Assembly (NCBI GenBank): GCA_949285915.1 | Contig: CASDZW010000012.1 | Coordinates: forward strand, 1 to 64,000 | DNA: 64,000 bases | Reading direction: 5' to 3' | From: an uncultured Collinsella sp. | GTDB taxonomy: Bacteria > Actinomycetota > Coriobacteriia > Coriobacteriales > Coriobacteriaceae | Shown: in pieces, positions 1 through 64,000 of the stretch | Numbering within the stretch: the first letter of the stretch is position 1 | How the letters are laid out: each line of letters opens with the position of its first letter | Notes under the pieces: model-generated | Databases searched by the model: none | Told to the model about the DNA's origin: nothing | Seen by the model: only the letters and a program-made list of their open reading frames with translations | Made by a program: the position numbers and the translations under genes

Positions 1-64
1 GGGCTCCCCGCATCCCCTCCAGAGATTTCGCGAAGCGCATCTCTGGAGGGGATGCGGGGAGCCC
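1..64. repeat. Long perfect hairpin (26-bp stem) at the window edge
   Basis: Bases 1-26 and 39-64 are perfect reverse complements around a 12-base loop (27-38), which itself holds the palindrome TTCGCGAA. No T-run follows the stem, so it is not a classical intrinsic terminator; a processing site or boundary element is possible. The left arm starts at base 1, so the stem may extend beyond the window. Confidence 0.8.
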
Positions 65-90
65 CTTCCGATAAATCTCTCACAGCGGCG

Positions 91-147
91 TTGACCTGCA
101 AATTTCAATATGTAGACGCTATGAACACGCCCGGAGGCGTGTATACT
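91..147 (+). promoter_or_regulatory. Candidate promoter region for the rplC operon
   Basis: TTGACC at 91-96 is a good -35 box but has only a weak TAGACG (113-118) at 16-bp spacing. TATACT at 142-147 is a good -10 box without a clear -35. Either would give a structured leader of roughly 180-200 nt before rplC. The assignment is by pattern only. Confidence 0.4.
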
Positions 148-149
148 AA

Positions 150-329
150 TCAATCGTGCCTTCATAGGGAGGATTCTGCCGATACAAAGTGCCTGCTTAA
201 ATGGGTTGCGCGGGCGCCGAGTGAGGAGAACCGCAAACTATGGGACACGCTCGTAAGGAGTGGTCCGCTGGGGGTGAGCGCAAGGGGCGCCCACATGGTC
301 CCAAGACCACAGAGGGTTAGGATCATTGA
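150..329 (+). promoter_or_regulatory. Structured leader upstream of rplC
   Basis: This non-coding stretch before rplC contains small hairpins, for example TGGTC (296-300) pairing with GACCA (305-309), and a GTGAGCGC/GCGCCCAC stem just upstream. Autogenous control by a ribosomal protein of this operon is plausible, but no known leader motif is recognised. rpsJ, which usually precedes rplC, is not encoded here. Confidence 0.35.
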
Positions 330-950
330 ATGATCAGCATGATTCTCGGCCGTAAGATCGGGATGACCCAGGTGTGGGATGACGACGATAACGTCGTGCC
401 CGTCACCGTCATCCAGGCAGGCCCCTGCGCCGTCTCGCAGGTTAAAACTCAGGCGACCGACGGCTACGATGCCGTCCAGATCGGTTTCGGCAACATCAAG
501 GCCAAGCGCGTGAACAAGCCCATGAAGGGCCACTTCGACAAGGCCGGCGTCGAGCCCGTTCGCTACCTCCGCGAGGTCCGCGTCGAGAACGGCGAGGAGC
601 ACAAGGTCGGCGAGACCGTCACTGTCGCTGACTTTGCCGATGTCGCCAAGGTCGACGTTATCGGTACTTCCAAGGGTAAGGGTTTCCAGGGTCGTATTAA
701 GCGCTGGGGTCAGCGCCGCGGTCCTATGACCCATGGTTCGCACTTCAAGCGTCACCCCGGCTCCATCGGCCAGTGCGCCTACCCCGCGCGCGTCCTCAAG
801 GGCGTTAAGATGGCCGGTCACATGGGTAACGAGCGCGTGACCGTGAAGAACCTCTCCGTTGTCCGCATCGATGCCGAGCAGAACCTCATGCTCGTCAAGG
901 GCGCTGTCCCTGGCGGCAAGAACGCTCTGGTCGCCATCCGTATGGCGTAA
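330..950 (+). CDS. rplC: 50S ribosomal protein L3
   Basis: 206 residues, the usual length for L3 (uL3), which binds 23S rRNA early in large-subunit assembly. The N-terminus carries [10 protein letters not shown] and the centre [15 protein letters not shown], both diagnostic of L3. The ATG at 330 follows AGGATC at about 8 bases; a second ATG at 339 would give the more usual short N-terminus and cannot be excluded. It is the first gene of the visible ribosomal cluster, about 50 bases upstream of rplD. Confidence 0.97.
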
Positions 951-999
951 ACGCTATCGACAGTACGTAAGCCACGTCATACCAAGGAGAACACAGAAA

Positions 1000-1626
1000 A
1001 TGGCTAAGTTTGAAGTCAAGAACAGCGAGGGCAAGAAGGTCACCGAGACCGAGCTCGCTGCTGAGGTGTACGGCATCGAGCCGAACATCCACGTCATGCA
1101 TCACATCGTGAAGTGCCAGCAGGCCTGCTGGCGCGCCGGTACCCAGTCGGCCAAGGGCCGCTCTGAGGTCTCCGGTGGCGGCAAGAAGCCTTGGCGCCAG
1201 AAGGGCACCGGTCGTGCTCGTCAGGGCTCCATCCGTGCCGCCCAGTGGCGTCACGGTGGCGTCGTCTTCGCCCCGAAGCCCCGTTCCTACGCTAAGCGTA
1301 TGAACAACAAAGAGGTCAAGCTCGCTATGCGCTCCGCGCTCTCCGCGAAGGTCCGCGACAACGAGCTCGTGCTCGTCGACGACTACGGCTTCGAGAAGCC
1401 GTCCACCAAGGCCGCCGTCGCGCTCCTCAAGAACCTCGGCCTCGGGGGCAAGCGTCTTACGATCATCGTTCGCGAGGACGATATCAACGCCTACCTGTCC
1501 TTCCGCAACATCCCGCGTACGTTCATCATCACGCCGGATGAGGCCAACACCTACGACATCCTCAACAACGGCGCCATCCTCATGCCCGCCGACGTTGCCG
1601 CTCACTTTGGGGAGGTGCTTGCTTAA
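1000..1626 (+). CDS. rplD: 50S ribosomal protein L4
   Basis: 208 residues. L4 (uL4) lines the peptide exit tunnel; in enterobacteria it also represses its own S10 operon. The motifs [19 protein letters not shown] and [13 protein letters not shown], the exit-tunnel loop region, are present. The start at 1000 (MAKFEVK) is chosen because AAGGAGA lies 9-15 bases upstream; the frame stays open further upstream but without family-like sequence. It directly abuts rplW. Confidence 0.97.
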
Positions 1627-1914
1627 ATGGACGCCCACAGCATCATCATCCGCCCCATCGTTTCCGAGCGCTCTTACGATCTGATGGAGCAGAACAAGTA
1701 CACGTTCGAGGTCGCTCGCGGCGCGAACAAGTACCAGATCAAGGACGCCATCGAGGAGCTCTTCTCGGTGAAGGTCGAGTCCGTCAACACCATCAACGTG
1801 AAGCCGAAGAAGAAGCGCGTGCGCTACATCGCCGGCTATACGCGTCAGTGGAAGAAGGCCGTCGTCACCCTCAAAGAGGGCGAGACGATCGAGATCTTCG
1901 GCAACCAGGCCTAG
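1627..1914 (+). CDS. rplW: 50S ribosomal protein L23
   Basis: 95 residues, normal for L23 (uL23), which sits at the tunnel exit and docks trigger factor and SRP. It starts with IIIRPIVSERSYDLM and has the conserved VNTINVKPKKKRVR segment. The ATG follows the rplD stop codon with no gap, so translation is probably coupled; GGGGAGG inside the end of rplD is the likely ribosome binding site. Confidence 0.96.
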   Translation: MDAHSIIIRPIVSERSYDLMEQNKYTFEVARGANKYQIKDAIEELFSVKVESVNTINVKPKKKRVRYIAGYTRQWKKAVVTLKEGETIEIFGNQA

Positions 1915-1936
1915 AAGATCGCTTGTAAGGTTCTCA

Positions 1937-2060
1937 GCCTCCCGAAAGGGAGGCAGAGAGTTGAGGTTCCGGGCACATAACATAGAGCCGCCCGGTACCG
2001 TGGTAATCCGGTGTCACCGCACCCCGGGGGAAACCCCGAATCCCTGATGCGGTGGCGAGC
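1937..2060 (+). promoter_or_regulatory. Structured intercistronic region before rplB
   Basis: The 170-base gap between rplW and rplB holds a GCCTCCC-GAAA-GGGAGGC hairpin (1937-1954). A second structure pairs CACCGCA (2015-2021) with TGCGGTG (2048-2054), enclosing CGGGG-GAAA-CCCCG (2025-2038). Both hairpins carry GAAA (GNRA) tetraloops and neither has a T-tract. The gap is long for this operon, which suggests an RNA control or processing element. Confidence 0.5.
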
Positions 2061-2084
2061 GGATAGAGATGAAAGGGATAGGTA

Positions 2085-2915
2085 ATGGCTGTAAAGCACC
2101 TTAAGCCGACCAGCGCGGGCCGCCGCTGGCAGACGATCTCTGACTTTGCCGAGATCACCTGCACCACGCCCGAGAAGTCGCTTCTCGAGCCGCTGCCCAA
2201 GAAGGCCGGCCGCAACAACAACGGCCGCATCACTGTGCGTCATCAGGGTGGTGGCGTGAAGCGCCGCTACCGTCGCATCGATTTCAAGCGCAACAAGGAC
2301 GGCGTGCCGGCCAAGGTCGCTACCATCGAGTACGACCCCAACCGCTCCGCCCGCATCGCCCTTCTCCACTATGTGGACGGCGAGAAGCGCTACATCCTCG
2401 CCCCCAAGGGCCTGACCGTGGGCGACACCGTCGTCTCCGGTGAGGGCGCCGACATCAAGCCGGGTAACGCCCTTCCGCTTTCCGAGATCCCCGTGGGTAC
2501 GCTCATCCACGCGATCGAGTTCCAGCCCGGCAAGGGCGCTGCCATCGCCCGTTCGGCCGGCACCGCCTGCCAGCTCATGGGCAAGGAGGGCAAGTACGCC
2601 ATCCTCCGTATGCCGAGCTCCGAGATGCGCCGCGTGCTCATCACCTGCCGCGCCACCGTGGGTGAGGTCGGCAACGCCGATCACGCCAACATCGTCATCG
2701 GCAAGGCCGGTCGTAAGCGTCACATGAACGTGCGCCCGACGGTCCGTGGTACGGTCATGAACCCGGTCGACCACCCGCACGGCGGTGGCGAGGGCAAGAA
2801 CCACACCTCTGGTCGTCCCTCTGTTACCCCGTGGGGCAAGCCGACGAAGGGCTATCGTACGCGCAAGAAGAAGAAGACGTCGAATAGCCTCATCATCCGT
2901 CGTCGCAAGAAGTAG
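2085..2915 (+). CDS. rplB: 50S ribosomal protein L2
   Basis: 276 residues, typical of L2 (uL2), which is needed for subunit joining and supports the peptidyl transferase centre. The C-terminal [17 protein letters not shown] motif, with the histidine conserved in the family, is intact, and the basic tail ends in IIRRRKK. It follows an unusually long structured gap after rplW. Confidence 0.97.
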
Positions 2916-2945
2916 TCGATACCGAGAATTAGGAGATAACGACTT

Positions 2946-3206
2946 ATGAGCAGAAGTCTCAAAAAGGGGCCGTTCGTAGAAGCTCGCCTGCTCTCGCGTA
3001 TCATCGCGATGAACGAGGCTGGCAAGAAGGACGTCGTGAAGACCTGGTCGCGCGCTTCCACCATCTTCCCTGAGATGGTCGGTCACACGATCGCTGTTCA
3101 CGACGGCCGCAAGCACGTCCCCGTGTACGTCACCGAGTCCATGGTTGGTCACAAGCTCGGTGAGTTCGCGCCCACCCGTACGTTCCGTGGCCACAAGGCC
3201 AAGTAG
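2946..3206 (+). CDS. rpsS: 30S ribosomal protein S19
   Basis: 86 residues. S19 (uS19) binds the head of the small subunit with S13. It begins [15 protein letters not shown] and holds [19 protein letters not shown] and [13 protein letters not shown], the family signatures. It lies between rplB and rplV with a ribosome binding site GGAGATAAC upstream. Confidence 0.96.
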
Positions 3207-3220
3207 GGGGTTTCTAATCT

Positions 3221-3592
3221 ATGGCAACTAAAGCTACCGATACCGAGACCCGCGAGGTTCGCGCCGTCGCCAAGTACGTGCGCGTGTCTCCGTCCAAGGC
3301 TCGCCTCGTGGTCGACCTCATCCGCCGCAAGTCCGTGGCCCAGGCCTTCGACATCCTTCACTTCTGCGAGCGCGCTGTCGCCGTGGACGTGGAGAAGGTT
3401 CTGCGCTCCGCTGTGGCCAACGCCGAGCACAACAACGGCATGCGCGCCGACGACCTCGTGGTCGCTGCCGCCTATGTCGACGAGGGCCCGACGCTCAAGC
3501 GCATCCGCCCGCGCGCCAAGGGTTCCGCTTCGCGCATCCTTAAGCGCATGAGCCACATCACCATCGTCGTCGCTCCTCGAAAGGAGGCGTAA
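3221..3592 (+). CDS. rplV: 50S ribosomal protein L22
   Basis: 123 residues. L22 (uL22) forms part of the exit-tunnel constriction and is a site of macrolide-resistance changes. It has [19 protein letters not shown] near the start and the beta-hairpin region ending in [16 protein letters not shown]-like sequence. rpsC begins 6 bases downstream. Confidence 0.96.
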
Positions 3593-3598
3593 AGCGCC

Positions 3599-4308
3599 AT
3601 GGGTCAGAAAGTCTATCCCACCGGCTTCCGTCTTGGCATCACCGAGAACTGGCGCTCCCGCTGGTTCGCTGACAAGGACTATGCCAAGACTCTTGGCAAC
3701 GACCTTGAGATCCGCAAGTTCGTCGCCAAGCGCCTCGCTCGCGCTGCCGTCTCCCGCGTGGAGATCGAACGTGCCGGCGACAAGGTGAAGGTCATCATCT
3801 ACACCGCCCGTCCGGGCATCGTCATCGGCAAGAAGGGCTCCGAGATCGACACCCTCCGCGGTGAGCTCGAGCGCGTCGCCGGTGTCACCAAGGGCCAGCT
3901 CTCGGTCGACGTCATCGAGATCAAGCGCCCCGAGCTCGACGCCAACCTCGTTGCTCAGTCCATCGCTGAGCAGCTCGAGGGCCGTGTCGCCTTCCGTCGT
4001 GCTATGCGCAAGGCCGTTCAGTCCGCTTCCAAGGCGGGCGCCAAGGGCATCCGTATCCAGTGCTCCGGTCGTCTCGGCGGCGCCGAGATGGGTCGTCGCG
4101 AGTGGTACCGCGAGGGTCGCGTGCCGCTGCACACCCTGCGCGCCAAGATCGACTACGGCACGTCCGTTGCGCACACCACCATGGGTGCCTGCGGCGTGAA
4201 GGTCTGGATCTACCTGGGCGAGAAGCTCCCCGGCCAGCCCGTTCCCAACCCTGCGCTCGAGGGCGAGCGTCGCCCCCGTCGCCGTAACTCCGAGAGGAGG
4301 GGTCAGTA

Positions 4309-4309
<1 letters not shown>
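3599..4309 (+). CDS. rpsC: 30S ribosomal protein S3
   Basis: 236 residues. S3 (uS3) shapes the mRNA entry channel and has helicase activity with S4 and S5. The N-terminal [13 protein letters not shown], the KH-domain loop [10 protein letters not shown] and the C-terminal [19 protein letters not shown] are all present. The tail ends in a basic [14 protein letters not shown] segment. Its TAG stop overlaps the rplP GTG start by one base. Confidence 0.97.
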
Positions 4310-4736
<427 letters not shown>

Positions 4737-4737
<1 letters not shown>

Positions 4738-4952
4738 TGAAGCCCGCAGAGATTCGTGAGCTCTCTGACGATCAGCTCGCAGAAAAGCTGAAGGAAACCC
4801 GAGCCGAGCTCTTCAACCTTCGCTTCCAGATGGCCACCAGCCAGCTGGACAACACCGCCCGCGTCAAGACCGTGAAGAAGGACATCGCCCGTATCCTCAC
4901 GGAGCAGCGCGCCCGCGAAATCGCAGCGGAGAAGGCCGCTGCGACCGAGTAG
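4737..4952 (+). CDS. rpmC: 50S ribosomal protein L29
   Basis: 71 residues, a small helical protein next to L23 at the tunnel exit. The pattern LRELSDDQL-like start, [17 protein letters not shown] and VKKDIARI identifies it as L29 (uL29). The start overlaps the rplP stop by one base, implying translational coupling. It has a short Ala/Glu-rich tail. Confidence 0.95.
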
Positions 4953-4968
4953 ATCTCAAGGAGAGAAC

Positions 4969-5232
4969 ATGAGTGACACTACGCGCAACCAGCGCAAGGT
5001 CCGTCAGGGCGTCGTCGTCTCCATCTCGGGCAACAAGACCATCGTTGTCCAGACCACGGAGCGCAAGCGTCACCCCAAGTACGGCAAGATGATGACCACC
5101 ACCAAGAAGCTTCACGCTCATGACGAGGAGTGCACGGCCGGTGTCGGCGACAAGGTTCGCGTCATGGAGACCCGTCCTCTGTCCAAGATGAAGCGTTGGC
5201 GCTTGGTCGAGATCATCGAGCGCGCCAAGTAA
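4969..5232 (+). CDS. rpsQ: 30S ribosomal protein S17
   Basis: 87 residues. S17 (uS17) is a primary 16S rRNA binder. It shows [19 protein letters not shown] and the OB-fold end [27 protein letters not shown] precedes the ATG. An 83-base gap with a hairpin separates it from rplN. Confidence 0.96.
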
Positions 5233-5250
5233 GCTTTTCGCTACGTTCAT

Positions 5251-5295
5251 GCCGGTGACGTGCACCGCGAGTGTGCGAGCGCACCTCTCACCGGC
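5251..5295 (+). promoter_or_regulatory. Intercistronic hairpin between rpsQ and rplN
   Basis: GCCGGTGA (5251-5258) pairs with TCACCGGC (5288-5295), with an inner GTGCG/CGCAC pair (5273-5284). There is no T-tract, so it is more likely an mRNA processing or stability element than a terminator. Confidence 0.5.
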
Positions 5296-5315
5296 CTAAG
5301 TTCGGAGGAACTACC

Positions 5316-5684
5316 ATGATTCAAATGCAAACCGTGCTGAACGTCGCCGATAACTCCGGTGCGCGCAAGGTGCGCTGCATCAAGGTGCTCGGTGGCTCCA
5401 AGCGCCGCTATGCAGGCATTGGCGACGTGTTCGTCGCTTCCGTCATCGAGGCGACCCCTGGCGCGAACGTCAAGAAGAAGGACGTCGTGAAGTGCGTCGT
5501 CGTCCGTACGGTCAAGGAGATTCGCCGCAAGGACGGCTCCTACATCCGCTTCGACGACAACGCTGCCGTCGTCATCAACAACGACGGTTCGCCCGTCGGC
5601 ACCCGTATCTTCGGGCCCGTGGCGCGTGAGCTCCGCGACAAGAAGTACATGAAGATCGTCTCGCTTGCTCCCGAGACCCTGTAA
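5316..5684 (+). CDS. rplN: 50S ribosomal protein L14
   Basis: 122 residues, exactly the usual L14 (uL14) length. It starts [19 protein letters not shown] and contains the family signature around [11 protein letters not shown]. The ATG at 5316 is preceded by GGAGGAA; the frame is open further upstream but does not match the family. Followed by rplX after 19 bases. Confidence 0.97.
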
Positions 5685-5703
5685 CAGAAAGGAGAGAGCA
5701 GCT

Positions 5704-6027
5704 ATGGGTATGTCCATCAAGAAGGGCGACACCGTCAAGATTCTCTCCGGCAAGGATCGCGGCAAGCAGGGTGTTGTGCTCCGCGCCTATCCGGCTGAGG
5801 GCAAGATCAAGGTCGAGGGCGTTGCCATCGTGAAGAAGGCCGTCCGCGCCAACCAGCAGAACCAGACCGGCGGCATCGTGCCGCAGGAGGCCAAGTTTGA
5901 CGCCTCCAACGCCATGCTCGTCTGCCCCAAGTGCGGCCAGGCGACCCGCGTCGGTCACAAGCAGGGCGAGCTTGACGGTCACCGCACCGCCATCCGCATC
6001 TGCAAGAAGTGCGGCGCCGAGTTCTAA
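5704..6027 (+). CDS. rplX: 50S ribosomal protein L24
   Basis: 107 residues. L24 (uL24) nucleates large-subunit assembly. It has the KOW motif KKGDTVKILSGKDRGKQG, and a C-terminal pair of CPKCGQA and CKKCGAEF motifs that could bind zinc. AAAGGAGA lies upstream of the start. Transcription probably ends just after it at a strong terminator, splitting the spc operon. Confidence 0.96.
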   Translation: MGMSIKKGDTVKILSGKDRGKQGVVLRAYPAEGKIKVEGVAIVKKAVRANQQNQTGGIVPQEAKFDASNAMLVCPKCGQATRVGHKQGELDGHRTAIRICKKCGAEF

Positions 6028-6052
6028 TTCGGCTTTCGTACGATGTGGTACC

Positions 6053-6091
6053 AAGACCCCGGCTGCATGTGATTGCGGCCGGGGTCTTTTT
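6053..6091 (+). terminator. Strong intrinsic terminator after rplX
   Basis: AAGACCCCGGC (6053-6063) pairs with GCCGGGGTCTT (6078-6088), followed by TTT. It separates the S10-proximal part of the cluster from uraA. Its place immediately before uraA also allows a role as an attenuator of the permease gene. Confidence 0.85.
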
Positions 6092-6103
6092 GAAAGGAGT
6101 TTC

Positions 6104-7375
6104 ATGGCCAAGCATGAGAGAGAGGTTATCGGCGTCGACGACCGCGTGTCGGTCGCGCGTGCGATCCCGCTCGGCATCCAGCACATGATGAGCATGTTCG
6201 GCTCGACGGTGCTCGTTCCGGTTCTGACCGGGCTCGACCCCAACGTCGCGATTATGTGCTCGGGCATCGGCACCATTTGCTATCTCCTGGTGACGGGCAA
6301 CAAGATTCCGAGCTACCTCGGCAGCTCGTTTGCCTTCATCAGCCCCATTCTTGCCGTGGGCGCCACGCAGGGCCTCGACGCCGCCATGTCCGGTGTTGTG
6401 GTCGCCGGTATGGTGTTCCTTGCGGTGGCGGGCATCATCCGCCTTGTGGGTACCGGCTGGCTCGATCGCCTGCTGCCGCCGGTCCTCGTCGCCTCGGTTA
6501 TGGTCGTCATTGGTGTCGGCCTGTCCGCTACGGCAGTCGATATGGCGTTCATGACCGACCTTGCTGATGGCTCTACGGTGTTCTTTGGACTTGGCGCCAT
6601 CGTGGCGGCTATCACGCTCGTTGCCGCGGTTGTGTTCTCGAGCATGGGCGGCATCTTTGGCACCATCCCGGTGCTGCTTGCCATTATCGTCGGTTACGTG
6701 GTGTCGCTGCCGCTCGGGCTCGTCGACTTTGCGCCGGTGCTCGACGCTGCCTGGATCGGCCTGCCCAACATCTCGGCTCCGCGCTTTGATATGGGCGCCA
6801 TCGCGCTTGTGGCACCGGTCGCCGTCGTTGTGGTGATCGAGCATATCGGCCACCTCTTGGCCGTTGGCGAGATCGTGGGTAAGGACTACCGCCAGATGCT
6901 CCCGCGCTCGCTTGCCGGCGACGGTATCTCGACGATGATTTCCGGCTTCCTCGGTGGTCCTCCCACGACCACCTATGCGGAGAACATCGGCGTCATGAGC
7001 GTTACGCGCGTGTACTCGACGCAGATCTTCTGGTATGCGGGCGGCTTTGCGCTTGTAATCGGCGGTTTCTGCCCCAAGCTCGCCGCGCTCATCCAGTCGA
7101 TTCCCGGTCCTGTCATGGGCGGCGTGTGCCTTTTGCTCTTTGGCCTCATCGCCTCGAACGGCCTGCGCATGCTCGTGTCCAACAAGGTCGACTTCGACGT
7201 GAACCGCAACCTCATGATTGCGTCTGTCGTCATTATCGTTGGTGTTGGTATGGAGACGAGCGGCATCTCGATCCCCGTGGGCGATTACACTCTGCCGGGC
7301 ATGGCCACCTCGGCCCTTGCCGGCATCCTGCTCAACCTCATCCTGCCCGGTGCCAAGAGCGAAAGCGAAGCATAG
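6104..7375 (+). CDS. uraA: Uracil permease (NCS2 family)
   Basis: 423 residues with many hydrophobic spans, as expected for a UraA/PyrP-type proton-uracil symporter in the cytoplasmic membrane. The motif FGSTVLVPVLTGLDPN (residues 32-47) and the substrate-site region with TYAENIGVMSVTRVYST (about 290-306) are typical of uracil rather than xanthine carriers. AAAGGAG precedes the ATG. It begins a block of non-ribosomal genes inserted between rplX and rplE and sits between two terminators, so it is probably a single-gene unit. Pyrimidine-responsive attenuation is possible but not shown. Confidence 0.9.
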   Translation: MAKHEREVIGVDDRVSVARAIPLGIQHMMSMFGSTVLVPVLTGLDPNVAIMCSGIGTICYLLVTGNKIPSYLGSSFAFISPILAVGATQGLDAAMSGVVVAGMVFLAVAGIIRLVGTGWLDRLLPPVLVASVMVVIGVGLSATAVDMAFMTDLADGSTVFFGLGAIVAAITLVAAVVFSSMGGIFGTIPVLLAIIVGYVVSLPLGLVDFAPVLDAAWIGLPNISAPRFDMGAIALVAPVAVVVVIEHIGHLLAVGEIVGKDYRQMLPRSLAGDGISTMISGFLGGPPTTTYAENIGVMSVTRVYSTQIFWYAGGFALVIGGFCPKLAALIQSIPGPVMGGVCLLLFGLIASNGLRMLVSNKVDFDVNRNLMIASVVIIVGVGMETSGISIPVGDYTLPGMATSALAGILLNLILPGAKSESEA

Positions 7376-7404
7376 CGCTTAGTTGGGACTTCGCATCGAT
7401 GCGA

Positions 7405-7444
7405 GCGCCCGCGCACGGAGGAGCTCTCCGTGCGCGGGTGCTTT
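7405..7444 (+). terminator. Intrinsic terminator after uraA
   Basis: A stem of about 16 bp, CCCGCGCACGGAG against CTCCGTGCGCGGG, is followed by TTTCT. It lies between the converging uraA and the pseudouridine synthase gene, and could act on both strands. Confidence 0.8.
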
Positions 7445-7466
7445 CTGTTGGCGAAAGGGCCACAGG

Positions 7467-8156
7467 TTAGTTTGAAGCGTCAGTGCGGAGTGCCGCAGCG
7501 CGAAACCGGCGGGGGAGTGGCGAGCAGATGTCGACGGACTCGCCCGTAACCGGATCGCGGAAGGAGAGCTTTGCCGCATGCAGCATGAGCCCTTTGGGAT
7601 GCGGGCGCCCGTAGAGCTCGTCGCCCACGATGGGGTGGCCGGCGTGGCTTAGGTGTACGCGAATCTGGTGTTTGCGACCGGTTTCGATGCGCACGTCCAA
7701 AAGGGCGGTCGACGCATGCTGCTCTAGGAGACGGGCATGAGTTGTTGCGGATTTTCCCGTGCGTGAGACACGCATCTTGCGCGCGTCGTGCCGATCGCGG
7801 CCGATAGGCCAGGTGTAGGTTTGCGCCGCTCGCGGGTACCGGCCCACCACAAGCGCACGGTAGTGTTTCTCGACGGCATGCTCGGCAATGAGCCGATCGT
7901 AGGTACCCTGCGTCTTCTTGGAAAGCGAGAACAGAACAATGCCCGAGGTGTCGCGGTCGAGCCGTTGCAGGCACTGGAGGTCGCGGGCGGCGCTTTGAGC
8001 GGCGTCCGTACCCTCGGCAAGAAGGAGCTTGTGCACGGCGTCGGTGAGCGTCGGTGCTCCCGTGCCGTCACCGTGCACAATGATGCCCTGAGGCTTGTCG
8101 ACGGCGATGAGGGTATCGCTTCGGTAAAGCACGCGCAGACTCGAGGTGCCGCTCAT
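7467..8156 (-). CDS. RluA-family RNA pseudouridine synthase
   Basis: 229 residues. It converts specific uridines in rRNA or tRNA to pseudouridine. The catalytic motif QRLDRDTSG (residues 64-72, catalytic Asp67) and GRKHQIRVHL further on place it in the RluA/RluD family. There is no N-terminal S4 domain, so it resembles the short single-domain members; which RNA it modifies cannot be told. The start at 8156 (MSGTSSLRV) is chosen because family homology begins there. It starts 2 bases beyond the stop of the U32 gene upstream on the same strand, so the two RNA-modification genes are probably cotranscribed. Confidence 0.88.
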   Translation of the reverse strand: MSGTSSLRVLYRSDTLIAVDKPQGIIVHGDGTGAPTLTDAVHKLLLAEGTDAAQSAARDLQCLQRLDRDTSGIVLFSLSKKTQGTYDRLIAEHAVEKHYRALVVGRYPRAAQTYTWPIGRDRHDARKMRVSRTGKSATTHARLLEQHASTALLDVRIETGRKHQIRVHLSHAGHPIVGDELYGRPHPKGLMLHAAKLSFRDPVTGESVDICSPLPRRFRAAALRTDASN

Positions 8157-8158
8157 GG

Positions 8159-10699
8159 TTAGTCGACTCCCACAAACAGGCACCCGGCGAAGGAGCCGGA
8201 TTCGCGCGGTGCGGGGCGACGTCCGCTTTGCGCTGCGTCGAGGGCGCGGCGCACGCGGGTAATCTGATAAGCGAGCTCGTCGGCATCGAGCAACGTTCCG
8301 TCGACCAGAAGACGCTCCACGCCCGCCTGGATCAGCTGGGGAATCTGGGGCGTGAGGTCTACGGGGCGATTGGTGTAGAGACGCGAGCGCCCATGGATGT
8401 CGGTCGTAACGGGGAAGTCCTTGCCATCGATGTTGTGCAGATGCAGCGCTCGACGGCGCAGGCGGCACTGGGAGCAGTCGTAGCAGCAGGCATCAGCAAC
8501 CTGCAGAATGCAATGTTGGCTGGTCATCACGCGCGGGCGCCCGTAGACCATGATGCCCGCGGTGGCGGGGGAGCCAGGGACAAGCTCCTCAATCTCGGCG
8601 AGGGTGAGCTCGGGCGAGAGCCAAAAGCCAGCGATGCCCCGCTTGGCAAGATAGTCACGGCAAAGCGTGTTGTGGATGGGAATGCAGGATCGCGCCTCGG
8701 GTGCCGCTCCACATGCGACGGCGTGGGCAAGCTCCGATATGTTGCCGACGGCAACGGGGGCACCCTGCTGAACCCAGCGGTCGAGGCGCTCGCGGTCGGC
8801 AGCGCGGCACACCTCGTCGAGCACGGGGACGATACCGAGCTCAGCTGCGCGGGCAGGCTCGATGCCCGCTCCATCGAGAGCGTCGCTCGTGACGTAGATA
8901 CGCGTTGAGCCGGCATTGCGGGCGGATTCGACCATCTCCCACGTGCTAGCAAGCGCGCAAACCTCGGGCGCGTTGAGGCGCGGTACCGTGTCGTTGGCGC
9001 GGTCGCTCACTTGGACGAGTGCGGCTGTTTCGCGCGGAATGTCGATGCCGCTGACGTTCTCCGCGAGTGCCCGGTTGGGTGCGAGAATGCTCTGCTCAAG
9101 GGCGGCGCAGGCATCGGTGCGCACACGGTGCACGGCGGAGAAGCCCATGCCGCAGCCCTCGTCGAGCTCGATATCGAACGATATCGCCTCAAACGGCGAG
9201 GCGCCCATGCGACCGACATGCTCTATAAGGTCCTCGGACGTGACGGCGCGGCTGCGGGCGGCCTCGACGGTGAATCCGTGGGCAACACCGCGCAGCGAGG
9301 GGTCGTCGTCGCACCACAGCTCGACCGTAAAGGGCTTGCCGAGCCGAGCAACAACGCGCGCATGTACGTCGCGCTTGCGCGGGACGGGTCGTTTGAGCGC
9401 CGCTGCGGCGACGTCGAGCGCGCGCTGGCTGCGGATGAGGCGCACGCGGCAGCCGGCGGGCATGGGCCGGGCTACCTCAACCTCTATGACAGAACCGGCA
9501 TCGGCGTCGGCGCGCACGAGGCCGGTGAGGAAGCGGTCAGGTTCGCTGTCGTGGCGAAGCTCCAGCAGGTCACCATTGCCGACCGGTTCATCGAGCCGGA
9601 TGCGCGCCATGCCGCGCGCGCCGCGTGCAGCGTCGCGCATGAACTCCCCCTTGGTGCGAGCGCGCCGCGGCGTGAAGCCAACGACCTCGCCCACCATCTG
9701 ACCGCGGTTGTTGGAGCGTTCGTAGCTCATCATGTCGTCGTCCGAGCGCCCGTCTTGGTAGGCGTGCGTGAAGTCGCGGTTAAAGGCGCGCTTAAGCTGG
9801 CGGGCGCGGTCGGCCCGCTCGGTGGGGGAGGCGTCGTGCCCGGCAAGGACGTCGTCGAGCGCGTGGCGGTAGGCGTCGGTTACGGCGTAGACGTAGTCTG
9901 GGGCCTTCATGCGGCCCTCGAGCTTGAGGGCGTGCACTCCCGCATCTAGGAGCGCGTCGAGCATTTCGGAGGTGTTGGTGTCGCGCGGGCAGAGCGCGCG
10001 CTCGCGCCCGGCGGGGGAAAGGACGCGCCCCTCGTCATCTATGAGCTCGTAGGGGAGTCTGCAGGGCTGCGCGCACATGCCGCGATTGGCGGAGCGACCC
10101 GCACAGGCAAAGCTCGAGAGCAGGCAGACACCGGAATAGGAGAAGCAGATCGAGCCGTGGGCAAAGGCCTCAAGGTCGATATCGGGGACCGCATTGTGGA
10201 TCTGTGCGATTTCGGCAACGGAAAGCTCGCGCGAGAGCGTCACACGGTCGGCGCCGGCGTCGCGGCACCAGCGCGTGCCGCGCGCATCGTGGATGTTGGC
10301 TTGTGTGGAGATATGGGTCTCCACGTTGGGCATAAGGGCGCGCACGGCGGCAAAGAGCCCCCAGTCCTGGATGATGAAAGCGTCCGCGCCGAGCTGCGTG
10401 CAGCGTTGGATGAGCCCGAGCGCCTCGACGAGCTCGGACTGCTTGATGACGATATTGACCGTCACATAGACGCGTGCGCCGGCCAGGTGCGCCGCGCGAC
10501 ATGCCGCCTCAAACGAATCGTTGTCAAAGTTCTCTGCCTTGCGTCGCGCATTGAATGACCCCATGCCGCAGTAGATGGCGTTTGCCCCGGCAGCAAGCGC
10601 AGCGGCAAAGGGGTCGGGGCCGCCTGCGGGGGCGAGGAGCTCGGGCTGCGCGGCGTGCGCGCTCGATGGAGGGAGTGCGTGGGTATCGGTTGCGGTCAC
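8159..10699 (-). CDS. U32 family protein, RlhA/TrhP-like RNA hydroxylation
   Basis: 846 residues with a GTG start. The N-terminal U32 domain shows PELLAPAGGPDPFAAALAAG, the signature HGSICFSYSGVC and a cysteine-rich stretch (SFACAGRSANRGMCAQPC), followed by KLEGRMKAPDYVY. The length and a C-terminal part with paired cysteines (CCYDCSQC) fit the DUF3656-containing members. Characterised relatives, RlhA and TrhP, are prephenate-dependent hydroxylases acting on 23S rRNA C2501 and tRNA U34, despite the old peptidase label. A second paralogue lies at 30648-32786. Genomic pairing with the pseudouridine synthase supports an RNA-modification role. Confidence 0.85.
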   Translation of the reverse strand: MTATDTHALPPSSAHAAQPELLAPAGGPDPFAAALAAGANAIYCGMGSFNARRKAENFDNDSFEAACRAAHLAGARVYVTVNIVIKQSELVEALGLIQRCTQLGADAFIIQDWGLFAAVRALMPNVETHISTQANIHDARGTRWCRDAGADRVTLSRELSVAEIAQIHNAVPDIDLEAFAHGSICFSYSGVCLLSSFACAGRSANRGMCAQPCRLPYELIDDEGRVLSPAGRERALCPRDTNTSEMLDALLDAGVHALKLEGRMKAPDYVYAVTDAYRHALDDVLAGHDASPTERADRARQLKRAFNRDFTHAYQDGRSDDDMMSYERSNNRGQMVGEVVGFTPRRARTKGEFMRDAARGARGMARIRLDEPVGNGDLLELRHDSEPDRFLTGLVRADADAGSVIEVEVARPMPAGCRVRLIRSQRALDVAAAALKRPVPRKRDVHARVVARLGKPFTVELWCDDDPSLRGVAHGFTVEAARSRAVTSEDLIEHVGRMGASPFEAISFDIELDEGCGMGFSAVHRVRTDACAALEQSILAPNRALAENVSGIDIPRETAALVQVSDRANDTVPRLNAPEVCALASTWEMVESARNAGSTRIYVTSDALDGAGIEPARAAELGIVPVLDEVCRAADRERLDRWVQQGAPVAVGNISELAHAVACGAAPEARSCIPIHNTLCRDYLAKRGIAGFWLSPELTLAEIEELVPGSPATAGIMVYGRPRVMTSQHCILQVADACCYDCSQCRLRRRALHLHNIDGKDFPVTTDIHGRSRLYTNRPVDLTPQIPQLIQAGVERLLVDGTLLDADELAYQITRVRRALDAAQSGRRPAPRESGSFAGCLFVGVD

Positions 10700-10848
10700 A
10701 GGTTACTTCCTTGTCATGGGGTGTTTCTCGACATGGTAACAGCAAAACAGGTCCGTTTTAGGAACGCAGACAGCAAAGTGCCAGCATCACATGGGATTAG
10801 TACGGCAGCAACCTGGATTTTGGCGTGACTATGTGTGATCCGGACATG

Positions 10849-10880
10849 AAAAAGCCCCTCCGCACGGGGTGCGAAGGGGC
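10849..10880 (-). terminator. Intrinsic terminator for the IIA-Glc gene
   Basis: Read on the minus strand, GCCCCTTCGCAC pairs with GTGCGGAGGGGC and is followed by TTTTT. It ends the transcript of the gene at 10921-11451 before the U32 gene. The rest of the 10700-10920 gap shows only the GTG-proximal GGAAG of the U32 gene. Confidence 0.85.
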
Positions 10881-10920
10881 AGGGGGCGCGCTTGGGCGCA
10901 CGTGTTTGTGAAAGAAGGTG

Positions 10921-11451
10921 CTAGCGCACGACCTTGACCACGGGGGTACCGGCGGTGACGGTGGTCTCGGGCTCGACCGCAAGCTCAACGCTGGCGAACT
11001 CAGCGGTGTTGGAGACAGCGAGGACGACGCAGTCGGGATAGCCGGCCTCCTTAATGACGTTGCGATCCATCTTGATGACGGGATCGCCCGCCTTGACGGT
11101 GTCACCCTGCTTGACGTAGCCAGTGAAGCCCTTGCCCTGAAGGTTCACAGTGTCGACGCCAATGTGAACGAGGACCTCGACGCCGTCGTCGGTGGAGAGA
11201 CCCACGGCATGACCCATGGTGACGGTCACCGTGCCGGAGACAGGGGCGTAGACAATGTCGTCCTCGGGCCAGACGGCACAACCCTTACCGAGCACCTCGC
11301 CGGAGAAGACGGGGTCGGGCACGTCGGTCATAGCGATGACGCGGCCGTTGGCCGGGGCGCAGAGCGTGTCGGGCGCAGCGGTGGCGGAGACGGAAGCGGG
11401 CTTTGCGGGGGCCGCGGGCTCCTTCTTCTTGAACATGTCGAACAGACCCAT
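10921..11451 (-). CDS. PTS glucose-type IIA component
   Basis: 176 residues. It is a IIA-Glc (Crr-like) phosphocarrier that takes phosphate from HPr and passes it to a IIB domain. His96 in VHIGVDTVNL is the expected phosphorylation site and His81 (MGHAVGL) its partner. An Ala/Pro-rich segment (residues 10-28) precedes the domain. No IIBC partner is nearby, so it probably serves transporters encoded elsewhere or acts as a regulator. Its own promoter and terminator make it a monocistronic unit inside the interrupted ribosomal cluster. Confidence 0.92.
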   Translation of the reverse strand: MGLFDMFKKKEPAAPAKPASVSATAAPDTLCAPANGRVIAMTDVPDPVFSGEVLGKGCAVWPEDDIVYAPVSGTVTVTMGHAVGLSTDDGVEVLVHIGVDTVNLQGKGFTGYVKQGDTVKAGDPVIKMDRNVIKEAGYPDCVVLAVSNTAEFASVELAVEPETTVTAGTPVVKVVR

Positions 11452-11510
11452 GGGTTTCTCCTTTGCGATTGGAAGGGGTTGTGGGTGATAGTCCCAACTG
11501 GTACCAAGAT

Positions 11511-11516
11511 ATTATA
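11511..11516 (-). promoter_or_regulatory. -10 box for the IIA-Glc gene
   Basis: The minus strand reads a perfect TATAAT here, about 60 bases before the ATG, with AAAGGAG as the ribosome binding site just ahead of the start. No good -35 is seen 17 bases upstream (GCTTAC). Confidence 0.6.
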
Positions 11517-11519
11517 TCC

Positions 11520-11894
11520 TCGTGCGACATTACGTAAGCACGTGACCTTTTCCTATCGCCGAGCGGTAGCCAGCTGGGGAGGGGCGTGCATATTGCGGAT
11601 GCCCTTACCGCGCTCATTTCTATGGAGAAATGGTGACGCGCATTGTGGGCGTGCGGGAATCGCGAATTGTGGAAATCGCCCACAACCCGAGTTTGTCTCG
11701 CATTTTCTTGCGCAAACGCGTATCATACCGACTCGTATTGCCCGGCTCCTGCCGGCCATTCGGCGTGCCGCGAGTGACTCCTCGCGCGCATTGCTGCGGC
11801 AGGAGGCACGAGGACAACCCAGTGTATGAGCAGGGAAAACCTACTCTGCCAAGAGGCCAAGCCCCGTGCTTAAAACCCCAGAAGGAGTTTAGAG
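11520..11894. other. Intergenic region between the IIA-Glc promoter and rplE
   Basis: No gene is seen. The stretch holds an inverted repeat TTGTGGGCG (11643-11651) and CGCCCACAA (11677-11685), and a TATCAT (11721-11726) that could be the -10 box of a secondary promoter for the rplE part of the spc operon. A promoter is expected here because the upstream terminators and the opposite-strand genes cut rplE off from rplX. Confidence 0.45.
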
Positions 11895-12452
11895 ATGGCT
11901 GAAGAGAAGTACGTCCCGCGTCTTAAGACCAAGTACCTCAACGAGGTCAAGCCTGCTATGCAGGAGAAGTTCCAGTACAAGAACGTCATGGAGATCCCCA
12001 AGTTCGAGAAGATCGTCGTGAACATGGGTGTTGGCGAGGCCGCCACGGACTCCAAGGCCATCGACGGTGCCGTGCGCGACCTGCGCGCCATCACTGGCCA
12101 GCAGCCGATGATCACCCGCGCCCGTAAGTCCATCGCGTCCTTCCGCCTCCGTGCCGGTATGCCCATCGGCGCCAAGGTCACCCTCCGCGGCGACCGCATG
12201 TGGGAGTTCTTCGATCGCCTCACCGCTGTGGCGATTCCGCGTATCCGCGACTTCCGCGGCATCTCGCCCAAGAGCTTCGACGGCCGTGGCAACTTCTCCA
12301 TGGGCGTGACCGAGCAGCTCATCTTCCCCGAGATTGATTTCGATTCCGTCGACCACACCCGTGGTATGGACATCACCATCGTCACCACCGCGAAGACCGA
12401 CGAAGAGGCCAAGGCCCTTCTCGACGCCTTCGGTTTCCCGTTCAAGAAGTAG
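11895..12452 (+). CDS. rplE: 50S ribosomal protein L5
   Basis: 185 residues. L5 (uL5) binds 5S rRNA and contacts P-site tRNA. Conserved stretches include [34 protein letters not shown] and [24 protein letters not shown] lies ahead of the ATG. It restarts the spc operon after a 5.9-kb block of unrelated genes. Confidence 0.97.
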
Positions 12453-12464
12453 TCAAATGCATCC

Positions 12465-12497
12465 GGCTCCGTCGCTTAGCGCGGCGGGGCCGGAGCC
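12465..12497 (+). promoter_or_regulatory. Hairpin between rplE and rpsZ
   Basis: GGCTCCG (12465-12471) pairs with CGGAGCC (12491-12497), with further GC pairing inside. No T-run follows, so read-through into rpsZ is expected. Confidence 0.45.
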
Positions 12498-12523
12498 AGG
12501 TATGCATTGTTAGGAGGTAATCA

Positions 12524-12709
12524 GTGGCTAAGACATCGATGATCGTCAAGCAGCAGCGCAAGCAGAAGTTCTCGACGCGTGAGTACACGCGTTGCCAGCG
12601 TTGCGGCCGTCCGCACTCGGTCTACCGTAAGTTCGGCCTGTGCCGTGTCTGCTTCCGCGAGCTTGCGCTCAAGGGCGAGCTTCCCGGCATCAAGAAGGCC
12701 AGCTGGTAG
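12524..12709 (+). CDS. rpsZ: 30S ribosomal protein S14, zinc-binding type
   Basis: 61 residues with a GTG start after TAGGAGG. The short form of S14 (uS14) carries a zinc ribbon, here Cys24, Cys27, Cys40 and Cys43. This C+ type is the usual one in Actinobacteria and Firmicutes; a zinc-free copy, if present, would be elsewhere in the genome. Confidence 0.96.
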
Positions 12710-12840
12710 GTCACGTGCCAGCGCCTGTGGGGTGATCTAACACCGCTCAGGCAGGGAAGAGCGCGCGTCATTCAGGCTCTGAGGCCACGGGTCCCAGAGA
12801 ACCGTACGCGCGAGTTCATCAAGAACGAAGGAGAATCTGC

Positions 12841-13239
12841 ATGAACCTCACTGACCCGATCGCAGACATGCTCACGCGTATTCGCAACGCGAACTCTGCG
12901 AACAAGGCCACGGTCTCGATGCCGAGCAGCAAGAAGCTCGTCGAGATCGCCCGCGTCATTTACGAGGAGGGTTACATCGAGGGCTACACCGTCGAGGATA
13001 CCGAGCCCTCCAAGACCCTCACCATCACCCTTAAGTACGGTCCCAAGAAGCAGAAGGTCATCAACGGCATTCGTCGTATCTCCAAGCCCGGCCTGCGCAA
13101 GTACGCCGGCGTGGCTGACCTTCCCCGCGTCCGCGGCGGTCTTGGTACTGCCATCGTTTCCACCTCGAGCGGCGTCATGTGCGACCGTGACTGCCGTAAG
13201 AAGGGCGTGGGCGGCGAGATCGTCGCTTACGTCTGGTAA
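12841..13239 (+). CDS. rpsH: 30S ribosomal protein S8
   Basis: 132 residues. S8 (uS8) is a central-domain 16S rRNA binder and in E. coli the repressor of the spc operon. It has DPIADMLTRIRNAN at the start and STSSGVMCDRDCRKKGVGGE at the end. The 131-base gap upstream contains a GCCTG/CAGGC hairpin around 12725-12752, a possible site of autogenous control. Confidence 0.96.
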   Translation: MNLTDPIADMLTRIRNANSANKATVSMPSSKKLVEIARVIYEEGYIEGYTVEDTEPSKTLTITLKYGPKKQKVINGIRRISKPGLRKYAGVADLPRVRGGLGTAIVSTSSGVMCDRDCRKKGVGGEIVAYVW

Positions 13240-13272
13240 ACGATTCGGCGCGTAGAAGGAAAGGAGAACACC

Positions 13273-13809
13273 GTGTCCCGTATCGGTAAGAAGCCTGTCC
13301 AGATTCCCGCCGGAGTCGAAGTGGCAGTCGACGGTAACCACATCACCGTCAAGGGCTCGAAGGGCACCCTCGAGCTCGATATGTACGAGAAGCTCACCAT
13401 CGAGATTGAGGACAACGTCCTGACCGTCGTTCGTCCGGACGATGAGCGCGAGACCCGTGCCCGCCACGGCCTCACCCGCGCCCTCATCCACAACATGGTC
13501 GTGGGCGTTTCCGAGGGCTACAGCCGCGGCCTCGAGCTCGCCGGCGTTGGCTACCGTGTCCAGCTCAAGGGCAAGGACCTCGAGCTTTCTCTCGGTTACT
13601 CGCACCCCGTGATCTACAACGCCCCCGAGGGCATCACCTTCGAGGTGCCCGACAACACGCACATCAACGTGAAGGGCATCGATAAGCAGCAGGTCGGCCA
13701 GGTCGCCGCCGAGATCCGCGGCAAGCGTCCCCCCGAGCCCTACAAGGGCAAGGGCATCCACTACGTGGGTGAGCACATCCGCCGCAAGCTCGGTAAGGCT
13801 GCCAAGTAG
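13273..13809 (+). CDS. rplF: 50S ribosomal protein L6
   Basis: 178 residues, GTG start following AAGGAGA. L6 (uL6) lies near the sarcin-ricin loop. SRIGKKPVQIPAGV at the start and PPEPYKGKGIHYVGEHIRRK at the end are family signatures. Confidence 0.96.
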   Translation: MSRIGKKPVQIPAGVEVAVDGNHITVKGSKGTLELDMYEKLTIEIEDNVLTVVRPDDERETRARHGLTRALIHNMVVGVSEGYSRGLELAGVGYRVQLKGKDLELSLGYSHPVIYNAPEGITFEVPDNTHINVKGIDKQQVGQVAAEIRGKRPPEPYKGKGIHYVGEHIRRKLGKAAK

Positions 13810-13832
13810 CCTCCGCGCGCTATCAGATAAGT

Positions 13833-13854
13833 CCGGCACCCCGTTAGGTGCCGG
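13833..13854 (+). promoter_or_regulatory. Hairpin between rplF and rplR
   Basis: CCGGCACC and GGTGCCGG form an 8-bp stem with a six-base loop. No T-tract follows. It is one of several such intercistronic stems in this operon. Confidence 0.45.
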
Positions 13855-13881
13855 CACGATCCTTCTGAAGGAGATTGAACG

Positions 13882-14244
13882 ATGGATAAGAACAAAGCGA
13901 AGCTCGCGGGCCTCAAGCGCCGTCAGCGTCGCGTGCGCGGCAAGATCTTCGGCACGCCGGAGCGTCCGCGTCTGCGCGTCGTGCGCACCAATGCCAACAT
14001 CTACGCAATGATCGTCGACGACACCAAGGGCAACACCCTCGTCTCCGCCTCCACGCTCGAGGCCGAGTTCAAGGGCACCCACACCTCCAACAAGGAGGCT
14101 GCTGCCAAGGTGGGCGAGCTCATCGGTAAGCGCGCCGTCGAGGCTGGCATCAAGCAGGTCACGTTCGACCGCGGTGGCCGTATCTACCACGGCCGCGTGA
14201 AGGCCCTCGCCGACGGCGCCCGCGCCGCCGGTCTCGAGTTCTAG
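13882..14244 (+). CDS. rplR: 50S ribosomal protein L18
   Basis: 120 residues. L18 (uL18) binds 5S rRNA together with L5. It shows [31 protein letters not shown] and [26 protein letters not shown] precedes the ATG; rpsE starts 14 bases after its stop. Confidence 0.96.
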
Positions 14245-14258
14245 GAGGTTAGAAGCAC

Positions 14259-14789
14259 ATGGCTCGTAATCGAGATAACAAGCAGCGCGAGGCCTCCGAG
14301 TTCGAGGAGCGCGTCGTCTTCATCAACCGTGTTTCCAAGACCGTCAAGGGCGGTCGCCGCATGTCCCTCGTCGCGCTCGTTGTCGTAGGCGACGGCAAGG
14401 GCAACGTGGGCCTGGGCATGGGCAAGTCGGCCGAGGTGCCGCTGGCCATCTCCAAGGCCTCGCTCGACGCCAAGAAGCACATGTTCCACGTGCCCGTGAC
14501 CGAGACCGGCACCATTCCGCATGAGGTCGAGGGTCACTTTGGCGCTGGCAAGATCATCATCAAGCCCGCTATCGAGGGTACCGGCGTTATCGCCGGCGGC
14601 GCTGTGCGCCCCCTCTTCGAGCTGGCCGGCATCAAGAACGTCCTCTCCAAGTCGCTCGGCACCGACAACGGCCTCAACATCATCAAGGCCGCTGCCGAGG
14701 GCCTCAAGGAGCTCTCGAGCCCCGAGGAGGTTGCGGAGCGCCGCGGCCTCACCGTCGCTCAGATGTTCGTCGGTGGTAAGGAGCAGTAA
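14259..14789 (+). CDS. rpsE: 30S ribosomal protein S5
   Basis: 176 residues. S5 (uS5) acts in decoding accuracy and mRNA unwinding. It has the double-stranded RNA-binding fold signature [20 protein letters not shown] and [25 protein letters not shown] upstream of the start overlaps the rplR stop region, a tight operon arrangement. Confidence 0.97.
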
Positions 14790-14791
14790 CG

Positions 14792-14974
14792 ATGGCTGAC
14801 ACCATTAAGATCAAGCAGGTCCGCAGCACCAACGGCTGCAAGAAGGACCAGGTTAGGACCGTTCACGCGCTCGGCCTCAAGAAGATCAACCACACGCGCG
14901 AGATTTCCGACAACGAGTCGGTTCGCGGCATGATCTTCAAGGTCAAGCACCTTGTTGAGATTGTAGAGGAGTAG
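14792..14974 (+). CDS. rpmD: 50S ribosomal protein L30
   Basis: 60 residues, the normal short bacterial L30 (uL30). It begins ADTIKIKQVRSTNGCKKDQ and has HTREISDNESVRGMIFKVKH. It starts 2 bases after the rpsE stop. Confidence 0.94.
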   Translation: MADTIKIKQVRSTNGCKKDQVRTVHALGLKKINHTREISDNESVRGMIFKVKHLVEIVEE

Positions 14975-14977
14975 CAC

Positions 14978-15427
14978 ATGCAGCTTCACGATCTTACTCC
15001 CGCACCGGGTTCCACCCATCGCCGCAAGCGCATCGGCCGCGGCAACTCCTCTGGTCACGGCACCACTGCGGGCCGCGGCCAGAAGGGCCAGCTCTCCCGC
15101 TCCGGTGGCGGTAAGGGCGCCGGCTTCGAGGGTGGCCAGACCCCGCTTGCGATGCGTCTGCCCAAGCTTCCCGGCTTCCGCAACCCCCGTCGCATTGAGT
15201 TCAAGGCCATCAACATCGCCCGCCTCGACGAGAAGTTCGAGGACGGCGCGGTGATCGACGGCGCTGCTCTCAAGGCTGCCGGCATCATCAAGAAGGAATT
15301 CGAGCCGGTCAAGGTTCTTGGTGAGGGCGAGACCACCAAGAAGTTCACCGTCAAGGTCGACAAGGTTTCGGCTGCGGCCAAGGCCAAGATCGAGGCGGCT
15401 GGAGGGTCGGTCGAGCTCCCGTGCTAG
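14978..15427 (+). CDS. rplO: 50S ribosomal protein L15
   Basis: 149 residues. L15 (uL15) is a late assembly protein. The glycine-rich N-terminal arm (RIGRGNSSGHGTTAGRGQKG) and GFEGGQTPLAMRLPKLPGF are typical. Its end overlaps the secY start by 7 bases. Confidence 0.96.
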   Translation: MQLHDLTPAPGSTHRRKRIGRGNSSGHGTTAGRGQKGQLSRSGGGKGAGFEGGQTPLAMRLPKLPGFRNPRRIEFKAINIARLDEKFEDGAVIDGAALKAAGIIKKEFEPVKVLGEGETTKKFTVKVDKVSAAAKAKIEAAGGSVELPC

Positions 15428-16704
15428 ACGCCCTGAAGAACGCTTTTCGCATCAAGGACCTGCGCGAGAAGATTCTCTTCACCATAGCGATGCTCGTGCT
15501 GTACCGCATCGGTGCGCACGTGCCTGTGCCCGGCATCCCCTTCGGGGAGATGGTGGACCTGTTCAGCGGCGACAACTCTGTCGCCGCTGGCGCTATGTCG
15601 CTGCTGAATCTCTTCTCCGGCGGTGCGCTTAGCTATGTCTCGGTCTTCTCGCTCGGCATCATGCCCTACATCACGAGCTCGATCATCCTTCAGATGCTCC
15701 AGAGCGTGGTTCCGAGCCTGCACGAGCTTGCCCGTGAGGGCGAGGTCGGTCAGACCAAGATCACTCAGTATTCTCGCTATCTGACGCTTGCGCTCGCCCT
15801 TTTGAACTCCATCGGGTACCTGTTCCTGTTCAAGGGCTACGGCATCAACTTCAATGGTGCCGGCGCTCCCGAGATCATCTTCGACATCATGATCGTGGGC
15901 ACGCTCACCGCGGGCGCCATGCTCATCATGTGGATCGGTGAGCTCATCACCCAGCGCGGTATCGGCAACGGCATGTCGCTCATCATCTTCGCCAACATCA
16001 TGGCGGGGCTGCCGGCGGCTATCATCTCCTCGGCTTCCGAGGGCACGATGGGTATCGTCGTCACCGTGGTGATCTTCGTGATCATCCTCTGCGTCATCCC
16101 GCTGATCGTGTACCTGGAGCGCGGCCAGCGCCGTATCCCGGTGAGCTACGCCAAGCGCGTGGTTGGCCGTCGCATGATGGGTGGTCAGACCACCTATCTG
16201 CCGATCAAGGTGAACACCGCGGGCGTTGTGCCGATCATCTTTGCTAGCGCCCTTCTCTACTTCCCGGCCCAGCTCGCCGTGTTCTTCCCCGGCGTCGGTT
16301 GGGTTCAGGCTGTGGCGGGCGCCCTTGCGAGCGGCTGGATCAACTGGATTCTTAACGTTGTTCTGATTGTGTTCTTCGCGTACTTCTACACGAGCATGGT
16401 CTTCAACCCCGATGAGACGGCTGACAACCTGAAGAAGCAGGGTGGCTTCATCCCCGGCGTTCGTCCGGGCAAGGCCACGGCCGCCTACATCAAGAACGCC
16501 CTTAACAAGATCACCCTGCCGAGCGCGATCTTCCTGGCACTTATTGCCATCGTGCCGTCTGTGGTGTTCTCGTTCACGGGCAACCAGCTCATCCAGTCCT
16601 TCGGCGGTACGTCGGTCCTCATTATGGTCGGCGTTGTGCTCGACACCCTTGCAAAGGTGGAGAGCCAGCTGAAGATGTATGATTATGACGGGTTCTTCAA
16701 GTAG
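15421..16704 (+). CDS. secY: Preprotein translocase channel subunit SecY
   Basis: 427 residues with about ten membrane spans. SecY forms the protein-conducting channel powered by SecA (53751-56660). It begins with a GTG inside the end of rplO. The N-terminal LYRIGAHVPVPGI, the plug region with FSGGALSYVSVFSLGIMPYI and the cytoplasmic loop LERGQRRIPVSYAKR are all conserved. It sits in the classical spc-operon position. Confidence 0.96.
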   Translation: MLDALKNAFRIKDLREKILFTIAMLVLYRIGAHVPVPGIPFGEMVDLFSGDNSVAAGAMSLLNLFSGGALSYVSVFSLGIMPYITSSIILQMLQSVVPSLHELAREGEVGQTKITQYSRYLTLALALLNSIGYLFLFKGYGINFNGAGAPEIIFDIMIVGTLTAGAMLIMWIGELITQRGIGNGMSLIIFANIMAGLPAAIISSASEGTMGIVVTVVIFVIILCVIPLIVYLERGQRRIPVSYAKRVVGRRMMGGQTTYLPIKVNTAGVVPIIFASALLYFPAQLAVFFPGVGWVQAVAGALASGWINWILNVVLIVFFAYFYTSMVFNPDETADNLKKQGGFIPGVRPGKATAAYIKNALNKITLPSAIFLALIAIVPSVVFSFTGNQLIQSFGGTSVLIMVGVVLDTLAKVESQLKMYDYDGFFK

Positions 16705-16729
16705 CAACACGGCTTGAGAGGAGTCAGCC

Positions 16730-17356
16730 ATGAACATTGTATTGCTGGGAGCTCCGGGCGCGGGCAAGGGTACCGTCGCTCAGGAACTCGTTGCAGAGTT
16801 CGGTTTTGCCCACATCTCGACCGGTGACCTTCTGCGCGCTGCCGTCAAGAGCGGCAGCGACCTTGGCGTCAAGGCCAAGAGCTACATGGATGCCGGCGAG
16901 CTTGTCCCCGACCAGCTCGTGATCGATCTGGTGAAAGAGCGCCTTGCCGCCGACGATGCCCAGAAGGGCTTCATTCTGGACGGCTTCCCGCGCAACACCG
17001 TTCAGGCGGTCACCCTCGACTCTGAGCTCGGCGCCATGGGCAATCCGCTCGATGCGGCGCTCCTTATCGATGTCGACGCGAAGGTCATTATCGACCGTCT
17101 CTCGGCTCGCCGCGCCTGCCGCGCCTGCGGCTACACCGGCACCGCTGCTGACGAGGTCTGCCCCAAGTGCGGTGGCGAGATGTATCAGCGCGACGACGAC
17201 AAGCCCGAGACGATCGCCAACCGCCTCGATGTGTACGAGAAGAATACGAGCCCACTTGTAGAGTACTATCGCGGCCAGGGCCGTCTCGATGTGGTCGACG
17301 GCGTCGGCACCATCGAGGAAGTCCATGATCGTGTGAAGGAAGCTCTCCATCTATGA
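16730..17356 (+). CDS. adk: Adenylate kinase
   Basis: 208 residues. It catalyses ATP + AMP to 2 ADP in the cytoplasm. The P-loop GAPGAGKGT spans residues 7-15 and LDGFPRN lies at 83-89. The lid carries a four-cysteine zinc site, Cys130, Cys133, Cys144 and Cys147, as in Gram-positive enzymes. AGAGGAG precedes the start, and its TGA stop overlaps the map ATG. Confidence 0.97.
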   Translation: MNIVLLGAPGAGKGTVAQELVAEFGFAHISTGDLLRAAVKSGSDLGVKAKSYMDAGELVPDQLVIDLVKERLAADDAQKGFILDGFPRNTVQAVTLDSELGAMGNPLDAALLIDVDAKVIIDRLSARRACRACGYTGTAADEVCPKCGGEMYQRDDDKPETIANRLDVYEKNTSPLVEYYRGQGRLDVVDGVGTIEEVHDRVKEALHL

Positions 17357-18141
17357 TCAAAATTAAGTCTGCACAAGATATCGAGCAGATGAAGAAGGCC
17401 GGAGCGCTGTCTAAGATGGCGCTCCGGCACGTTGGTGCCATGGTGCGTCCTGGCGTCTCGACCTTCGAGCTCGATCAGCTCGCCGAGCAGATTATCCGTA
17501 TGCACGGCGGCATCCCCACGTTCAAGGGTTACGGCGGATTCCCCGGCTCCATCTGCGCGTCGCTGAACGATGCGGTGGTGCATGGCATCCCTAATCCCGA
17601 CATCATCCTGCGCGACGGTGACATCATCTCGATCGATACGGGTGCGACCGTTGACGGTTGGGTGGGCGATAACGCTTGGACCTTCTATGTGGGCAACCCC
17701 TCGCAGGAGGTCAAGGCCCTTTGCGAGGTCACGCTCGACTGTCTGAAGGAGGGCATTGCCCAGGCTGTTCCGGGTAACCGCATCGGCGACATCGGCCATG
17801 CCATCCAGAGCCTGGCCGAGCGTCACGGCTATGGCGTGCTCCGCGAGTACGTGGGTCACGGGGTAGGACGTGTCATGCACGAGGACCCCAACGTTCCCAA
17901 CTGGGGCAAGAAAGGTCGCGGCGTGAAGCTCGAGGCCGGTATGGTCATTGCCATCGAGCCCATGATCACGCTCGGTACCTACCATGTGAGCGTGGGGCCG
18001 GACGGCTGGCTTGTCACCACCGACGACGGTCTGCCCGCCGCGCATTACGAGAACACCATTGCTATCACCAATGACGGCCCGGTCATCCTCACGCAGGACG
18101 CCCAGGGCGCCTGGTGCTCCATGCAGGGCGGTGTGATGTAA
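17353..18141 (+). CDS. map: Methionine aminopeptidase, type I
   Basis: 262 residues. It removes the initiator methionine from nascent proteins. The metal ligands are recognisable in DIISIDTGATVDGWVGDNAW (two Asp), YVGHGVGRVMHEDPNVPN (His) and VIAIEPMI (Glu). It starts inside the adk stop codon (ATGA), so translation is coupled. Confidence 0.96.
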   Translation: MIKIKSAQDIEQMKKAGALSKMALRHVGAMVRPGVSTFELDQLAEQIIRMHGGIPTFKGYGGFPGSICASLNDAVVHGIPNPDIILRDGDIISIDTGATVDGWVGDNAWTFYVGNPSQEVKALCEVTLDCLKEGIAQAVPGNRIGDIGHAIQSLAERHGYGVLREYVGHGVGRVMHEDPNVPNWGKKGRGVKLEAGMVIAIEPMITLGTYHVSVGPDGWLVTTDDGLPAAHYENTIAITNDGPVILTQDAQGAWCSMQGGVM

Positions 18142-18214
18142 CGCCATCGCTTGGCTTGGCCGGCGGATAACGGTGAATATCCGTAAGCGCTGAGGCTTAT
18201 ATGGCTCAATCTGA

Positions 18215-18243
18215 AAGGAGGCCCTGCTGGGCCTCCTTCGCTT
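18215..18243 (+). terminator. Terminator-like hairpin after map
   Basis: AAGGAGGCCC (18215-18224) pairs perfectly with GGGCCTCCTT (18229-18238) around a four-base loop. The T-tract is short, so termination may be partial before the infA part of the cluster. Confidence 0.7.
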
Positions 18244-18305
18244 ATGCGAGGGTTTTACAATGTGCAAAATATTTCACATTGCCCGAAAGAAGAACGCCCA
18301 TTAGA

Positions 18306-18766
18306 TCATCGTCCGTTGTCGCGAAGAATTCCTATCCCGCTTTCGTCGTAACGTTCCCTATACCATTTCTTACAACATTGATAGTCAAGGTATAACAGCG
18401 TGCGCTTCTGCGCATCGTGCTCATCTACTCCAAGGAGCAGGCGAGCCTCCAGATAGAGGCGGTTGCAGTTAGAGGCGATGTAACACGTGTTGGCCTCCAC
18501 AATGAGAAAAAACTTCTGAAGGTCTCCGGGACTTGTGTCACGGTAGATTGATGAATTCCTCTCAGAGTGGGGGAAACAAATAGATGCAGCTTCATGTCGG
18601 CTATGGATAGATGGTGCGCATCGTTGCTGACAGCATACAAGGCATTCTGCCTGTACATGTTTAAGGAGCAGGCTGTTAGAGTGGCGTCTTCCGGGTCGCT
18701 CGTTTCGAAGAGGTCGTAGAGATTGGCCAGCTGACGCGAGAGCTCGTCGAAGTCCAGTCGGTGCAT
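18306..18766 (-). pseudogene. Frameshifted gene of unknown function
   Basis: Two overlapping minus-strand frames together read as one protein of about 153 residues. One frame begins MHRLDFDELSRQLANLYDLF and runs to MKLHLF. The other continues SERNSSIYRDTSPGDLQKFF and ends RYDESGIGILRDNGR. The switch falls at a run of five C on the minus strand (about 18566-18570); one extra C would restore a single frame. The stretch is visibly more AT-rich than the ribosomal genes around it, which suggests acquired DNA. The family is not recognised. A sequencing error or a programmed shift at the C-run is the alternative to decay. Confidence 0.5.
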
Positions 18767-18936
18767 TGTGGTCCAATCGACACAGATGAAGCGACTTCCA
18801 GTGTTCTTCGGGAACGCCTATCTGTATAGGAGACGTTGCGAGCGAAGAAAATTGTGGAGTCGATACGAAAAATCCACGATAGCGTGCGCGAGTACGCTAT
18901 CATACGCTGTTGCTGTATGTTTCGCGAGAGAAAGAT

Positions 18937-19161
18937 GTGCTTGTGAAGAAGGAAGATGCCATCGAGCTTGAGGGTACGGTCACTGAGCCGCTCCCCAACG
19001 CTATGTTCCGCGTCGAGCTTGAGAACGGGGCCTCTGTGCTGTGCTCCATCTCGGGCAAGATTCGCATGAACTACATCCGCATCCTTCCCGGCGACCGTGT
19101 GGTCGTGGAGATTTCTCCCTATGACCTCACGCGCGGGCGCATCACCTATCGCTATAAATAG
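18937..19161 (+). CDS. infA: Translation initiation factor IF-1
   Basis: 74 residues from a GTG ([13 protein letters not shown]). IF-1 blocks the A site during initiation. The OB-fold sequence [11 protein letters not shown] and [17 protein letters not shown]-like stretch (here [18 protein letters not shown]) and the C-terminal [14 protein letters not shown] are diagnostic. GAGAG lies 8 bases before this GTG; a GTG two codons later is possible. TATCAT (18898-18903) upstream may be its -10 box. Confidence 0.94.
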
Positions 19162-19295
19162 CAGCCCGTATCGGGCGGGGAGGGGAGCGCTCAAGCCCCA
19201 AGCTGCTCGACACACTCATCAGCCGGTTATTCACGTCTGCGGCTGGACGAGTAGATAGTAGGTATACGTTTGAGCACAACTGAGAGGATCGCATC

Positions 19296-19409
19296 ATGAA
19301 GGTACGTCCTTCCGTCAAGAAGATGTGCGACAAGTGCAAGATCATTAGGCGCCATGGCAAGGTGCTCGTAATCTGCGAGAACCCGCGCCACAAGCAGCGT
19401 CAGGGTTAA
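19296..19409 (+). CDS. rpmJ: 50S ribosomal protein L36
   Basis: 37 residues, [19 protein letters not shown] onwards. It is the zinc-binding C+ form with Cys11, Cys14, Cys27 and His32. GAGAGGA precedes the ATG. It lies between infA and rpsM, the normal location in Gram-positive alpha operons. Confidence 0.96.
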
Positions 19410-19424
19410 AGAGAGGAGCATACG

Positions 19425-19799
<375 letters not shown>

Positions 19800-19812
19800 G
19801 GAGAGCGCTTAG

Positions 19813-20220
19813 ATGGCTACGGCAAAGAACAAGCGCGCTGCGCAGACCCGCATCAAGCGCGCCGATCGCAAGAACATTTCGGTGGGACAGGCTCACATCC
19901 GCTCCACCTTCAACAACACGATTGTTTCGATCACCGATCCCCAGGGCAACGTCATTGCCTGGAAGTCCGCCGGTCAGGTCGGCTTCAAGGGCTCGCGTAA
20001 GAGCACCCCGTTTGCCGCTCAGATGGCTGCCGAGGCTTGCGCCAAGGCCGCTATGGAGCACGGCATGCACAAGGTTGCCGTCTTCGTGAAGGGCCCCGGC
20101 TCCGGTCGTGAGACCGCTATCCGCTCGCTCCAGGCCGCTGGCCTCGAGGTGTCGAGCATCCAGGACAAGACCCCCATCCCGCACAACGGCTGCCGCCCCA
20201 AGAAGCGTCGCCGCGTGTAA
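19813..20220 (+). CDS. rpsK: 30S ribosomal protein S11
   Basis: 135 residues. S11 (uS11) lies on the platform near the E site. It contains [32 protein letters not shown] and the conserved end [23 protein letters not shown] upstream of the start. Confidence 0.97.
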
Positions 20221-20241
20221 CTCTGAAAGGATCGCTTAACC

Positions 20242-20838
20242 ATGGCAATTGACAGGACTCCTGTTATCAAGCGCTGCCGCCAGCTCGGGATCGATCCCGT
20301 GGAGCTCGGCTACAGCAGCAAGAAGGAATCGATTCGCCAGCCCAAGCGCCGTCGCAAGGAATCTGAGTACGGCATGCAGCTGCGCGAGAAGCAGAAGGCT
20401 AAGTTCATCTACGGTGTGCTCGAGAAGCAGTTCCATCACTACTACGAGCGCGCTCTTCGTATGGAAGGCGTCACGGGTGAGAACCTCATGACCCTTCTCG
20501 AGCGTCGTCTTGACAACGTCGTGTTCCGTCTTGGCTTCGCCCGTACCCGCAAGGAGGCCCGCCAGACGGTCCGCCACGGTCACTTCACCGTGAACGGCCG
20601 CCGCGTCGACATCCCCTCCTTCCTCGTCAAGCCCGGTGACGTTGTCGCCGTCGGCGAGAAGTACCGCGACCTCCTCCCCATCAAGGAGGCCCTCATCCAG
20701 TCCGAGCGCTTCGAGGTCCCCGGTTGGCTTGAGGTCGATATCGAGAAGCTGAGCGGCAACGTGCTGTCGCTGCCCACCCGCGAGCAGATCAGCACCGATA
20801 TCCAAGAGCAGCTCATCGTCGAGCTCTACTCTAAGTAG
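20242..20838 (+). CDS. rpsD: 30S ribosomal protein S4
   Basis: 198 residues. S4 (uS4) is a primary 16S assembly protein and a regulator of its own operon in several bacteria. The S4 RNA-binding domain is seen at [20 protein letters not shown] and [17 protein letters not shown]. The N-terminal zinc cysteines found in some homologues are absent, giving the C- form. Confidence 0.96.
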
Positions 20839-20883
20839 TCTAGTCCCTTATCCGATTAGGCTGCTGAGGCTGGAGGTTAGTAC

Positions 20884-21825
20884 ATGTCAGAATTCATTAG
20901 GCCTCAGGTTCAGGTCGAGGAGATCAACGAGACCTCCGCGCGCGTTTCCGTTGAGCCGCTCGAGCGCGGCTATGGCGACACGCTCGGTAACTCGCTGCGT
21001 CGTGTCCTGCTCTCGTCTCTCGAGGGCGCTGCGGTGGAGGCCATCCAGATCGATGGCGCTCAGCACGAGTTCACGACCATCCCCAACATGGTTGAGGATG
21101 TCACCGACATTGTTCTGAACGTGAAGGGCCTGGTGTTCGAGGCTCTCGGTACCACCGAGGAGGGCACCGCGACTATCTCGGTCGACGGTCCCTGCGAGGT
21201 CGTCGGTGGCGATTTCGCGCTGCCTTCCGACTTTGAGCTCGTGAACCCCGATCACCACATCGCCACCCTCACCGAGGGCGGTCACCTCACCATGAGCATG
21301 CGCATCGGCTACGGCCGCGGCTACGTCTCCTACGAGAACAACAAGCGCGACAATGACCCCATTGGTGTCATCCATGTCGATTCGCTCTTCTCGCCGGTTC
21401 GTCGCTGCGCCAAGCTCGTCGAGGCCTGCCGCGTGGGTCAGCACACCGACTACGACCGTCTGGTTCTCGAGATCGAGACCAACGGTGCGGTGAGCCCGCG
21501 TGACGCGGTGGTGCAGGCGGCCAACATCATCAACCAGCACATGACCGCCTTCATGAACCTTGCCGAGACCCCCGAGGTCGAGGAGGAGGTTTCGATTTTC
21601 GCCCCCGAGGTGACCAGCGATAACGCCGAGCTTGACAAGCAGATCGAGGACCTGGACCTCTCCGTCCGCTCCTACAACTGCCTCAAGCGCGCGAGCATCC
21701 ATTCGGTGCGCCAGCTCGTCGAGTTCTCCGAGAACGACCTGCTGAACATCCGCAACTTCGGTGTGAAGTCGATCGAGGAAGTCAAGGACAAGCTTCAGTC
21801 CATGGGGCTCAGCCTCAAGGACTAA
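20884..21825 (+). CDS. rpoA: RNA polymerase alpha subunit
   Basis: 313 residues. The N-terminal dimerisation domain has LERGYGDTLGNSLRRVLLSS. The C-terminal domain (about 245-313) has the helix-hairpin-helix LKRASIHSVRQLVEFSENDL and NFGVKSIEEVKDKL for contacts with UP elements and activators. It keeps its standard place between rpsD and rplQ. Confidence 0.97.
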   Translation: MSEFIRPQVQVEEINETSARVSVEPLERGYGDTLGNSLRRVLLSSLEGAAVEAIQIDGAQHEFTTIPNMVEDVTDIVLNVKGLVFEALGTTEEGTATISVDGPCEVVGGDFALPSDFELVNPDHHIATLTEGGHLTMSMRIGYGRGYVSYENNKRDNDPIGVIHVDSLFSPVRRCAKLVEACRVGQHTDYDRLVLEIETNGAVSPRDAVVQAANIINQHMTAFMNLAETPEVEEEVSIFAPEVTSDNAELDKQIEDLDLSVRSYNCLKRASIHSVRQLVEFSENDLLNIRNFGVKSIEEVKDKLQSMGLSLKD

Positions 21826-21855
21826 CGCTATCGCGTATCAGAGGAGAAACCGACC

Positions 21856-22359
21856 ATGCGTCACAACAAGAAGAAGGGTCTGAAGCTCGGCACCGACGCC
21901 GCGCACACCCGTGCGATGAAGAAGAGCCTCGCCAAGGCGCTCTTCGAGAACGATCGCATCAAGACCACCGAGACGCGCGCCAAGGCGCTGCGCGGCTACG
22001 TTGAGCCCATCATCACCTGGGCCAAGAAGGGCGACCTGCACTCCCGTCGTCTGGCCATCGCCAAGCTCGGCGATAAGAACCTCGTTGCCGAGCTCTTCGA
22101 CAAGGCCGCTCAGGGCATGTGGGCTGACCGCAACGGTGGTTACACCCGCATCATGAAGCTCGGCCCCCGCAAGGGCGACAACGCTCCGATGGTCATCATC
22201 GAGATCGTGTCCGAGCCCGTGGTGAAGAAGGCCCCTAAGGCTGCTCCCGCCAAGAAGGCTGAGGCCCCCAAGAAGGTCGAGAAGGCCGAGGAGGAGGCTC
22301 CTGTCGAGGTCGAGGAGACCGTTGAGGCTGAGGCCACCGAGGAGAAGGCCGCCGAGTAA
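21856..22359 (+). CDS. rplQ: 50S ribosomal protein L17 with extended C-terminus
   Basis: 167 residues against about 115-130 for most L17 (bL17). The core, from MRHNKKKGLKLGTDAAHTRA to RIMKLGPRKGDNAPMVIIEI, is normal. The last 50 or so residues are a low-complexity Ala/Lys/Glu/Val tail with basic repeats then acidic ones. A similar tail is found on L31 in this window. The tail is probably surface-exposed and disordered; its role is unknown. Confidence 0.95.
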   Translation: MRHNKKKGLKLGTDAAHTRAMKKSLAKALFENDRIKTTETRAKALRGYVEPIITWAKKGDLHSRRLAIAKLGDKNLVAELFDKAAQGMWADRNGGYTRIMKLGPRKGDNAPMVIIEIVSEPVVKKAPKAAPAKKAEAPKKVEKAEEEAPVEVEETVEAEATEEKAAE

Positions 22360-22386
22360 CCGGCGTCCGCTCAAGGTTCGCATTGT

Positions 22387-22416
22387 AAGAGGGGCGCCCC
22401 GGGTGCCCCTCTTTTC
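22387..22416 (+). terminator. Intrinsic terminator of the alpha operon
   Basis: AAGAGGGGC (22387-22395) pairs with GCCCCTCTT (22405-22413) and is followed by a T-run. It closes the ribosomal transcription units. Confidence 0.85.
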
Positions 22417-22474
22417 GTATGTAGTGCAGGTTCTGAGCGCAGGTTTGCTGAGATCATGAGGGGAGGTGGATGGC

Positions 22475-24967
22475 ATGCTGAAACTCGACAACGTCTCGTT
22501 TGCCTATGGGGCGGACGAGTCTGTTCTTGCGGACGTTACGCTCTCAATCGCACCTGGTGAAGTTGTTGCGCTGCTTGGCGGCAACGGGTCGGGAAAGTCG
22601 ACCCTCGGCCGTGTTGCATCGGGCGCGCTGCTTCCTGATGGCGGCGAGGTCTCGGTGGACGGGGTTGTCTTAGCCGAGGGCTCGCGCCGTGACGAGGTCC
22701 GCCGGCGCGTGGGTATGGTCGTCCAGAACCCCCAAGACCAGATAGTGTCGACCGTTGTTGCCGATGAGGTGGCGTTTGGCCCCCGTAACCTCGGGTGCGC
22801 GGGACGTGAGCTTGATGCGCGCGTTCGGGGCGCACTTGAGGCGGTGGGGCTTTCTGATGCTGCCGACCGGGATGTGAACGGGCTCTCGGGCGGCGAGCAA
22901 CAGCGCATAGCACTGGCAGGCGTGCTTGCGATGGAGCCTTCCTACCTTGTGCTCGACGAGGCCCTTTCGATGGTCGACAGCGCGGAGCGCCCGCAACTGC
23001 GAAGTCTTGTTCGCGCGCTTGCACGGGAGCGAGGCCTCGGTGTGCTTGCCATCACCCATGATCCGGTGGAGGCGCTCGGCGCGGATCGCGCCGTTGTGCT
23101 CGAGGCGGGCCGCGTCGCGTGGGAAGGTACGCCGGATTCGCTTGTGCACGACGCCCGTCATCTGTTCGCCCAAACGCTCATCCAGGGGCCCTATCCCGCA
23201 GCGCTTGTCGCTGCGGTGGACGCGGGGTATAGCCTCTCGTGCGGAGTGGAGCCCGCCGACATCGCCCGGTGGGCTCAGCCTAGGGGCCAGGGCGCGGCCA
23301 AGGCAATCGCGGCGGTCCTTAGGGGCAACGCTGGCGCGCCAGAGCCGCAGGGTGCCGGAGCGGTCCTGCTTGAGGCAAAGGGTGTCTCTGCCGGCTATGA
23401 AAAGCGCAACGTGCTGCATAACGTGTCGCTTGCCGTGCGCGCAGGCGAGGTGCTTCTTGTCGCGGGCCCATCGGGCTCGGGGAAGTCAATGCTGGCCACG
23501 GTGCTCGCCGGCCTCAAGAAGCCAGCCGCAGGAACGGTACTGCTGCATCCGCGTGCCGAGGATATGGCTGCGGGTCCGCGTCAGCCCGAGCCGGGTGACG
23601 TGGCGCTTGCGTTTCAGCATCCAGAGAGTCAGCTCTTTTTGGAGAGTGTGGGGGAGGAGCTCGCCTTCGGCCCTCGCCAGCTGGGGTGTGGTGAGGCCGA
23701 GGTTGCCGCGCGCGTGGCAAACGCACGGGAGGCGCTCGCGATTGATGACGAGATGCTCGGCCGTGACCCCTTCATGCTCTCCGGCGGTCAGGCGCGTCGC
23801 GTGGCGCTCGCCTGCATGGTGTCGCTGGACGCCTCTGTGCTCGTGCTGGATGAGCCCACCTCGGGACTCGACGCCACGGCGCGCCGGCGCCTCCATGCGC
23901 TCGTGCGCAGGCTTGCGAGCGAGGGTCGCGGCATTGTGGTGGTAAGCCACGACCTGGAGGAGTGGGTTGGCATCGCAAACCGTGTGGCGCTCGTTGCAGA
24001 CGGCGGCATCGCGTGGGAGAGGACGACGCTCGAGCTTAGCGACGATGCGGGCGCCTTCGCCCGTGCGGGGCTCATGCCGCCCGAGGCATGGCGCCTGGCG
24101 CGCCTTCTTACGGCTGAGGAGGGCCGGAGTGAGCGTGTGGGCGGCACCGACTCCCATAACGCCCCGTCTGAGCCCTCAGAGGCCCTCTCAGGGCGTCATG
24201 CGGGCATGGTCCAGACCATTGACGCGCGCGTTAAGCTCGTGCTGCTGATCGCCGGTATAGTGGGCGTGTTCTGTTCGACGGGTCCTTTGGCACTCGCGTT
24301 GTGGTGCGCTGCTGCTTGTGCCCTTGCGCTTGCGGCGGGCATGGGCGCGCGCCGCATGCTTGCTGCCCTTCGTCCGGCGGTGGTCCTCATGGCGTTCATC
24401 ATCGTGGCGAACCTCGTCTCCTGCGACGGCACGGCAGACGTTGCGCTCGCCGGGGCATGGGGGCTCAATCTTGCAGGGGCGGAGCGTGCGCTGACGGCGG
24501 TTGTCCGTATCGCAGTCATGCTCGTCCTCTCGCTCGTGGTATGCGCCACGACGACGCCCACGGCGGTGGCGGATGCCTGCGTGCGCCTGGCGTCTCCGCT
24601 TTCCCGCTGGGGTGTCCCTGTAGATGAGGCCGGCATGGTGCTCTCGCTCGCCCTGCGCTTTATCCCGCTCGTCACCGACGAGGTGCACCGGGTGGAGCTC
24701 GCCCAGCGCTCCCGCGGCGTACGCTTCGATGCAGGTGGCATGGTGGCGCGCATACGGGTGTGGGGGTCGGTCCTCGTGCCGGTCATGGTGGGGCTGTTCC
24801 GCCGGGCCGACCGCATCGGCGCCGCCATGGACGCACGCTGCTACCATGAGGGGGCGCGCTCGGCGCGCGATCCGTTGCCGCTTGCGCCCCGCGACAAAGC
24901 AGTGCTCGCCGTCGGCCTTGTCCTTATCGTCCTTATGGCGGCCCTGCCGCACCTGTTTCAGCTTTGA
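22475..24967 (+). CDS. Fused ECF transporter: two ATPases plus transmembrane subunit
   Basis: 830 residues joining all three energising parts of an energy-coupling-factor transporter. The first ATPase (about 1-230) has LGGNGSGKST, LSGGEQQ (137-143) and Walker B LVLDEA. The second (about 296-520) has AGPSGSGKS, MLSGGQARR and LVLDEPTSGLD. After a linker, an EcfT-like membrane domain (about 585-830) carries several spans and the coupling motifs QRSRGVRFD and MDARCY. Normally these are three proteins (EcfA, EcfA', EcfT) serving many vitamin-binding S components; none of those is nearby. Start chosen at ATG 22475, 8 bases after GGGAGG. The gene sits between rplQ and truA, as ecf genes do in Firmicutes. 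Confidence 0.9.
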   Translation: MLKLDNVSFAYGADESVLADVTLSIAPGEVVALLGGNGSGKSTLGRVASGALLPDGGEVSVDGVVLAEGSRRDEVRRRVGMVVQNPQDQIVSTVVADEVAFGPRNLGCAGRELDARVRGALEAVGLSDAADRDVNGLSGGEQQRIALAGVLAMEPSYLVLDEALSMVDSAERPQLRSLVRALARERGLGVLAITHDPVEALGADRAVVLEAGRVAWEGTPDSLVHDARHLFAQTLIQGPYPAALVAAVDAGYSLSCGVEPADIARWAQPRGQGAAKAIAAVLRGNAGAPEPQGAGAVLLEAKGVSAGYEKRNVLHNVSLAVRAGEVLLVAGPSGSGKSMLATVLAGLKKPAAGTVLLHPRAEDMAAGPRQPEPGDVALAFQHPESQLFLESVGEELAFGPRQLGCGEAEVAARVANAREALAIDDEMLGRDPFMLSGGQARRVALACMVSLDASVLVLDEPTSGLDATARRRLHALVRRLASEGRGIVVVSHDLEEWVGIANRVALVADGGIAWERTTLELSDDAGAFARAGLMPPEAWRLARLLTAEEGRSERVGGTDSHNAPSEPSEALSGRHAGMVQTIDARVKLVLLIAGIVGVFCSTGPLALALWCAAACALALAAGMGARRMLAALRPAVVLMAFIIVANLVSCDGTADVALAGAWGLNLAGAERALTAVVRIAVMLVLSLVVCATTTPTAVADACVRLASPLSRWGVPVDEAGMVLSLALRFIPLVTDEVHRVELAQRSRGVRFDAGGMVARIRVWGSVLVPVMVGLFRRADRIGAAMDARCYHEGARSARDPLPLAPRDKAVLAVGLVLIVLMAALPHLFQL

Positions 24968-24987
24968 TCCGAGAGGAGCGACCCTCG

Positions 24988-25818
24988 ATGTCTACCGTCG
25001 CCGGTCTTGATTGCGTGCCTGCACCCGAACTGCCGACCTTGGTGTTTCGCGTCGCCTACGATGGCGCAGCGTACGCGGGCTTTGCCGAGCAACGCGACCA
25101 GACGACGGTCGCCGGCGAGCTCAGGCGTGCCCTCGAGACGTTTTTGCGTCGCGAGGTCGACCTCACCTGCGCCGGCAGGACCGATGCGGGGGTGCACGCA
25201 CTCAGCCAGTACGTGAGCATACCCGTGGCGGACGGGTCCGAGCTCGCCATCACCCAGCGGAGATGGCTGCGCGCCATGGATGCGCTGCTGCCGCGCGACA
25301 TCTCGATTAGCGCCGTCTTCGAGGCGCCGACGGGCTTCTCCGCCCGTTTCGACGCGCGCTCCCGCACCTACATCTACCGCATCGCCGACCGTCCGGACCG
25401 CCCGGTTCTCACCCGCCCGCACGTATGGTGGCACCGCATGCCGCTTGACGAGGGCGCGATGGCCGAAGGCGCGGCGTACCTCATCGGTGAGCATGACTTC
25501 AAGAGTTTCTGCAAGGTTGCCTCGGCTATTGGAAAGCCGACCTGCAGAAACGTTATGTCCTGCGGCCTTGCCCGCTCCAACGAGCTTGGCGAGGACGTTT
25601 TGGCGTTCACCATCACCGGTAACGCCTTTTTGCACTCCATGGTGCGCACCATCGTGGGCACGCTCGTGGAGGTGGGCATGCACCGGCGAGAGCCCGCGTG
25701 GGTGGGCGAGGTCCTTGCCCGCTGCGACCGTGCGGCGGCTGGTCCCACAGCCCCTGCGTGCGGTCTGGTATTTGCCGATGTGGCGTATGACGAGGGGCTT
25801 CTCACAAGTGTGGTGTAG
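24988..25818 (+). CDS. truA: tRNA pseudouridine(38-40) synthase TruA
   Basis: 276 residues. It modifies uridines 38-40 in the anticodon stem-loop. The catalytic aspartate lies in CAGRTDAGVHALSQYVS. RSRTYIYRI and NAFLHSMVRTIVGTLVEVG are further family motifs. The ATG at 24988 is preceded by GAGAGGAG; it starts 20 bases after the ECF fusion gene and is probably in the same operon. Confidence 0.95.
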   Translation: MSTVAGLDCVPAPELPTLVFRVAYDGAAYAGFAEQRDQTTVAGELRRALETFLRREVDLTCAGRTDAGVHALSQYVSIPVADGSELAITQRRWLRAMDALLPRDISISAVFEAPTGFSARFDARSRTYIYRIADRPDRPVLTRPHVWWHRMPLDEGAMAEGAAYLIGEHDFKSFCKVASAIGKPTCRNVMSCGLARSNELGEDVLAFTITGNAFLHSMVRTIVGTLVEVGMHRREPAWVGEVLARCDRAAAGPTAPACGLVFADVAYDEGLLTSVV

Positions 25819-25837
25819 CCGTGGTGAACATCTGTGG

Positions 25838-25864
25838 TTGACGTGCAGTCCCCGCCGCTAAAAT
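25838..25864 (+). promoter_or_regulatory. Candidate promoter for the glycosyltransferase gene
   Basis: TTGACG (25838-25843) and TAAAAT (25859-25864) are 15 bp apart, shorter than ideal. The start codon lies about 70 bases downstream. Confidence 0.4.
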
Positions 25865-25932
25865 CATGCGTCCGCACCCGGTGATACCATGAGCCAGAGC
25901 TCATCTGTCATGAATATCCGGGAGGCTCGCAG

Positions 25933-27006
25933 GTGAACATCCGAGCATCACAGTGCGCCAGCGCATCGATCGTGCTCGCCGTCCGTGACGGCGAGGCGAC
26001 GCTTACGCGCGCACTCGAGAGCGTGCTCGGCCAGGCCTTCGACCGCGTCCAGCTGGTCGCCGTCGTTATGCCCTCCCGCGACCGTTCGCTCGCCATTTGC
26101 GAACGCGAGGCGGAGCGCAACATCCGCCTTGATGTAATCGAGACCGATACCTGTGACGTTTTCGCTGCCTTTGATGAGGGAATTGCCGCCGCACGCGGTG
26201 ATTACGTTTTGCTCATGCGCCAGGACGACTGGCTTGCCCCACGCGCCCTTGAGCTCATGCTCTCTGCAATCGATGGGGACGGGTGCGATCTTGTGCTGCC
26301 CACGCGCGCGTTTGAGAGCTTTGGGCCTCGTGGCGAGCGCTTGAGTCGGACGCGGCGCGTGCCCGAGGTTTCCGTGCAGTCTGCCGAAGCGTTTCATGCC
26401 GCAGCCGCCCCGCTGATCGAGTGCGGAGCCCTTGACGATGTGACCGGTAGGCTCCTCAATCGCTCCCGTATCGCCGAGCTCGGGCTCCGCTTAGCGTTCA
26501 AGAAAGACGAGACGGATTTCATGGCGTCCTATCTGGAGGGCGCGGAGCGCATCGCGGCGCTTCCCGGGGCGCTCTATCACGCCGGGTGGGCGCGCATTGC
26601 CGGTGCCCTCGCCGACCAGGACATCTTTGCGCGCTGTGAGCTCGACCGCAGCGTTTTGCAGGATATGGCAGCGCACTGGGGCATGGCGGACGATGACGAG
26701 CTTGCCTCTGCGATTGAGCGGGTTCACCTGCATAGGGTCATCGCCTGCATCCATGAGGTCTGCGAGCGCAAGAGCATCTCGTCCATCGAGCGGACGGCCC
26801 GCGTGCGCGATATGGTTGAGGCGGCAAGCACCCGCGAGGCGGTGCGCTCGGTCGTCGCACACCCAGAGACTAAGCGCGACTTTGGCATCATGCTTGCGCC
26901 TATCGAGCACCGCAACGTGCTCGCATGCTGCCTCTCTGCGCGCTTCTCGCACCTGGTGGGCTTGGCGCCCGCTCTTCCGCCGCGAAGCGATACGGCTGTG
27001 GCGTAA
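25933..27006 (+). CDS. Family 2 glycosyltransferase
   Basis: 357 residues, GTG start following GGGAGG. The N-terminal GT-A domain shows SIVLAVRDGEATLTRALESV, AAFDEGIAAARGDYVLLMRQ and the acidic DDW that stands for the metal-binding DXD. The C-terminal 150 residues are helical and not recognised. Such enzymes transfer sugars from nucleotide donors to surface glycans; donor and acceptor are unknown. It is a single gene with no polysaccharide cluster around it. Confidence 0.75.
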   Translation: MNIRASQCASASIVLAVRDGEATLTRALESVLGQAFDRVQLVAVVMPSRDRSLAICEREAERNIRLDVIETDTCDVFAAFDEGIAAARGDYVLLMRQDDWLAPRALELMLSAIDGDGCDLVLPTRAFESFGPRGERLSRTRRVPEVSVQSAEAFHAAAAPLIECGALDDVTGRLLNRSRIAELGLRLAFKKDETDFMASYLEGAERIAALPGALYHAGWARIAGALADQDIFARCELDRSVLQDMAAHWGMADDDELASAIERVHLHRVIACIHEVCERKSISSIERTARVRDMVEAASTREAVRSVVAHPETKRDFGIMLAPIEHRNVLACCLSARFSHLVGLAPALPPRSDTAVA

Positions 27007-27129
27007 ACCTCTGCCCACCTGCATGCCGTCCTGTCCCCCTGCCGTATGTGGGGAGGGGGGAGCGCGTTCTGCCGAGCGGCGGTGCGGACGGCCGTAAATC
27101 ATTCCAAAACGGTGAATTATTCACTCCTG

Positions 27130-27180
27130 TGTGATAAAGTGCCCAAACTATGCATAATAGTAGGGGTAATTTGCATACAC
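27130..27180 (+). promoter_or_regulatory. Candidate ArgR operator upstream of argR
   Basis: GCATA occurs at 27152-27156 and 27173-27177, 21 bp apart or two helical turns, within TATGCATAATAG and TTTGCATACA. TGCATA-type half-sites are typical of actinobacterial ARG boxes. A separate 13-bp palindrome GTGAATTATTCAC (27112-27124) lies just upstream. This suggests autoregulation. Confidence 0.45.
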
Positions 27181-27195
27181 ACCGGAGGTTGCGCT

Positions 27196-27633
27196 ATGGC
27201 AAGGAAACGCAACGGCCGACAGGAGGCCATTCGCGAGATCGTGCGAGCCGGAGGCGTGCGCACGCAGCGTACGCTTGTAGAGGAGTTGAGGGGCCGCGGC
27301 TTTGATTGCACGCAGGCCACCGTGTCGCGCGATATAGCCGATATGGGGCTGAAGAAGGTTCCCGAGGGCATCTACGCGCTTCCCGAGGACCTCTACCTCA
27401 AGCGGATGGTCACCGATATGGTGATTGAGATCGTGCGCACCGAGAAGCTCGTGCTCATCAAGGCGCAACCGGGTATGGCCTCGGGGATTGCCGCAGCGGT
27501 CGACGGGGCGGATCTTCCCGACGTGCTTGGGTCGATTGCGGGCGATGATACGATTCTTGTCATCGCTGCTTCCGACGAGGGCGGTGCACGCCTGGAGGCG
27601 CTACTCAAGCGCATCTGCGGTATCGAGGAATAG
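27196..27633 (+). CDS. argR: Arginine repressor ArgR
   Basis: 145 residues, the usual ArgR size. The N-terminal winged helix holds TQATVSRDIADMGLKKVP, and the C-terminal oligomerisation and arginine-binding domain holds GSIAGDDTILVIA. It should repress arginine biosynthesis in the presence of arginine. The start at 27196 follows GGAGG. No arg biosynthetic genes are in the window, so it acts in trans, and probably on itself through the upstream boxes. Confidence 0.92.
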   Translation: MARKRNGRQEAIREIVRAGGVRTQRTLVEELRGRGFDCTQATVSRDIADMGLKKVPEGIYALPEDLYLKRMVTDMVIEIVRTEKLVLIKAQPGMASGIAAAVDGADLPDVLGSIAGDDTILVIAASDEGGARLEALLKRICGIEE

Positions 27634-27653
27634 GGAAGAAGAGGGGACCGACC

Positions 27654-27758
27654 ATGATCGCTGCGATGCACATCGCGCTCTTTGCGCTCGTGTTGCTGTT
27701 GCCGATTGCGCTTATCGCTCTGCTGGCGTACTACTACCTGCATACGCGCAAGCGCTAA
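27654..27758 (+). CDS. Small single-span membrane protein (34 residues)
   Basis: Starts MIAAMHIALFALVLLLPIAL and ends in the basic YYYLHTRKR. One hydrophobic helix covers residues 5-28, with a positively charged cytoplasmic tail. GAGGGGA precedes the ATG at 8 bases, and it follows argR by 20 bases, probably in the same transcript. No family is recognised. Confidence 0.55.
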   Translation: MIAAMHIALFALVLLLPIALIALLAYYYLHTRKR

Positions 27759-27797
27759 CAGTTTGTCCGTTTGCCGCGCCGTTGGGCAGCCCATTTG

Positions 27798-28009
27798 GTG
27801 CATTCGTAACGCCTCGTGTGCAACCAGCACACCCCATGTGCATCCATCACGCTTGGTGTGCATCTAGCACGGTTCATGTGCATCTGGCACGCTTCGCGTG
27901 CAACCAGCACGGCTTACCTGTCTTTTAGCGTGCCAAATGCACATGAAGTGTGCCGATTGCACACGGGGCGTGCGGATTGCACACGGAGTGTGACGGATGC
28001 ACACGCAGC
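27798..28009. repeat. 20-bp-period palindromic repeat array with inversion
   Basis: Six units with the core GTGCA-N3/4-GCAC begin at 27798, 27818, 27838, 27858, 27878 and 27898, exactly 20 bp apart; the first is degenerate. After a 12-base joint, four units in reverse-complement orientation (GTGCC-N3-GCAC type) begin at 27930, 27950, 27970 and 27990, again 20 bp apart. The halves are imperfect reverse complements, so the whole can fold as one long branched hairpin or bind a periodic protein. It is not a CRISPR array: the period is too short and the units are themselves palindromic. Confidence 0.85.
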
Positions 28010-28157
28010 TCTAGGGATGTGCCTTCGAAGGATCAGAGCGGATGACTTTCGGGGCCGAACACGACTGAGTCAAGGCTGCGGCCGGGGTATGCATTGAGAT
28101 TGTTATGCAGTTGCTGCACGAACAAGCGCTACATGAATTCGCTGCATGAATTGATGC
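28010..28157. other. Non-coding stretch after the repeat array
   Basis: No credible gene or clear signal is seen. It contains short repeats of TGCATGAA/GATGCA type near 28135-28157 but nothing interpretable. Confidence 0.4.
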
Positions 28158-28189
28158 AAAAAAGGACCCGGAGTGACCGGGTCCTTTTT
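28158..28189. terminator. Bidirectional intrinsic terminator
   Basis: GGACCCGG (28164-28171) pairs with CCGGGTCC (28177-28184), with an A-run on the left and a T-run on the right. It ends the penicillin-binding protein transcript on the minus strand and could stop + strand transcription from the argR side. Confidence 0.85.
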
Positions 28190-28228
28190 GCGTTCTGGAT
28201 GCTAAAAACGGCGGCGCTGCGGTGCAGC

Positions 28229-30469
28229 TTACGATTGAGATTCCCCTTCCGGTGTGGGCTCCGGTTGAGGATCGGGCGTCGGTGTCGTCTCAGGCTTCTC
28301 CGGTTCCGGGTCAGGCTCAGGGTCAGGCGTCGGGGTTGGCGTGGGCTCGGGTTCCGGCTCCGGCGTAGGCGTGGTCGGGCTGGTGGGCGAGCTCGGGGTC
28401 GTCGGGGGCTGCTCGGGCGAAGCCGGCGACTCAGCGGATTCGGGGGACTCTGCAGACTCCGCCGGAGACTCGCTCTGCTGTGTCGTCGTGGCGCTCGAGC
28501 GCATGCCTACGAGCGACTTGCCCTCGCACTTCCACACAGAGTCATCCTTGTAGTTGATCTGCTGGTCGGTCGTGGGGAACTCGGCACGGGGCACGCCCTC
28601 AAGAATGGCGTTCAGGGTGTTGCGCGCCATCGGCAGCGTAAAGTCGTTGCCCAGCGCCTCGCGTCCGCCAACATAAATGGGGATGGAGCCCGAGGAGTAA
28701 CCGGTCCAAACGGCGATGGCGTACTGCGGGGTGTAGCCGCAGAACCACAGGTCGGCCGTGTCGGAGGTGGTGCCCGTCTTGCCGGCGAGCGGCTGGTTGA
28801 CCGAGAGGCGCGCCGCGGTACCGGTGGCGCCGCTGTGGTTGATAACACCCTCGAGGACCTCGGTAAGGACCTGCGTCACGCTGGTGTCGAGCACCTGCTC
28901 GGGCGCATCCTGATGCTCGTAGACAACCTCGCCGTCACGGTTCTCGATCTTGGTGATGGCAACGGCGTCGCGGTGATAGCCGCCCGTGGCAAAGGTGGAG
29001 TAGGCCTCGGCCATCTCGAGCGTGGAGATGCTGGTGACGCCGAGCGTGAGCGTGGGGACGTCTTCCATGTCCGCGGTGATACCGAGGTCCTGCGCGGTGG
29101 CGATGATGTTCTGGTTGCCCACGGCCTTGGCGACCTGCACGTAGCCCGTGTTGGACGAGAGCTCGGTGGCGCGGGCGAGCGTGATGGTGCCGTAGCTCGA
29201 GTTGCCGTAGTTCTGCACGTTGTGTGGCTTGTCCAGACCCTCGGTAAGCGTGTAGGGCGAGTTGCAGTTGATGCGGATGTTGGGGTTCATGCCCTGCTTA
29301 AGGGCGGTCGCAAGCGTGAAGGTCTTGAACGAGGAACCCACCTGACGGCCGGTGATGGCGTGGTTGGTGTGATGCTCGTCGGCGTAGTAGTCCTTGCCGC
29401 CCACCATGGCGCGGATGTAGCCCGTGCCGTTCTCGATGATGGTCATGCCGGCCTCGAGGCCGTCGAGGTTGTAGCGGTTGAGCTGGTCGACGACCGCGGT
29501 CTCGGCAGCAGCCTGGATAGTGGGGTCGATGGTGGTATAGACGGTAAGGCCGCCAGAGAAGATGGCGTCGTAGCTGAACTCCTCGTTCAAGAGGGAGCGC
29601 ACATAGTCGACAAAGTAGGGCTGGCCCAGGACCTCGACGCCGGTGGAGGAGTTCTCGGTCACGTTGAGCGCAATGGGCTCGGCTTGAGCAGCGTCGTGCT
29701 CCTCCTGGGAGATCTTGCCGTTGGAGAGCATGCGGTCGAGAACCGTGTTGCGGCGCTGGAGGGCGAGGTCGGGGTTGACGGTGGGGTCGTAGCGCGACGG
29801 CGAGTTGGGCAGACCCACGAGCAGCGCCGCCTCGGCGAGCGTGAGGTCGCTGGCGTTCTTGGAGAAGTAGGTCTCCGAAGCCGCCTGGATACCGTAGGCG
29901 CCGTGGCCAAAGTAGATGGTGTTGAGGTACATCATGAGGATCTCTTCTTTAGAGTAGATCTCCTCCATCTTGATGGCGATGTATGCCTCGCGGACCTTGC
30001 GCTCGAGCGTGTCGTCAAACTGCTCGTCGGAGAGAATCGTGTTGCGCACGAGCTGCTGCGTGATGGTGGAGGCGCCCTCGTGGCCGCCGGTGAGCTGCAC
30101 CACCACGGCGCGCATGATGCCGTAGAGGTCGACGCCGTTGTGCTCGTAGAAGCGCTCGTCCTCGGTGGCCACGGTGCCGTCGAGCACGTACTGGGACACC
30201 TGGTCGATGTTCACCGAGGTGCGGTTCTGCGCGTAGAGGCTCGCGATCGTGTTGCCCTGGGCGTCGAGAATCGTCGTCGGCTCGCTCGTGAGATACAGGT
30301 CGGTGTTGGTGTAGTCGGGCAGGTCCTCCAGCCAGCGACTCACGTTGCCGAGCATGCCGATGCCAAAGGCGATGCCTGCGATAAGCAGAAAACCGATGAA
30401 CGAAGCCACGATGGCAGGAACGAGATGCGTCCTGGCGTTCGTTCGTATATGACGCTCACGTGGACCCAT
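28229..30469 (-). CDS. Class A penicillin-binding protein (bifunctional)
   Basis: 746 residues; builds peptidoglycan outside the membrane. A short cytoplasmic N-terminus is followed by a membrane helix (17-40). The GT51 transglycosylase domain has EDERFYEH (catalytic Glu103), GASTITQQLVRN and NTIYFGHGAYGI. The transpeptidase domain has SSFK (Ser near 379), SSN and KTGTT. The usual RQPGSSFKP is here RQVGSSFKT, two prolines replaced. The last 90 residues are Pro/Glu/Thr/Ser repeats, likely spanning the wall. AGGAGG lies before the ATG. Confidence 0.93.
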   Translation of the reverse strand: MGPRERHIRTNARTHLVPAIVASFIGFLLIAGIAFGIGMLGNVSRWLEDLPDYTNTDLYLTSEPTTILDAQGNTIASLYAQNRTSVNIDQVSQYVLDGTVATEDERFYEHNGVDLYGIMRAVVVQLTGGHEGASTITQQLVRNTILSDEQFDDTLERKVREAYIAIKMEEIYSKEEILMMYLNTIYFGHGAYGIQAASETYFSKNASDLTLAEAALLVGLPNSPSRYDPTVNPDLALQRRNTVLDRMLSNGKISQEEHDAAQAEPIALNVTENSSTGVEVLGQPYFVDYVRSLLNEEFSYDAIFSGGLTVYTTIDPTIQAAAETAVVDQLNRYNLDGLEAGMTIIENGTGYIRAMVGGKDYYADEHHTNHAITGRQVGSSFKTFTLATALKQGMNPNIRINCNSPYTLTEGLDKPHNVQNYGNSSYGTITLARATELSSNTGYVQVAKAVGNQNIIATAQDLGITADMEDVPTLTLGVTSISTLEMAEAYSTFATGGYHRDAVAITKIENRDGEVVYEHQDAPEQVLDTSVTQVLTEVLEGVINHSGATGTAARLSVNQPLAGKTGTTSDTADLWFCGYTPQYAIAVWTGYSSGSIPIYVGGREALGNDFTLPMARNTLNAILEGVPRAEFPTTDQQINYKDDSVWKCEGKSLVGMRSSATTTQQSESPAESAESPESAESPASPEQPPTTPSSPTSPTTPTPEPEPEPTPTPTPDPEPDPEPEKPETTPTPDPQPEPTPEGESQS

Positions 30470-30647
30470 AGAGACCTCCTGGAGTTTCCCCTAATGGCGC
30501 GGGCACCTTGCCCGCATGCCGTAGCGGATTGCGACATACATATGTACTGAACACAATAGCGCAACGCACCTGTGGTCGGTCTCGTGTATTCTTCTTGCAG
30601 GCATTTTTTCAGACTGCGTGCATAAGACGACGAGGGGAGGGCGCGCC

Positions 30648-32786
30648 ATGGACGAGGCTTTAGCTGCAGAGGGGACCGCACCAGTGCTGCTGCCGGAGCT
30701 GCTTGCACCCGCAGGCTCTGCCGAGGCGCTGCTCGCCGCCATCGCCGCCGGGGCAGACGCCGTCTACGTCGGTCTCGCAGAGCCCGGTCTCGATGCACGC
30801 GCCGCAGCTCCCGGGCTCACTTGGGATGAGCTCGAGCGCGCTTGCGCCTACGGTGCAGCGCACGGCGTTTCGGTATATGTGACGCTGAACGCGCTCGTGC
30901 GTCCGGGCGAGGAGGCCCGCGCTCTTTCTGCTGCGCGCCGGGCACAGCGCGCAGGTGCTTCTGCCCTCATTGTTGCGGACCTCGGCCTTGTGCGTTTGCT
31001 TGCCGAGGAGCTCCCCGACATGGAGCTTCACCTTTCTACGCAGGCAGGCGCCCAGGCAGCGCCGGCGGTCGCCTTTGCCGCGCGCGAGCTTGGCTGCACG
31101 CGCGTCACGGTTGCGCGCGAGCTCTCAGCGGCCGAGATTTGCGACATCGTCTCTACGGGCGTTGCGTGCGAGGTGTTCTGCCACGGGGCCATCTGCATCA
31201 GCTACTCGGGGGCGTGCTCGCTTTCCGCCGCCGCGCGCGGACGCTCGGCGATGCGGGGCGATTGCACCCAGCCCTGCCGGCAGTCATGGCGCCTCGTCGA
31301 CATCGCGGGGGAGGACCGCGCGCGGGCGGCAGGGGACAAGCTTCTCTGCCCCAAGGACTTTCTTGGCTTGAGGATGCTGCCCGAGCTCGTTCGCGCCGGC
31401 GTTTCTGCCCTCAAAATCGAGGGACGCATGAAGAACCCCGATTACGTCTTCAACGTGGTGGGCGCCTACCGCGCGGCGCTCGATGCGCTCGCTGTGGGCG
31501 AGACGTTTGATGTAGACGCCCTTGTGCGGCGCGCGGGCACGTCGTTCAACCGTGGATTCACCGACGCCTATCTGCGCGGTGACGCTGAGGGAACAGGTCG
31601 CGACCTCATGAGCTTCGAGCGCTCCTGCAACCAGGGTGTTGAGGTGGGCTTGGTCGTGGCGCGCGCTCGCCACGAGGTGACCGTTGAGCTCGCGGGCCCC
31701 GTGCGCCTGGGCGACACGCTCGAGATCCACACGATTCTTCCGGCGGACGCCGGTGCGGGTGTACCGCGCCGCTTCCCGCTCATTCCCTGTACCGTTTCCG
31801 GTGAGCCGGGCGAGCGCGTCACGCTGCGCTGCAAGCGGCGCGTTGGGGTGGGGAGTGCCGTCTTTCTTACGGCGAGCGCCGCGGTGCTCGAGGCATCCGC
31901 TCGCGCCGTCGATGCGCTGCGGGGCGAGGTCTTTGGCGCTGCTGCCCATGTGGTGGACGACGGATCACGCCGCCTGCCGCCTCGCGCCGGCGAGACACCG
32001 CTTGCCACCTCGACAGAAAACGGCGCCCTTTTCGGCGCCGGGGCAGTCTCGGCACCATCGTGTGAGGCGGTTGCCGTTCCTGTGTATGAGATGGCCGACG
32101 TTCCTGTTTCAAGCCCGGTGTTTGTCGCAAGCCCCGACGCGGCGTCATCGCTGCTCGCTGAAGGTGACGCCGAGGTTGCGGTCGAGGCATGGCGCCTTCT
32201 GGATAACGAGGACGAGTGGGAACCGCTTCTGCCGCATCTGACGGTGCTGCTCGATGCGTGTTGTCGCGCGTCCGACCTCCCACGCACCCGCCGCCTCATG
32301 CACGCTGCCCGGCGGGTGATCTGCCGGAACCTCACACAGATCGCCCTCGCCCGAGAAGCTGGCGTTGCCTTTGACGCCGCCGCGCCGCTCTATGCGGAGA
32401 ATCCCGCGGCGGCCCGCGCGCTTCAGTCGTGGGGCGCCGAGCGCGTCTGGCTGCCCGATGAGCTGCCGGCCGATGATGCGCGCCGTCTCATGGAGGCGAT
32501 GCCTGCCGCACCGCTCGGCACGCTCGAGCCGGCGGAGCACGAGCTCATGGTTATGGAGCACTGTATCCTTACGGCCGAAGGGCCGTGCGACCACCGGTGC
32601 GCTGCGTGCAGCCGTCGCCGCGAGCCGCGTTTTCTTTTGGGAAAGAACGGGGACCGCTTTACCGTGTGCACCGATGCACTCGGTCGCTCGCGCGTGCTTT
32701 CCTGTGGCGGCGGTGCACCTCGGACGGCGTCCACATGCACGACGTTGGGCTTGCGCCCGCGAGGGGAGGGCCAATGCAGCTGCTAG
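30648..32786 (+). CDS. Second U32 family protein, RlhA/TrhP-like
   Basis: 712 residues, start at the ATG following GGGGAGG. PELLAPAGSAEALLAAIAAG, HGAICISYSGACSLSAAARG, GDCTQPCRQSW and ALKIEGRMKNPDYVFNV match the U32 core of the paralogue at 8159-10699. The C-terminal cysteine cluster CDHRCAACSRRR is also kept. It ends soon after GRSRVL, where the paralogue continues for about 70 more residues, and its last residues overlap the ribosome binding site and start of the next gene, so the C-terminus looks trimmed. Likely an RNA hydroxylation factor. Confidence 0.82.
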   Translation: MDEALAAEGTAPVLLPELLAPAGSAEALLAAIAAGADAVYVGLAEPGLDARAAAPGLTWDELERACAYGAAHGVSVYVTLNALVRPGEEARALSAARRAQRAGASALIVADLGLVRLLAEELPDMELHLSTQAGAQAAPAVAFAARELGCTRVTVARELSAAEICDIVSTGVACEVFCHGAICISYSGACSLSAAARGRSAMRGDCTQPCRQSWRLVDIAGEDRARAAGDKLLCPKDFLGLRMLPELVRAGVSALKIEGRMKNPDYVFNVVGAYRAALDALAVGETFDVDALVRRAGTSFNRGFTDAYLRGDAEGTGRDLMSFERSCNQGVEVGLVVARARHEVTVELAGPVRLGDTLEIHTILPADAGAGVPRRFPLIPCTVSGEPGERVTLRCKRRVGVGSAVFLTASAAVLEASARAVDALRGEVFGAAAHVVDDGSRRLPPRAGETPLATSTENGALFGAGAVSAPSCEAVAVPVYEMADVPVSSPVFVASPDAASSLLAEGDAEVAVEAWRLLDNEDEWEPLLPHLTVLLDACCRASDLPRTRRLMHAARRVICRNLTQIALAREAGVAFDAAAPLYAENPAAARALQSWGAERVWLPDELPADDARRLMEAMPAAPLGTLEPAEHELMVMEHCILTAEGPCDHRCAACSRRREPRFLLGKNGDRFTVCTDALGRSRVLSCGGGAPRTASTCTTLGLRPRGEGQCSC

Positions 32787-34390
32787 CCGCCCTTGCCGGA
32801 CCCCGGCGCACACTTGCCTCGCTCGCTCGGCGGATTGATCCCGAGACGGCGGTCGCCGTGACCCTCGTCTGCTTGCTCGCCCTCGCCCTCGTTCCCATGG
32901 TTGCCATCTCTGCCTTTGACCATAGCTATGCGGACGATTGGCATTACGGCGTCGACGCGCATCTGGCGCTCGAGGCAGGCAAGGGCGTCGCGGGGGCCAT
33001 CGCTGCGGCGGCTGCCGAGGTGGTCGACACGTTCTTCTCATGGCAGGGAACCTACTCGGCAATCTTTTTTATGGCCCTGCAGCCCGGCGTGTGGAGTGAG
33101 GAGCTCTACGGCGTCGGCGCGGTCGCGATCATGGCGGCGCTCGTGGCCTCCACGCTCTATGCGTCATCGGTGCTCGTGCGTGATGTGCTCGGTGGCAGCC
33201 GCTCCACGGCCGTCGCTGCGGCGTCGGCCGTCCTTCTGCTGCAGACGCAGCTCATGCCCAGCCCCGTCGAGGGCATCTGGTGGTACAACGCCGCCATCTA
33301 CTACACGTTTTACCATGCGCTCATGCTCGTGGCGGCGGGGCTCGGCATTCGGCTTTTGCGCGGCGGCACCCGCGTGTGCATCTACACGCCCGCGGGAACG
33401 GCGTTGCGCTCCCTTCTTTTGGTCGCGCTCGCGTTTGTTATTGCGGGCGGGAACTTTGTGACCGCGCTGGTTGCGGGGCTTCTGCTCGCCGCGGGCGTTG
33501 CGGCGGGAGTGCGCCGCGGCAATCGCCGGGGCCTTCTGCTCCTGCCGGCACTTGCGGTCTTTGTGGCCGGGTTTGCCGCCTCGATGGCAGCGCCGGGAAA
33601 CGCCATCCGGCAGGAGACGCAGTTTGCGGGCGATGCGCTCGGCGTTGTGGCAACGCTCATCAAAAGCGGGCTTGCGGCGGGGGAGTACCTCGTCCTTTGG
33701 ACCAACGGTTATCTCTTGCTCATGCTGGCTCTCGTGCTGCCTTTGCTCGTCTGCGCTGCGCGCCGTTCGACGTGTTCGTTCCGCTATCCGGGTTTGGCGC
33801 TTACGGGGTCATTCGCCCTGTTTGCGGCGAGCTTTACCCCTACGTTCTACTCTATGGGCTACGTAGGTCCGGGGCGTGTGCAGAATATCCGCTACGACCT
33901 CTTCGTGATTCTTGTGCTGGTGTGCGCCACATGGCTTGCGGGCTGGTGGGTCCGCCGGCGCGAGCAGGGGGCAGAGGCAAAAGAGGCGCCCGATGGCGCG
34001 GAGGCGGTTCCGGCAGATTCGCCCGCGCCCACCGCGGCGACGCCGCCGCCCCTCTCATACGGTCGCTTTGCCGCAGTGGTTTTTGCGGTGCTTGTGCTCT
34101 CGGTCACAGCCCTCGCCCTCGACGAGCGCCATGTCGACGACCTCGTTTCCCTCTCTGCTGCGCGTTCGCTTGTGACGGGTGAGGCGGTTGAGTACGACAC
34201 GCAGATCCGAGAGCGTATCGAGCGCATCGAGGAGTCGCCCGACGCAGAGGTGGAGGTGCCCTTTATCACGACGGCACCCAAGGTGCTTTTTATGGGGGAC
34301 ATCCGCGACAACATGGATACCTATATCAACTATCGCTTTGCGCAATGGTGGGGCAAGGACGCGATAACGGGGTATCATGCAAGCCTCTAG
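32774..34390 (+). CDS. Multi-pass membrane protein, DUF6056-like
   Basis: 538 residues with about ten or more hydrophobic spans. The early DDWHYGVDAHLALEAG and WWYNAAIYYTFYHALML resemble the DUF6056 group of putative membrane glycosyltransferase-like proteins; the enzymatic role is not established. A Pro/Ala-rich acidic linker precedes the last span and an extracytoplasmic tail. GGGGAGGG lies ahead of the ATG, inside the end of the U32 gene (13-base overlap). Confidence 0.6.
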   Translation: MQLLAALAGPRRTLASLARRIDPETAVAVTLVCLLALALVPMVAISAFDHSYADDWHYGVDAHLALEAGKGVAGAIAAAAAEVVDTFFSWQGTYSAIFFMALQPGVWSEELYGVGAVAIMAALVASTLYASSVLVRDVLGGSRSTAVAAASAVLLLQTQLMPSPVEGIWWYNAAIYYTFYHALMLVAAGLGIRLLRGGTRVCIYTPAGTALRSLLLVALAFVIAGGNFVTALVAGLLLAAGVAAGVRRGNRRGLLLLPALAVFVAGFAASMAAPGNAIRQETQFAGDALGVVATLIKSGLAAGEYLVLWTNGYLLLMLALVLPLLVCAARRSTCSFRYPGLALTGSFALFAASFTPTFYSMGYVGPGRVQNIRYDLFVILVLVCATWLAGWWVRRREQGAEAKEAPDGAEAVPADSPAPTAATPPPLSYGRFAAVVFAVLVLSVTALALDERHVDDLVSLSAARSLVTGEAVEYDTQIRERIERIEESPDAEVEVPFITTAPKVLFMGDIRDNMDTYINYRFAQWWGKDAITGYHASL

Positions 34391-34424
34391 TCGGCTACAC
34401 TAGAAAAGTTATGCAATAGAACCA

Positions 34425-34455
34425 AGCACCGCCGCGTCAGCGTGGCGAGGGTGCT
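34425..34455 (+). promoter_or_regulatory. Hairpin in the tyrS leader
   Basis: AGCACCGCCGC (34425-34435) pairs with GTGGC plus GGTGCT (34442-34455, three-base bulge). The gap is far too short for a T-box. It may be a partial terminator for the preceding gene or an mRNA-stability element. Confidence 0.45.
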
Positions 34456-34474
34456 AGACAGCAGGAGGAACACT

Positions 34475-35689
34475 ATGCTCTCTGTTGACGAGCAGATGCG
34501 CATCATCACCTCGGGCGCGGCGCAAATCGTACCCGAGGCGGACCTTAGGAAGAAGCTCGAGCGCGGCGTGCCCTTGAACATCAAGCTCGGCGTCGACCCC
34601 ACCTCGCCCGACCTGCACCTGGGCCACGCGGTGCCGCTGCGCAAGATGCGCCAGTTCCAGGACCTCGGCCACAAGGTCACGCTCATCATTGGCAACGGCA
34701 CGGCCATGATCGGCGACCCCTCGGGCAAGAACACCACGCGCCCGCAGCTCACGCAGGAAGAGGTCGAGGCCAACGCCGCGACCTACGTTGCGCAGGCCAT
34801 GAAGATCCTGGACCCCGAAAAGACCACCATCGTTCACAACGGTGACTGGATTTTGTCGCTCGACTTGAAAGGCATGCTCGAGCTCTGCAGCAAGTTCACC
34901 GTGGCGCGCATCTTGGAGCGCGACGACTTCACCAAGCGCTACCAGAGCCAGACGCCGATTGCCCTGCACGAGTTCCTCTACCCGGTGATGCAGGCGTTTG
35001 ACTCGGTGAAGATCAAGGCCGACGTGGAGATGGGCGGCACCGACCAGCTCTTCAACCTGCTCGCCGGCCGCGAGCTCATGGAGAAGATGGGCATGGAGCC
35101 GCAGGTTGCGCTCACCATGCCGCTTCTTGAGGGCACCGATGGCGTGCGTAAGATGTCCAAGTCCTACGGCAACTACGTGGGCCTCACCGACGAGCCGGCG
35201 GACGCCTTTGGCAAGATCATGTCCATTCCGGACGAGATGATTGGCAAGTACTACCGCCTCGCCTCGACGCTCTCTGTCGACGAGGTCGACGCTATCGACG
35301 CCGCGCTTGCCGACGGCTCGGCCGACCCCTACGAGCTCAAACGCGCCCTTGCGGTGAACATCGTCGACGCGTACCACGGTGTGGGCGCGGGCGAGGCTGC
35401 GAAGGCGGAGTTCGACCGTGTCTTCAAGGAGGACAAGCTTCCCGAGGACATCGCCGATGTTCATGTTGACCTTACGCCGAACGATCAGGGCCTCGTATAC
35501 CTTGCGGCCGTGCTTAAGGACGCCGGCCTCGCGCCCTCCGCGGGCGAGGCGCGTCGTCTGATCGACGGCGGCGGCGTCAAGATCGACCAGAAGGCGGTCG
35601 CGCCCAAGAGCTACAACGTCGACCCCGCGCTTCTGCACGAAGGCTGCGTCCTGCAGGTGGGCAAGCGCAAGTACGCGCGCCTGGTTTAG
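34475..35689 (+). CDS. tyrS: Tyrosyl-tRNA synthetase
   Basis: 404 residues. It charges tRNA-Tyr in the cytoplasm. The class I motifs are HLGH in DPTSPDLHLGH and RKMSKSYGN. The C-terminal S4-like RNA-binding domain contains GEARRLIDGGGVKID. AGGAGG precedes the start (MLSVDEQMR). The KMSKS context and the length fit the TyrZ-type bacterial branch. Confidence 0.95.
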   Translation: MLSVDEQMRIITSGAAQIVPEADLRKKLERGVPLNIKLGVDPTSPDLHLGHAVPLRKMRQFQDLGHKVTLIIGNGTAMIGDPSGKNTTRPQLTQEEVEANAATYVAQAMKILDPEKTTIVHNGDWILSLDLKGMLELCSKFTVARILERDDFTKRYQSQTPIALHEFLYPVMQAFDSVKIKADVEMGGTDQLFNLLAGRELMEKMGMEPQVALTMPLLEGTDGVRKMSKSYGNYVGLTDEPADAFGKIMSIPDEMIGKYYRLASTLSVDEVDAIDAALADGSADPYELKRALAVNIVDAYHGVGAGEAAKAEFDRVFKEDKLPEDIADVHVDLTPNDQGLVYLAAVLKDAGLAPSAGEARRLIDGGGVKIDQKAVAPKSYNVDPALLHEGCVLQVGKRKYARLV

Positions 35690-35759
35690 GACCAGCCGGG
35701 CGCTTCTGCACCGCCCCGCACCCATCGGCGCAATCCGCCCGCTTCACCCGTTTTCGCCA

Positions 35760-35811
35760 AAACCGTGTTTACCAGCTCTTCAGACGCTCCAGGAGCTGGT
35801 AAACACGGTTT
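35760..35811. repeat. 19-bp perfect hairpin after tyrS
   Basis: 35760-35778 and 35793-35811 are perfect reverse complements with a 14-base loop; the right arm ends GGTTTC and runs into TTTG. It can serve as the tyrS terminator. Confidence 0.75.
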
Positions 35812-35922
35812 CTTTGATTGAGGAGCGAATCTTTGCCGGATTTGCCAGCTCTTGGCAACCGGCAGGGCATTTCGGCGCGCATCGCGCGTTCAGGCTCGGT
35901 CTCCCCATGTCCCGATAAACAA
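35812..35922. other. Hairpin-bearing spacer between two long hairpins
   Basis: TGCCGG and CCGGCA with an inner TGCCA/TGGCA form a nested hairpin near 35833-35864. No gene is seen. Confidence 0.45.
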
Positions 35923-35978
35923 AAGAAACCACGCTTTGCGCGTCCCGTTAGGTTCACATGCGCAAAGCGTGGTTTCTT
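35923..35978. terminator. 19-bp perfect hairpin, terminator for the minus-strand gene
   Basis: 35923-35941 and 35960-35978 are perfect reverse complements around an 18-base loop. The outer ends are AAGAAACC and GGTTTCTT, giving U-rich ends on both strands, so it fits a bidirectional terminator for the converging tyrS and 36002-36403 genes. Confidence 0.7.
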
Positions 35979-36001
35979 GCGAAAGGGTGATGTTGGGCCG
36001 T

Positions 36002-36403
36002 TTAGAGATCGGCCTCCTTGCGGCACATGCCGTCGAGGATGGCGGCGACGAGCGCCAGCACACCGATGAGGGCAGCTGCCACGGGGACATCGGCGCCCAG
36101 ACCGGCGGCGAAGATGGTCAACACCGCGAACACCACTACGAGGATAGCGACGAGGCGGTGGCTGCCGAGGCGGCTCGGCTGGTTGGCGCCGTGGATACCC
36201 ATGACGGCGCAGAAGAAGGTGAGCACGGCACAAACGAGGTAGAGAATGCCGTCGATGTTAGCGACGAGCACGCCGAGGACGCCGGCCTCCTCCTCAGCAA
36301 GGTTGCCGGCGAAGAAGCCGAGGCAGCCGAGGAAGACGGCTACGACTGCCATAACGATCTGCAGTAGGCTCACGATCTTGAGAGCTTTGCGGTTGGTGGA
36401 CAT
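36002..36403 (-). CDS. Small four-span membrane protein
   Basis: 133 residues beginning MSTNRKALKIVSLLQIV, with four hydrophobic helices and no recognised family. AAGGAGG lies upstream of the ATG. It is transcribed away from the solute-binding protein gene and may share its control region. Confidence 0.7.
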   Translation of the reverse strand: MSTNRKALKIVSLLQIVMAVVAVFLGCLGFFAGNLAEEEAGVLGVLVANIDGILYLVCAVLTFFCAVMGIHGANQPSRLGSHRLVAILVVVFAVLTIFAAGLGADVPVAAALIGVLALVAAILDGMCRKEADL

Positions 36404-36496
36404 GGTTGACCTCCTTGATGGCGCCGCAGCGCCGAGCGATGTTCGAACAGTATTGTTCCGGCGTGAAAACGCCTGCCCGTTTTCGGGCAATCCTAA

Positions 36497-36527
36497 AGTA
36501 TAGGGCGAAAGGCCTTTCGGCTATCAA
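36497..36527 (-). promoter_or_regulatory. Candidate promoter with 19-bp spacer and palindrome
   Basis: On the minus strand TTGATA (36522-36527) and TATACT (36497-36502) are 19 bp apart. The perfect palindrome CGAAAGGCCTTTCG (36506-36519) lies inside the spacer. Long spacers holding a palindrome are typical of MerR-family-controlled promoters. It would drive the 36002-36403 gene. Confidence 0.45.
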
Positions 36528-36624
36528 CTATTAATTGACCCTCCTTGATTCGAGTGCATTTCTTCCCAGTCCAGACCATACTATTGGCGTTTGTGAGACA
36601 TGCGATTATTCCATGGGAGGAAGG

Positions 36625-37485
36625 ATGCAGGACATTTCGAGAAGGGGCTTTATCGGCCTCGCGCTCTCGGGTGCCGTCTGCTTGACGGGGGGACTTGCCG
36701 GTTGCACTGGCGGGGCTCCCGCTGGCAGCGGCTCTAGCGCCCAAGCAACTGTTTCGGCCAGCTCGGATACGCTGCGCGTGGGTGTGCGTGCCGACATCGT
36801 GGGTTTTGGGTACCTGAACGATCAGACGGGCAAGTACTACGGCCTCGAGATTGACATAGCCAATGACCTTGCGGAACGTCTCGGTTACAAGAGCGTGAGC
36901 TTCAGCACGGTCACGCCCGAGAATCGCAAGGATATGCTGCTCGACGGTGATATCGATGCGCTTATTGCGTGCTACTCCATTGCTGAGACGCGCCTCGAGA
37001 ACTTTGATTTCTCGCCCGCCTACTATGACGACGCCATCGTCGCGGTGGTTGAGAATTCGTCGCTGATTGAGTCGATTGACGATCTTCGTGGTTGCACGTT
37101 CGGCTGCATGGGTGGTGCGAACGCGGCACCGTTGCTGAACAACAAGCTGAAAGAGATTGGTTTCTCGGCCGGCACGGACAAGATCTTGGGTGCCGACGAC
37201 GTCGACGTGAAGTTTGATACCTGGCGTCTTGTTCAGTTCCCTTCTTATCAGGAGCTTTCCGATGCGCTTGAGGAGGGAGCGGTTGACGCCATGGTTCTCG
37301 ACGGCGCTATCGCAAAGACGTACATGAATGACGAGCGCTCCATTCTCGACGGTTTTAACGTGGACGAGGTCTCTTACGGCGTTGCGACCGTCAAGGGCTC
37401 CGAGCTCTCCGCGCGCGTCGCGTCTGCAGTTCAGGACATGCTCGACGACGGCACGATCGATGCGCTCGTCGATAAGTGGGACTAG
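36625..37485 (+). CDS. Extracellular solute-binding lipoprotein, family 3
   Basis: 286 residues. The N-terminus SRRGFIGLALSGAV with a lipobox ending AGC marks a lipoprotein, with a twin-arginine-like start. The mature part has LRVGVRADIVGFG, YYGLEIDIANDLAERLG and DALIACYSIAETRLENFDFS, as in amino-acid-binding SBP_bac_3 proteins. No ABC permease or ATPase follows; the next gene, 12 bases on, is the Cache-MscS protein. The lipoprotein may therefore deliver a ligand to a sensor or channel rather than to a transporter. Start chosen after GGGAGGAAGG. Confidence 0.85.
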   Translation: MQDISRRGFIGLALSGAVCLTGGLAGCTGGAPAGSGSSAQATVSASSDTLRVGVRADIVGFGYLNDQTGKYYGLEIDIANDLAERLGYKSVSFSTVTPENRKDMLLDGDIDALIACYSIAETRLENFDFSPAYYDDAIVAVVENSSLIESIDDLRGCTFGCMGGANAAPLLNNKLKEIGFSAGTDKILGADDVDVKFDTWRLVQFPSYQELSDALEEGAVDAMVLDGAIAKTYMNDERSILDGFNVDEVSYGVATVKGSELSARVASAVQDMLDDGTIDALVDKWD

Positions 37486-37497
37486 GGGGCGATTTGT

Positions 37498-40400
37498 GTG
37501 AAGATGTCCAAGAAGCTGACCGTGAAGGTCGGGGCGCTCATCGTTGTCGCGGTTGCGAGCCTCGTCATCATGGCCATCGCGCTCACGGGGATGCAGGGCT
37601 CGCTTACCCGCTCGGGTTACACCGAAGAGATCAAACAGGAGGCCGCGGAGTTGCCGGAGCTTCTGGCCGAGGCCGAGACCGAGACCGCCGACAACACCGA
37701 GCAATATGACGCCATCTACCAGTCCAAGGCAGCTCAGGTCGCTTTCATGGCGCAGAACGAGACCGGGTTTGAGGCCACCGATGCGAAGATGGCAGAGTAT
37801 CGGGAGCTGCTCGGAGTCGACAATGTCATGGTGGTGAACCGCTCTGGCGACATCGTCGCCAAGGCGGAGGCTACCGATGCCGACTTCGCCTACGCGCGTT
37901 TCAACCAGCTGCGTCAGACCTTCGATACCCACCAGCCTTCCGCTGCGGTTGAGATTGACCTCCCTGAGCAGGATTGGCTCGATCGCTATTACGCCGATCG
38001 TATCGATGATGAGACCATGGTCGTGATTGAACAGAATCCTGAGGAGCTTCGCGCACTCGTTGAGCAGTCCGGCTCCATCGCGAGCGTGCTCGGAAACATC
38101 ACGCTCGGCCAGAATGGCTTTGTTTTCGCCGTCTCCGCTCAGGATTACCTGATTGATTATCATCCCGATGAGAATCTGGTGGGTGCCGATGCCATTGACG
38201 CCGGCATCGATGTCGCCGCGCTCGAGGACGGTTCCTTCTCCACCATGACCCTTGACGGCGAGGAGCTGTACTGCGGTGTCACCCTCATCGATGGTACGTA
38301 CTACATCTGTGCCGTGCCCGAGGCTGACATGGCATCTTCGAGTGCCATTACCGTCGGGGTTATCCTTTTCGCGTTCTTTGTGGTTATTGCCGCGGTGACG
38401 CTCTACGGTATTTTTGTCCTGCGTGATGAGGAGTTCCGAGGCGCAGGCAGTGACGTCGCCGACGACGCTGGGAAGGCAGCTTCCGCCCGTCGCATCAACG
38501 CGCGCGTCGCCCCGCGTGCCGCGGTTCTCTGCCTGGTAGGCTTCTTCGCAATTCTCGCGGTGTCGTTCTACATGCAGACGCTGTTCGCGCTGTCCTCTCA
38601 GTCCCTCACCATGAACGAGCGCGTGGCGGATATCGCAGACACTATCGAGCGCACGGAGAGCGCAGCGGATGAGCTCACGGCACAGTATAACGAGCGCTAT
38701 CTCTCCAAGGCCGAGGTCGCTGCTTATATCATCGAGCGAAATCCCTCCCTTGCGACGCGCCCCAAGCTGCAGGAGCTCGCCGACGCACTCCAGATTCAGT
38801 CGGTCTTTGTGTTCAACACCGCCGGTGAGATGACCGCCACCAACTCCAGCTACACCAACTTCACGCTCTCCGAGGACCCCGAGGATCAAAGCTATGAGTT
38901 CCGCAAGCTCCTCCAGGGTGTCGATTCGCTCGTTCAGGAGCCCCAGCCCGACGAAATCTCAGGCGACCTAAAGCAGTACATTGGTGTTACCACCCACAAT
39001 GACGCCGGCGATTTGACGGGCTTCGTGCAGCTGGGCATCCGCTCCAGTCGTCTGGAGAACATGCTCGCAAGTGTTCAGATCGATCATGTCCTCGACGGCG
39101 TCCAGGTGGGCACTGATGGCTTTGCCTTTGCTGTCAATAAGTCTGATGACACCTTTGCCTACTATCCCAATGCCAACACCATTGGCAAGGTCGCAACTGA
39201 ATGCGGGCTCACTGAGGCTCAGCTGCGCGATGGCTTCTCTGACTACATTACGGTGAATGGCGAGACCTACTACGCCTCCGCGACCGAGACCTCGGACTAC
39301 TACATCTTCGTCGCTGGTAGCGAAGGCGCTCTCATGGGCGACCGCGTGCCGCTGACGTTGACGACGGGCGCGATTGCGCTCGTATGCCTGCTCGTGGTAT
39401 TCGGTTTGCTCGTGTGGGATACAGGCGTCGTCGCGGCATCTCCTGCGGAGGAGCGCGCCTCCGACGAGCCGCGCCGTATGATTGAGGTTTCTGTGGGCGA
39501 CCGTCGCGTGCGCACCGAATCCGCGGCAAGCCGCTGGCTCAACCGCTCGTTCCATTGGGACGAGATGACACCTGAGCAGAAGCTGGGTACCGTGCTCAAG
39601 TGCTTCCTGGGGCTGGGCGCTATCCTGGTCGCAATTGCGGTCATCTTCAAGGACTCGATTTTTGAAAAGGGCTCGCTGTTCGCCTATATCCTCGGTGGCG
39701 GCTGGGCGCACGGCCTCAACATCTTTGCGATCACCGCATCCATCATGTTCGCGTGCGTCATCTTGACCATCGTCACCATCATTCAGAAGATCCTGCAGAT
39801 GATCGGTGGCGTGCTCGACGCGCGCGGCCTCACTATCTGCCGCCTAGTGTCGAGCGTAGCCAAATACGGTGCCATGATTGGCATGCTCTACTGGTGCCTG
39901 GCGCTGCTCGGCGTCGATACGGCGACGCTCTTGGCTTCGGCGGGTCTCCTCACCTTCGCGGTGTCTCTCGGCGCGCAGGGCATCGTCTCCGATATCATCG
40001 CGGGTCTTTTCATTATCTTTGAGGGCGAGTTCCGCGTCGGCGATATCATCCAGGTCAGTGGCAACAAAGGCACCGTGATTGAAATCGGCGTGCGCTCGAC
40101 GAAGATCAATGACGGTTCCGGCAACATCCTGGTGTTGCGCAACTCGAGTGTCTCCAACGTGGTCAATATGACCAAGGAGCACAGCTACGCTGCGGTCGAG
40201 GTTGGTATCGAGTACGGCGAGAGCCTGGAGCGTGTGGAGAATATCCTTTCCGAGGAGCTCCCCAACATCAAGAAGCGTCTGCCCGCCATCATCGACGGCC
40301 CGTTCTACAAGGGTGTCACAATGCTTGCGGACAACTCGGTCAACATCAAGATTGTGGCGGAGTGCGCCGAGAAGGATCGCGGCGGTCTTACCAACGACCT

Positions 40401-40611
40401 GAACCGAGAGATGAAGCTGCTCTTCGACAAACACGACATTTCGATTCCGTATCCGCAGGTCGTCATCAACAAGCCCACGGTATTCAAGAAGGCTACCGAG
40501 GCCGAGAAGGCTGCTGCCGACAAGTTCAACGCGGAGCAGAAGGAAGCCATCAAGAATCTGGTGGACGAGGACGAGGATTTCGACGAGTTCAACGACTCCA
40601 ACCGCCACTAA
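37498..40611 (+). CDS. MscS-type channel with two extracellular Cache-like modules
   Basis: 1037 residues, GTG start after TAGGGGG. Order: membrane helix (10-31), extracellular sensor 1 (about 33-285), helix (286-308), helix (342-362), sensor 2 (about 365-635), helix (638-658), then three MscS helices and the pore helix LASAGLLTFAVSLGAQGIVSDIIAG region (about 808-840), followed by the MscS beta domain (GEFRVGDIIQVSGNKGTVIEIG) and vestibule. The two sensor halves are clearly related: YDAIYQSKAAQVAFM and YNERYLSKAEVAAYI, and TLGQNGFVFAV and QVGTDGFAFAV. The C-terminus is acidic. This architecture suggests a ligand-modulated channel, possibly fed by the solute-binding protein beside it. Confidence 0.85.
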   Translation: MKMSKKLTVKVGALIVVAVASLVIMAIALTGMQGSLTRSGYTEEIKQEAAELPELLAEAETETADNTEQYDAIYQSKAAQVAFMAQNETGFEATDAKMAEYRELLGVDNVMVVNRSGDIVAKAEATDADFAYARFNQLRQTFDTHQPSAAVEIDLPEQDWLDRYYADRIDDETMVVIEQNPEELRALVEQSGSIASVLGNITLGQNGFVFAVSAQDYLIDYHPDENLVGADAIDAGIDVAALEDGSFSTMTLDGEELYCGVTLIDGTYYICAVPEADMASSSAITVGVILFAFFVVIAAVTLYGIFVLRDEEFRGAGSDVADDAGKAASARRINARVAPRAAVLCLVGFFAILAVSFYMQTLFALSSQSLTMNERVADIADTIERTESAADELTAQYNERYLSKAEVAAYIIERNPSLATRPKLQELADALQIQSVFVFNTAGEMTATNSSYTNFTLSEDPEDQSYEFRKLLQGVDSLVQEPQPDEISGDLKQYIGVTTHNDAGDLTGFVQLGIRSSRLENMLASVQIDHVLDGVQVGTDGFAFAVNKSDDTFAYYPNANTIGKVATECGLTEAQLRDGFSDYITVNGETYYASATETSDYYIFVAGSEGALMGDRVPLTLTTGAIALVCLLVVFGLLVWDTGVVAASPAEERASDEPRRMIEVSVGDRRVRTESAASRWLNRSFHWDEMTPEQKLGTVLKCFLGLGAILVAIAVIFKDSIFEKGSLFAYILGGGWAHGLNIFAITASIMFACVILTIVTIIQKILQMIGGVLDARGLTICRLVSSVAKYGAMIGMLYWCLALLGVDTATLLASAGLLTFAVSLGAQGIVSDIIAGLFIIFEGEFRVGDIIQVSGNKGTVIEIGVRSTKINDGSGNILVLRNSSVSNVVNMTKEHSYAAVEVGIEYGESLERVENILSEELPNIKKRLPAIIDGPFYKGVTMLADNSVNIKIVAECAEKDRGGLTNDLNREMKLLFDKHDISIPYPQVVINKPTVFKKATEAEKAAADKFNAEQKEAIKNLVDEDEDFDEFNDSNRH

Positions 40612-40660
40612 CGCTGCGCCACGCCACACAGTGCGCTAGGATGACGCAGGCAAGGAGGTG

Positions 40661-40697
40661 CCGGCCCGAAGGCAAGAGGCTTTCGGGCCGGTTTTCT
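40661..40697 (+). terminator. Intrinsic terminator after the MscS gene
   Basis: CCGGCCCGAA (40661-40670) pairs with TTCGGGCCGG (40682-40691), followed by TTTTCTT. Confidence 0.85.
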
Positions 40698-40724
40698 TGA
40701 GAGTTGCAGAAGCTTTCTCGGCAC

Positions 40725-40754
40725 GATACCGAATACCTGCGGAAATACGGTATC
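40725..40754. promoter_or_regulatory. Inverted repeat upstream of the CmpB-type gene
   Basis: GATACCG (40725-40731) and CGGTATC (40748-40754) form an inverted repeat overlapping a possible -10 TATCAT (40751-40756). It could be an operator; the start codon is about 65 bases downstream. Confidence 0.4.
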
Positions 40755-40819
40755 ATGCTTAAGCTACCGGTTACCTGTCCGCGTGCTCGACGCACTGCAT
40801 TCACTACGGAGGAAACGCC

Positions 40820-42154
40820 ATGTCCGAGTCGGAGAGAACGCCCAACGCAGTTGCGCCGCAGGGCGGCGGTGCATCTCCTTTACCGGAGGCCCCCGCGACT
40901 GAGCGCAAGATTCCCCTGATCCTCAAGATCTACGGCTTCCTCTGCATGGCGGACGGCATCATCACGGTGCCGATGGTCTTTATCTTCTTGGGCCTTGTGT
41001 GGTGGGCGGCTTTCGCGCGGCCCGACCTCATCTCGATCGGTAGCGACCCGACGCTGCCGATGATTCTCATGGCAATCTCCATCGTGGTGTCGCTCGGCAA
41101 CGGGATTGCACTCATCATCTTTGGCCATTCGCTTCTTAAGAACCGCCGCCGCAACGCCGCGCGCTGGTCGCACGCGCTTATTGCCACCACGCTCGTTCAG
41201 ATCATCCTGCGCATCATGCTCGAGGGTATCGGCACCAACCTCATCGCCGACGCCATCCAGCTTGCGATCGTGCTTACCCTCTCCGTCACGGTCGACCCGC
41301 AGCTGCGCCACGAGCGCCATATGAAGCAGGTCATGCGCGACCTCACCGACCGCGAGGCGGCGCGCGCCGGAATGCTCGGTCGCGACCTCGAGGGCAAGGG
41401 CTACATCGAGCTCAACTTCTTCAACCTGTTCTGGGTCTTCACCGTCTGCTGCGTGCTCGGCCTCATCATCGAGACCATCTACCACATGGTCGTGGTCGAC
41501 CCGGGCGTCTACCAGGACCGCGCGGGCATGCTCTTTGGCCCGTTCTCGCCCATTTATGGCTTTGGCGCCGTGCTCATGACGGTTGCCCTGAACCGCTTCT
41601 ACAAGGCGAATCCCGTCATCATCTTTGTGGTCTCCGCCGTGATCGGCGGCCTCTTTGAGGCGGCGGTCAGCTGGTTCATGCAGACCGGCTTTGGTGCGGT
41701 TGCCTGGGACTACTCCGGCTCCACCATCTTTGGGCTCTTCCCCGACCCGGTGGCGGTCATATTCCAGGGACGCACCTCAACACTCTTTATGTGCATGTGG
41801 GGTGCGCTCGGTTTTGTGTGGATCAAGTTCTGCCTGCCGTGGCTTTTGAAGTTCATCAACATCATCCCCTGGAAGGTCCGCTACAGCTTCACCACGCTCT
41901 GCGCGATTCTTATGCTCGTGAACGGCGTCATGACGCTGCAGGCGCTCGACTGCTGGTTCGAGCGACTCTCGGGCACCGCGGGCACCACACCTGTGGAGGA
42001 GTTCTACGCCAAGAACTTCGATAACGCCTACATGCAGCACCGCTTTGAGAGCATGACCATCACGCCCGAGAACTCCGGTCGTGTGGACAGCTCTGCCGTG
42101 GCAGACGCTGTGGCAGAGCCCGCCGCCGGCTCGTCTGAGGCGGGTGCGGCATGA
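40820..42154 (+). CDS. Membrane protein of the putative ABC-transporter type IV (CmpB) family
   Basis: 444 residues. The N-terminal part has four to five spans. The C-terminal half holds FFNLFWVFTVCCVLGLIIET and GMLFGPFSPIYGFGAVLM, the hallmark of the PF06541 domain, whose function is not proven. GGAGGAA lies ahead of the ATG. Its TGA overlaps the next ATG, so the membrane protein and the lipase-like protein are made as a pair. Confidence 0.75.
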   Translation: MSESERTPNAVAPQGGGASPLPEAPATERKIPLILKIYGFLCMADGIITVPMVFIFLGLVWWAAFARPDLISIGSDPTLPMILMAISIVVSLGNGIALIIFGHSLLKNRRRNAARWSHALIATTLVQIILRIMLEGIGTNLIADAIQLAIVLTLSVTVDPQLRHERHMKQVMRDLTDREAARAGMLGRDLEGKGYIELNFFNLFWVFTVCCVLGLIIETIYHMVVVDPGVYQDRAGMLFGPFSPIYGFGAVLMTVALNRFYKANPVIIFVVSAVIGGLFEAAVSWFMQTGFGAVAWDYSGSTIFGLFPDPVAVIFQGRTSTLFMCMWGALGFVWIKFCLPWLLKFINIIPWKVRYSFTTLCAILMLVNGVMTLQALDCWFERLSGTAGTTPVEEFYAKNFDNAYMQHRFESMTITPENSGRVDSSAVADAVAEPAAGSSEAGAA

Positions 42155-43455
42155 CGGAGCGCAAGCGCCCCCGCTGGGGCCTGAGAATCCTTGCCGCACT
42201 CGGCGTGGTGCTCGTCGCCTGCGGCATTGCGCTTGCCGTCGCGGTGCACCATCGCCAGGAGCAGGAGCGCTTGGGGCTCGGCGTGGTCTCCGAGCCCACG
42301 GCGCCGCAGGAGCTCGCGGACTCGTCCGCGCGCACGGGCGCCTTCACCACTGATATTGAGTTCACCACCATGGCAACGGGCGCTGCGACCGTCTCTACCG
42401 AGGTGGCGTGGGACGATGCGTGGTTCTTCCAGGACCCCGCGGTCTACAACCACGAGCTCGCCACCACCTGCGCAGTGCTCTCTGCCGTTGCCAACTCGGA
42501 GTCCGGCTACTATCAGGCCGGTTCGGGCGGCCGCGCCTACATGGAGGAGGCGCTCGCCGCGCTCGGGTTTGAGGATATCTCGACCGCATCCTACCAATAC
42601 CGCAGCGAGATCTTTGACGAGATTGTCGACGCCCTTACCGGTACCGACGACGTCGTGGCCTACTCGGTGGCGACCAAGCGCCTTGTTGCCGAGGACGGAA
42701 GCGAGAAAACGCTCTTCCTCGTCTCCGTGCGCGGCAGCTACGGTTCCGAGTGGCTGAGCGACCTCAACATGGACTTTGACAAGGACTATGCCAACGTCGA
42801 GCATGAGGGTTTCATGCGGTCCGCCAACGAGATTGTGGAGGACCTCGCCACGCGTATTACCAACGAGGCCGAGCTCGACGGCACCGACGACATTGCGCTG
42901 TTGTTCTGCGGCCACTCCCGCGGTGCCGCGACGGCCAACATCGCCGCCGCCTACGCCGACGAGATGACGACGAGCCTTCGCTCGTTTGCCCCGCTCGAGA
43001 GCATCTACTGCTACACCTTTGCGGCGCCCGAGGTGACGCTCTACGAAGACGTGGATGACCCGCTGTTCGACAATATCTTCAACATCCTGAATCCGAGCGA
43101 TATGGTGCCACGTATGCCGCTTGCGGAGTGGGGCTACGCGCGCTACGGCCATGACCTCATGCTCCCCGGCTACGGTGACGAGGGCTTTGGCGCGGCACAC
43201 GAGGCGATGTGCGCGACGTTTAAGGAGAACACGGGGGTCGAGAGTCCCTATGTGCCCGAGGACCGCGAGCACGTCGATAAGCTGATCGCCGACCTCGCGC
43301 GCGAGGTGCCCACGGTGGACGATCTGTTCTCGCTGGGCGGTGTGGCGTCGCTTGTGCACGACCTTCTCGCCGACATCAACCCCATGCAGGTGCTCTACGG
43401 ACACTACCCAAGTGTCTACATCGCTTGGATGCAATCGCTCGATACGCTGGTTTAG
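42151..43455 (+). CDS. Membrane-anchored lipase-like alpha/beta hydrolase
   Basis: 434 residues. One N-terminal membrane helix (9-31), then an extracytoplasmic domain with the nucleophile elbow FCGHSRGAATANIAAAY (Ser near 255), as in class 3 lipases. The strand FLVSVRGSYGSEW and CYTFAAPEVTLYED support the fold, and a late GHYPS could give the catalytic His. Substrate unknown. It starts in an ATGA overlap with the CmpB-type gene. Confidence 0.75.
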   Translation: MTERKRPRWGLRILAALGVVLVACGIALAVAVHHRQEQERLGLGVVSEPTAPQELADSSARTGAFTTDIEFTTMATGAATVSTEVAWDDAWFFQDPAVYNHELATTCAVLSAVANSESGYYQAGSGGRAYMEEALAALGFEDISTASYQYRSEIFDEIVDALTGTDDVVAYSVATKRLVAEDGSEKTLFLVSVRGSYGSEWLSDLNMDFDKDYANVEHEGFMRSANEIVEDLATRITNEAELDGTDDIALLFCGHSRGAATANIAAAYADEMTTSLRSFAPLESIYCYTFAAPEVTLYEDVDDPLFDNIFNILNPSDMVPRMPLAEWGYARYGHDLMLPGYGDEGFGAAHEAMCATFKENTGVESPYVPEDREHVDKLIADLAREVPTVDDLFSLGGVASLVHDLLADINPMQVLYGHYPSVYIAWMQSLDTLV

Positions 43456-43612
43456 CGCGCCGGTTCCGTGTGCCCGTGCGCCCGTCTGCGCCTGTGCGGG
43501 GGTGCCTCCTTGCGCCCGCGTGTGCCCGTGTGCCATTTGGGTACCATGGCAACAACGGACGTCGACGGAGGGAGCGCCATGGCGGGCACGGCAGAACTTG
43601 CGAACATGATCG

Positions 43613-45346
43613 ATGCGGCATGGTCAGCGCGTGGTGGATGGTCGTGTTGCCGTGGCGGATGGCGTCATCGTGGGCGTGCTTTTTGACGACCGCGATGCGG
43701 ACGTGCCCGACCCCGCTGCGGCGACCGTCGTCGACTGCGAAGGCCGCTACCTCACACCCGGCCTTATCGACGGTCACCTGCATATAGAGAGCTCCAACGT
43801 CCGTCCCTCCGAGTACGCCAAGATGGCGCTCGCCCGCGGCACCACGACCGCAATCGCCGACAGCCACGAGATCGCCAACGTCGCCGGCCTCGACGGTCTG
43901 GAGTTCATGATCGAAGACGCCCGTCGCGCTCCGCTCGACATCAAGTTCATGATGCCCTCGTGCGTGCCGGCGCTTCCCGACGAGCAGGCGGGTGCCTCCA
44001 TCACCGCGGCCGATATGCATACGTTCATGGCGGCGCACCCCGGCGACATCTTTGGTTTGGGCGAGATGATGAACATGCCGGGTGTCTTTGCAGCGGATGC
44101 CGAGACGCTCGGTCGCATCGACGCCGCTGACCGCACGGTTTCCGGCCTTGTTGACGGCCACGCGCCGCTTGTGGCCGGATGCGACCTCAACGCATACGCT
44201 GCCGCGGGCATCATCGCCGATCACGAGTGCACCGGTCCCACCGAGGCGCTCGACAAGCTCTCCCGCGGCATGTACCTCATGCTGCGCGAAGGGACCTGCA
44301 GCCACGATCTTGACGCGCTGGCGCCGCTGGTGACGGAAAACCCCGCCCGTGCCCGCCGGTGCTGCTTCGCGACCGATGACCGCGCGCCGTCGGACGCGCT
44401 TGCGGAGGGCATGATCGATAACGCCTGCCGTCGTGCGGTCGCCGCGGGGATCGATCCGGTGGTTGCGCTCACGATGGCCACACTCTCGCCGGCGGAGTGC
44501 TTCTGCCTCGACCACGGACACGCGCCCGCGCGCGAGCGCCGCGGTGCCATCGCGCCCGGCAAGCGGGCGGACGTGCTTTTATGGGAAGACCTTACCTTTG
44601 CGCGCCCACCGCATGCGGTCTTTACCTCAGGCCGGCTCGTGGCGATGGAGGGGCGCTATCTTGGCGAGGTCGCGCCTGCGGCCGAACGCGTCTGCGAGCT
44701 GGAGCAGAAGCTCCGCGGCTCGGTGCGCCTGCCCGAGCTCTCGCTCGGCGTCTTTTCCTATCCGTTCCAGCCGGGCGAGGTCGTGATTGACGCCATCCCC
44801 GGCAAGGCTATCACCGGTTCTGCGCGTCCCGAGACGGCGGAGGGGCTCCGTCGCATTATGCTTATCGAGCGCTACGGCCGCGGTGTCGCGGCGCAGGCGG
44901 CTGGTGCGGACGGTGCAGGTCCCGCGGGAGAGAGCCTTGTAGGCAAGCACATCGGCCGCGGCTGGGTGCGCGGCTTCACCATAACGGGCGGCGCCATCGC
45001 TTCGACGGTGGGACACGACTCCCATAACGTCTGCGTGGTGGGCGATAACCCCGCCGACATGCTCGCCGCGGTGCGCGCTGTCGGCCAAGGCGGGTTTGTA
45101 CTCGTGCGGGACGGCGAGGTTGTGGCCAAGCTCGACCTGCCGCTCGGCGGCCTCATGAGCGACCGTCCGGCAGAGGAGGTCGCTCGGGCCCACGACGCTT
45201 TTGTGACCGCGGCGCGCCGCGCCGGGCTGGAGCCGCCACTCGACCCGATCATGGGCATGATCTTCTTGCCGCTTCCGGTTATCCCCGAGCTGCGTATCCG
45301 CCCCGAAGGCCTCTTTGACACGGTGCGCTACGAATACGTCTCGTAG
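43613..45346 (+). CDS. Adenine deaminase, 5' end disturbed
   Basis: 577 residues of AdeC-type adenine deaminase (adenine to hypoxanthine). The metal and catalytic motifs are intact: GLIDGHLHIESSNV, DSHEIANVAG, VPALP, GEMMNMPGV, CFATDDRAP and the late TVGHDSHN. The ATG at 43613 has no ribosome binding site. A good site (GGAGGGAG) precedes an ATG at 43579 in another frame, which reads AELANMIDAA, like the normal AdeC N-terminus, and then runs out of frame near 43610. A small deletion or frameshift therefore seems to have hit the start. Whether the enzyme is made is uncertain. Confidence 0.75.
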   Translation: MRHGQRVVDGRVAVADGVIVGVLFDDRDADVPDPAAATVVDCEGRYLTPGLIDGHLHIESSNVRPSEYAKMALARGTTTAIADSHEIANVAGLDGLEFMIEDARRAPLDIKFMMPSCVPALPDEQAGASITAADMHTFMAAHPGDIFGLGEMMNMPGVFAADAETLGRIDAADRTVSGLVDGHAPLVAGCDLNAYAAAGIIADHECTGPTEALDKLSRGMYLMLREGTCSHDLDALAPLVTENPARARRCCFATDDRAPSDALAEGMIDNACRRAVAAGIDPVVALTMATLSPAECFCLDHGHAPARERRGAIAPGKRADVLLWEDLTFARPPHAVFTSGRLVAMEGRYLGEVAPAAERVCELEQKLRGSVRLPELSLGVFSYPFQPGEVVIDAIPGKAITGSARPETAEGLRRIMLIERYGRGVAAQAAGADGAGPAGESLVGKHIGRGWVRGFTITGGAIASTVGHDSHNVCVVGDNPADMLAAVRAVGQGGFVLVRDGEVVAKLDLPLGGLMSDRPAEEVARAHDAFVTAARRAGLEPPLDPIMGMIFLPLPVIPELRIRPEGLFDTVRYEYVS

Positions 45347-45402
45347 CCACCCGCTGCCTATTTCGGGACGGGGTCAAAATATGCAGTCCTGCTAGCGGTG
45401 TG

Positions 45403-46248
45403 TCACAGCGCCGCGCTAAAAAGCATATCCATGATGAAACGCCCGACGCCTGCCTCGTCATTGCTGCCGCAAACGATGTTCGCTGCTTCGCGGACCTCGA
45501 CCTCAGCATTTGCCACGGCAACTCCCGTTCCCGCCGCCTGGACCATGGAGAGGTCGTTCAGGTTGTCACCAAAAGCGACGGCGTCCTCAACGGGCTCGCC
45601 CAAGTGCCGGCAAAGCCAGCGCAGCGCCCCTCCCTTTGAGGCTCCGGCCTCCATGACCTCGATGTTCATGGGGTAGGAGCGGGTGATGTCGATGCCCTCA
45701 ACTTTGCGTAGGGCACGCAGCAGCTCGTCACGGTCGCGCGGGTCGTGCCAGTACATGGAAACGCGCTCGAGGTCCTGCACGCGCGCGAGCGTCTCGGGCG
45801 CCTCCTCGTCCACCGGCGCGCGCGTGTCGCGCATAGACTGCGCCATATACGGGTCGCCGGCAAACTCATCGATACGCTCAAAGAGGTCACGGCGCAGATA
45901 GCAGTGCCCGTCCGCAAAGATATCGAACGTGACGTCGCGCCCGCGCGAAAGGTCCCAGCAGGCGAGTGCGTGCTCGCGCGTGAGCGGGGCGGAGTGGATG
46001 GTCCGCGCCTCAGCGAGGCGGTCCGCGCCCGTCCCAAGTTCAGAGACCGTGGCCCCGTTGGCGCTCACCGCAAAGTGCACAGCCGGGTGGTCGAGAATCT
46101 CGTGCGGGATGCCTGCGAGCGGCCTGCCGGAGCAGGGGACAAACTCCCACCCGCGCGCGGCAAGCGCATCGAGCGCGCGCCAGCAGAGGTCGTCCACATG
46201 CTTTTCTGAGTCCAGGAAGGTCCCGTCCAGGTCGGAGAAGAAGATCAT
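45403..46248 (-). CDS. HAD superfamily phosphatase, Cof type
   Basis: 281 residues. The nucleophile motif DLDGTFLD is at the start, SANGA in motif II and AFGDNLNDLSMV as the acidic motif IV, with a C2-type cap between. Such enzymes dephosphorylate sugar phosphates, flavins or nucleotides; the substrate cannot be named. It starts 9 bases after the citrate synthase stop and is probably cotranscribed with it. Confidence 0.85.
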   Translation of the reverse strand: MIFFSDLDGTFLDSEKHVDDLCWRALDALAARGWEFVPCSGRPLAGIPHEILDHPAVHFAVSANGATVSELGTGADRLAEARTIHSAPLTREHALACWDLSRGRDVTFDIFADGHCYLRRDLFERIDEFAGDPYMAQSMRDTRAPVDEEAPETLARVQDLERVSMYWHDPRDRDELLRALRKVEGIDITRSYPMNIEVMEAGASKGGALRWLCRHLGEPVEDAVAFGDNLNDLSMVQAAGTGVAVANAEVEVREAANIVCGSNDEAGVGRFIMDMLFSAAL

Positions 46249-46257
46249 CGGGCGGCC

Positions 46258-47667
46258 TTAGCGCTCGGCGAGCGGCACATAGGTGACATCGTCCAGAACC
46301 GCGTTGTATGCGGGACGGATGATGCGATGGGCGCCGTAGAGCTCCTCCATGCGGTGCGCGGCCCAGCCGGCCATGCGCGCCACGGCAAAGAGCGGCGTGA
46401 AGAGGATCTCGGGCACGCCGAGGATGCTGTAGATAAAGCCCGTGTACAGGTCGATATTGGCGCAGATGGGCTTGGTCATGCCGCGCACGTCGCGCATGAC
46501 AGCCGGCGCAATGCGCTCGATACGCTCGATAAGCGCAAACTCCTTGCCAAGGCCCTTCTCCTCGGCGAGCGAACGCGCGTAGCGCTTGCAGATCTGAGCG
46601 CGCGGGTCTGAGAGCGTGTAGATGGCGTGCCCCATGCCGTAGATGAGACCGGAGTGGTCGAAAGCCTCGCCCGTCAGGATCTTCGCCAGGTAAGCGGCGA
46701 CTTCGTCGTCATCGTCCCAATTTGTCACGTGCGCGCGGATGTCGGCGTGCATCTGGGTCACCTTGGCGTTGGCGCCGCCGTGGCGCGGGCCCTTGAGCGA
46801 GCCGATGGCGGCGGCGTAGGCGGAGTAGGCGTCGGTTGCGGAGGACGACAGCACGCGGCAGCTGAAGGTTGAGTTGTTACCGCCGCCGTGCTCGGCGTGG
46901 AGCATGAGCATGACGTCGAGGAGCATGGCCTCCTCATGGGTGAAGTCGTCTCCGCCGCGCAGTACCTCGAGAATCGCCTCGGCCATCGAGGCGGAGGCGT
47001 TGGGCTCGGGTACCTGAACGCGCACGCCGGAGTCCATCGCCTCGTGCGTGATATGGGCGATGGCGGCGATGCGCGGAAGACGTGCGAGCAGCGACAGCGC
47101 GACGTCCACCTCGTGCGGAGCGGTGATGTCGTCGGGCGTTTCGTCAAAGGCGTAGAGCATGAGCACGGCGCGCTGCAGCACGTTCATGATGCTGTTGGAC
47201 TTTGTGGCAAGCGGGAACTCGGAGATGTACTCGTCTTCAAGCAAACGGAGGCTGCCGATGCGCGCGCCGATGCTCTCGAGCTCGTCCGCGCGTGGGAGCT
47301 CACCGGTAAGCAGGAGGTAGGCGACCTCCTCGTAGCCAAAGCGGTCCTCTGCCTGGGCGTGGTCGATGATCTCGGCGATATCGTAGCCGCGGATGGTGAG
47401 CTTGCCTTCGTCAGGAATGAACTTGCCGTTCTCCTTGCGGTAGCCGTGCACGTCGGCGATGCGCGTGAGGCCGGCGACCACACCCGAGCCATCGGCGTTG
47501 CGCAGGCCGCGCTTGACGTCGTGCTCGCGATAGAGTTCCTCGTCATAGGGCATCATGGAGGCGCCGGTGTAGAGGCGCGTTGACGCAGGGGAGATGCGCC
47601 TCGACTTAGCGAAGTTCTGGAGATGGCGCTGAGCCGGCGCAATATGGTTATAGAACTGGTCGATCAC
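46258..47667 (-). CDS. gltA: Citrate synthase
   Basis: 469 residues, GTG start after GGGGGC. It condenses oxaloacetate and acetyl-CoA. MLHAEHGGGNNSTF and GMGHAIYTLSDPRA carry the active-site histidines, and FAVARMAGWAAHRMEE the late conserved arginine region. An N-terminal extension of about 38 residues precedes the core, as in Gram-positive anaerobe enzymes that supply glutamate. No other citric-acid-cycle genes are near. Confidence 0.92.
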   Translation of the reverse strand: MIDQFYNHIAPAQRHLQNFAKSRRISPASTRLYTGASMMPYDEELYREHDVKRGLRNADGSGVVAGLTRIADVHGYRKENGKFIPDEGKLTIRGYDIAEIIDHAQAEDRFGYEEVAYLLLTGELPRADELESIGARIGSLRLLEDEYISEFPLATKSNSIMNVLQRAVLMLYAFDETPDDITAPHEVDVALSLLARLPRIAAIAHITHEAMDSGVRVQVPEPNASASMAEAILEVLRGGDDFTHEEAMLLDVMLMLHAEHGGGNNSTFSCRVLSSSATDAYSAYAAAIGSLKGPRHGGANAKVTQMHADIRAHVTNWDDDDEVAAYLAKILTGEAFDHSGLIYGMGHAIYTLSDPRAQICKRYARSLAEEKGLGKEFALIERIERIAPAVMRDVRGMTKPICANIDLYTGFIYSILGVPEILFTPLFAVARMAGWAAHRMEELYGAHRIIRPAYNAVLDDVTYVPLAER

Positions 47668-47738
47668 GGTGCCCCCAATCTAATTGGTTCGCAAGGCGGG
47701 CGTGGTGCCGCTATGCCGGCGCGTGCCGGCGGTGCCGC

Positions 47739-48026
47739 TTAGAGGCGGTACATGAAGTTGAAGACGTCCTCGCGCTGCACCTGGACGCTCACACCGATCT
47801 CCTCGCCAGCCGCGGCGAGTTCCTGCGAGAGCTCGGTGAAGTCGAGCGAGCAGGCGCTCGTGTCGGCGAGCATCGTCATAGTAAAGATGTCCTCGATAAC
47901 GCTTTGGGTGATGTCGCGGATGTCAACGTTGGTCTCGCCGAGCACGCGGGTGATGGCGGCGAGGATGCCCGGGCGGTTTTTGCCGAGGACGGTGATGACG
48001 ACGCGGGTGGGGGAGAGCTCTGCCAT
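47739..48026 (-). CDS. ACT domain protein (UPF0237 type)
   Basis: 95 residues: VVITVLGKNRPGILAAITRV, NVDIRDITQSVIEDIFTM and a C-terminal QREDVFNFMYRL. This is the short stand-alone ACT family, thought to bind amino acids; no defined role. Upstream of gltA on the same strand with a 71-base gap. Confidence 0.88.
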   Translation of the reverse strand: MAELSPTRVVITVLGKNRPGILAAITRVLGETNVDIRDITQSVIEDIFTMTMLADTSACSLDFTELSQELAAAGEEIGVSVQVQREDVFNFMYRL

Positions 48027-48164
48027 GAGCGGTCCTTTCTGTCGATGGCGCCCTGTGCGGCGGCGCGGTATTTCGAAGCAGTTTACCCATTGTATCGGTC
48101 GAACATTTCCGACGCGTGTACGTAAACGCGTCCGTTCATGGAAGTCTCATGGCGCAACACGCTT

Positions 48165-48195
48165 TTGGGCAGGCAATCTGCGGGTGTGGTATCCT
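48165..48195 (+). promoter_or_regulatory. Extended -10 promoter for rpmE
   Basis: TGGTATCCT (48187-48195) is an extended -10 element; TTGGGC (48165-48170) is a weak -35. It would give a leader of about 80 nt before rpmE. Confidence 0.5.
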
Positions 48196-48211
48196 AGGCA
48201 AGTTGTGTTTT

Positions 48212-48261
48212 GCCTTGGTCGGAAACCAAGGCGCCTTATCGTTTCGGTATCAAGCCGAAAC
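48212..48261 (+). promoter_or_regulatory. Two-hairpin leader of rpmE
   Basis: GCCTTGGT (48212-48219) pairs with ACCAAGGC (48225-48232); GTTTCGG (48241-48247) pairs with CCGAAAC (48255-48261). The second stem ends 17 bases before the start codon, near the ribosome binding site GAAAGGAG. L31 genes of several phyla have autogenous leader RNAs; whether this matches one needs a covariance search. Confidence 0.5.
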
Positions 48262-48278
48262 ACGAAAGGAGTCCCCTG

Positions 48279-48719
48279 ATGAAGCCTGGTATTCATCCCG
48301 AGTACATGGAGTGCACGGTGCGCTGCTCCTGCGGCAACACCTTTGTGACCCGTGCTACCGTGCCCGAGATCCGCGTCGAGCTCTGCAACGAGTGCCATCC
48401 GTTCTACACCGGCCAGCAGAAGTTCGTCGACACCGGTGGACGCGTTCAGCGCTTCGCCGACAAGTTCGGTGGCGCCGCTCAGGCCGCTCTCGAGCGTGAG
48501 GCCGCCAAGAAGGCCGCCCGTGCCGCCGCTGCCGAGGAGGCCGCTGCCAAGAAGGCCGCCGAGCGCGAGGCCAAGGCCGCCGAGAAGGCCAAGCGTGCCG
48601 CTGAGTTTGAGAAGAAGGCCGCTGCCGAGGCTGCCAAGAAGGCCGCTGAGGCTCCTGCCGAGGATGCCGTCGAGGCTCCCGCTGAGGCTGCCGCTGAGAC
48701 CGAGGCTGCCGCTGAGTAA
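48279..48719 (+). CDS. rpmE: 50S ribosomal protein L31 with long Ala/Lys/Glu tail
   Basis: 146 residues, about twice the normal 70. The core (1-70) begins [20 protein letters not shown] and has the zinc ligands Cys16, Cys18, Cys36 and Cys39. The tail (about 70-146) is made of Ala, Lys and Glu with heptad-like spacing, likely a charged helix, ending in Ala/Pro/Glu repeats. The start after GAAAGGAG is chosen because family homology begins there. Confidence 0.94.
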
Positions 48720-48742
48720 CCAGTACGGTTCATAGATTTGTG

Positions 48743-48776
48743 AAGGCCCTGTCGTGTTGTGCGACAGGGCCTTTTT
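48743..48776 (+). terminator. Intrinsic terminator after rpmE
   Basis: AAGGCCCTGTCG (48743-48754) pairs with CGACAGGGCCTT (48762-48773), followed by TTT. Confidence 0.88.
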
Positions 48777-49268
48777 GCTATCAAGAGCTATGGCAAAGAC
48801 CGTACCAGCACATTTGCTGATTTACTAACTTTGAGAATCAAAAACAAACGTTTGTCAACTAAAGATAGGCGGATGGAAGCCATTTTGGCGACTCGTTCGT
48901 ACAAATTGGCGCCTGACCTTATAAAACAAACCCCGAATTATTTTTCTAAGAAGTGCCGTTCACGGATTAGTCGGCCCGCTTGTCTGAAATATGTAGACGT
49001 TGCGAAGATGGCAGCATAACATCGTAATGTCACTACGTCTGTGGCGAGAGGACGTGGCTCCGATCCAAGGCATTTCCCCGTTTTGGCAAGAGCACTTTCT
49101 TTCACCAGAGACGGACGCGCTCAGTAAGGTCTGCGCTAGGTGCAGATGGCCGAATTGAGCGAGGGCCGCCCTTTCAGCGCCGTGTGGGGTGCCGACCCCA
49201 GGGGGTGGCGCGGCGGTCCGCTTTTCGGATAGGGGAGACGGCGAGGCAAACGGAAGGAGATGAAAGAA
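48777..49268 (+). promoter_or_regulatory. AT-rich control region of the cellobiose-type PTS operon
   Basis: About 490 bases without a convincing gene, clearly richer in A and T than the surroundings. It has the perfect palindrome ACAAACGTTTGT (48844-48855), an operator-like site; a TATAAA at 48920; an inverted pair AGACGT (48995-49000) and ACGTCT (49035-49040); and a GGGGT/ACCCC stem near 49187-49199. Together these suggest regulation of the downstream sugar operon, with promoter position not fixed. Confidence 0.45.
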
Positions 49269-49598
49269 ATGGCAGAAGAGGATACCAGCATGGAGATGAT
49301 CTCGTTCGGGATCGTTGCTGCGGCCGGTCAGGCTCGCAGCATGGCCATGGAGGCTATCAAGACCGCGCGCGAGGGCGACATCGCTCAGGCTCGTGAGCTC
49401 CTCGAGGAGTCCCGTAAGGCGGGTCTCGAGGCTCATGACGAGCAGACGAAGCTGCTCTCCCGTGAGGCTGGCGGCGACCACGTCCCCGTAGACGTGCTGC
49501 TCGTCCACTCGCAGGACCACCTGATGACCTCGATGCTTTGCCAGGACCTGGCAGAGGAGCTCATCAACCTGTACGAGGCTGTGGGTAAGCTTTCCTAA
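49269..49598 (+). CDS. PTS lactose/cellobiose-type IIA component
   Basis: 109 residues, all-helical. His80 in LLVHSQDHLM is the phosphorylation site taken from HPr. The start at 49269 is preferred over the ATG at 49260, which touches the ribosome binding site GGAAGGAG. First gene of the operon IIA-IIB-membrane protein-IIC-glucosidase. Confidence 0.93.
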   Translation: MAEEDTSMEMISFGIVAAAGQARSMAMEAIKTAREGDIAQARELLEESRKAGLEAHDEQTKLLSREAGGDHVPVDVLLVHSQDHLMTSMLCQDLAEELINLYEAVGKLS

Positions 49599-49661
49599 GG
49601 TAGCTGACCATCGGTCAAAAGGGGTGCGACGCACCCCCGTCAATGAAGAGGGAGATTCAAG

Positions 49662-49964
49662 ATGAAGGTTTTGCTCGTTTGCGCTGCCGGTATGTCCACC
49701 AGCATGCTTATGAAGAAGATGGACGAGTACGCTGCTGCCAATGGCATCGATCTCGAGATCAACGCCATGAGCTTCAGCGAGCTCAAGAACCCGGCTGATG
49801 CTGGCTATGAGTGCATTCTCATTGGCCCGCAGATCGCCTATCAGAAGGATAAGGTCATCAAGAAGGCCCAGGGCCTGCCGGTCGACGTCATCCCCATGGC
49901 GAACTACGGCCGCCAGAACTGCCCGGCCATCTTCGAGCAGCTGAACGGCCTTCTCGGCAAGTAA
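49662..49964 (+). CDS. PTS cellobiose-type IIB component
   Basis: 100 residues. The P-loop LLVCAAGMSTSMLMKKM carries Cys7, which takes phosphate from IIA and gives it to the sugar during transport by IIC. The rest, including GPQIAYQKDKV, fits the IIB Lac/Cel fold. Confidence 0.93.
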   Translation: MKVLLVCAAGMSTSMLMKKMDEYAAANGIDLEINAMSFSELKNPADAGYECILIGPQIAYQKDKVIKKAQGLPVDVIPMANYGRQNCPAIFEQLNGLLGK

Positions 49965-50012
49965 GCGCTTCGATTGAACCTTGTGCAGATAAAGGCTACG
50001 GAGAGGTAAGAC

Positions 50013-50567
50013 GTGTCGAGAAAGCAGGATAGAAAGAAGCGTCGTCAGCGTGCTTTGGAGGATGTCCGTCTGAAGGAGCATCCCGAGCACACGACGAGGT
50101 TCTACTACGATGAGCAGCTGGTGCGCGGCGCTCGCGTGACCCGTTTCATGTTTGTGCGCTACATGTCGGCGTTCATCTTCTTCCTGAACCTTTCTTGGTT
50201 CATTCTTATTCTCTCAGTCGGTTCCTGGGGCTGCCTTGTTCCTCTGTTCAACGCCCTCACCGCTGGCATCGCTCTTGTTGAGTGCATGGTTAGCGTTGCG
50301 CGCGATTATGAGGAGCTCAAGTACGGCGAGAAACTCTACCTCGTCTCGGTCGTGCTTACCGCCCTGGTTGCCGTGTACACCCTCGTGATGGGGCGGGAAC
50401 TGTTCTTCCCGTTCCTGACGCTGCCGGTGTACGGCGCCGTCTATTGCCTTATCAGCATCGCTGCAGAGCTTTTGGTCCTGCGTCGCCTCAAGAAGATGCG
50501 TGACCATACCGACAAGCGCTATGAGCGCTATGCCCGGGTCTCTGCAGAGGCATCCAATGTTTCCTGA
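50013..50567 (+). CDS. Membrane protein of unknown function inside the PTS operon
   Basis: 184 residues, GTG start after GAGAGG. A basic N-terminus (SRKQDRKKRRQRALED) is followed by four hydrophobic helices (about 55-165) and a charged C-terminus. No family is recognised. It lies between IIB and IIC with short gaps on both sides, so it is cotranscribed and may assist or regulate the transporter. Confidence 0.75.
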   Translation: MSRKQDRKKRRQRALEDVRLKEHPEHTTRFYYDEQLVRGARVTRFMFVRYMSAFIFFLNLSWFILILSVGSWGCLVPLFNALTAGIALVECMVSVARDYEELKYGEKLYLVSVVLTALVAVYTLVMGRELFFPFLTLPVYGAVYCLISIAAELLVLRRLKKMRDHTDKRYERYARVSAEASNVS

Positions 50568-50584
50568 GAGGATGTGACTTTACA

Positions 50585-51925
50585 TTGTTCGAATTCCTTG
50601 AGAAGTATGTCATGGGCCCGATGACCACGGTCGCCCAGTTCCGTATGGTTCGCGCCATTACCCAGGCCGGTATGTCCACCATCGGTGTCACCATCGTCGG
50701 TTCGATGTTCCTGGTTATCAACGTCCTGCCCCAGGCCTTCCCGGTCCTCGAGGGCATCTGGGACGTGTCGTTCAACCAGATCACGAACATCTACATGCTC
50801 GCCAACTATGCGACGATCAGCTCCATCTCGCTCTACTTCCTGATCGCCGTTGCGTTCGAGTATGCGCGCATTCTGTCCGAGGAGGATGAGATTGGCATCA
50901 AGCCGATCAACGCCGTGCAGATCGCGCTGTTCTCTTACCTCATGCTCATCCCGCAGCTTGAGATGGTCGACGGCGTCATCTCTCTCATGAGCAATCCTGA
51001 TGCTGGTGTCTTCAACGGTATGGCCACCGCTGCCGGTACCCTTGGCCGCTTCGGCTCCTCCGCGCTCTTCGTGACGTTCATCGTCTCGTTCTACTCCGTG
51101 CGCATCTACGCCATCTGCGTCCAGAAGCACATCGTCATCAAGCTTCCCGATGTCGTTCCCGCCGGCGTTGCGAACTCCTTCACCTCGCTCGTCCCGGTCG
51201 CGTTCGTCGCTATCGTGAACATGCTCATCCAGGGCGTGCTCTTCGCCTTCGGCACGAACATCTTCGACATCATCGCCATCCCCTTCGGCTTCATCACCTA
51301 CATCTGCGACACGCTGCCTGGCCTCATCGTCATCCAGCTCCTCATCCACCTGCTCTGGGTCGTGGGTATTCACGGTGCCTCCATCATCGGCTCCTTCTAC
51401 TCCGCGATCGCTCTTGCGAACATGGCTGAGAACGCCGCCGGTGGCCACATGTTCCTCGCTGGCGACCCGTTCAACCCGTTCGTCTACGCCGGTGGTTCTG
51501 GCGCTACGCTCGCCCTCGCCTTCATGCTCTGCTTCATCGCTAAGTCCGAGCAGCTGAAGGCCATCGGTAAGGCCGAGATCGTCCCGGCTCTCTTCAACAT
51601 CAACGAGCCCATCCTCTTCGGCCTGCCGATCGTGTACAACCCCAACGTCATCGTGCCGTTCATCATGGCGCCCGTCATCTGCGTGATCGCCGCCTACATC
51701 GAGTTCCAGGTTGGTCTCATCACCCCGATCATCGCGAGCGCTCCTTGGTGCACGCCTGGCCCGCTGAACGCGTTCCTCGGCACGGGCGGCAGCCTCATCT
51801 CCGCTCTTATGTCGTTCGTGAACATCCTTCTCGCCGGCGCCATCTGGTTCCCGTTCTTCAAGCGCTATGACAGCAAGCTCTACGCTGAGGAGCAGGAGAA
51901 GCTCGCCGAGGAGTCCGCTGCGTAA
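50585..51925 (+). CDS. PTS cellobiose-type IIC permease
   Basis: 446 residues with a TTG start and about ten membrane spans. FNINEPILFGLPIVYNP and PWCTPGPLNAFLGTGG are typical of the lactose/cellobiose/chitobiose IIC family. It moves the beta-disaccharide and, with IIB, phosphorylates it. GAGAGGA lies 11 bases upstream of the start. Confidence 0.92.
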   Translation: MFEFLEKYVMGPMTTVAQFRMVRAITQAGMSTIGVTIVGSMFLVINVLPQAFPVLEGIWDVSFNQITNIYMLANYATISSISLYFLIAVAFEYARILSEEDEIGIKPINAVQIALFSYLMLIPQLEMVDGVISLMSNPDAGVFNGMATAAGTLGRFGSSALFVTFIVSFYSVRIYAICVQKHIVIKLPDVVPAGVANSFTSLVPVAFVAIVNMLIQGVLFAFGTNIFDIIAIPFGFITYICDTLPGLIVIQLLIHLLWVVGIHGASIIGSFYSAIALANMAENAAGGHMFLAGDPFNPFVYAGGSGATLALAFMLCFIAKSEQLKAIGKAEIVPALFNINEPILFGLPIVYNPNVIVPFIMAPVICVIAAYIEFQVGLITPIIASAPWCTPGPLNAFLGTGGSLISALMSFVNILLAGAIWFPFFKRYDSKLYAEEQEKLAEESAA

Positions 51926-51993
51926 GCTTCGGTTCCCGTCTAGGGCCATCGTTGCCTGAATCTCAGGGTCTTATGAGACCCCAGCAGCGATGA

Positions 51994-53562
<1,569 letters not shown>

Positions 53563-53588
53563 CGGCTCGCCGCTCATCATAGCGCTGC

Positions 53589-53619
53589 AAGATGGCCCGG
53601 GTTCCCGGGCCATCTTCTT
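53589..53619 (+). terminator. Intrinsic terminator of the PTS operon
   Basis: AAGATGGCCCGG (53589-53600) pairs with CCGGGCCATCTT (53605-53616), followed by CTTATTT. Confidence 0.88.
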
Positions 53620-53750
53620 ATTTGTGCGTGGTTTATCCGTGCGTACACGCAACCTTCGCAACCGAGAGCCGCTTTAGGGATAGAGTAATCGCGTGTGAAT
53701 CTGACCGTCGGCCGCCCCGCGCGCCGGCGTATGCGTGAAAAGGACCGCCC

Positions 53751-56660
<2,910 letters not shown>

Positions 56661-56665
56661 GCGCC

Positions 56666-57802
56666 ATGGCGGACGCAACCGAGAAGACCGTCGTCACGCC
56701 CGAGGAGCTCGACGCTCTGGAGGCGCGTCTCGACGAGGTTGAGAAGTACCTGCATCTGGACGAGAAGCGCGGCCGCGTGGCCGAGCTCGAGCGCGAGAGC
56801 GCCGCACCCGGCTTTTGGGACGACGGCGACCGCGCGCGCACCCTCATGGCCGAGCTCTCCTCCGCGCGCGACGACGTGAACGCGGTCGAGGGTGCCCGCA
56901 TCGCCCTTGGTGATGCGCGCACCGCGCTCGAGTTTGCTTCCGAGTCCGAGCCGGAGGAGGCGGCGGAGTTTGAGGCGGAGGCGACGGCCTCTGCCCGCTC
57001 GCTCGCGCACGCCATCGACGAGCTTGAGCTCTCGAGCTGGTTCACCGGCGAGTTTGACCACGGCGACGCAATCCTCACCATCAAGCCCGGCCAAGGCGGC
57101 CTTGAGGCGCAGGACTGGACCTTCATGCTCTTTAAGATGTACATGAAGTACTGCGCGCGCCGCGGCTGGAAGATCACCGTAAACGACTGCCCCGCGGCCG
57201 AGGTCATTGGCATCGACCGTGCCACCATCACCGTCGAGGGCAAGGACGCCTTTGGCATGCTCCGTGCCGAGGCAGGCGTGCACCGTCTGGTGCGCATCAG
57301 CCCCACCGATGCCAAGAAGCGCCGCCAGACCACGTTTGCCGGCGTTGAGGTCATCCCGGTGCTGCCCGATGACATCGACATTGAGATCGCGCCCGACGAC
57401 ATTCGCGTGGACGTGTACCACGCGAGCGGCCCCGGCGGCCAGGGCGTCAACACCACCGACTCCGCTGTGCGCGTGACGCACCTGCCCACGGGCATTGTGG
57501 TCACCTGCCAAAACGAGCGCAGCCAGATTCAGAACAAAGCCGCGTGCATGCAGATCTTAAAGGCGCGCCTCTACGAGCTGGAGCTCCAAAAGCGCGAGGA
57601 CCAGCTGGACGAGATTCGCGGCCCCAAGACTGAGATTGGCTTTGGTAACCAGATTCGCTCCTACGTGCTCTATCCCTACCAGATGGTGAAGGACCTGCGC
57701 ACCGGTGTGGAGACGGGCAACGTCGAGAGCGTGCTCGACGAGGGCGACCTCGACCCGTTCATCATCGGCTATCACCGCTGGGCTACCGGCAACGCGGAGT
57801 AG
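56666..57802 (+). CDS. prfB: Peptide chain release factor 2
   Basis: 378 residues. RF2 terminates at UGA and UAA. The GGQ motif is at 257-259 (SGPGGQGVN). The stop-codon-recognition tripeptide, Ser-Pro-Phe in characterised RF2, is Ser-Pro-Thr here (212-214, in VRISPTDAKKRRQ). The reading frame is continuous, so the in-frame UGA and +1 frameshift that autoregulate many prfB genes are absent. Follows secA, the common actinobacterial and Firmicutes order. Confidence 0.95.
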   Translation: MADATEKTVVTPEELDALEARLDEVEKYLHLDEKRGRVAELERESAAPGFWDDGDRARTLMAELSSARDDVNAVEGARIALGDARTALEFASESEPEEAAEFEAEATASARSLAHAIDELELSSWFTGEFDHGDAILTIKPGQGGLEAQDWTFMLFKMYMKYCARRGWKITVNDCPAAEVIGIDRATITVEGKDAFGMLRAEAGVHRLVRISPTDAKKRRQTTFAGVEVIPVLPDDIDIEIAPDDIRVDVYHASGPGGQGVNTTDSAVRVTHLPTGIVVTCQNERSQIQNKAACMQILKARLYELELQKREDQLDEIRGPKTEIGFGNQIRSYVLYPYQMVKDLRTGVETGNVESVLDEGDLDPFIIGYHRWATGNAE

Positions 57803-57839
57803 GGCTGTTCCAGGCACCCCATCTTGCCGTTCAGCTTTG

Positions 57840-57875
57840 GAGGCATGGTCCAAAGGACCACGCCTCTTCGCTTTT
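57840..57875 (+). terminator. Intrinsic terminator after prfB
   Basis: GAGGC-A-TGGTCC (57840-57851) pairs with GGACCA-C-GCCTC (57855-57866), followed by TTCGCTTTT. Confidence 0.8.
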
Positions 57876-57937
57876 GCAGCAACTTGGCGCGCCTTACAGT
57901 TCGGTCGCGCGGCTGGCAAAATCGGCCGCTCCGGACA

Positions 57938-58080
57938 GCTCACGCCTGAAGTGGGCATCAAATATGCCGAGAGGGGAGCATAGGTCCTTTTTCTACGGTT
58001 TCTTGCTACGGTTTTTCATGCGAAATTCCGGCTGTACGCGACCCTTTTTGAATTTGATGCCCATTTCAGGCGTGAAGCTG
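57938..58080. repeat. 143-bp element with 27-bp inverted ends (MITE-like)
   Basis: 57938-57964 and 58053-58080 are reverse complements over 27 bp with one mismatch and one inserted base. The 88-base interior is AT-richer and carries a direct repeat of CTACGGTTT. There is no gene. It may be a miniature inverted-repeat element or a large stem-loop. Genome copy number would decide. Confidence 0.65.
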
Positions 58081-58241
58081 CATTTTGGGTTGCGCTGAGG
58101 TCTTTTGTGCGATTTGGTCGCAACCGCTCGCCGTCGCACGGCGAACCGGGCGGTCCAGTCCTGCGTTCGGGCGACGCTCTCGACTGCCCCGTGGGACGGA
58201 GCGGCCCCTTGCGGGGCTGCGGCGGATGCCGAGGGCGTCCG
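58081..58241. other. Intergenic region upstream of the YitT gene
   Basis: No credible gene. Contains a GGCCCCTTGCGGGGC stem near 58203-58217 and GC-rich sequence leading to the YitT promoter. Confidence 0.4.
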
Positions 58242-58250
58242 TGCTACAAT
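58242..58250 (+). promoter_or_regulatory. Extended -10 promoter of the YitT gene
   Basis: TGCTACAAT is a good extended -10 element, 88 bases before the start codon; no -35 is evident. Confidence 0.5.
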
Positions 58251-58337
58251 ACCGCCGGCAAATCAAACGACCATGCGCCTGTTAGGGTACGGCGGTGCGC
58301 CGCGGCAAGCGGTGACCGTGCGCAGAAAGGACGGGCC

Positions 58338-59231
58338 ATGGTGTCCCGCAGCATCTCCGACCTCATCCGCTCGCAGTTTGTGCGCGACCTGCCGCTTGTG
58401 ATTTTCGGTTGCGCGATTGCGGCGCTCGCAACGGACATGTTTCTCATCCCACACGGCCTCGCCGCGGGCGGCGTGACCGGTATTGCCACCATCATCAATG
58501 AGCTCGCGGCGCGCCAGGGTATAAACCTGCCCGTAGGTATCCAGACCATCATTATGAACGCTGCCATCATGCTTTTGGTGGTGCGTTCGGGCGGGGCGCT
58601 CTACGCCATCCAGACGGCGACGGGCTTTGTGCTCTTCGGTATCTTCTGCGATCTCTTCGCACCCTTTGTGGTGCCGCTCGCGCATACCGAGCTTCTGGTG
58701 CCCGCGCTTTGGGGCGGCATCATACTGGGTCTGGGCCTTGGCCTCTCCTTCCGCTGCGGCGTGTCGACGGGCGGCTCGGATACCGTTGCGCAGATCATCG
58801 CCCGCAAGTTCTCGCTGCCGCTCGGTTCTACCGTCATGGTGATCGACTGCCTCATCTGCGCGGCGTCCGCCCCGGTCTTCTCGGTTGACAACGCCCTTGC
58901 CGCGGCACTCTCCATGGTGGTGACCGGCCTTGTGCTCGACCGCGTGGTCGATGGCGGCAACAGCCAGCGCGCTGCCTTCATCATCTCCGAGCGCTACGAG
59001 GAGATCTCGCACGACATCCTCTACGGCCTCGAGCGCGGCGTCACCCGTATCCAGGCGCGCGGTGAGTGGACCGGCGAGGAGCGCCCCATGCTCTTTGTCA
59101 TCCTCGACAAGCGCGAGATTCAGATGCTCAAAGCCGTTGTTGCCGAGCACGACAAGAACGCCATCATGGTCATCTCCGACGTGAACGAGGCGCTCGGCGA
59201 GGGCTTTGGCGAACTGGGACAGAGCGTATAG
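58338..59231 (+). CDS. YitT family membrane protein
   Basis: 297 residues. The N-terminal two-thirds has five or six membrane spans with PHGLAAGGVTGIATIINEL and FRCGVSTGGSDTVAQIIARK (DUF161). The last 80 residues form the cytoplasmic DUF2179 domain with MLFVILDKREIQMLKAVV. Function is not known in general; the family is common in Gram-positives. AGAAAGGA precedes the ATG. Confidence 0.85.
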   Translation: MVSRSISDLIRSQFVRDLPLVIFGCAIAALATDMFLIPHGLAAGGVTGIATIINELAARQGINLPVGIQTIIMNAAIMLLVVRSGGALYAIQTATGFVLFGIFCDLFAPFVVPLAHTELLVPALWGGIILGLGLGLSFRCGVSTGGSDTVAQIIARKFSLPLGSTVMVIDCLICAASAPVFSVDNALAAALSMVVTGLVLDRVVDGGNSQRAAFIISERYEEISHDILYGLERGVTRIQARGEWTGEERPMLFVILDKREIQMLKAVVAEHDKNAIMVISDVNEALGEGFGELGQSV

Positions 59232-59395
59232 TCGGCTTATGAATGGCACGCCCGCCCAAGCTAGCTCACGTTTTGCCGGTTGCACGCAGGTTGCTCAGGG
59301 CTATTTAGAACTACTCAGAACTTCCTAGAGGTGTCTCGACCGTCTTCCTCTCCGCGGTGCTCGGAGATGTGGAGGAAGCGCGTTCGGCCGTCAGT

Positions 59396-59938
59396 TCAAT
59401 ATCGCGCCTTCCAATAGGCGTTCGCGAGCTCGTGGTACAGAGGCGAGTCGTAGGGGAGGTCGAGCTTGCGGCAGACGATGGGCCCCATGTCCTCGTAGAT
59501 GACGGGGTCGGTGCTCAGCCCGATGAGTGTTCCCACGTAGTGTTGTCCGTTGTATTCAAAGTTCCGGCTCTCGACCATGGGGTCAGCGGCAACGCTCAGC
59601 AACGTGATGAGCCCGAACGCAGCTATCGCAGCTAACCACAAGACCCCGCGACGTACCACGCGTCCCGCGCTTGGACGGACGCCATCGACCGAACGCCCCG
59701 TTACGACGATGGTGCGCGCCAGCATAAAGGCAGCAATCCAGCCGGGCATGTAGATTGATATCGCACGGAAGAACATCGTTCCACAGTAACCTCCCGCATC
59801 AATGGCGGCGCTGATACAGATCCCGAGTACAAAGATGCCGCCGAACCCCAGGGCGGCTGCGGGGAGGCGCTCCTCGCTAAGGAACGGGATTGTTATCGCC
59901 GAGAATGCAACGCAGAGCAGAAATGCGAGCCAAAGCAC
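59396..59938 (-). CDS. Four-span membrane protein of unknown function
   Basis: 180 residues from a GTG (MLWLAFLLCVAFSAITIPFL when read as Met). Four hydrophobic helices, then an extracytoplasmic tail with YNGQHYVGTL and PYDSPLYHELANAYWKARY. AGGAGG lies 6 bases upstream of the GTG, inside the end of a small upstream reading frame. No family recognised. Confidence 0.65.
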   Translation of the reverse strand: MLWLAFLLCVAFSAITIPFLSEERLPAAALGFGGIFVLGICISAAIDAGGYCGTMFFRAISIYMPGWIAAFMLARTIVVTGRSVDGVRPSAGRVVRRGVLWLAAIAAFGLITLLSVAADPMVESRNFEYNGQHYVGTLIGLSTDPVIYEDMGPIVCRKLDLPYDSPLYHELANAYWKARY

Positions 59939-59948
59939 GGTGGGCCTC

Positions 59949-60086
59949 CTATTCCAGCTCAGCCAGCAGGTAGTTTGCCAACGCCCGGCAGCAAGCGAGA
60001 TGAAGCGAATCTGGGCCCGTGCCGGAGAATTGGCTGAGCAGACCCCTGGGCAGACCTTCTGGTGTTCTTTCAAGCGTACCATGCAT
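59949..60086 (-). CDS. Possible 45-residue protein
   Basis: Reads MHGTLERTPEGLPRGLLSQF and ends LANYLLAELE. It stops 10 bases before the GTG of the membrane protein and contains that gene's ribosome binding site, as a coupled small gene would. Its own ribosome binding site is poor, and the start is uncertain. Confidence 0.35.
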   Translation of the reverse strand: MHGTLERTPEGLPRGLLSQFSGTGPDSLHLACCRALANYLLAELE

Positions 60087-60113
60087 CCTCGCATATAGAG
60101 TGAGTGTCAAATC

Positions 60114-60127
60114 ATCAACATCTTGAT
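60114..60127. promoter_or_regulatory. Small palindrome in the divergent intergenic region
   Basis: ATCAA-CATC-TTGAT is an inverted repeat between the divergent gene pair and could be an operator for either side. Confidence 0.3.
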
Positions 60128-60210
60128 TTCTATGCTGAGCTGGGTTGGTGGGGGGGTTGTGGGTACGCTGCACTATGAGGTGGCTTACCGGGCAAGGTGG
60201 GAGGTGCGGC

Positions 60211-61617
60211 ATGAGCAATCTGACACGGCGCGCTATGGTGGCAGGTACGGGTTTGGGTGCTTTGGCCCTACTTACAGGGTGCACGGGAGGTGGGCCGGGC
60301 GGCTCGGGGTCGGATGCTCCAGCGGGCTCGTGCGGTACTTCTAACGCGACGAAAGCTCAGGACGTGCGCCTCGCGTGGGACGCGCTGCTGTTGGTTGAGC
60401 CAAATGCAGAGGGTGAACCTGCTGGGGAGCCACTTTCTCAGATGGCGCTGTACCTGTACGAAAAGACCAGCAACCTTGTAGCTTGGGGTGATGGTGTGCT
60501 GGTGGGAGCGGGTGCATCGCTTCTCCACTTCGACCACACGACGGGGGAGGTTCGTACGCGCGTCGAGCTTGCGGCTGACGAAGGCGCCGGCGTTCTGGGC
60601 GACATCATGAGCATCGCGGTCGCGGACAGCCAGGCTTATGTTGCGACATCGGGCGGGTACATCTCCTCCATCGACCTTGCGACCGCCGCGCAGCGTTGGG
60701 CTACGTTGGTGTGTCCAGCACGTTCCACAGGATGGCTTGCACAGGACGCCGATGGCAGCACCGACGACCTGCCGGGAGCATGGCTCTGTCCCGATGTCGT
60801 ACTCGCTGATGGTGCCGTTTTCGCTGGCTATTCAAGTTATCAGATGGAGGACGCCTCTACGCTGGCGTGCGTTGAGGCGCCTACAGGTGAGGTACGTTGG
60901 ACCCGCCAGCTCGAGGGCCGCTTGGACACCGCGGGCGGCATCGGGTACCCCGTAGCGGTCGATGCGGGCCTTCTCCTGCCCATGCCGGATGGCTCTGGTC
61001 TCGGTCTGCTGAGCATGCAGACGGGCGAGACGCTCGATTTGCTCGAGACGGACAGCCCCATCTACATGGGCCTCACCATGAGCGACGGGGGCGGGCTGCC
61101 GTGTTTCTTCCAGTCCAAGCTCGGTACGCTCTATCGCGTGGATGCGGAGGGTAACGTCCTGGTTGCCGCGAGCGCGCAAGACGCTTGCACGGATTCCGCC
61201 AAACGTGTTCCCTCGGGCGCGCGACCGCTTCTGGCGGACGGACACGTGATCGTGAACGCGGCAACCCAGGATGAAGACGCGAAGCGCTTCGACGGGGATT
61301 ACAATCCGTCGGCAGGGGAGTGCGTGGTCTTTGATGCCGAGACGCTCGAGGTGCTGGAGCGCCACGATGCTCCAGAGATCGAGTCGACGCCCGTGCGTGT
61401 GGGTGAGGGGATGTACTACCTTGGCCGTGCCGGCATTTACCGTACAGCGCTCGAAGACGGCGTCCCCAGCGAGCCCGAGCTCGTTTTCAACGCCGAGGGG
61501 CGTGACCGCGACGTGTGGGAGCAGCAGCTACTCGCGGCGGACGGCATGCTCTACTTTGTGGGCGGGCCCCACGGCGAGCGGTGGCTGTATGCCATCGGCC
61601 CTGCGGATGATGCTTAA
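60211..61617 (+). CDS. Beta-propeller lipoprotein, PQQ-repeat-like
   Basis: 468 residues. The N-terminus SNLTRRAMVAGTGLGALALL ends in the lipobox TGC, a lipoprotein with a twin-arginine-like start. Repeated blade-like units follow: YISSIDLATAAQRWA, CVEAPTGEVRWTRQL, LLSMQTGETLDLLE and CVVFDAETLEVLERHD. Such folds are usually scaffolds or binding proteins outside the cell. Start chosen after GGGAGG. Confidence 0.7.
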   Translation: MSNLTRRAMVAGTGLGALALLTGCTGGGPGGSGSDAPAGSCGTSNATKAQDVRLAWDALLLVEPNAEGEPAGEPLSQMALYLYEKTSNLVAWGDGVLVGAGASLLHFDHTTGEVRTRVELAADEGAGVLGDIMSIAVADSQAYVATSGGYISSIDLATAAQRWATLVCPARSTGWLAQDADGSTDDLPGAWLCPDVVLADGAVFAGYSSYQMEDASTLACVEAPTGEVRWTRQLEGRLDTAGGIGYPVAVDAGLLLPMPDGSGLGLLSMQTGETLDLLETDSPIYMGLTMSDGGGLPCFFQSKLGTLYRVDAEGNVLVAASAQDACTDSAKRVPSGARPLLADGHVIVNAATQDEDAKRFDGDYNPSAGECVVFDAETLEVLERHDAPEIESTPVRVGEGMYYLGRAGIYRTALEDGVPSEPELVFNAEGRDRDVWEQQLLAADGMLYFVGGPHGERWLYAIGPADDA

Positions 61618-61692
61618 GAGAAGGCAAGGTCTTGCAAAAAGGGGAAGGTACCGCGGTTAAGGGGAAACCTCGGGACGTATATTGGAGCTGCC

Positions 61693-61887
61693 ATGGAGAA
61701 GGAAAAGCGTTTTAAGGTGTTCGACGTGGTCGCGATTGTCTGCGGGCTTATCGGTGGGGAAGTAGCGGCAATGCTCTTTGCCCCAAACGGCCCCACGATT
61801 TCGCGCGTTATTGCTTGGTTAATCGGTGCGGTTGTTGTTACCGCACTGGTAGTTGTTGTCGGGTCGCTGCTTCGTCGCGAGTCGTAG
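61693..61887 (+). CDS. Small two-span membrane protein (64 residues)
   Basis: MEKEKRFKVFDVVAIVCGLI start and two hydrophobic helices separated by NGPTIS. Ends in RRES. TTGGAG precedes the start. No family recognised. Confidence 0.6.
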   Translation: MEKEKRFKVFDVVAIVCGLIGGEVAAMLFAPNGPTISRVIAWLIGAVVVTALVVVVGSLLRRES

Positions 61888-61986
61888 GCTAAGGCCGCAT
61901 AAGGCAAGTCGAGTCCGTTGCTGTGGCGGCTCAGTGAACGCGTCTCTTGTGCTGCCGGTCTCTCGCGCCGCTGTCCCAAGCGCTTT

Positions 61987-62382
61987 CTATCGTTTGGTGC
62001 GCGTCCAGTACACCGCTGAGAGGCCGAGGACGATGCCAAAGACCAGCGCGCACATTTGGCCGAGCAACATGCCGGAAGCAATGTAGAACACGCATAGGGC
62101 GGCCGATAGAACGGCAAGCACCGCACCGACCACTTGGCGTGCACGCTCCGGGAGCCGACCGACCACCAGGACGGCGAGGACGAGGGCGAGCGCGGCGCCG
62201 AGGAGATTTGTGGATAGAATCGCCCCGAGGTTGTACGCCTCGTTTGGCGGCTGGAAGTACCAGACGGTCCACCGCACCGCCACCGGCTCGGTGGCATAGG
62301 GCACGGCAAGGCAGACGTATCCCCAGGAAAGCGCAATGGTAAAGGCCTGAGCGGTGCGTTTAAGTGAGGTCGGGAGCTTCAT
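61987..62382 (-). CDS. Four-span membrane protein of unknown function
   Basis: 131 residues beginning MKLPTSLKRTAQAFTIALSW, with four hydrophobic helices and a basic end (YWTRTKR). GGGAGG lies ahead of the ATG. No family recognised. Confidence 0.65.
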   Translation of the reverse strand: MKLPTSLKRTAQAFTIALSWGYVCLAVPYATEPVAVRWTVWYFQPPNEAYNLGAILSTNLLGAALALVLAVLVVGRLPERARQVVGAVLAVLSAALCVFYIASGMLLGQMCALVFGIVLGLSAVYWTRTKR

Positions 62383-62683
62383 GGCAAGCCTCCCTACAGT
62401 CGCAACGTAACCTTATCCGGCTCCTACCCAGCGCGATAGAGGCCATGCAACGGTCCATCGAATAATTCGGCGAGCGCGGGGGGGGGTCACCGGCAAACGG
62501 TTGCCGTGACGGTTCTGTGAACGCGCCTCACACGCCACTCGCGCGCCACGCATGATGAAACGTTATATCGCGCACTGCGACCATTAAATGTTGGTCGATA
62601 TGGGATGTGTTTACTAAACATGGCGTCTGAGCTGCTATGATGAGTTGGCTTTTGCCCCAGACCTAACCCAGAGAGGGATGTTC
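62383..62683 (+). promoter_or_regulatory. Control region upstream of the transketolase genes
   Basis: A run of nine G (62478-62486) is followed by a GTCAC-GGCAA/TTGCC-GTGAC hairpin (about 62485-62510). TGTTTACTAAACA (62608-62620) is a perfect 13-bp palindrome. TGCTATGAT (62633-62641) is an extended -10 element, placing the palindrome just upstream of the core promoter as an operator would be. Confidence 0.5.
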
Positions 62684-63583
62684 ATGGCAACAGATGCACT
62701 GAGACAGGCCAGCGCGCGGAGCGACGCGGAGATTGCGCTCATCGCCAACCGCATGCGGCACGACATCATCGAGATGCTGGGGGCTGCGGGCTCCGGCCAT
62801 CCGGGCGGCTCGCTCTCGGCGACCGACATTATGGCAACGCTGTTCTACTCCGGCCTCCTCGGCATGGACCCGGCCGACCCCAATAACCCCGAGCGTGACC
62901 GCTTCATCCTCTCCAAGGGACACGCGGCGCCCGCGCTCTACGCGCTCCTCGTCCAGCTCGGCTACATTCCGCATGACGAGATCACGACGCTTCGCCAGGT
63001 TGACAGCCGCCTGCAGGGTCACCCCGACCGCCACGCCTGCCCGGGCGTTGAGGTCTGCACGGGTTCGCTCGGCCAGGGCTTATCGATTGGCTCTGGTATT
63101 GCGCTCGGCTTCAAGCTCGATGCCAAGCGTGACGGCTCCGAGCCGCGCCGCGTCTTTGTGCTCCTTGGCGACGGCGAGATGCAGGAGGGCGAGAACTGGG
63201 AGGCCGCGATGTTTGCGGGCAACCAGGAGCTCGACAACCTCGTCGCCATCGTCGACCTCAACAACCTGCAGATCGACGGCCACGTGACCGACGTCAACAA
63301 CATCGAGCCCGTGGCGGACAAGTTCCGCGCCTTTGGTTGGGAGACCATCGCCGTCGACGGTCACGACATCGCGTCTGTTCGCGCGGCGCTCGAGGCCGCT
63401 GTCGCGGTGAGTGGCAAGCCCGCCGTCATTGTCGCCAAGACTATCAAGGGCAAGGGCGTCTCGTTCATGGAGGACCAGGTAAGCTGGCATGGCAACGCGC
63501 CCTCGCCCGAGCAGACCGAGGTTGCCCTCGCCGAGATCGATGCCGCGTACGAGGCGCTCCTCGCAGCGCAGAAGGAGGCCTAA
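62684..63583 (+). CDS. Transketolase, N-terminal subunit
   Basis: 299 residues. It carries the thiamine-diphosphate-binding half: GAAGSGHPGGSLSATDIMA, SKGHAAPALYALL, TGSLGQGLSIGSGIALG and LGDGEMQEGENWEAAMFAG. In Coriobacteriia and many anaerobes transketolase is split into two chains. Start at the ATG 7 bases after GAGAGGG. It works with the next gene in the pentose phosphate pathway. Confidence 0.93.
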   Translation: MATDALRQASARSDAEIALIANRMRHDIIEMLGAAGSGHPGGSLSATDIMATLFYSGLLGMDPADPNNPERDRFILSKGHAAPALYALLVQLGYIPHDEITTLRQVDSRLQGHPDRHACPGVEVCTGSLGQGLSIGSGIALGFKLDAKRDGSEPRRVFVLLGDGEMQEGENWEAAMFAGNQELDNLVAIVDLNNLQIDGHVTDVNNIEPVADKFRAFGWETIAVDGHDIASVRAALEAAVAVSGKPAVIVAKTIKGKGVSFMEDQVSWHGNAPSPEQTEVALAEIDAAYEALLAAQKEA

Positions 63584-63586
63584 GAC

Positions 63587-64000
63587 ATGGCTAAGGCAAC
63601 CCGCGCCGCTTTTGGCGAGACGCTTATCAAGCTCGTTGACGAGGGCCAGGACATCATAGCCGTGGACGCTGACCTCTGCGGTTCCACCACCACCGGCGCC
63701 TTTGGCAAGGCATATCCTGACCGGCTCGTCGATGTGGGCATCGCCGAGCAGAACATGATCGGTGTGGCGTCCGGCTTGGCGCTCACCGGCCGCACGGTCT
63801 TTACCGGCTCGTTTGCCGTCTTTGGTACGGGCCGCTGCTGGGAGCAGATTCGTAACACCGTCTGCGACTCTGACCTCGACGTCAAGATCTGCCCCACGCA
63901 CGCCGGCATCACCGTTGGCCCCGACGGTGCCACCCATCAGGCGCTCGAGGACATCGCGCTCATGCGGGTGCTTCCCGGCATGCGCGTGCTCGTGCCCGCC
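63587..64000 (+). CDS. Transketolase, C-terminal subunit (partial at window edge)
   Basis: The first 138 residues are present: MAKATRAAFGETLIKLVDEG, IAVDADLCGSTTTGAFGKAY and RLVDVGIAEQNMIGVASGLA, the pyrimidine-binding domain with the glutamate that activates thiamine diphosphate. GAAGGAGG upstream of the ATG; 3 bases separate it from the first subunit. It continues beyond the window. Confidence 0.93.
   Translation, partial: MAKATRAAFGETLIKLVDEGQDIIAVDADLCGSTTTGAFGKAYPDRLVDVGIAEQNMIGVASGLALTGRTVFTGSFAVFGTGRCWEQIRNTVCDSDLDVKICPTHAGITVGPDGATHQALEDIALMRVLPGMRVLVPA

Follow-up and report, generated by a model that had tools for sequence, protein, structure and literature searches.

The array at positions 27796-28004 of the window (the whole 64,000-nucleotide stretch of Collinsella DNA analysed here) is one copy of a small, clade-restricted, BIME-like family of dispersed intergenic elements. 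This family is new: a literature search on repeats of Collinsella and Coriobacteriia and on 20-bp inverted arrays, whose coverage excluded most subscription journals, returned no description of such arrays. Decades of work on the intergenic palindromic repeats of enterobacteria and pseudomonads have left their function in dispute. The present family adds an unrelated case from a gut actinobacterium, built on a far more regular lattice. It combines constrained letters that resemble protein contacts, no detected constraint on arm pairing and a favoured IS3 target, in arrays that are few in number, well delimited and absent from individual loci of sister species.

Anatomy of the array in the window

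The array consists of six forward and four inverted 20-bp units that converge on a 19-bp centre (Table 1). An earlier note, made from the sequence of the window, had described ten units at 20-bp steps, six one way and four reversed, and the coordinates bear this out. Its regular 20-bp period holds inside each arm and breaks between the arms, as the start of the last forward unit and that of the first inverted unit lie 32 bp apart around the centre, which places the two arms off a common 20-bp lattice. At the left edge, the unit at 27798 (GTGCATTCGTAAC) is degenerate. We found nine matches to GTGCANNNNKCACR in the 64-kb window, all of them within the array; 100 dinucleotide shuffles averaged 0.92 matches and never exceeded 4. 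A 33-bp pattern that pairs two GTG-N7-CAC units at 20-bp spacing has seven matches in the window and zero in all 100 shuffles. The arrangement is thus too regular for chance, as had been claimed. The spacing of the patterns implies that GTG and CAC alternate every 10 bp, or one helical turn, within each arm, so that the proposed placement of the sites on one helix face holds in a stricter form than first stated, with a half-site at every turn.

Table 1. Features of the array and its surroundings in the window
Feature	Positions	Strand	Basis
argR (arginine repressor), left neighbour	27196..27633	+	Pfam PF01316 and PF02863
34-aa hydrophobic ORF between argR and array	27654..27758	+	
Left arm, six 20-bp units, outermost degenerate	27796..27910	+	pattern and shuffle counts
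GTGC starts of the left arm	27798, 27818, 27838, 27858, 27878, 27898		
Centre, 19 bp, GGCTTACCTGTCTTTTAGC	27911..27929	.	unit parsing
Right arm, four units, opposite orientation	27930..28004	-	pattern and shuffle counts
GTG starts of the right arm, read on the + strand	27930, 27950, 27970, 27990		
Perfect 13-bp inverted repeat, A/T runs at flanks, putative PBP-gene terminator	28159..28189	-	terminator role predicted
Penicillin-binding protein (PBP) gene, right neighbour, convergent with argR	28229..30469	-	Pfam PF00912 and PF00905

The earlier note's placement of the array between argR, here followed by the 34-aa ORF, and the PBP terminator is correct, and the inverted repeat beyond the array is likely to be that terminator. 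Homologues of argR are present in 39 of 40 genomes, and the gene is not specifically tied to the array. The hydrophobic ORF recurs downstream of argR in relatives from the genus and the family; it had zero matches in NCBIfam. The note's further statement that no gene explains the array also held, as the array is non-coding and every frame is broken by stops somewhere in the ten arrays of the family that we tested. A coding repeat is rejected on the same grounds and because the gain or loss of a 20-bp unit shifts the frame. In other species the gap between argR and the PBP gene has other contents: G009 (L090) has three copies of another, TAGTTGYTRGACT-type repeat there, and in G012 (L092) a long palindrome surrounds the terminator.

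A clade-restricted family and its turnover

The earlier note had called for a search of relatives, and the consensus unit was found in two genomes besides the window's own (G000): an uncultured Collinsella bin (CASELS; G002) and Collinsella sp. An307 (G003). BLASTN of the array against 60 genomes, its own and relatives, matched these three. A three-unit profile, built from sequence alone and used for genome surveys, detects arrays in 3 of 11 genomes and in 3 of 65 across the whole family; it found none in the other 62 family genomes. The two-unit pattern matched 15 stretches in a search of 84,980 species genomes, nine in An307, four in the CASELS bin and one each in a Spirochaetales and an Eisenbacteria bin. 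The last two (L037:50-160 and L042:3120-3190) are short look-alikes in which GTGC..CAC words recur at close to 20 bp, through either chance or convergence. A phage or plasmid origin is rejected, as 50,697 phage and 72,556 plasmid records gave zero matches. One IMG/VR contig (L233:280-352) has GTGCAAAATGCAC palindromes, including a pair at 20-bp spacing, and these are perhaps phage operators.

Array loci number five in the window's genome, five in the CASELS bin and nine in An307, and nine of them are distinct. Those of the window's genome are argR-PBP, kinase-AraC, feoB, a histidine-kinase locus and aroQ-pnp, where argR and PBP are named from Pfam and flanking genes outside the window from their translations. 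By this gene reading six of the nine loci lie between convergent genes, three between co-directional genes and none between divergent genes, an excess of convergent pairs with P=0.01 if a background of 25% is assumed. Outside the arrays the motif is nearly absent (3 of 35 matches in the window's genome, 2 of 51 in An307, and 6 of 30 plus one remnant in the CASELS bin, with 1, 6 and 1 matches, respectively, for a backwards-motif control), which is unlike the site of an ordinary scattered regulon.

We parsed 13 arrays and, requiring a match to 7 or more of the 9 core letters, kept 109 units and dropped 30 of 139 candidate slots; degenerate arrays (aroQ-pnp and the collapsed feoB copies) and the IS-split C3/C6 array stand outside this set. 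The units give the consensus RYGTGCAWYYNKCACRSYYY, in which the half-sites GTGC(A) and (K)CAC form an imperfect inverted pair at a distance of 10 bp, and the next half-site stands another 10 bp on. Under an acceptance threshold that inflates core conservation, GTG is present at positions 3-5 in 105 of the 109 units and CAC at positions 13-15 in 91 (it is missing from 18), and 88 units have both. The arms converge in all 13 arrays. The centre measures 19 bp in 12 of them and 18 bp in the remaining one, and in a by-eye reading its consensus is recognisable, near GSAAAAAGCCCYWTAAAGC. A single 18-bp step between units occurs in one array of the CASELS bin (C15).

The comparison of unit number between relatives, also proposed in the earlier note, revealed that orthologous loci differ in unit count, and whole copies differ as well. 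The argR copy is absent from the CASELS bin, though its ArgR is 99% identical, and the ABC-asp23 copy is absent from the window's genome. The feoB copy is full in the window's genome and collapsed in the other two. The recF-gyrB copy is found only in An307; a single chimeric unit is left in the CASELS bin and none in the window's genome, and the lost stretch takes in flanking DNA. Units are gained and lost via recombination among units, and the loss of copies from sister species means that none of them is essential by itself. The dedicated recombination site that had been suggested was not seen; what recombines is the units with one another, and the insertions that the arrays receive are those of an IS3-family element.

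Against this turnover, the core letters of the unit are under constraint while the loop and linker letters drift. In 32 orthologous unit pairs, matched by eye, changes fall on 5 of 288 core positions and on 27 of 352 other positions (Fisher P=4.4e-4). Units within an array agree at 6.49 and 6.56 of 13 variable positions, against 6.55 between loci; they are no more alike within an array than between loci, so recent tandem copying does not explain the shared core, and homogenisation by tandem slippage is rejected. The linker letters, mostly near the centre, are positionally homologous between loci (0 of 500 permutations), and the corresponding result for the loop letters is not significant (P=0.10).

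The arrays are a preferred landing site of the IS3-family element. Seven copies of one IS break the An307 assembly and leave 14 ends, six of which lie within arrays and pair into three insertions with 3-bp duplications (GGG, AAG and GAT), two of the three at the identical unit position (NNG^CGTGC). If intergenic DNA makes up 12% of the genome and arrays occupy 1.8 kb, as assumed for this estimate, the chance of three in seven insertions falling in arrays is P about 2e-8 genome-wide and about 1e-5 within intergenic DNA. The remaining four insertions lie outside arrays, some beside other palindromes; at L065 and L060 the neighbours of the IS are inverted repeats, long or short, that bear no relation to the array. 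In the window's genome both IS ends found sit in the degenerate aroQ-pnp array, where a matching duplication is absent. The An307 copies are cut off at contig ends, and the assignment to IS3 comes from a relative of the IS in G001 that encodes an IS3-family transposase (NF033516, 229 bits against a cut-off of 160; Pfam HTH_21 and rve). In G007 and G005, ends of related ISs are found within or next to palindromic repeats of other kinds. According to the passages of PMC1525189 that deal with them, IS1397 and ISKpn1, members of the IS3 family, target the REP repeats of enterobacteria for insertion. The Collinsella element resembles these two in its IS3-family transposase, its 3-bp duplications and its insertion into palindromic intergenic repeats, and differs from them in that it also lands outside arrays, as four of the seven An307 insertions do.

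Candidate functions and rival explanations

The word and the spacing of the units are conserved and no constraint on arm pairing is detected, a combination that fits a sequence-reading dimeric protein better than a hairpin RNA. We infer a protein-lattice function in which a putative dimeric protein coats the array, one dimer per 20-bp unit, and acts at gene 3' ends, and we regard the chances of this reading as evenly balanced. A multi-site protein-binding or nucleoid-protein array was among the roles listed in the earlier note; it is the best-fitting of them, with the protein itself putative. A sequence-specific dimer would occupy each unit through half-sites one turn apart, and neighbouring dimers would extend one lattice into a continuous protein coat with all half-sites on one helix face. 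The inverted arms would give the complex a polarity towards a defined centre. The complex would probably work at gene 3' ends in the manner of BIMEs, by bending or bridging DNA, by blocking read-through or by absorbing supercoils, a role that we would prefer over that of a promoter operator. A bolder version, which we consider doubtful, makes the arrays chromosomal scaffold sites of a nucleoprotein filament peculiar to this clade, in which a dimeric protein polymerises inward from both sides to the fixed centre along half-sites one helical turn apart, tethering or insulating chosen intergenic points, and supposes that the recognised word is swapped between species. The swapped words would be GTGCA..KCAC at 20 bp and GTATACRCAA at 19 bp, the latter in G006 and G007 and both in An307.

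A long hairpin is a rival to protein coating that we judge unlikely. Here the arms would form an imperfect hairpin of ~90 bp in transcripts, or a cruciform, that protects mRNA 3' ends or ends transcription. The layout is inverted in every case, six of the nine loci lie between genes read as convergent, and both strands of the window array fold to about -138 kcal/mol, compared with -92 for dinucleotide shuffles (z about -9.3). However, the same energies are reached by arrays whose units are permuted inside the arms (mean z -0.09) or swapped in from other loci (mean z 0.03), each in 12 of the 13 parsed arrays, one shortened by an IS being left out. Any collection of these units in inverted arms would therefore yield the hairpin. 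Mirrored units match each other a little better than permuted ones do, at P=0.066 over all variable positions and at P=0.086, likewise not significant, in the loop. A hairpin, moreover, needs no common core in every unit, and some loci have separate intrinsic terminators. Arm pairing may have a weak role. The folding of both strands that the earlier note had called for thus lies far below shuffles yet gains nothing over permuted units, and its structured RNA, as an object of selection, is not supported. A search of positions 26900-28600 against Rfam gave mir-223 as the only match, at 20.6 bits and below the cut-off of 57.

We also think it improbable that the arrays are MITEs, with the 20-bp units as tandem transposase sites at both ends, as in Tn7 or Mu, and the 19-bp centre as a vestigial interior. 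Dispersed copies with a common centre, presence and absence differences between sister species and units that start TGTGCA are all consistent with such an origin, as is a second family in the genus with ~19-bp units inverted around a ~100-bp core. But the array borders lack a target-site duplication, and the loop letters lack positional homology between loci at P=0.10. The recF-gyrB difference, in which the flank is lost and one unit is left, is a collapse rather than a clean insertion. A clean empty site with a target-site duplication, as left by a MITE of a DDE transposon, was found at none of the three polymorphic loci compared, and the search for a parent transposon found none.

The chances are poorer still that the arrays are neutral debris, that is, functionless ancient tandem duplicates in slow decay. 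Copies do collapse and degenerate, as at the aroQ-pnp and feoB loci, and copy number per genome is low. Yet the core letters are kept while adjacent letters drift, the spacing is held at 20 bp, and the core persists among units that differ as much within an array as between loci.

Mobilisation of a REP/BIME-type element by the genome's single RAYT transposase is very improbable. The window's genome and the CASELS bin each have one RAYT-like Y1_Tnp gene, and of the three Y1_Tnp matches in An307 one is RAYT-like; in each genome the RAYT-like gene occupies the gpmI-secG position (L127, L124 and L134). However, the flanks of this gene bear TTTGGGGACGGG repeats and no array, with one isolated motif match about 1.2 kb off, and RAYTs with the TTTGGGGACGGG repeat are also present in G005 and G007, both of which lack arrays. 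An operator controlling argR, as the earlier note had suggested, or the PBP gene is hardly credible, since the array adjoins argR but lies 3' of both neighbours, eight further loci have the same arrays beside unrelated genes, and the CASELS bin lacks the argR copy.

Comparison with known repeats and centromeres

The arrays are like REP and BIME sequences in having units that appear to be short imperfect palindromes (perfect GTGC..GCAC in 66 of the 109 units) and in their extragenic position, chiefly downstream of genes or between convergent pairs; all nine loci are intergenic by the gene reading, and the ten arrays tested contain no continuously open frame. They also share with them the clustering with inverted partners, the restriction to a taxon and the use as an IS3-family insertion target (IS1397 and ISKpn1, in the same passages of PMC1525189). 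The differences are as clear. REP sequences usually number more than 100 per genome in the account of PMC2817692 that bears on copy number, compared with 30 to 51 motif matches at 5 to 9 loci per array-bearing genome in Collinsella. REP/BIME units alternate in orientation (PMC2817692, same account), whereas the Collinsella units stand head-to-tail in arms that converge on a fixed centre in 13 of 13 arrays. In tagged REP superfamilies one end bears an unpaired tag, GTAG or CGTC, as described in the relevant part of PMC3733652; counted on both strands, the window array holds GTAG 0 times and CGTC once. RAYT-linked REPs differ as well, the RAYT here being flanked by TTTGGGGACGGG repeats rather than by array units. 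Single units, unlike those of REP, are almost absent outside the Collinsella arrays. In view of the copy number, the lack of alternation, the tag and the RAYT flanks, we call the array an intergenic palindromic repeat cluster and not a REP.

Two systems with tandem sites of similar size provide further comparisons. Plasmid parC/ParR partition centromeres, for example that of pSK41, are made of contiguous ~20-bp sites on which a dimeric protein forms a filamentous coat. The Collinsella arrays share the contiguous ~20-bp sites, protein coating being only proposed for them, and differ in that they are multiple, chromosomal and losable, with convergent arms and no linked ParR or ParM. Ends of the Tn7 and Mu type carry tandem ~20-bp transposase sites, inverted at the two ends; the Collinsella arrays differ from these in having no border duplication, interior or transposase.

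A second array-like family came to light among the relatives. Its GTATACRCAA words follow a lattice of 19 bp (in An307, 17 or 19 bp) and are inverted around a core of ~100 bp. The pattern has 0 matches in the window's genome and in G005, one in G006 (L216), five in An307 (L217-L225) and nine in G007 (L222, L226, L227 and others).

Follow-up and report, generated by a model that had tools for sequence, protein, structure and literature searches.

The window, as we call the whole 64,000-nt stretch of DNA that was analysed, belongs to a Collinsella-like genome (1.88 Mb, 82% complete) and carries a two-gene unit on its plus strand. The first gene (positions 36625..37485) encodes a family 3 solute-binding protein (SBP), a lipoprotein of 286 amino acids with a clear match to SBP_bac_3 (PF00497, E = 2.6e−24; 85.9 bits against a cut-off of 26.4), a lipobox, LAGC, that ends at Cys27, and a Tat-like SRRGF at the N-terminus. 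The second gene (37498..40611) begins 12 nt farther on, on the same strand, and encodes a 1037-residue channel protein with tandem dCache sensor modules and an MscS pore; an earlier note on this DNA had described the two genes in this order, and its coordinates and strand proved correct. The channel gene starts with GTG, with an alternative ATG at 37504. An intrinsic terminator with a 14-bp stem and a T tail (40660..40692, plus strand) ends the unit. Searches for plasmid and phage carriage returned no match.

The TAG stop codon of the lipoprotein gene overlaps the Shine-Dalgarno (SD) sequence of the channel gene, AGGGGG, within TAGGGGG (37483..37489, plus strand). Among 44 orthologous loci surveyed for stop codons and SD sequences, TAG is the lipoprotein stop in 31 and is usually followed by G to give TAGG; 39 have an SD-like motif no more than 14 nt from the stop. 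In the majority of loci, the stop falls within the channel SD. Because the lipoprotein stop forms part of the channel SD, translation of the two genes is probably coupled.

Sensor and pore halves of the channel

Residues 1-690, the first two thirds of the channel protein, comprise two homologous TM-dCache-TM units. Comparison of residues 1-330 with residues 326-690 by hhalign gave a probability of 99.9 (E = 3e−32) over 288 columns that include the flanking transmembrane (TM) helices, and hydropathy places TM segments at about residues 11-29, 284-302, 341-359, 621-639, 699-717, and 744-762, followed by the MscS TM2/TM3 region. The tandem duplication of membrane-bracketed sensor modules claimed in the earlier note is thus confirmed. 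Module 1 spans about residues 33-283 (37594..38346, plus strand) and module 2 about residues 365-616 (38590..39345, plus strand); the motif YMQTLFA (residues 358-364), directly before module 2, is invariant. Each module is thus bracketed by TM helices, and both would be extracellular if the N-terminus of the channel is cytoplasmic.

Because PDB profile searches with the modules alone yielded weak or spurious matches only, we relied for the fold on AF2 models, one per module, each built from a 43-sequence alignment (pLDDT of 88.6 for module 1 and 80.2 for module 2). The Foldseek and VIA matches of both modules are mainly dCache sensor domains, many of them from amino-acid chemoreceptors. The model of module 1 matches PscC (6mni; Z = 14.8, 203 aligned, rmsd 8.8), and that of module 2 matches 3lif (Foldseek E = 8e−11; VIA Z = 12.8, 175 aligned, rmsd 3.9), Mlp37, PctA, DctB, and KinD. 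The rmsd to dCache domains is often 7-9 Å for whole domains and about 2-4 Å for single subdomains; the high whole-domain values probably reflect a differing angle between the subdomains of the models. In the window protein, Pfam dCache_1 scores 35.3 bits in module 2, below its gathering cut-off of 45, and does not match module 1; in the orthologues, it is detected in module 2 in 43 of 43 and in module 1 in 15 of 43 (best E = 7e−13). As modelled, both modules adopt the dCache fold, with a long N-terminal helix and two PAS-like subdomains, and the Cache-like fold that had been sought in both halves is therefore present.

PctA R126 belongs to the R-x-W-Y motif of dCache_1AA domains. Direct reading of the window sequence found the R-x-WY amino-acid motif in neither module, and module 2 of the window protein has no Trp at all. 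The dCache_1AA motif residues also include Y121, Y144, and D173 in PctA numbering (PMC11245519). As the modules are without R-x-WY, their sequences favour the lipoprotein, rather than the Cache modules, as the putative reader of the amino acid. Of the two routes of ligand action named in the earlier note, direct or via the lipoprotein, the latter is thus the more likely. It is conceivable that the dCache modules sense small ligands of their own, with the lipoprotein providing an independent input or just raising the ligand concentration close to the channel. Direct ligand binding is usual for dCache domains, and among the invariant residues of module 1 (R134, N136, R163, Y164, Y165, and D170), R134, N136, R163, Y165, and D170 in the membrane-distal half agree with such sensing; module 1 might thus directly bind a ligand other than that of the lipoprotein. 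Nevertheless, we consider it unlikely, given the missing dCache_1AA motif and given that a mere helper would not be required, whereas every locus that retains its upstream region has the lipoprotein. Module 2 is also 22-29% identical to the sensor regions of Clostridia chemoreceptors; the Clostridia matches were rejected as relatives of the channel, being chemoreceptors and GGDEF proteins.

A conserved cytoplasmic linker (residues 673-691, beginning ESAASRWLNRSFHW; 39514..39570, plus strand), in which A676, R679, W680, and W687 are invariant, is a candidate element for coupling the sensor half to the channel half. The MscS pore and vestibule occupy residues 783-989 and are complete, as the earlier note had it: MS_channel_2nd is detected with an E value of 2.2e−15, and MscS structures in the PDB match residues 799-995 with a best E value of 2.8e−35. 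TM1-TM3 lie at residues of about 738-842 (39709..40023, plus strand), and the beta domain and C-terminal alpha/beta vestibule take up residues 829-983 (39982..40446, plus strand). The channel thus has the traits of the MscS superfamily, namely, a TM3 pore helix, a beta domain, and a C-terminal vestibule. In the TM3 alignment, a hydrophobic constriction at F820 and L824 aligns with E. coli L105 and L109, and both positions are hydrophobic in 43 of 43 aligned channel sequences. The closest solved pores, 3udc and 3t9n (E = 2.8e−35), are those of what we take to be T. tengcongensis MscS (TtMscS). TtMscS is anion-selective (PMC5661003), and glutamate export by MscS-type channels is established (PMC6110860, PMC12541555).

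Ligand pocket, pairing, and gene neighbourhood

The M. tuberculosis lipoprotein GlnH touches the backbone groups of Asp via Ser164, Arg169, and Asp250 and its side chain via Arg147, Thr162, and Trp232 (PMC6069109). By spacing and alignment with PEB1a, the first three residues correspond to S118, R123, and D226 of the lipoprotein, and the last three to R101, C116, and Y208; a Tyr at the Trp232 position is also found in PEB1a. R101, S118, R123, Y208, and D226 are kept in 43-44 of the 44 channel-linked SBPs. Hence, five of the six contact positions of the Asp/Glu-type pocket of GlnH and PEB1a are conserved, the exception being the Thr162 position, where 35 of the 44 SBPs have Cys and 8 have Thr. 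These residues, typical of Asp/Glu binders, support the amino-acid-like ligand put forward in the earlier note, and we predict from them an acidic amino acid as the ligand of the lipoprotein, with L-aspartate, L-glutamate, and close analogues as the candidates. Because the Thr162 position is mostly Cys, the lipoprotein may prefer something other than plain Asp or Glu.

Such a pocket, together with the passage of glutamate through MscS-type channels, could also mean that the lipoprotein hands the amino acid to the channel for regulated uptake or export, so that the channel conducts the solute rather than acting as a signal-gated valve. However, MscS pores are large and non-concentrative, and we know of no precedent for SBP-delivered import through one; we regard this explanation as barely probable.

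Amino-acid ABC permease genes were found in none of the 50 orthologous loci, while ABC partners are present beside three of the four other SBP3 genes of the host genome. Therefore, the lipoprotein does stand without the ABC partner that most of its paralogues in the genome have. One contig, C8, carries a complete polar amino-acid ABC operon that consists of an ATPase, a related SBP of its own, and two permeases. Because that SBP has nearly the same set of pocket residues, except that Ser118 is replaced by Thr, the channel-linked SBP seems to be related to the binding protein of a glutamate/aspartate importer, minus the adjoining transporter. The existence of this operon raises the prospect that the lipoprotein serves an importer encoded elsewhere and that the channel gene is adjacent for joint expression only. 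We find this very improbable: the C8 operon already includes an SBP, the channel-linked SBPs form a separate clade and co-occur perfectly with the channel, and the importer-type SBP occurs also in genomes without the channel.

An orthologue scan of 84,980 species genomes retrieved 50 loci, in Coriobacteriia, Bifidobacterium panos, and Lachnospiraceae, where the orthologues show 44-80% identity. A lipoprotein homologue lies directly upstream of the channel in 48 of the 48 loci with the upstream region present; the two loci outside this count are at a contig edge (L053) or miss the 5′ part (L084). Across 61 genomes (the window genome and 60 relatives), the channel and an SBP scoring >300 bits are found in the identical 18, and the other genomes have neither gene and only SBP paralogues of at most about 139 bits. 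In one genome (G001), the channel and lipoprotein genes are both broken. Judged from gene content, the pairing is obligate, and the conservation in related genomes that the earlier note looked for is evident from both counts. The partial correlation of evolutionary distances is 0.43-0.48 between SBP and modules given the pore; that between SBP and pore given the modules (0.35) is not clearly lower, so that the correlations do not specifically favour an SBP-module link.

A maximum-likelihood tree was built from the 44 channel-linked SBPs together with 37 paralogues, ABC-linked ones among the latter; in it, the channel-linked SBPs form one clade (support 100/98) that spans Actinomycetota and Bacillota. 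Because the Lachnospiraceae SBPs nest within the Eggerthellaceae side of the tree, we suggest that the pair moved between phyla by transfer. Coriobacteriia commonly carry the family, which is otherwise rare: it was found in 9 of 396 genomes of a phylum sample, all from the window's own order, and in 1 of 391 genomes of a class sample on the Clostridia side, which is the query locus's own genome. A weak phylum-level match in another genome (G387) falls in a histidine-kinase region and was taken as chance.

In 16 loci, about a third, a gene for a water-type aquaporin (MIP, NPARS motif) lies next to the pair. Eight of these loci (Olsenella, Atopobiaceae, Enorma, and relatives) have it upstream in divergent orientation, seven, of Lachnospiraceae and Ruminococcus type, have it upstream in the same direction as the pair, and one, L086, has it downstream; in Bifidobacterium panos, it is 1.6 kb from the pair. 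There is no aquaporin gene within the window, and the host genome has one on another contig. High-scoring aquaporins are present in 13 of 18 genomes with the channel versus 3 of 43 without it (60 relatives and the window's own genome), a suggestive difference, although kinship is ignored in these counts. Because the adjacency recurs in different layouts, these neighbours suggest that the channel pore has kept a role in osmotic balance.

The pair might instead encode an osmotic release valve that is tension-gated like MscS and under little ligand control, with the modules and the lipoprotein mainly structural or wall-contacting. Both the complete pore with its hydrophobic constriction and the osmotic context suggested by the aquaporin neighbours speak for such a valve. 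Yet strict conservation of the SBP pocket is unexpected of a structural subunit, and an ordinary small MscS is encoded elsewhere in the same genome, and so we judge a valve of this kind to be quite unlikely.

A proposed receptor-channel system

We propose that the lipoprotein and the channel constitute a dedicated receptor-channel system for external acidic amino acids that modulates the MscS pore, a reading that we think stands an even chance of being right. In this system, the membrane-anchored lipoprotein would bind an external acidic amino acid, close on it, and dock in its liganded form on the channel's tandem dCache modules. The TM helices, along with the conserved linker in the cytoplasm, would relay this contact to the MscS pore, whose opening tension or opening probability would shift, and the release of glutamate and other osmolytes would thereby be tuned to outside conditions. 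Here we infer the identity of the ligand, the lipoprotein-Cache contact, and the gating effect, which could be opening or closing: if the pore opened at high external glutamate, the system would serve release or signalling, and if it closed, it would provide feedback on loss. Because the aquaporin neighbours suggest an osmotic role, we give equal odds to pure gating by ligand and to a tension-gated valve that the ligand modulates. MscS is a heptamer and dCache receptors work as dimers; given this odd number of subunits, the tandem duplication may supply each channel subunit with its own pseudo-dimer of sensors.

In its fullest form, our proposal is that an MscS pore is placed under an amino-acid-binding lipoprotein via tandem Cache modules, together with an aquaporin, and that gut bacteria set their release of osmolytes and glutamate by external glutamate or aspartate; we hold this to be plausible, if slightly more apt to be wrong than right. 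MscS channels are the textbook example of valves opened by tension; if the proposal is true, such valves can come under chemical control, and an ion channel would join kinases and chemotaxis among the reported outputs of SBP-based signalling. The proposal also has a bearing on the ways in which gut bacteria might respond to their surroundings by releasing glutamate. Direct tests are possible, since each part is small and conserved and is found in cultured isolates (Gordonibacter, Eggerthella, Collinsella, and Enorma).

Comparison with known systems

We class the system as SBP-receptor signalling with an MscS output. The family combines an MscS pore with sensors of the largest extracellular class in bacteria and with a binding protein dedicated to it. 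To our knowledge, no member of the MscS superfamily has been described as having Cache domains or an SBP partner, and a search of the literature, in which subscription journals were thinly covered, found no description of MscS combined with Cache, SBP, or both. With the superfamily (TtMscS, E. coli MscS, MscK, YbiO, and MscCG), the channel shares the pore, constriction, beta domain, and vestibule, but it has an extra half with two TM-dCache-TM units. In GluR0-type prokaryotic glutamate-receptor channels, an SBP family 3 fold also controls an ion channel; there, however, the binding domain forms a fusion with a tetrameric potassium pore, whereas here a separate lipoprotein accompanies an MscS pore. 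Both modules have the fold of dCache_1 chemoreceptors (PctA, Mlp24, PscC, and Clostridia MCPs) but differ from them in the channel output, the tandem copies per chain, and the lack of the amino-acid motif. A census of the Cache superfamily connects it with ion channels only through VWA_N and VGCC_alpha2 (PMC4822843).

In mycobacteria and corynebacteria, GlnH and GlnX, the latter with two periplasmic sensor domains, control PknG in response to Asp/Glu (PMC6069109, PMC9769921). As at our locus, where acidic-amino-acid binding is predicted, an acidic-amino-acid-binding family 3 lipoprotein without an ABC partner is encoded with a membrane partner whose two extracytoplasmic sensor domains are each flanked by TM helices. 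However, the periplasmic domains of GlnX are all-helical (4HB/CHASE3), whereas those of the channel are alpha/beta dCache modules, and the output of GlnH-GlnX is a separate kinase, PknG, whereas here it would be a covalently attached channel (PMC9769921, PMC6069109). The channel protein contains no kinase domain, and GlnX was rejected as a fold relative of the modules because its published model is all-helical. GlnH-GlnX-PknG is the closest working precedent, with which the system has its logic, though not its fold or output, in common.

Signal peptide of the lipoprotein

The signal peptide of the solute-binding lipoprotein (window 36625-36705) carries a twin-arginine-like SRRGF motif ahead of the lipobox, and we suggest from this motif that the window lipoprotein may be exported by the Tat pathway. 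No motif of this type was seen in the Lachnospiraceae lipoprotein orthologues compared (loci L074 and L086).

Genes flanking the pair and a further solute-binding gene

Directly 5′ of the lipoprotein gene lies a divergent gene (window 36005-36490, minus strand) for a small membrane protein of 162 amino acids that has no Pfam match. Directly 3′ of the channel gene, one or two ABC exporter half-transporters (ABC_membrane plus ABC_tran) are found in about 11 loci from differing families, including L045, L048-L050, L054-L057, L073 and L080. An additional family 3 solute-binding protein gene is located elsewhere (L120, 5395-6477, G000:C2:18023), with no ABC permease homologue detected near it in a 12-kb stretch.

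Rearranged and damaged copies

Two orthologous loci are rearranged: L083 has a partial channel match, and L084, which adjoins an aquaporin remnant, lacks both the lipoprotein and the channel N-terminus. The lipoprotein gene of L043 (2128-2988, G034:C10) contains two in-frame TAG codons and no frameshift, and the adjoining channel gene is intact. At locus L024 (G001:C22:8289-11542), where the solute-binding protein gene contains an in-frame TGA and the channel gene is in three pieces, both genes appear to have decayed jointly.
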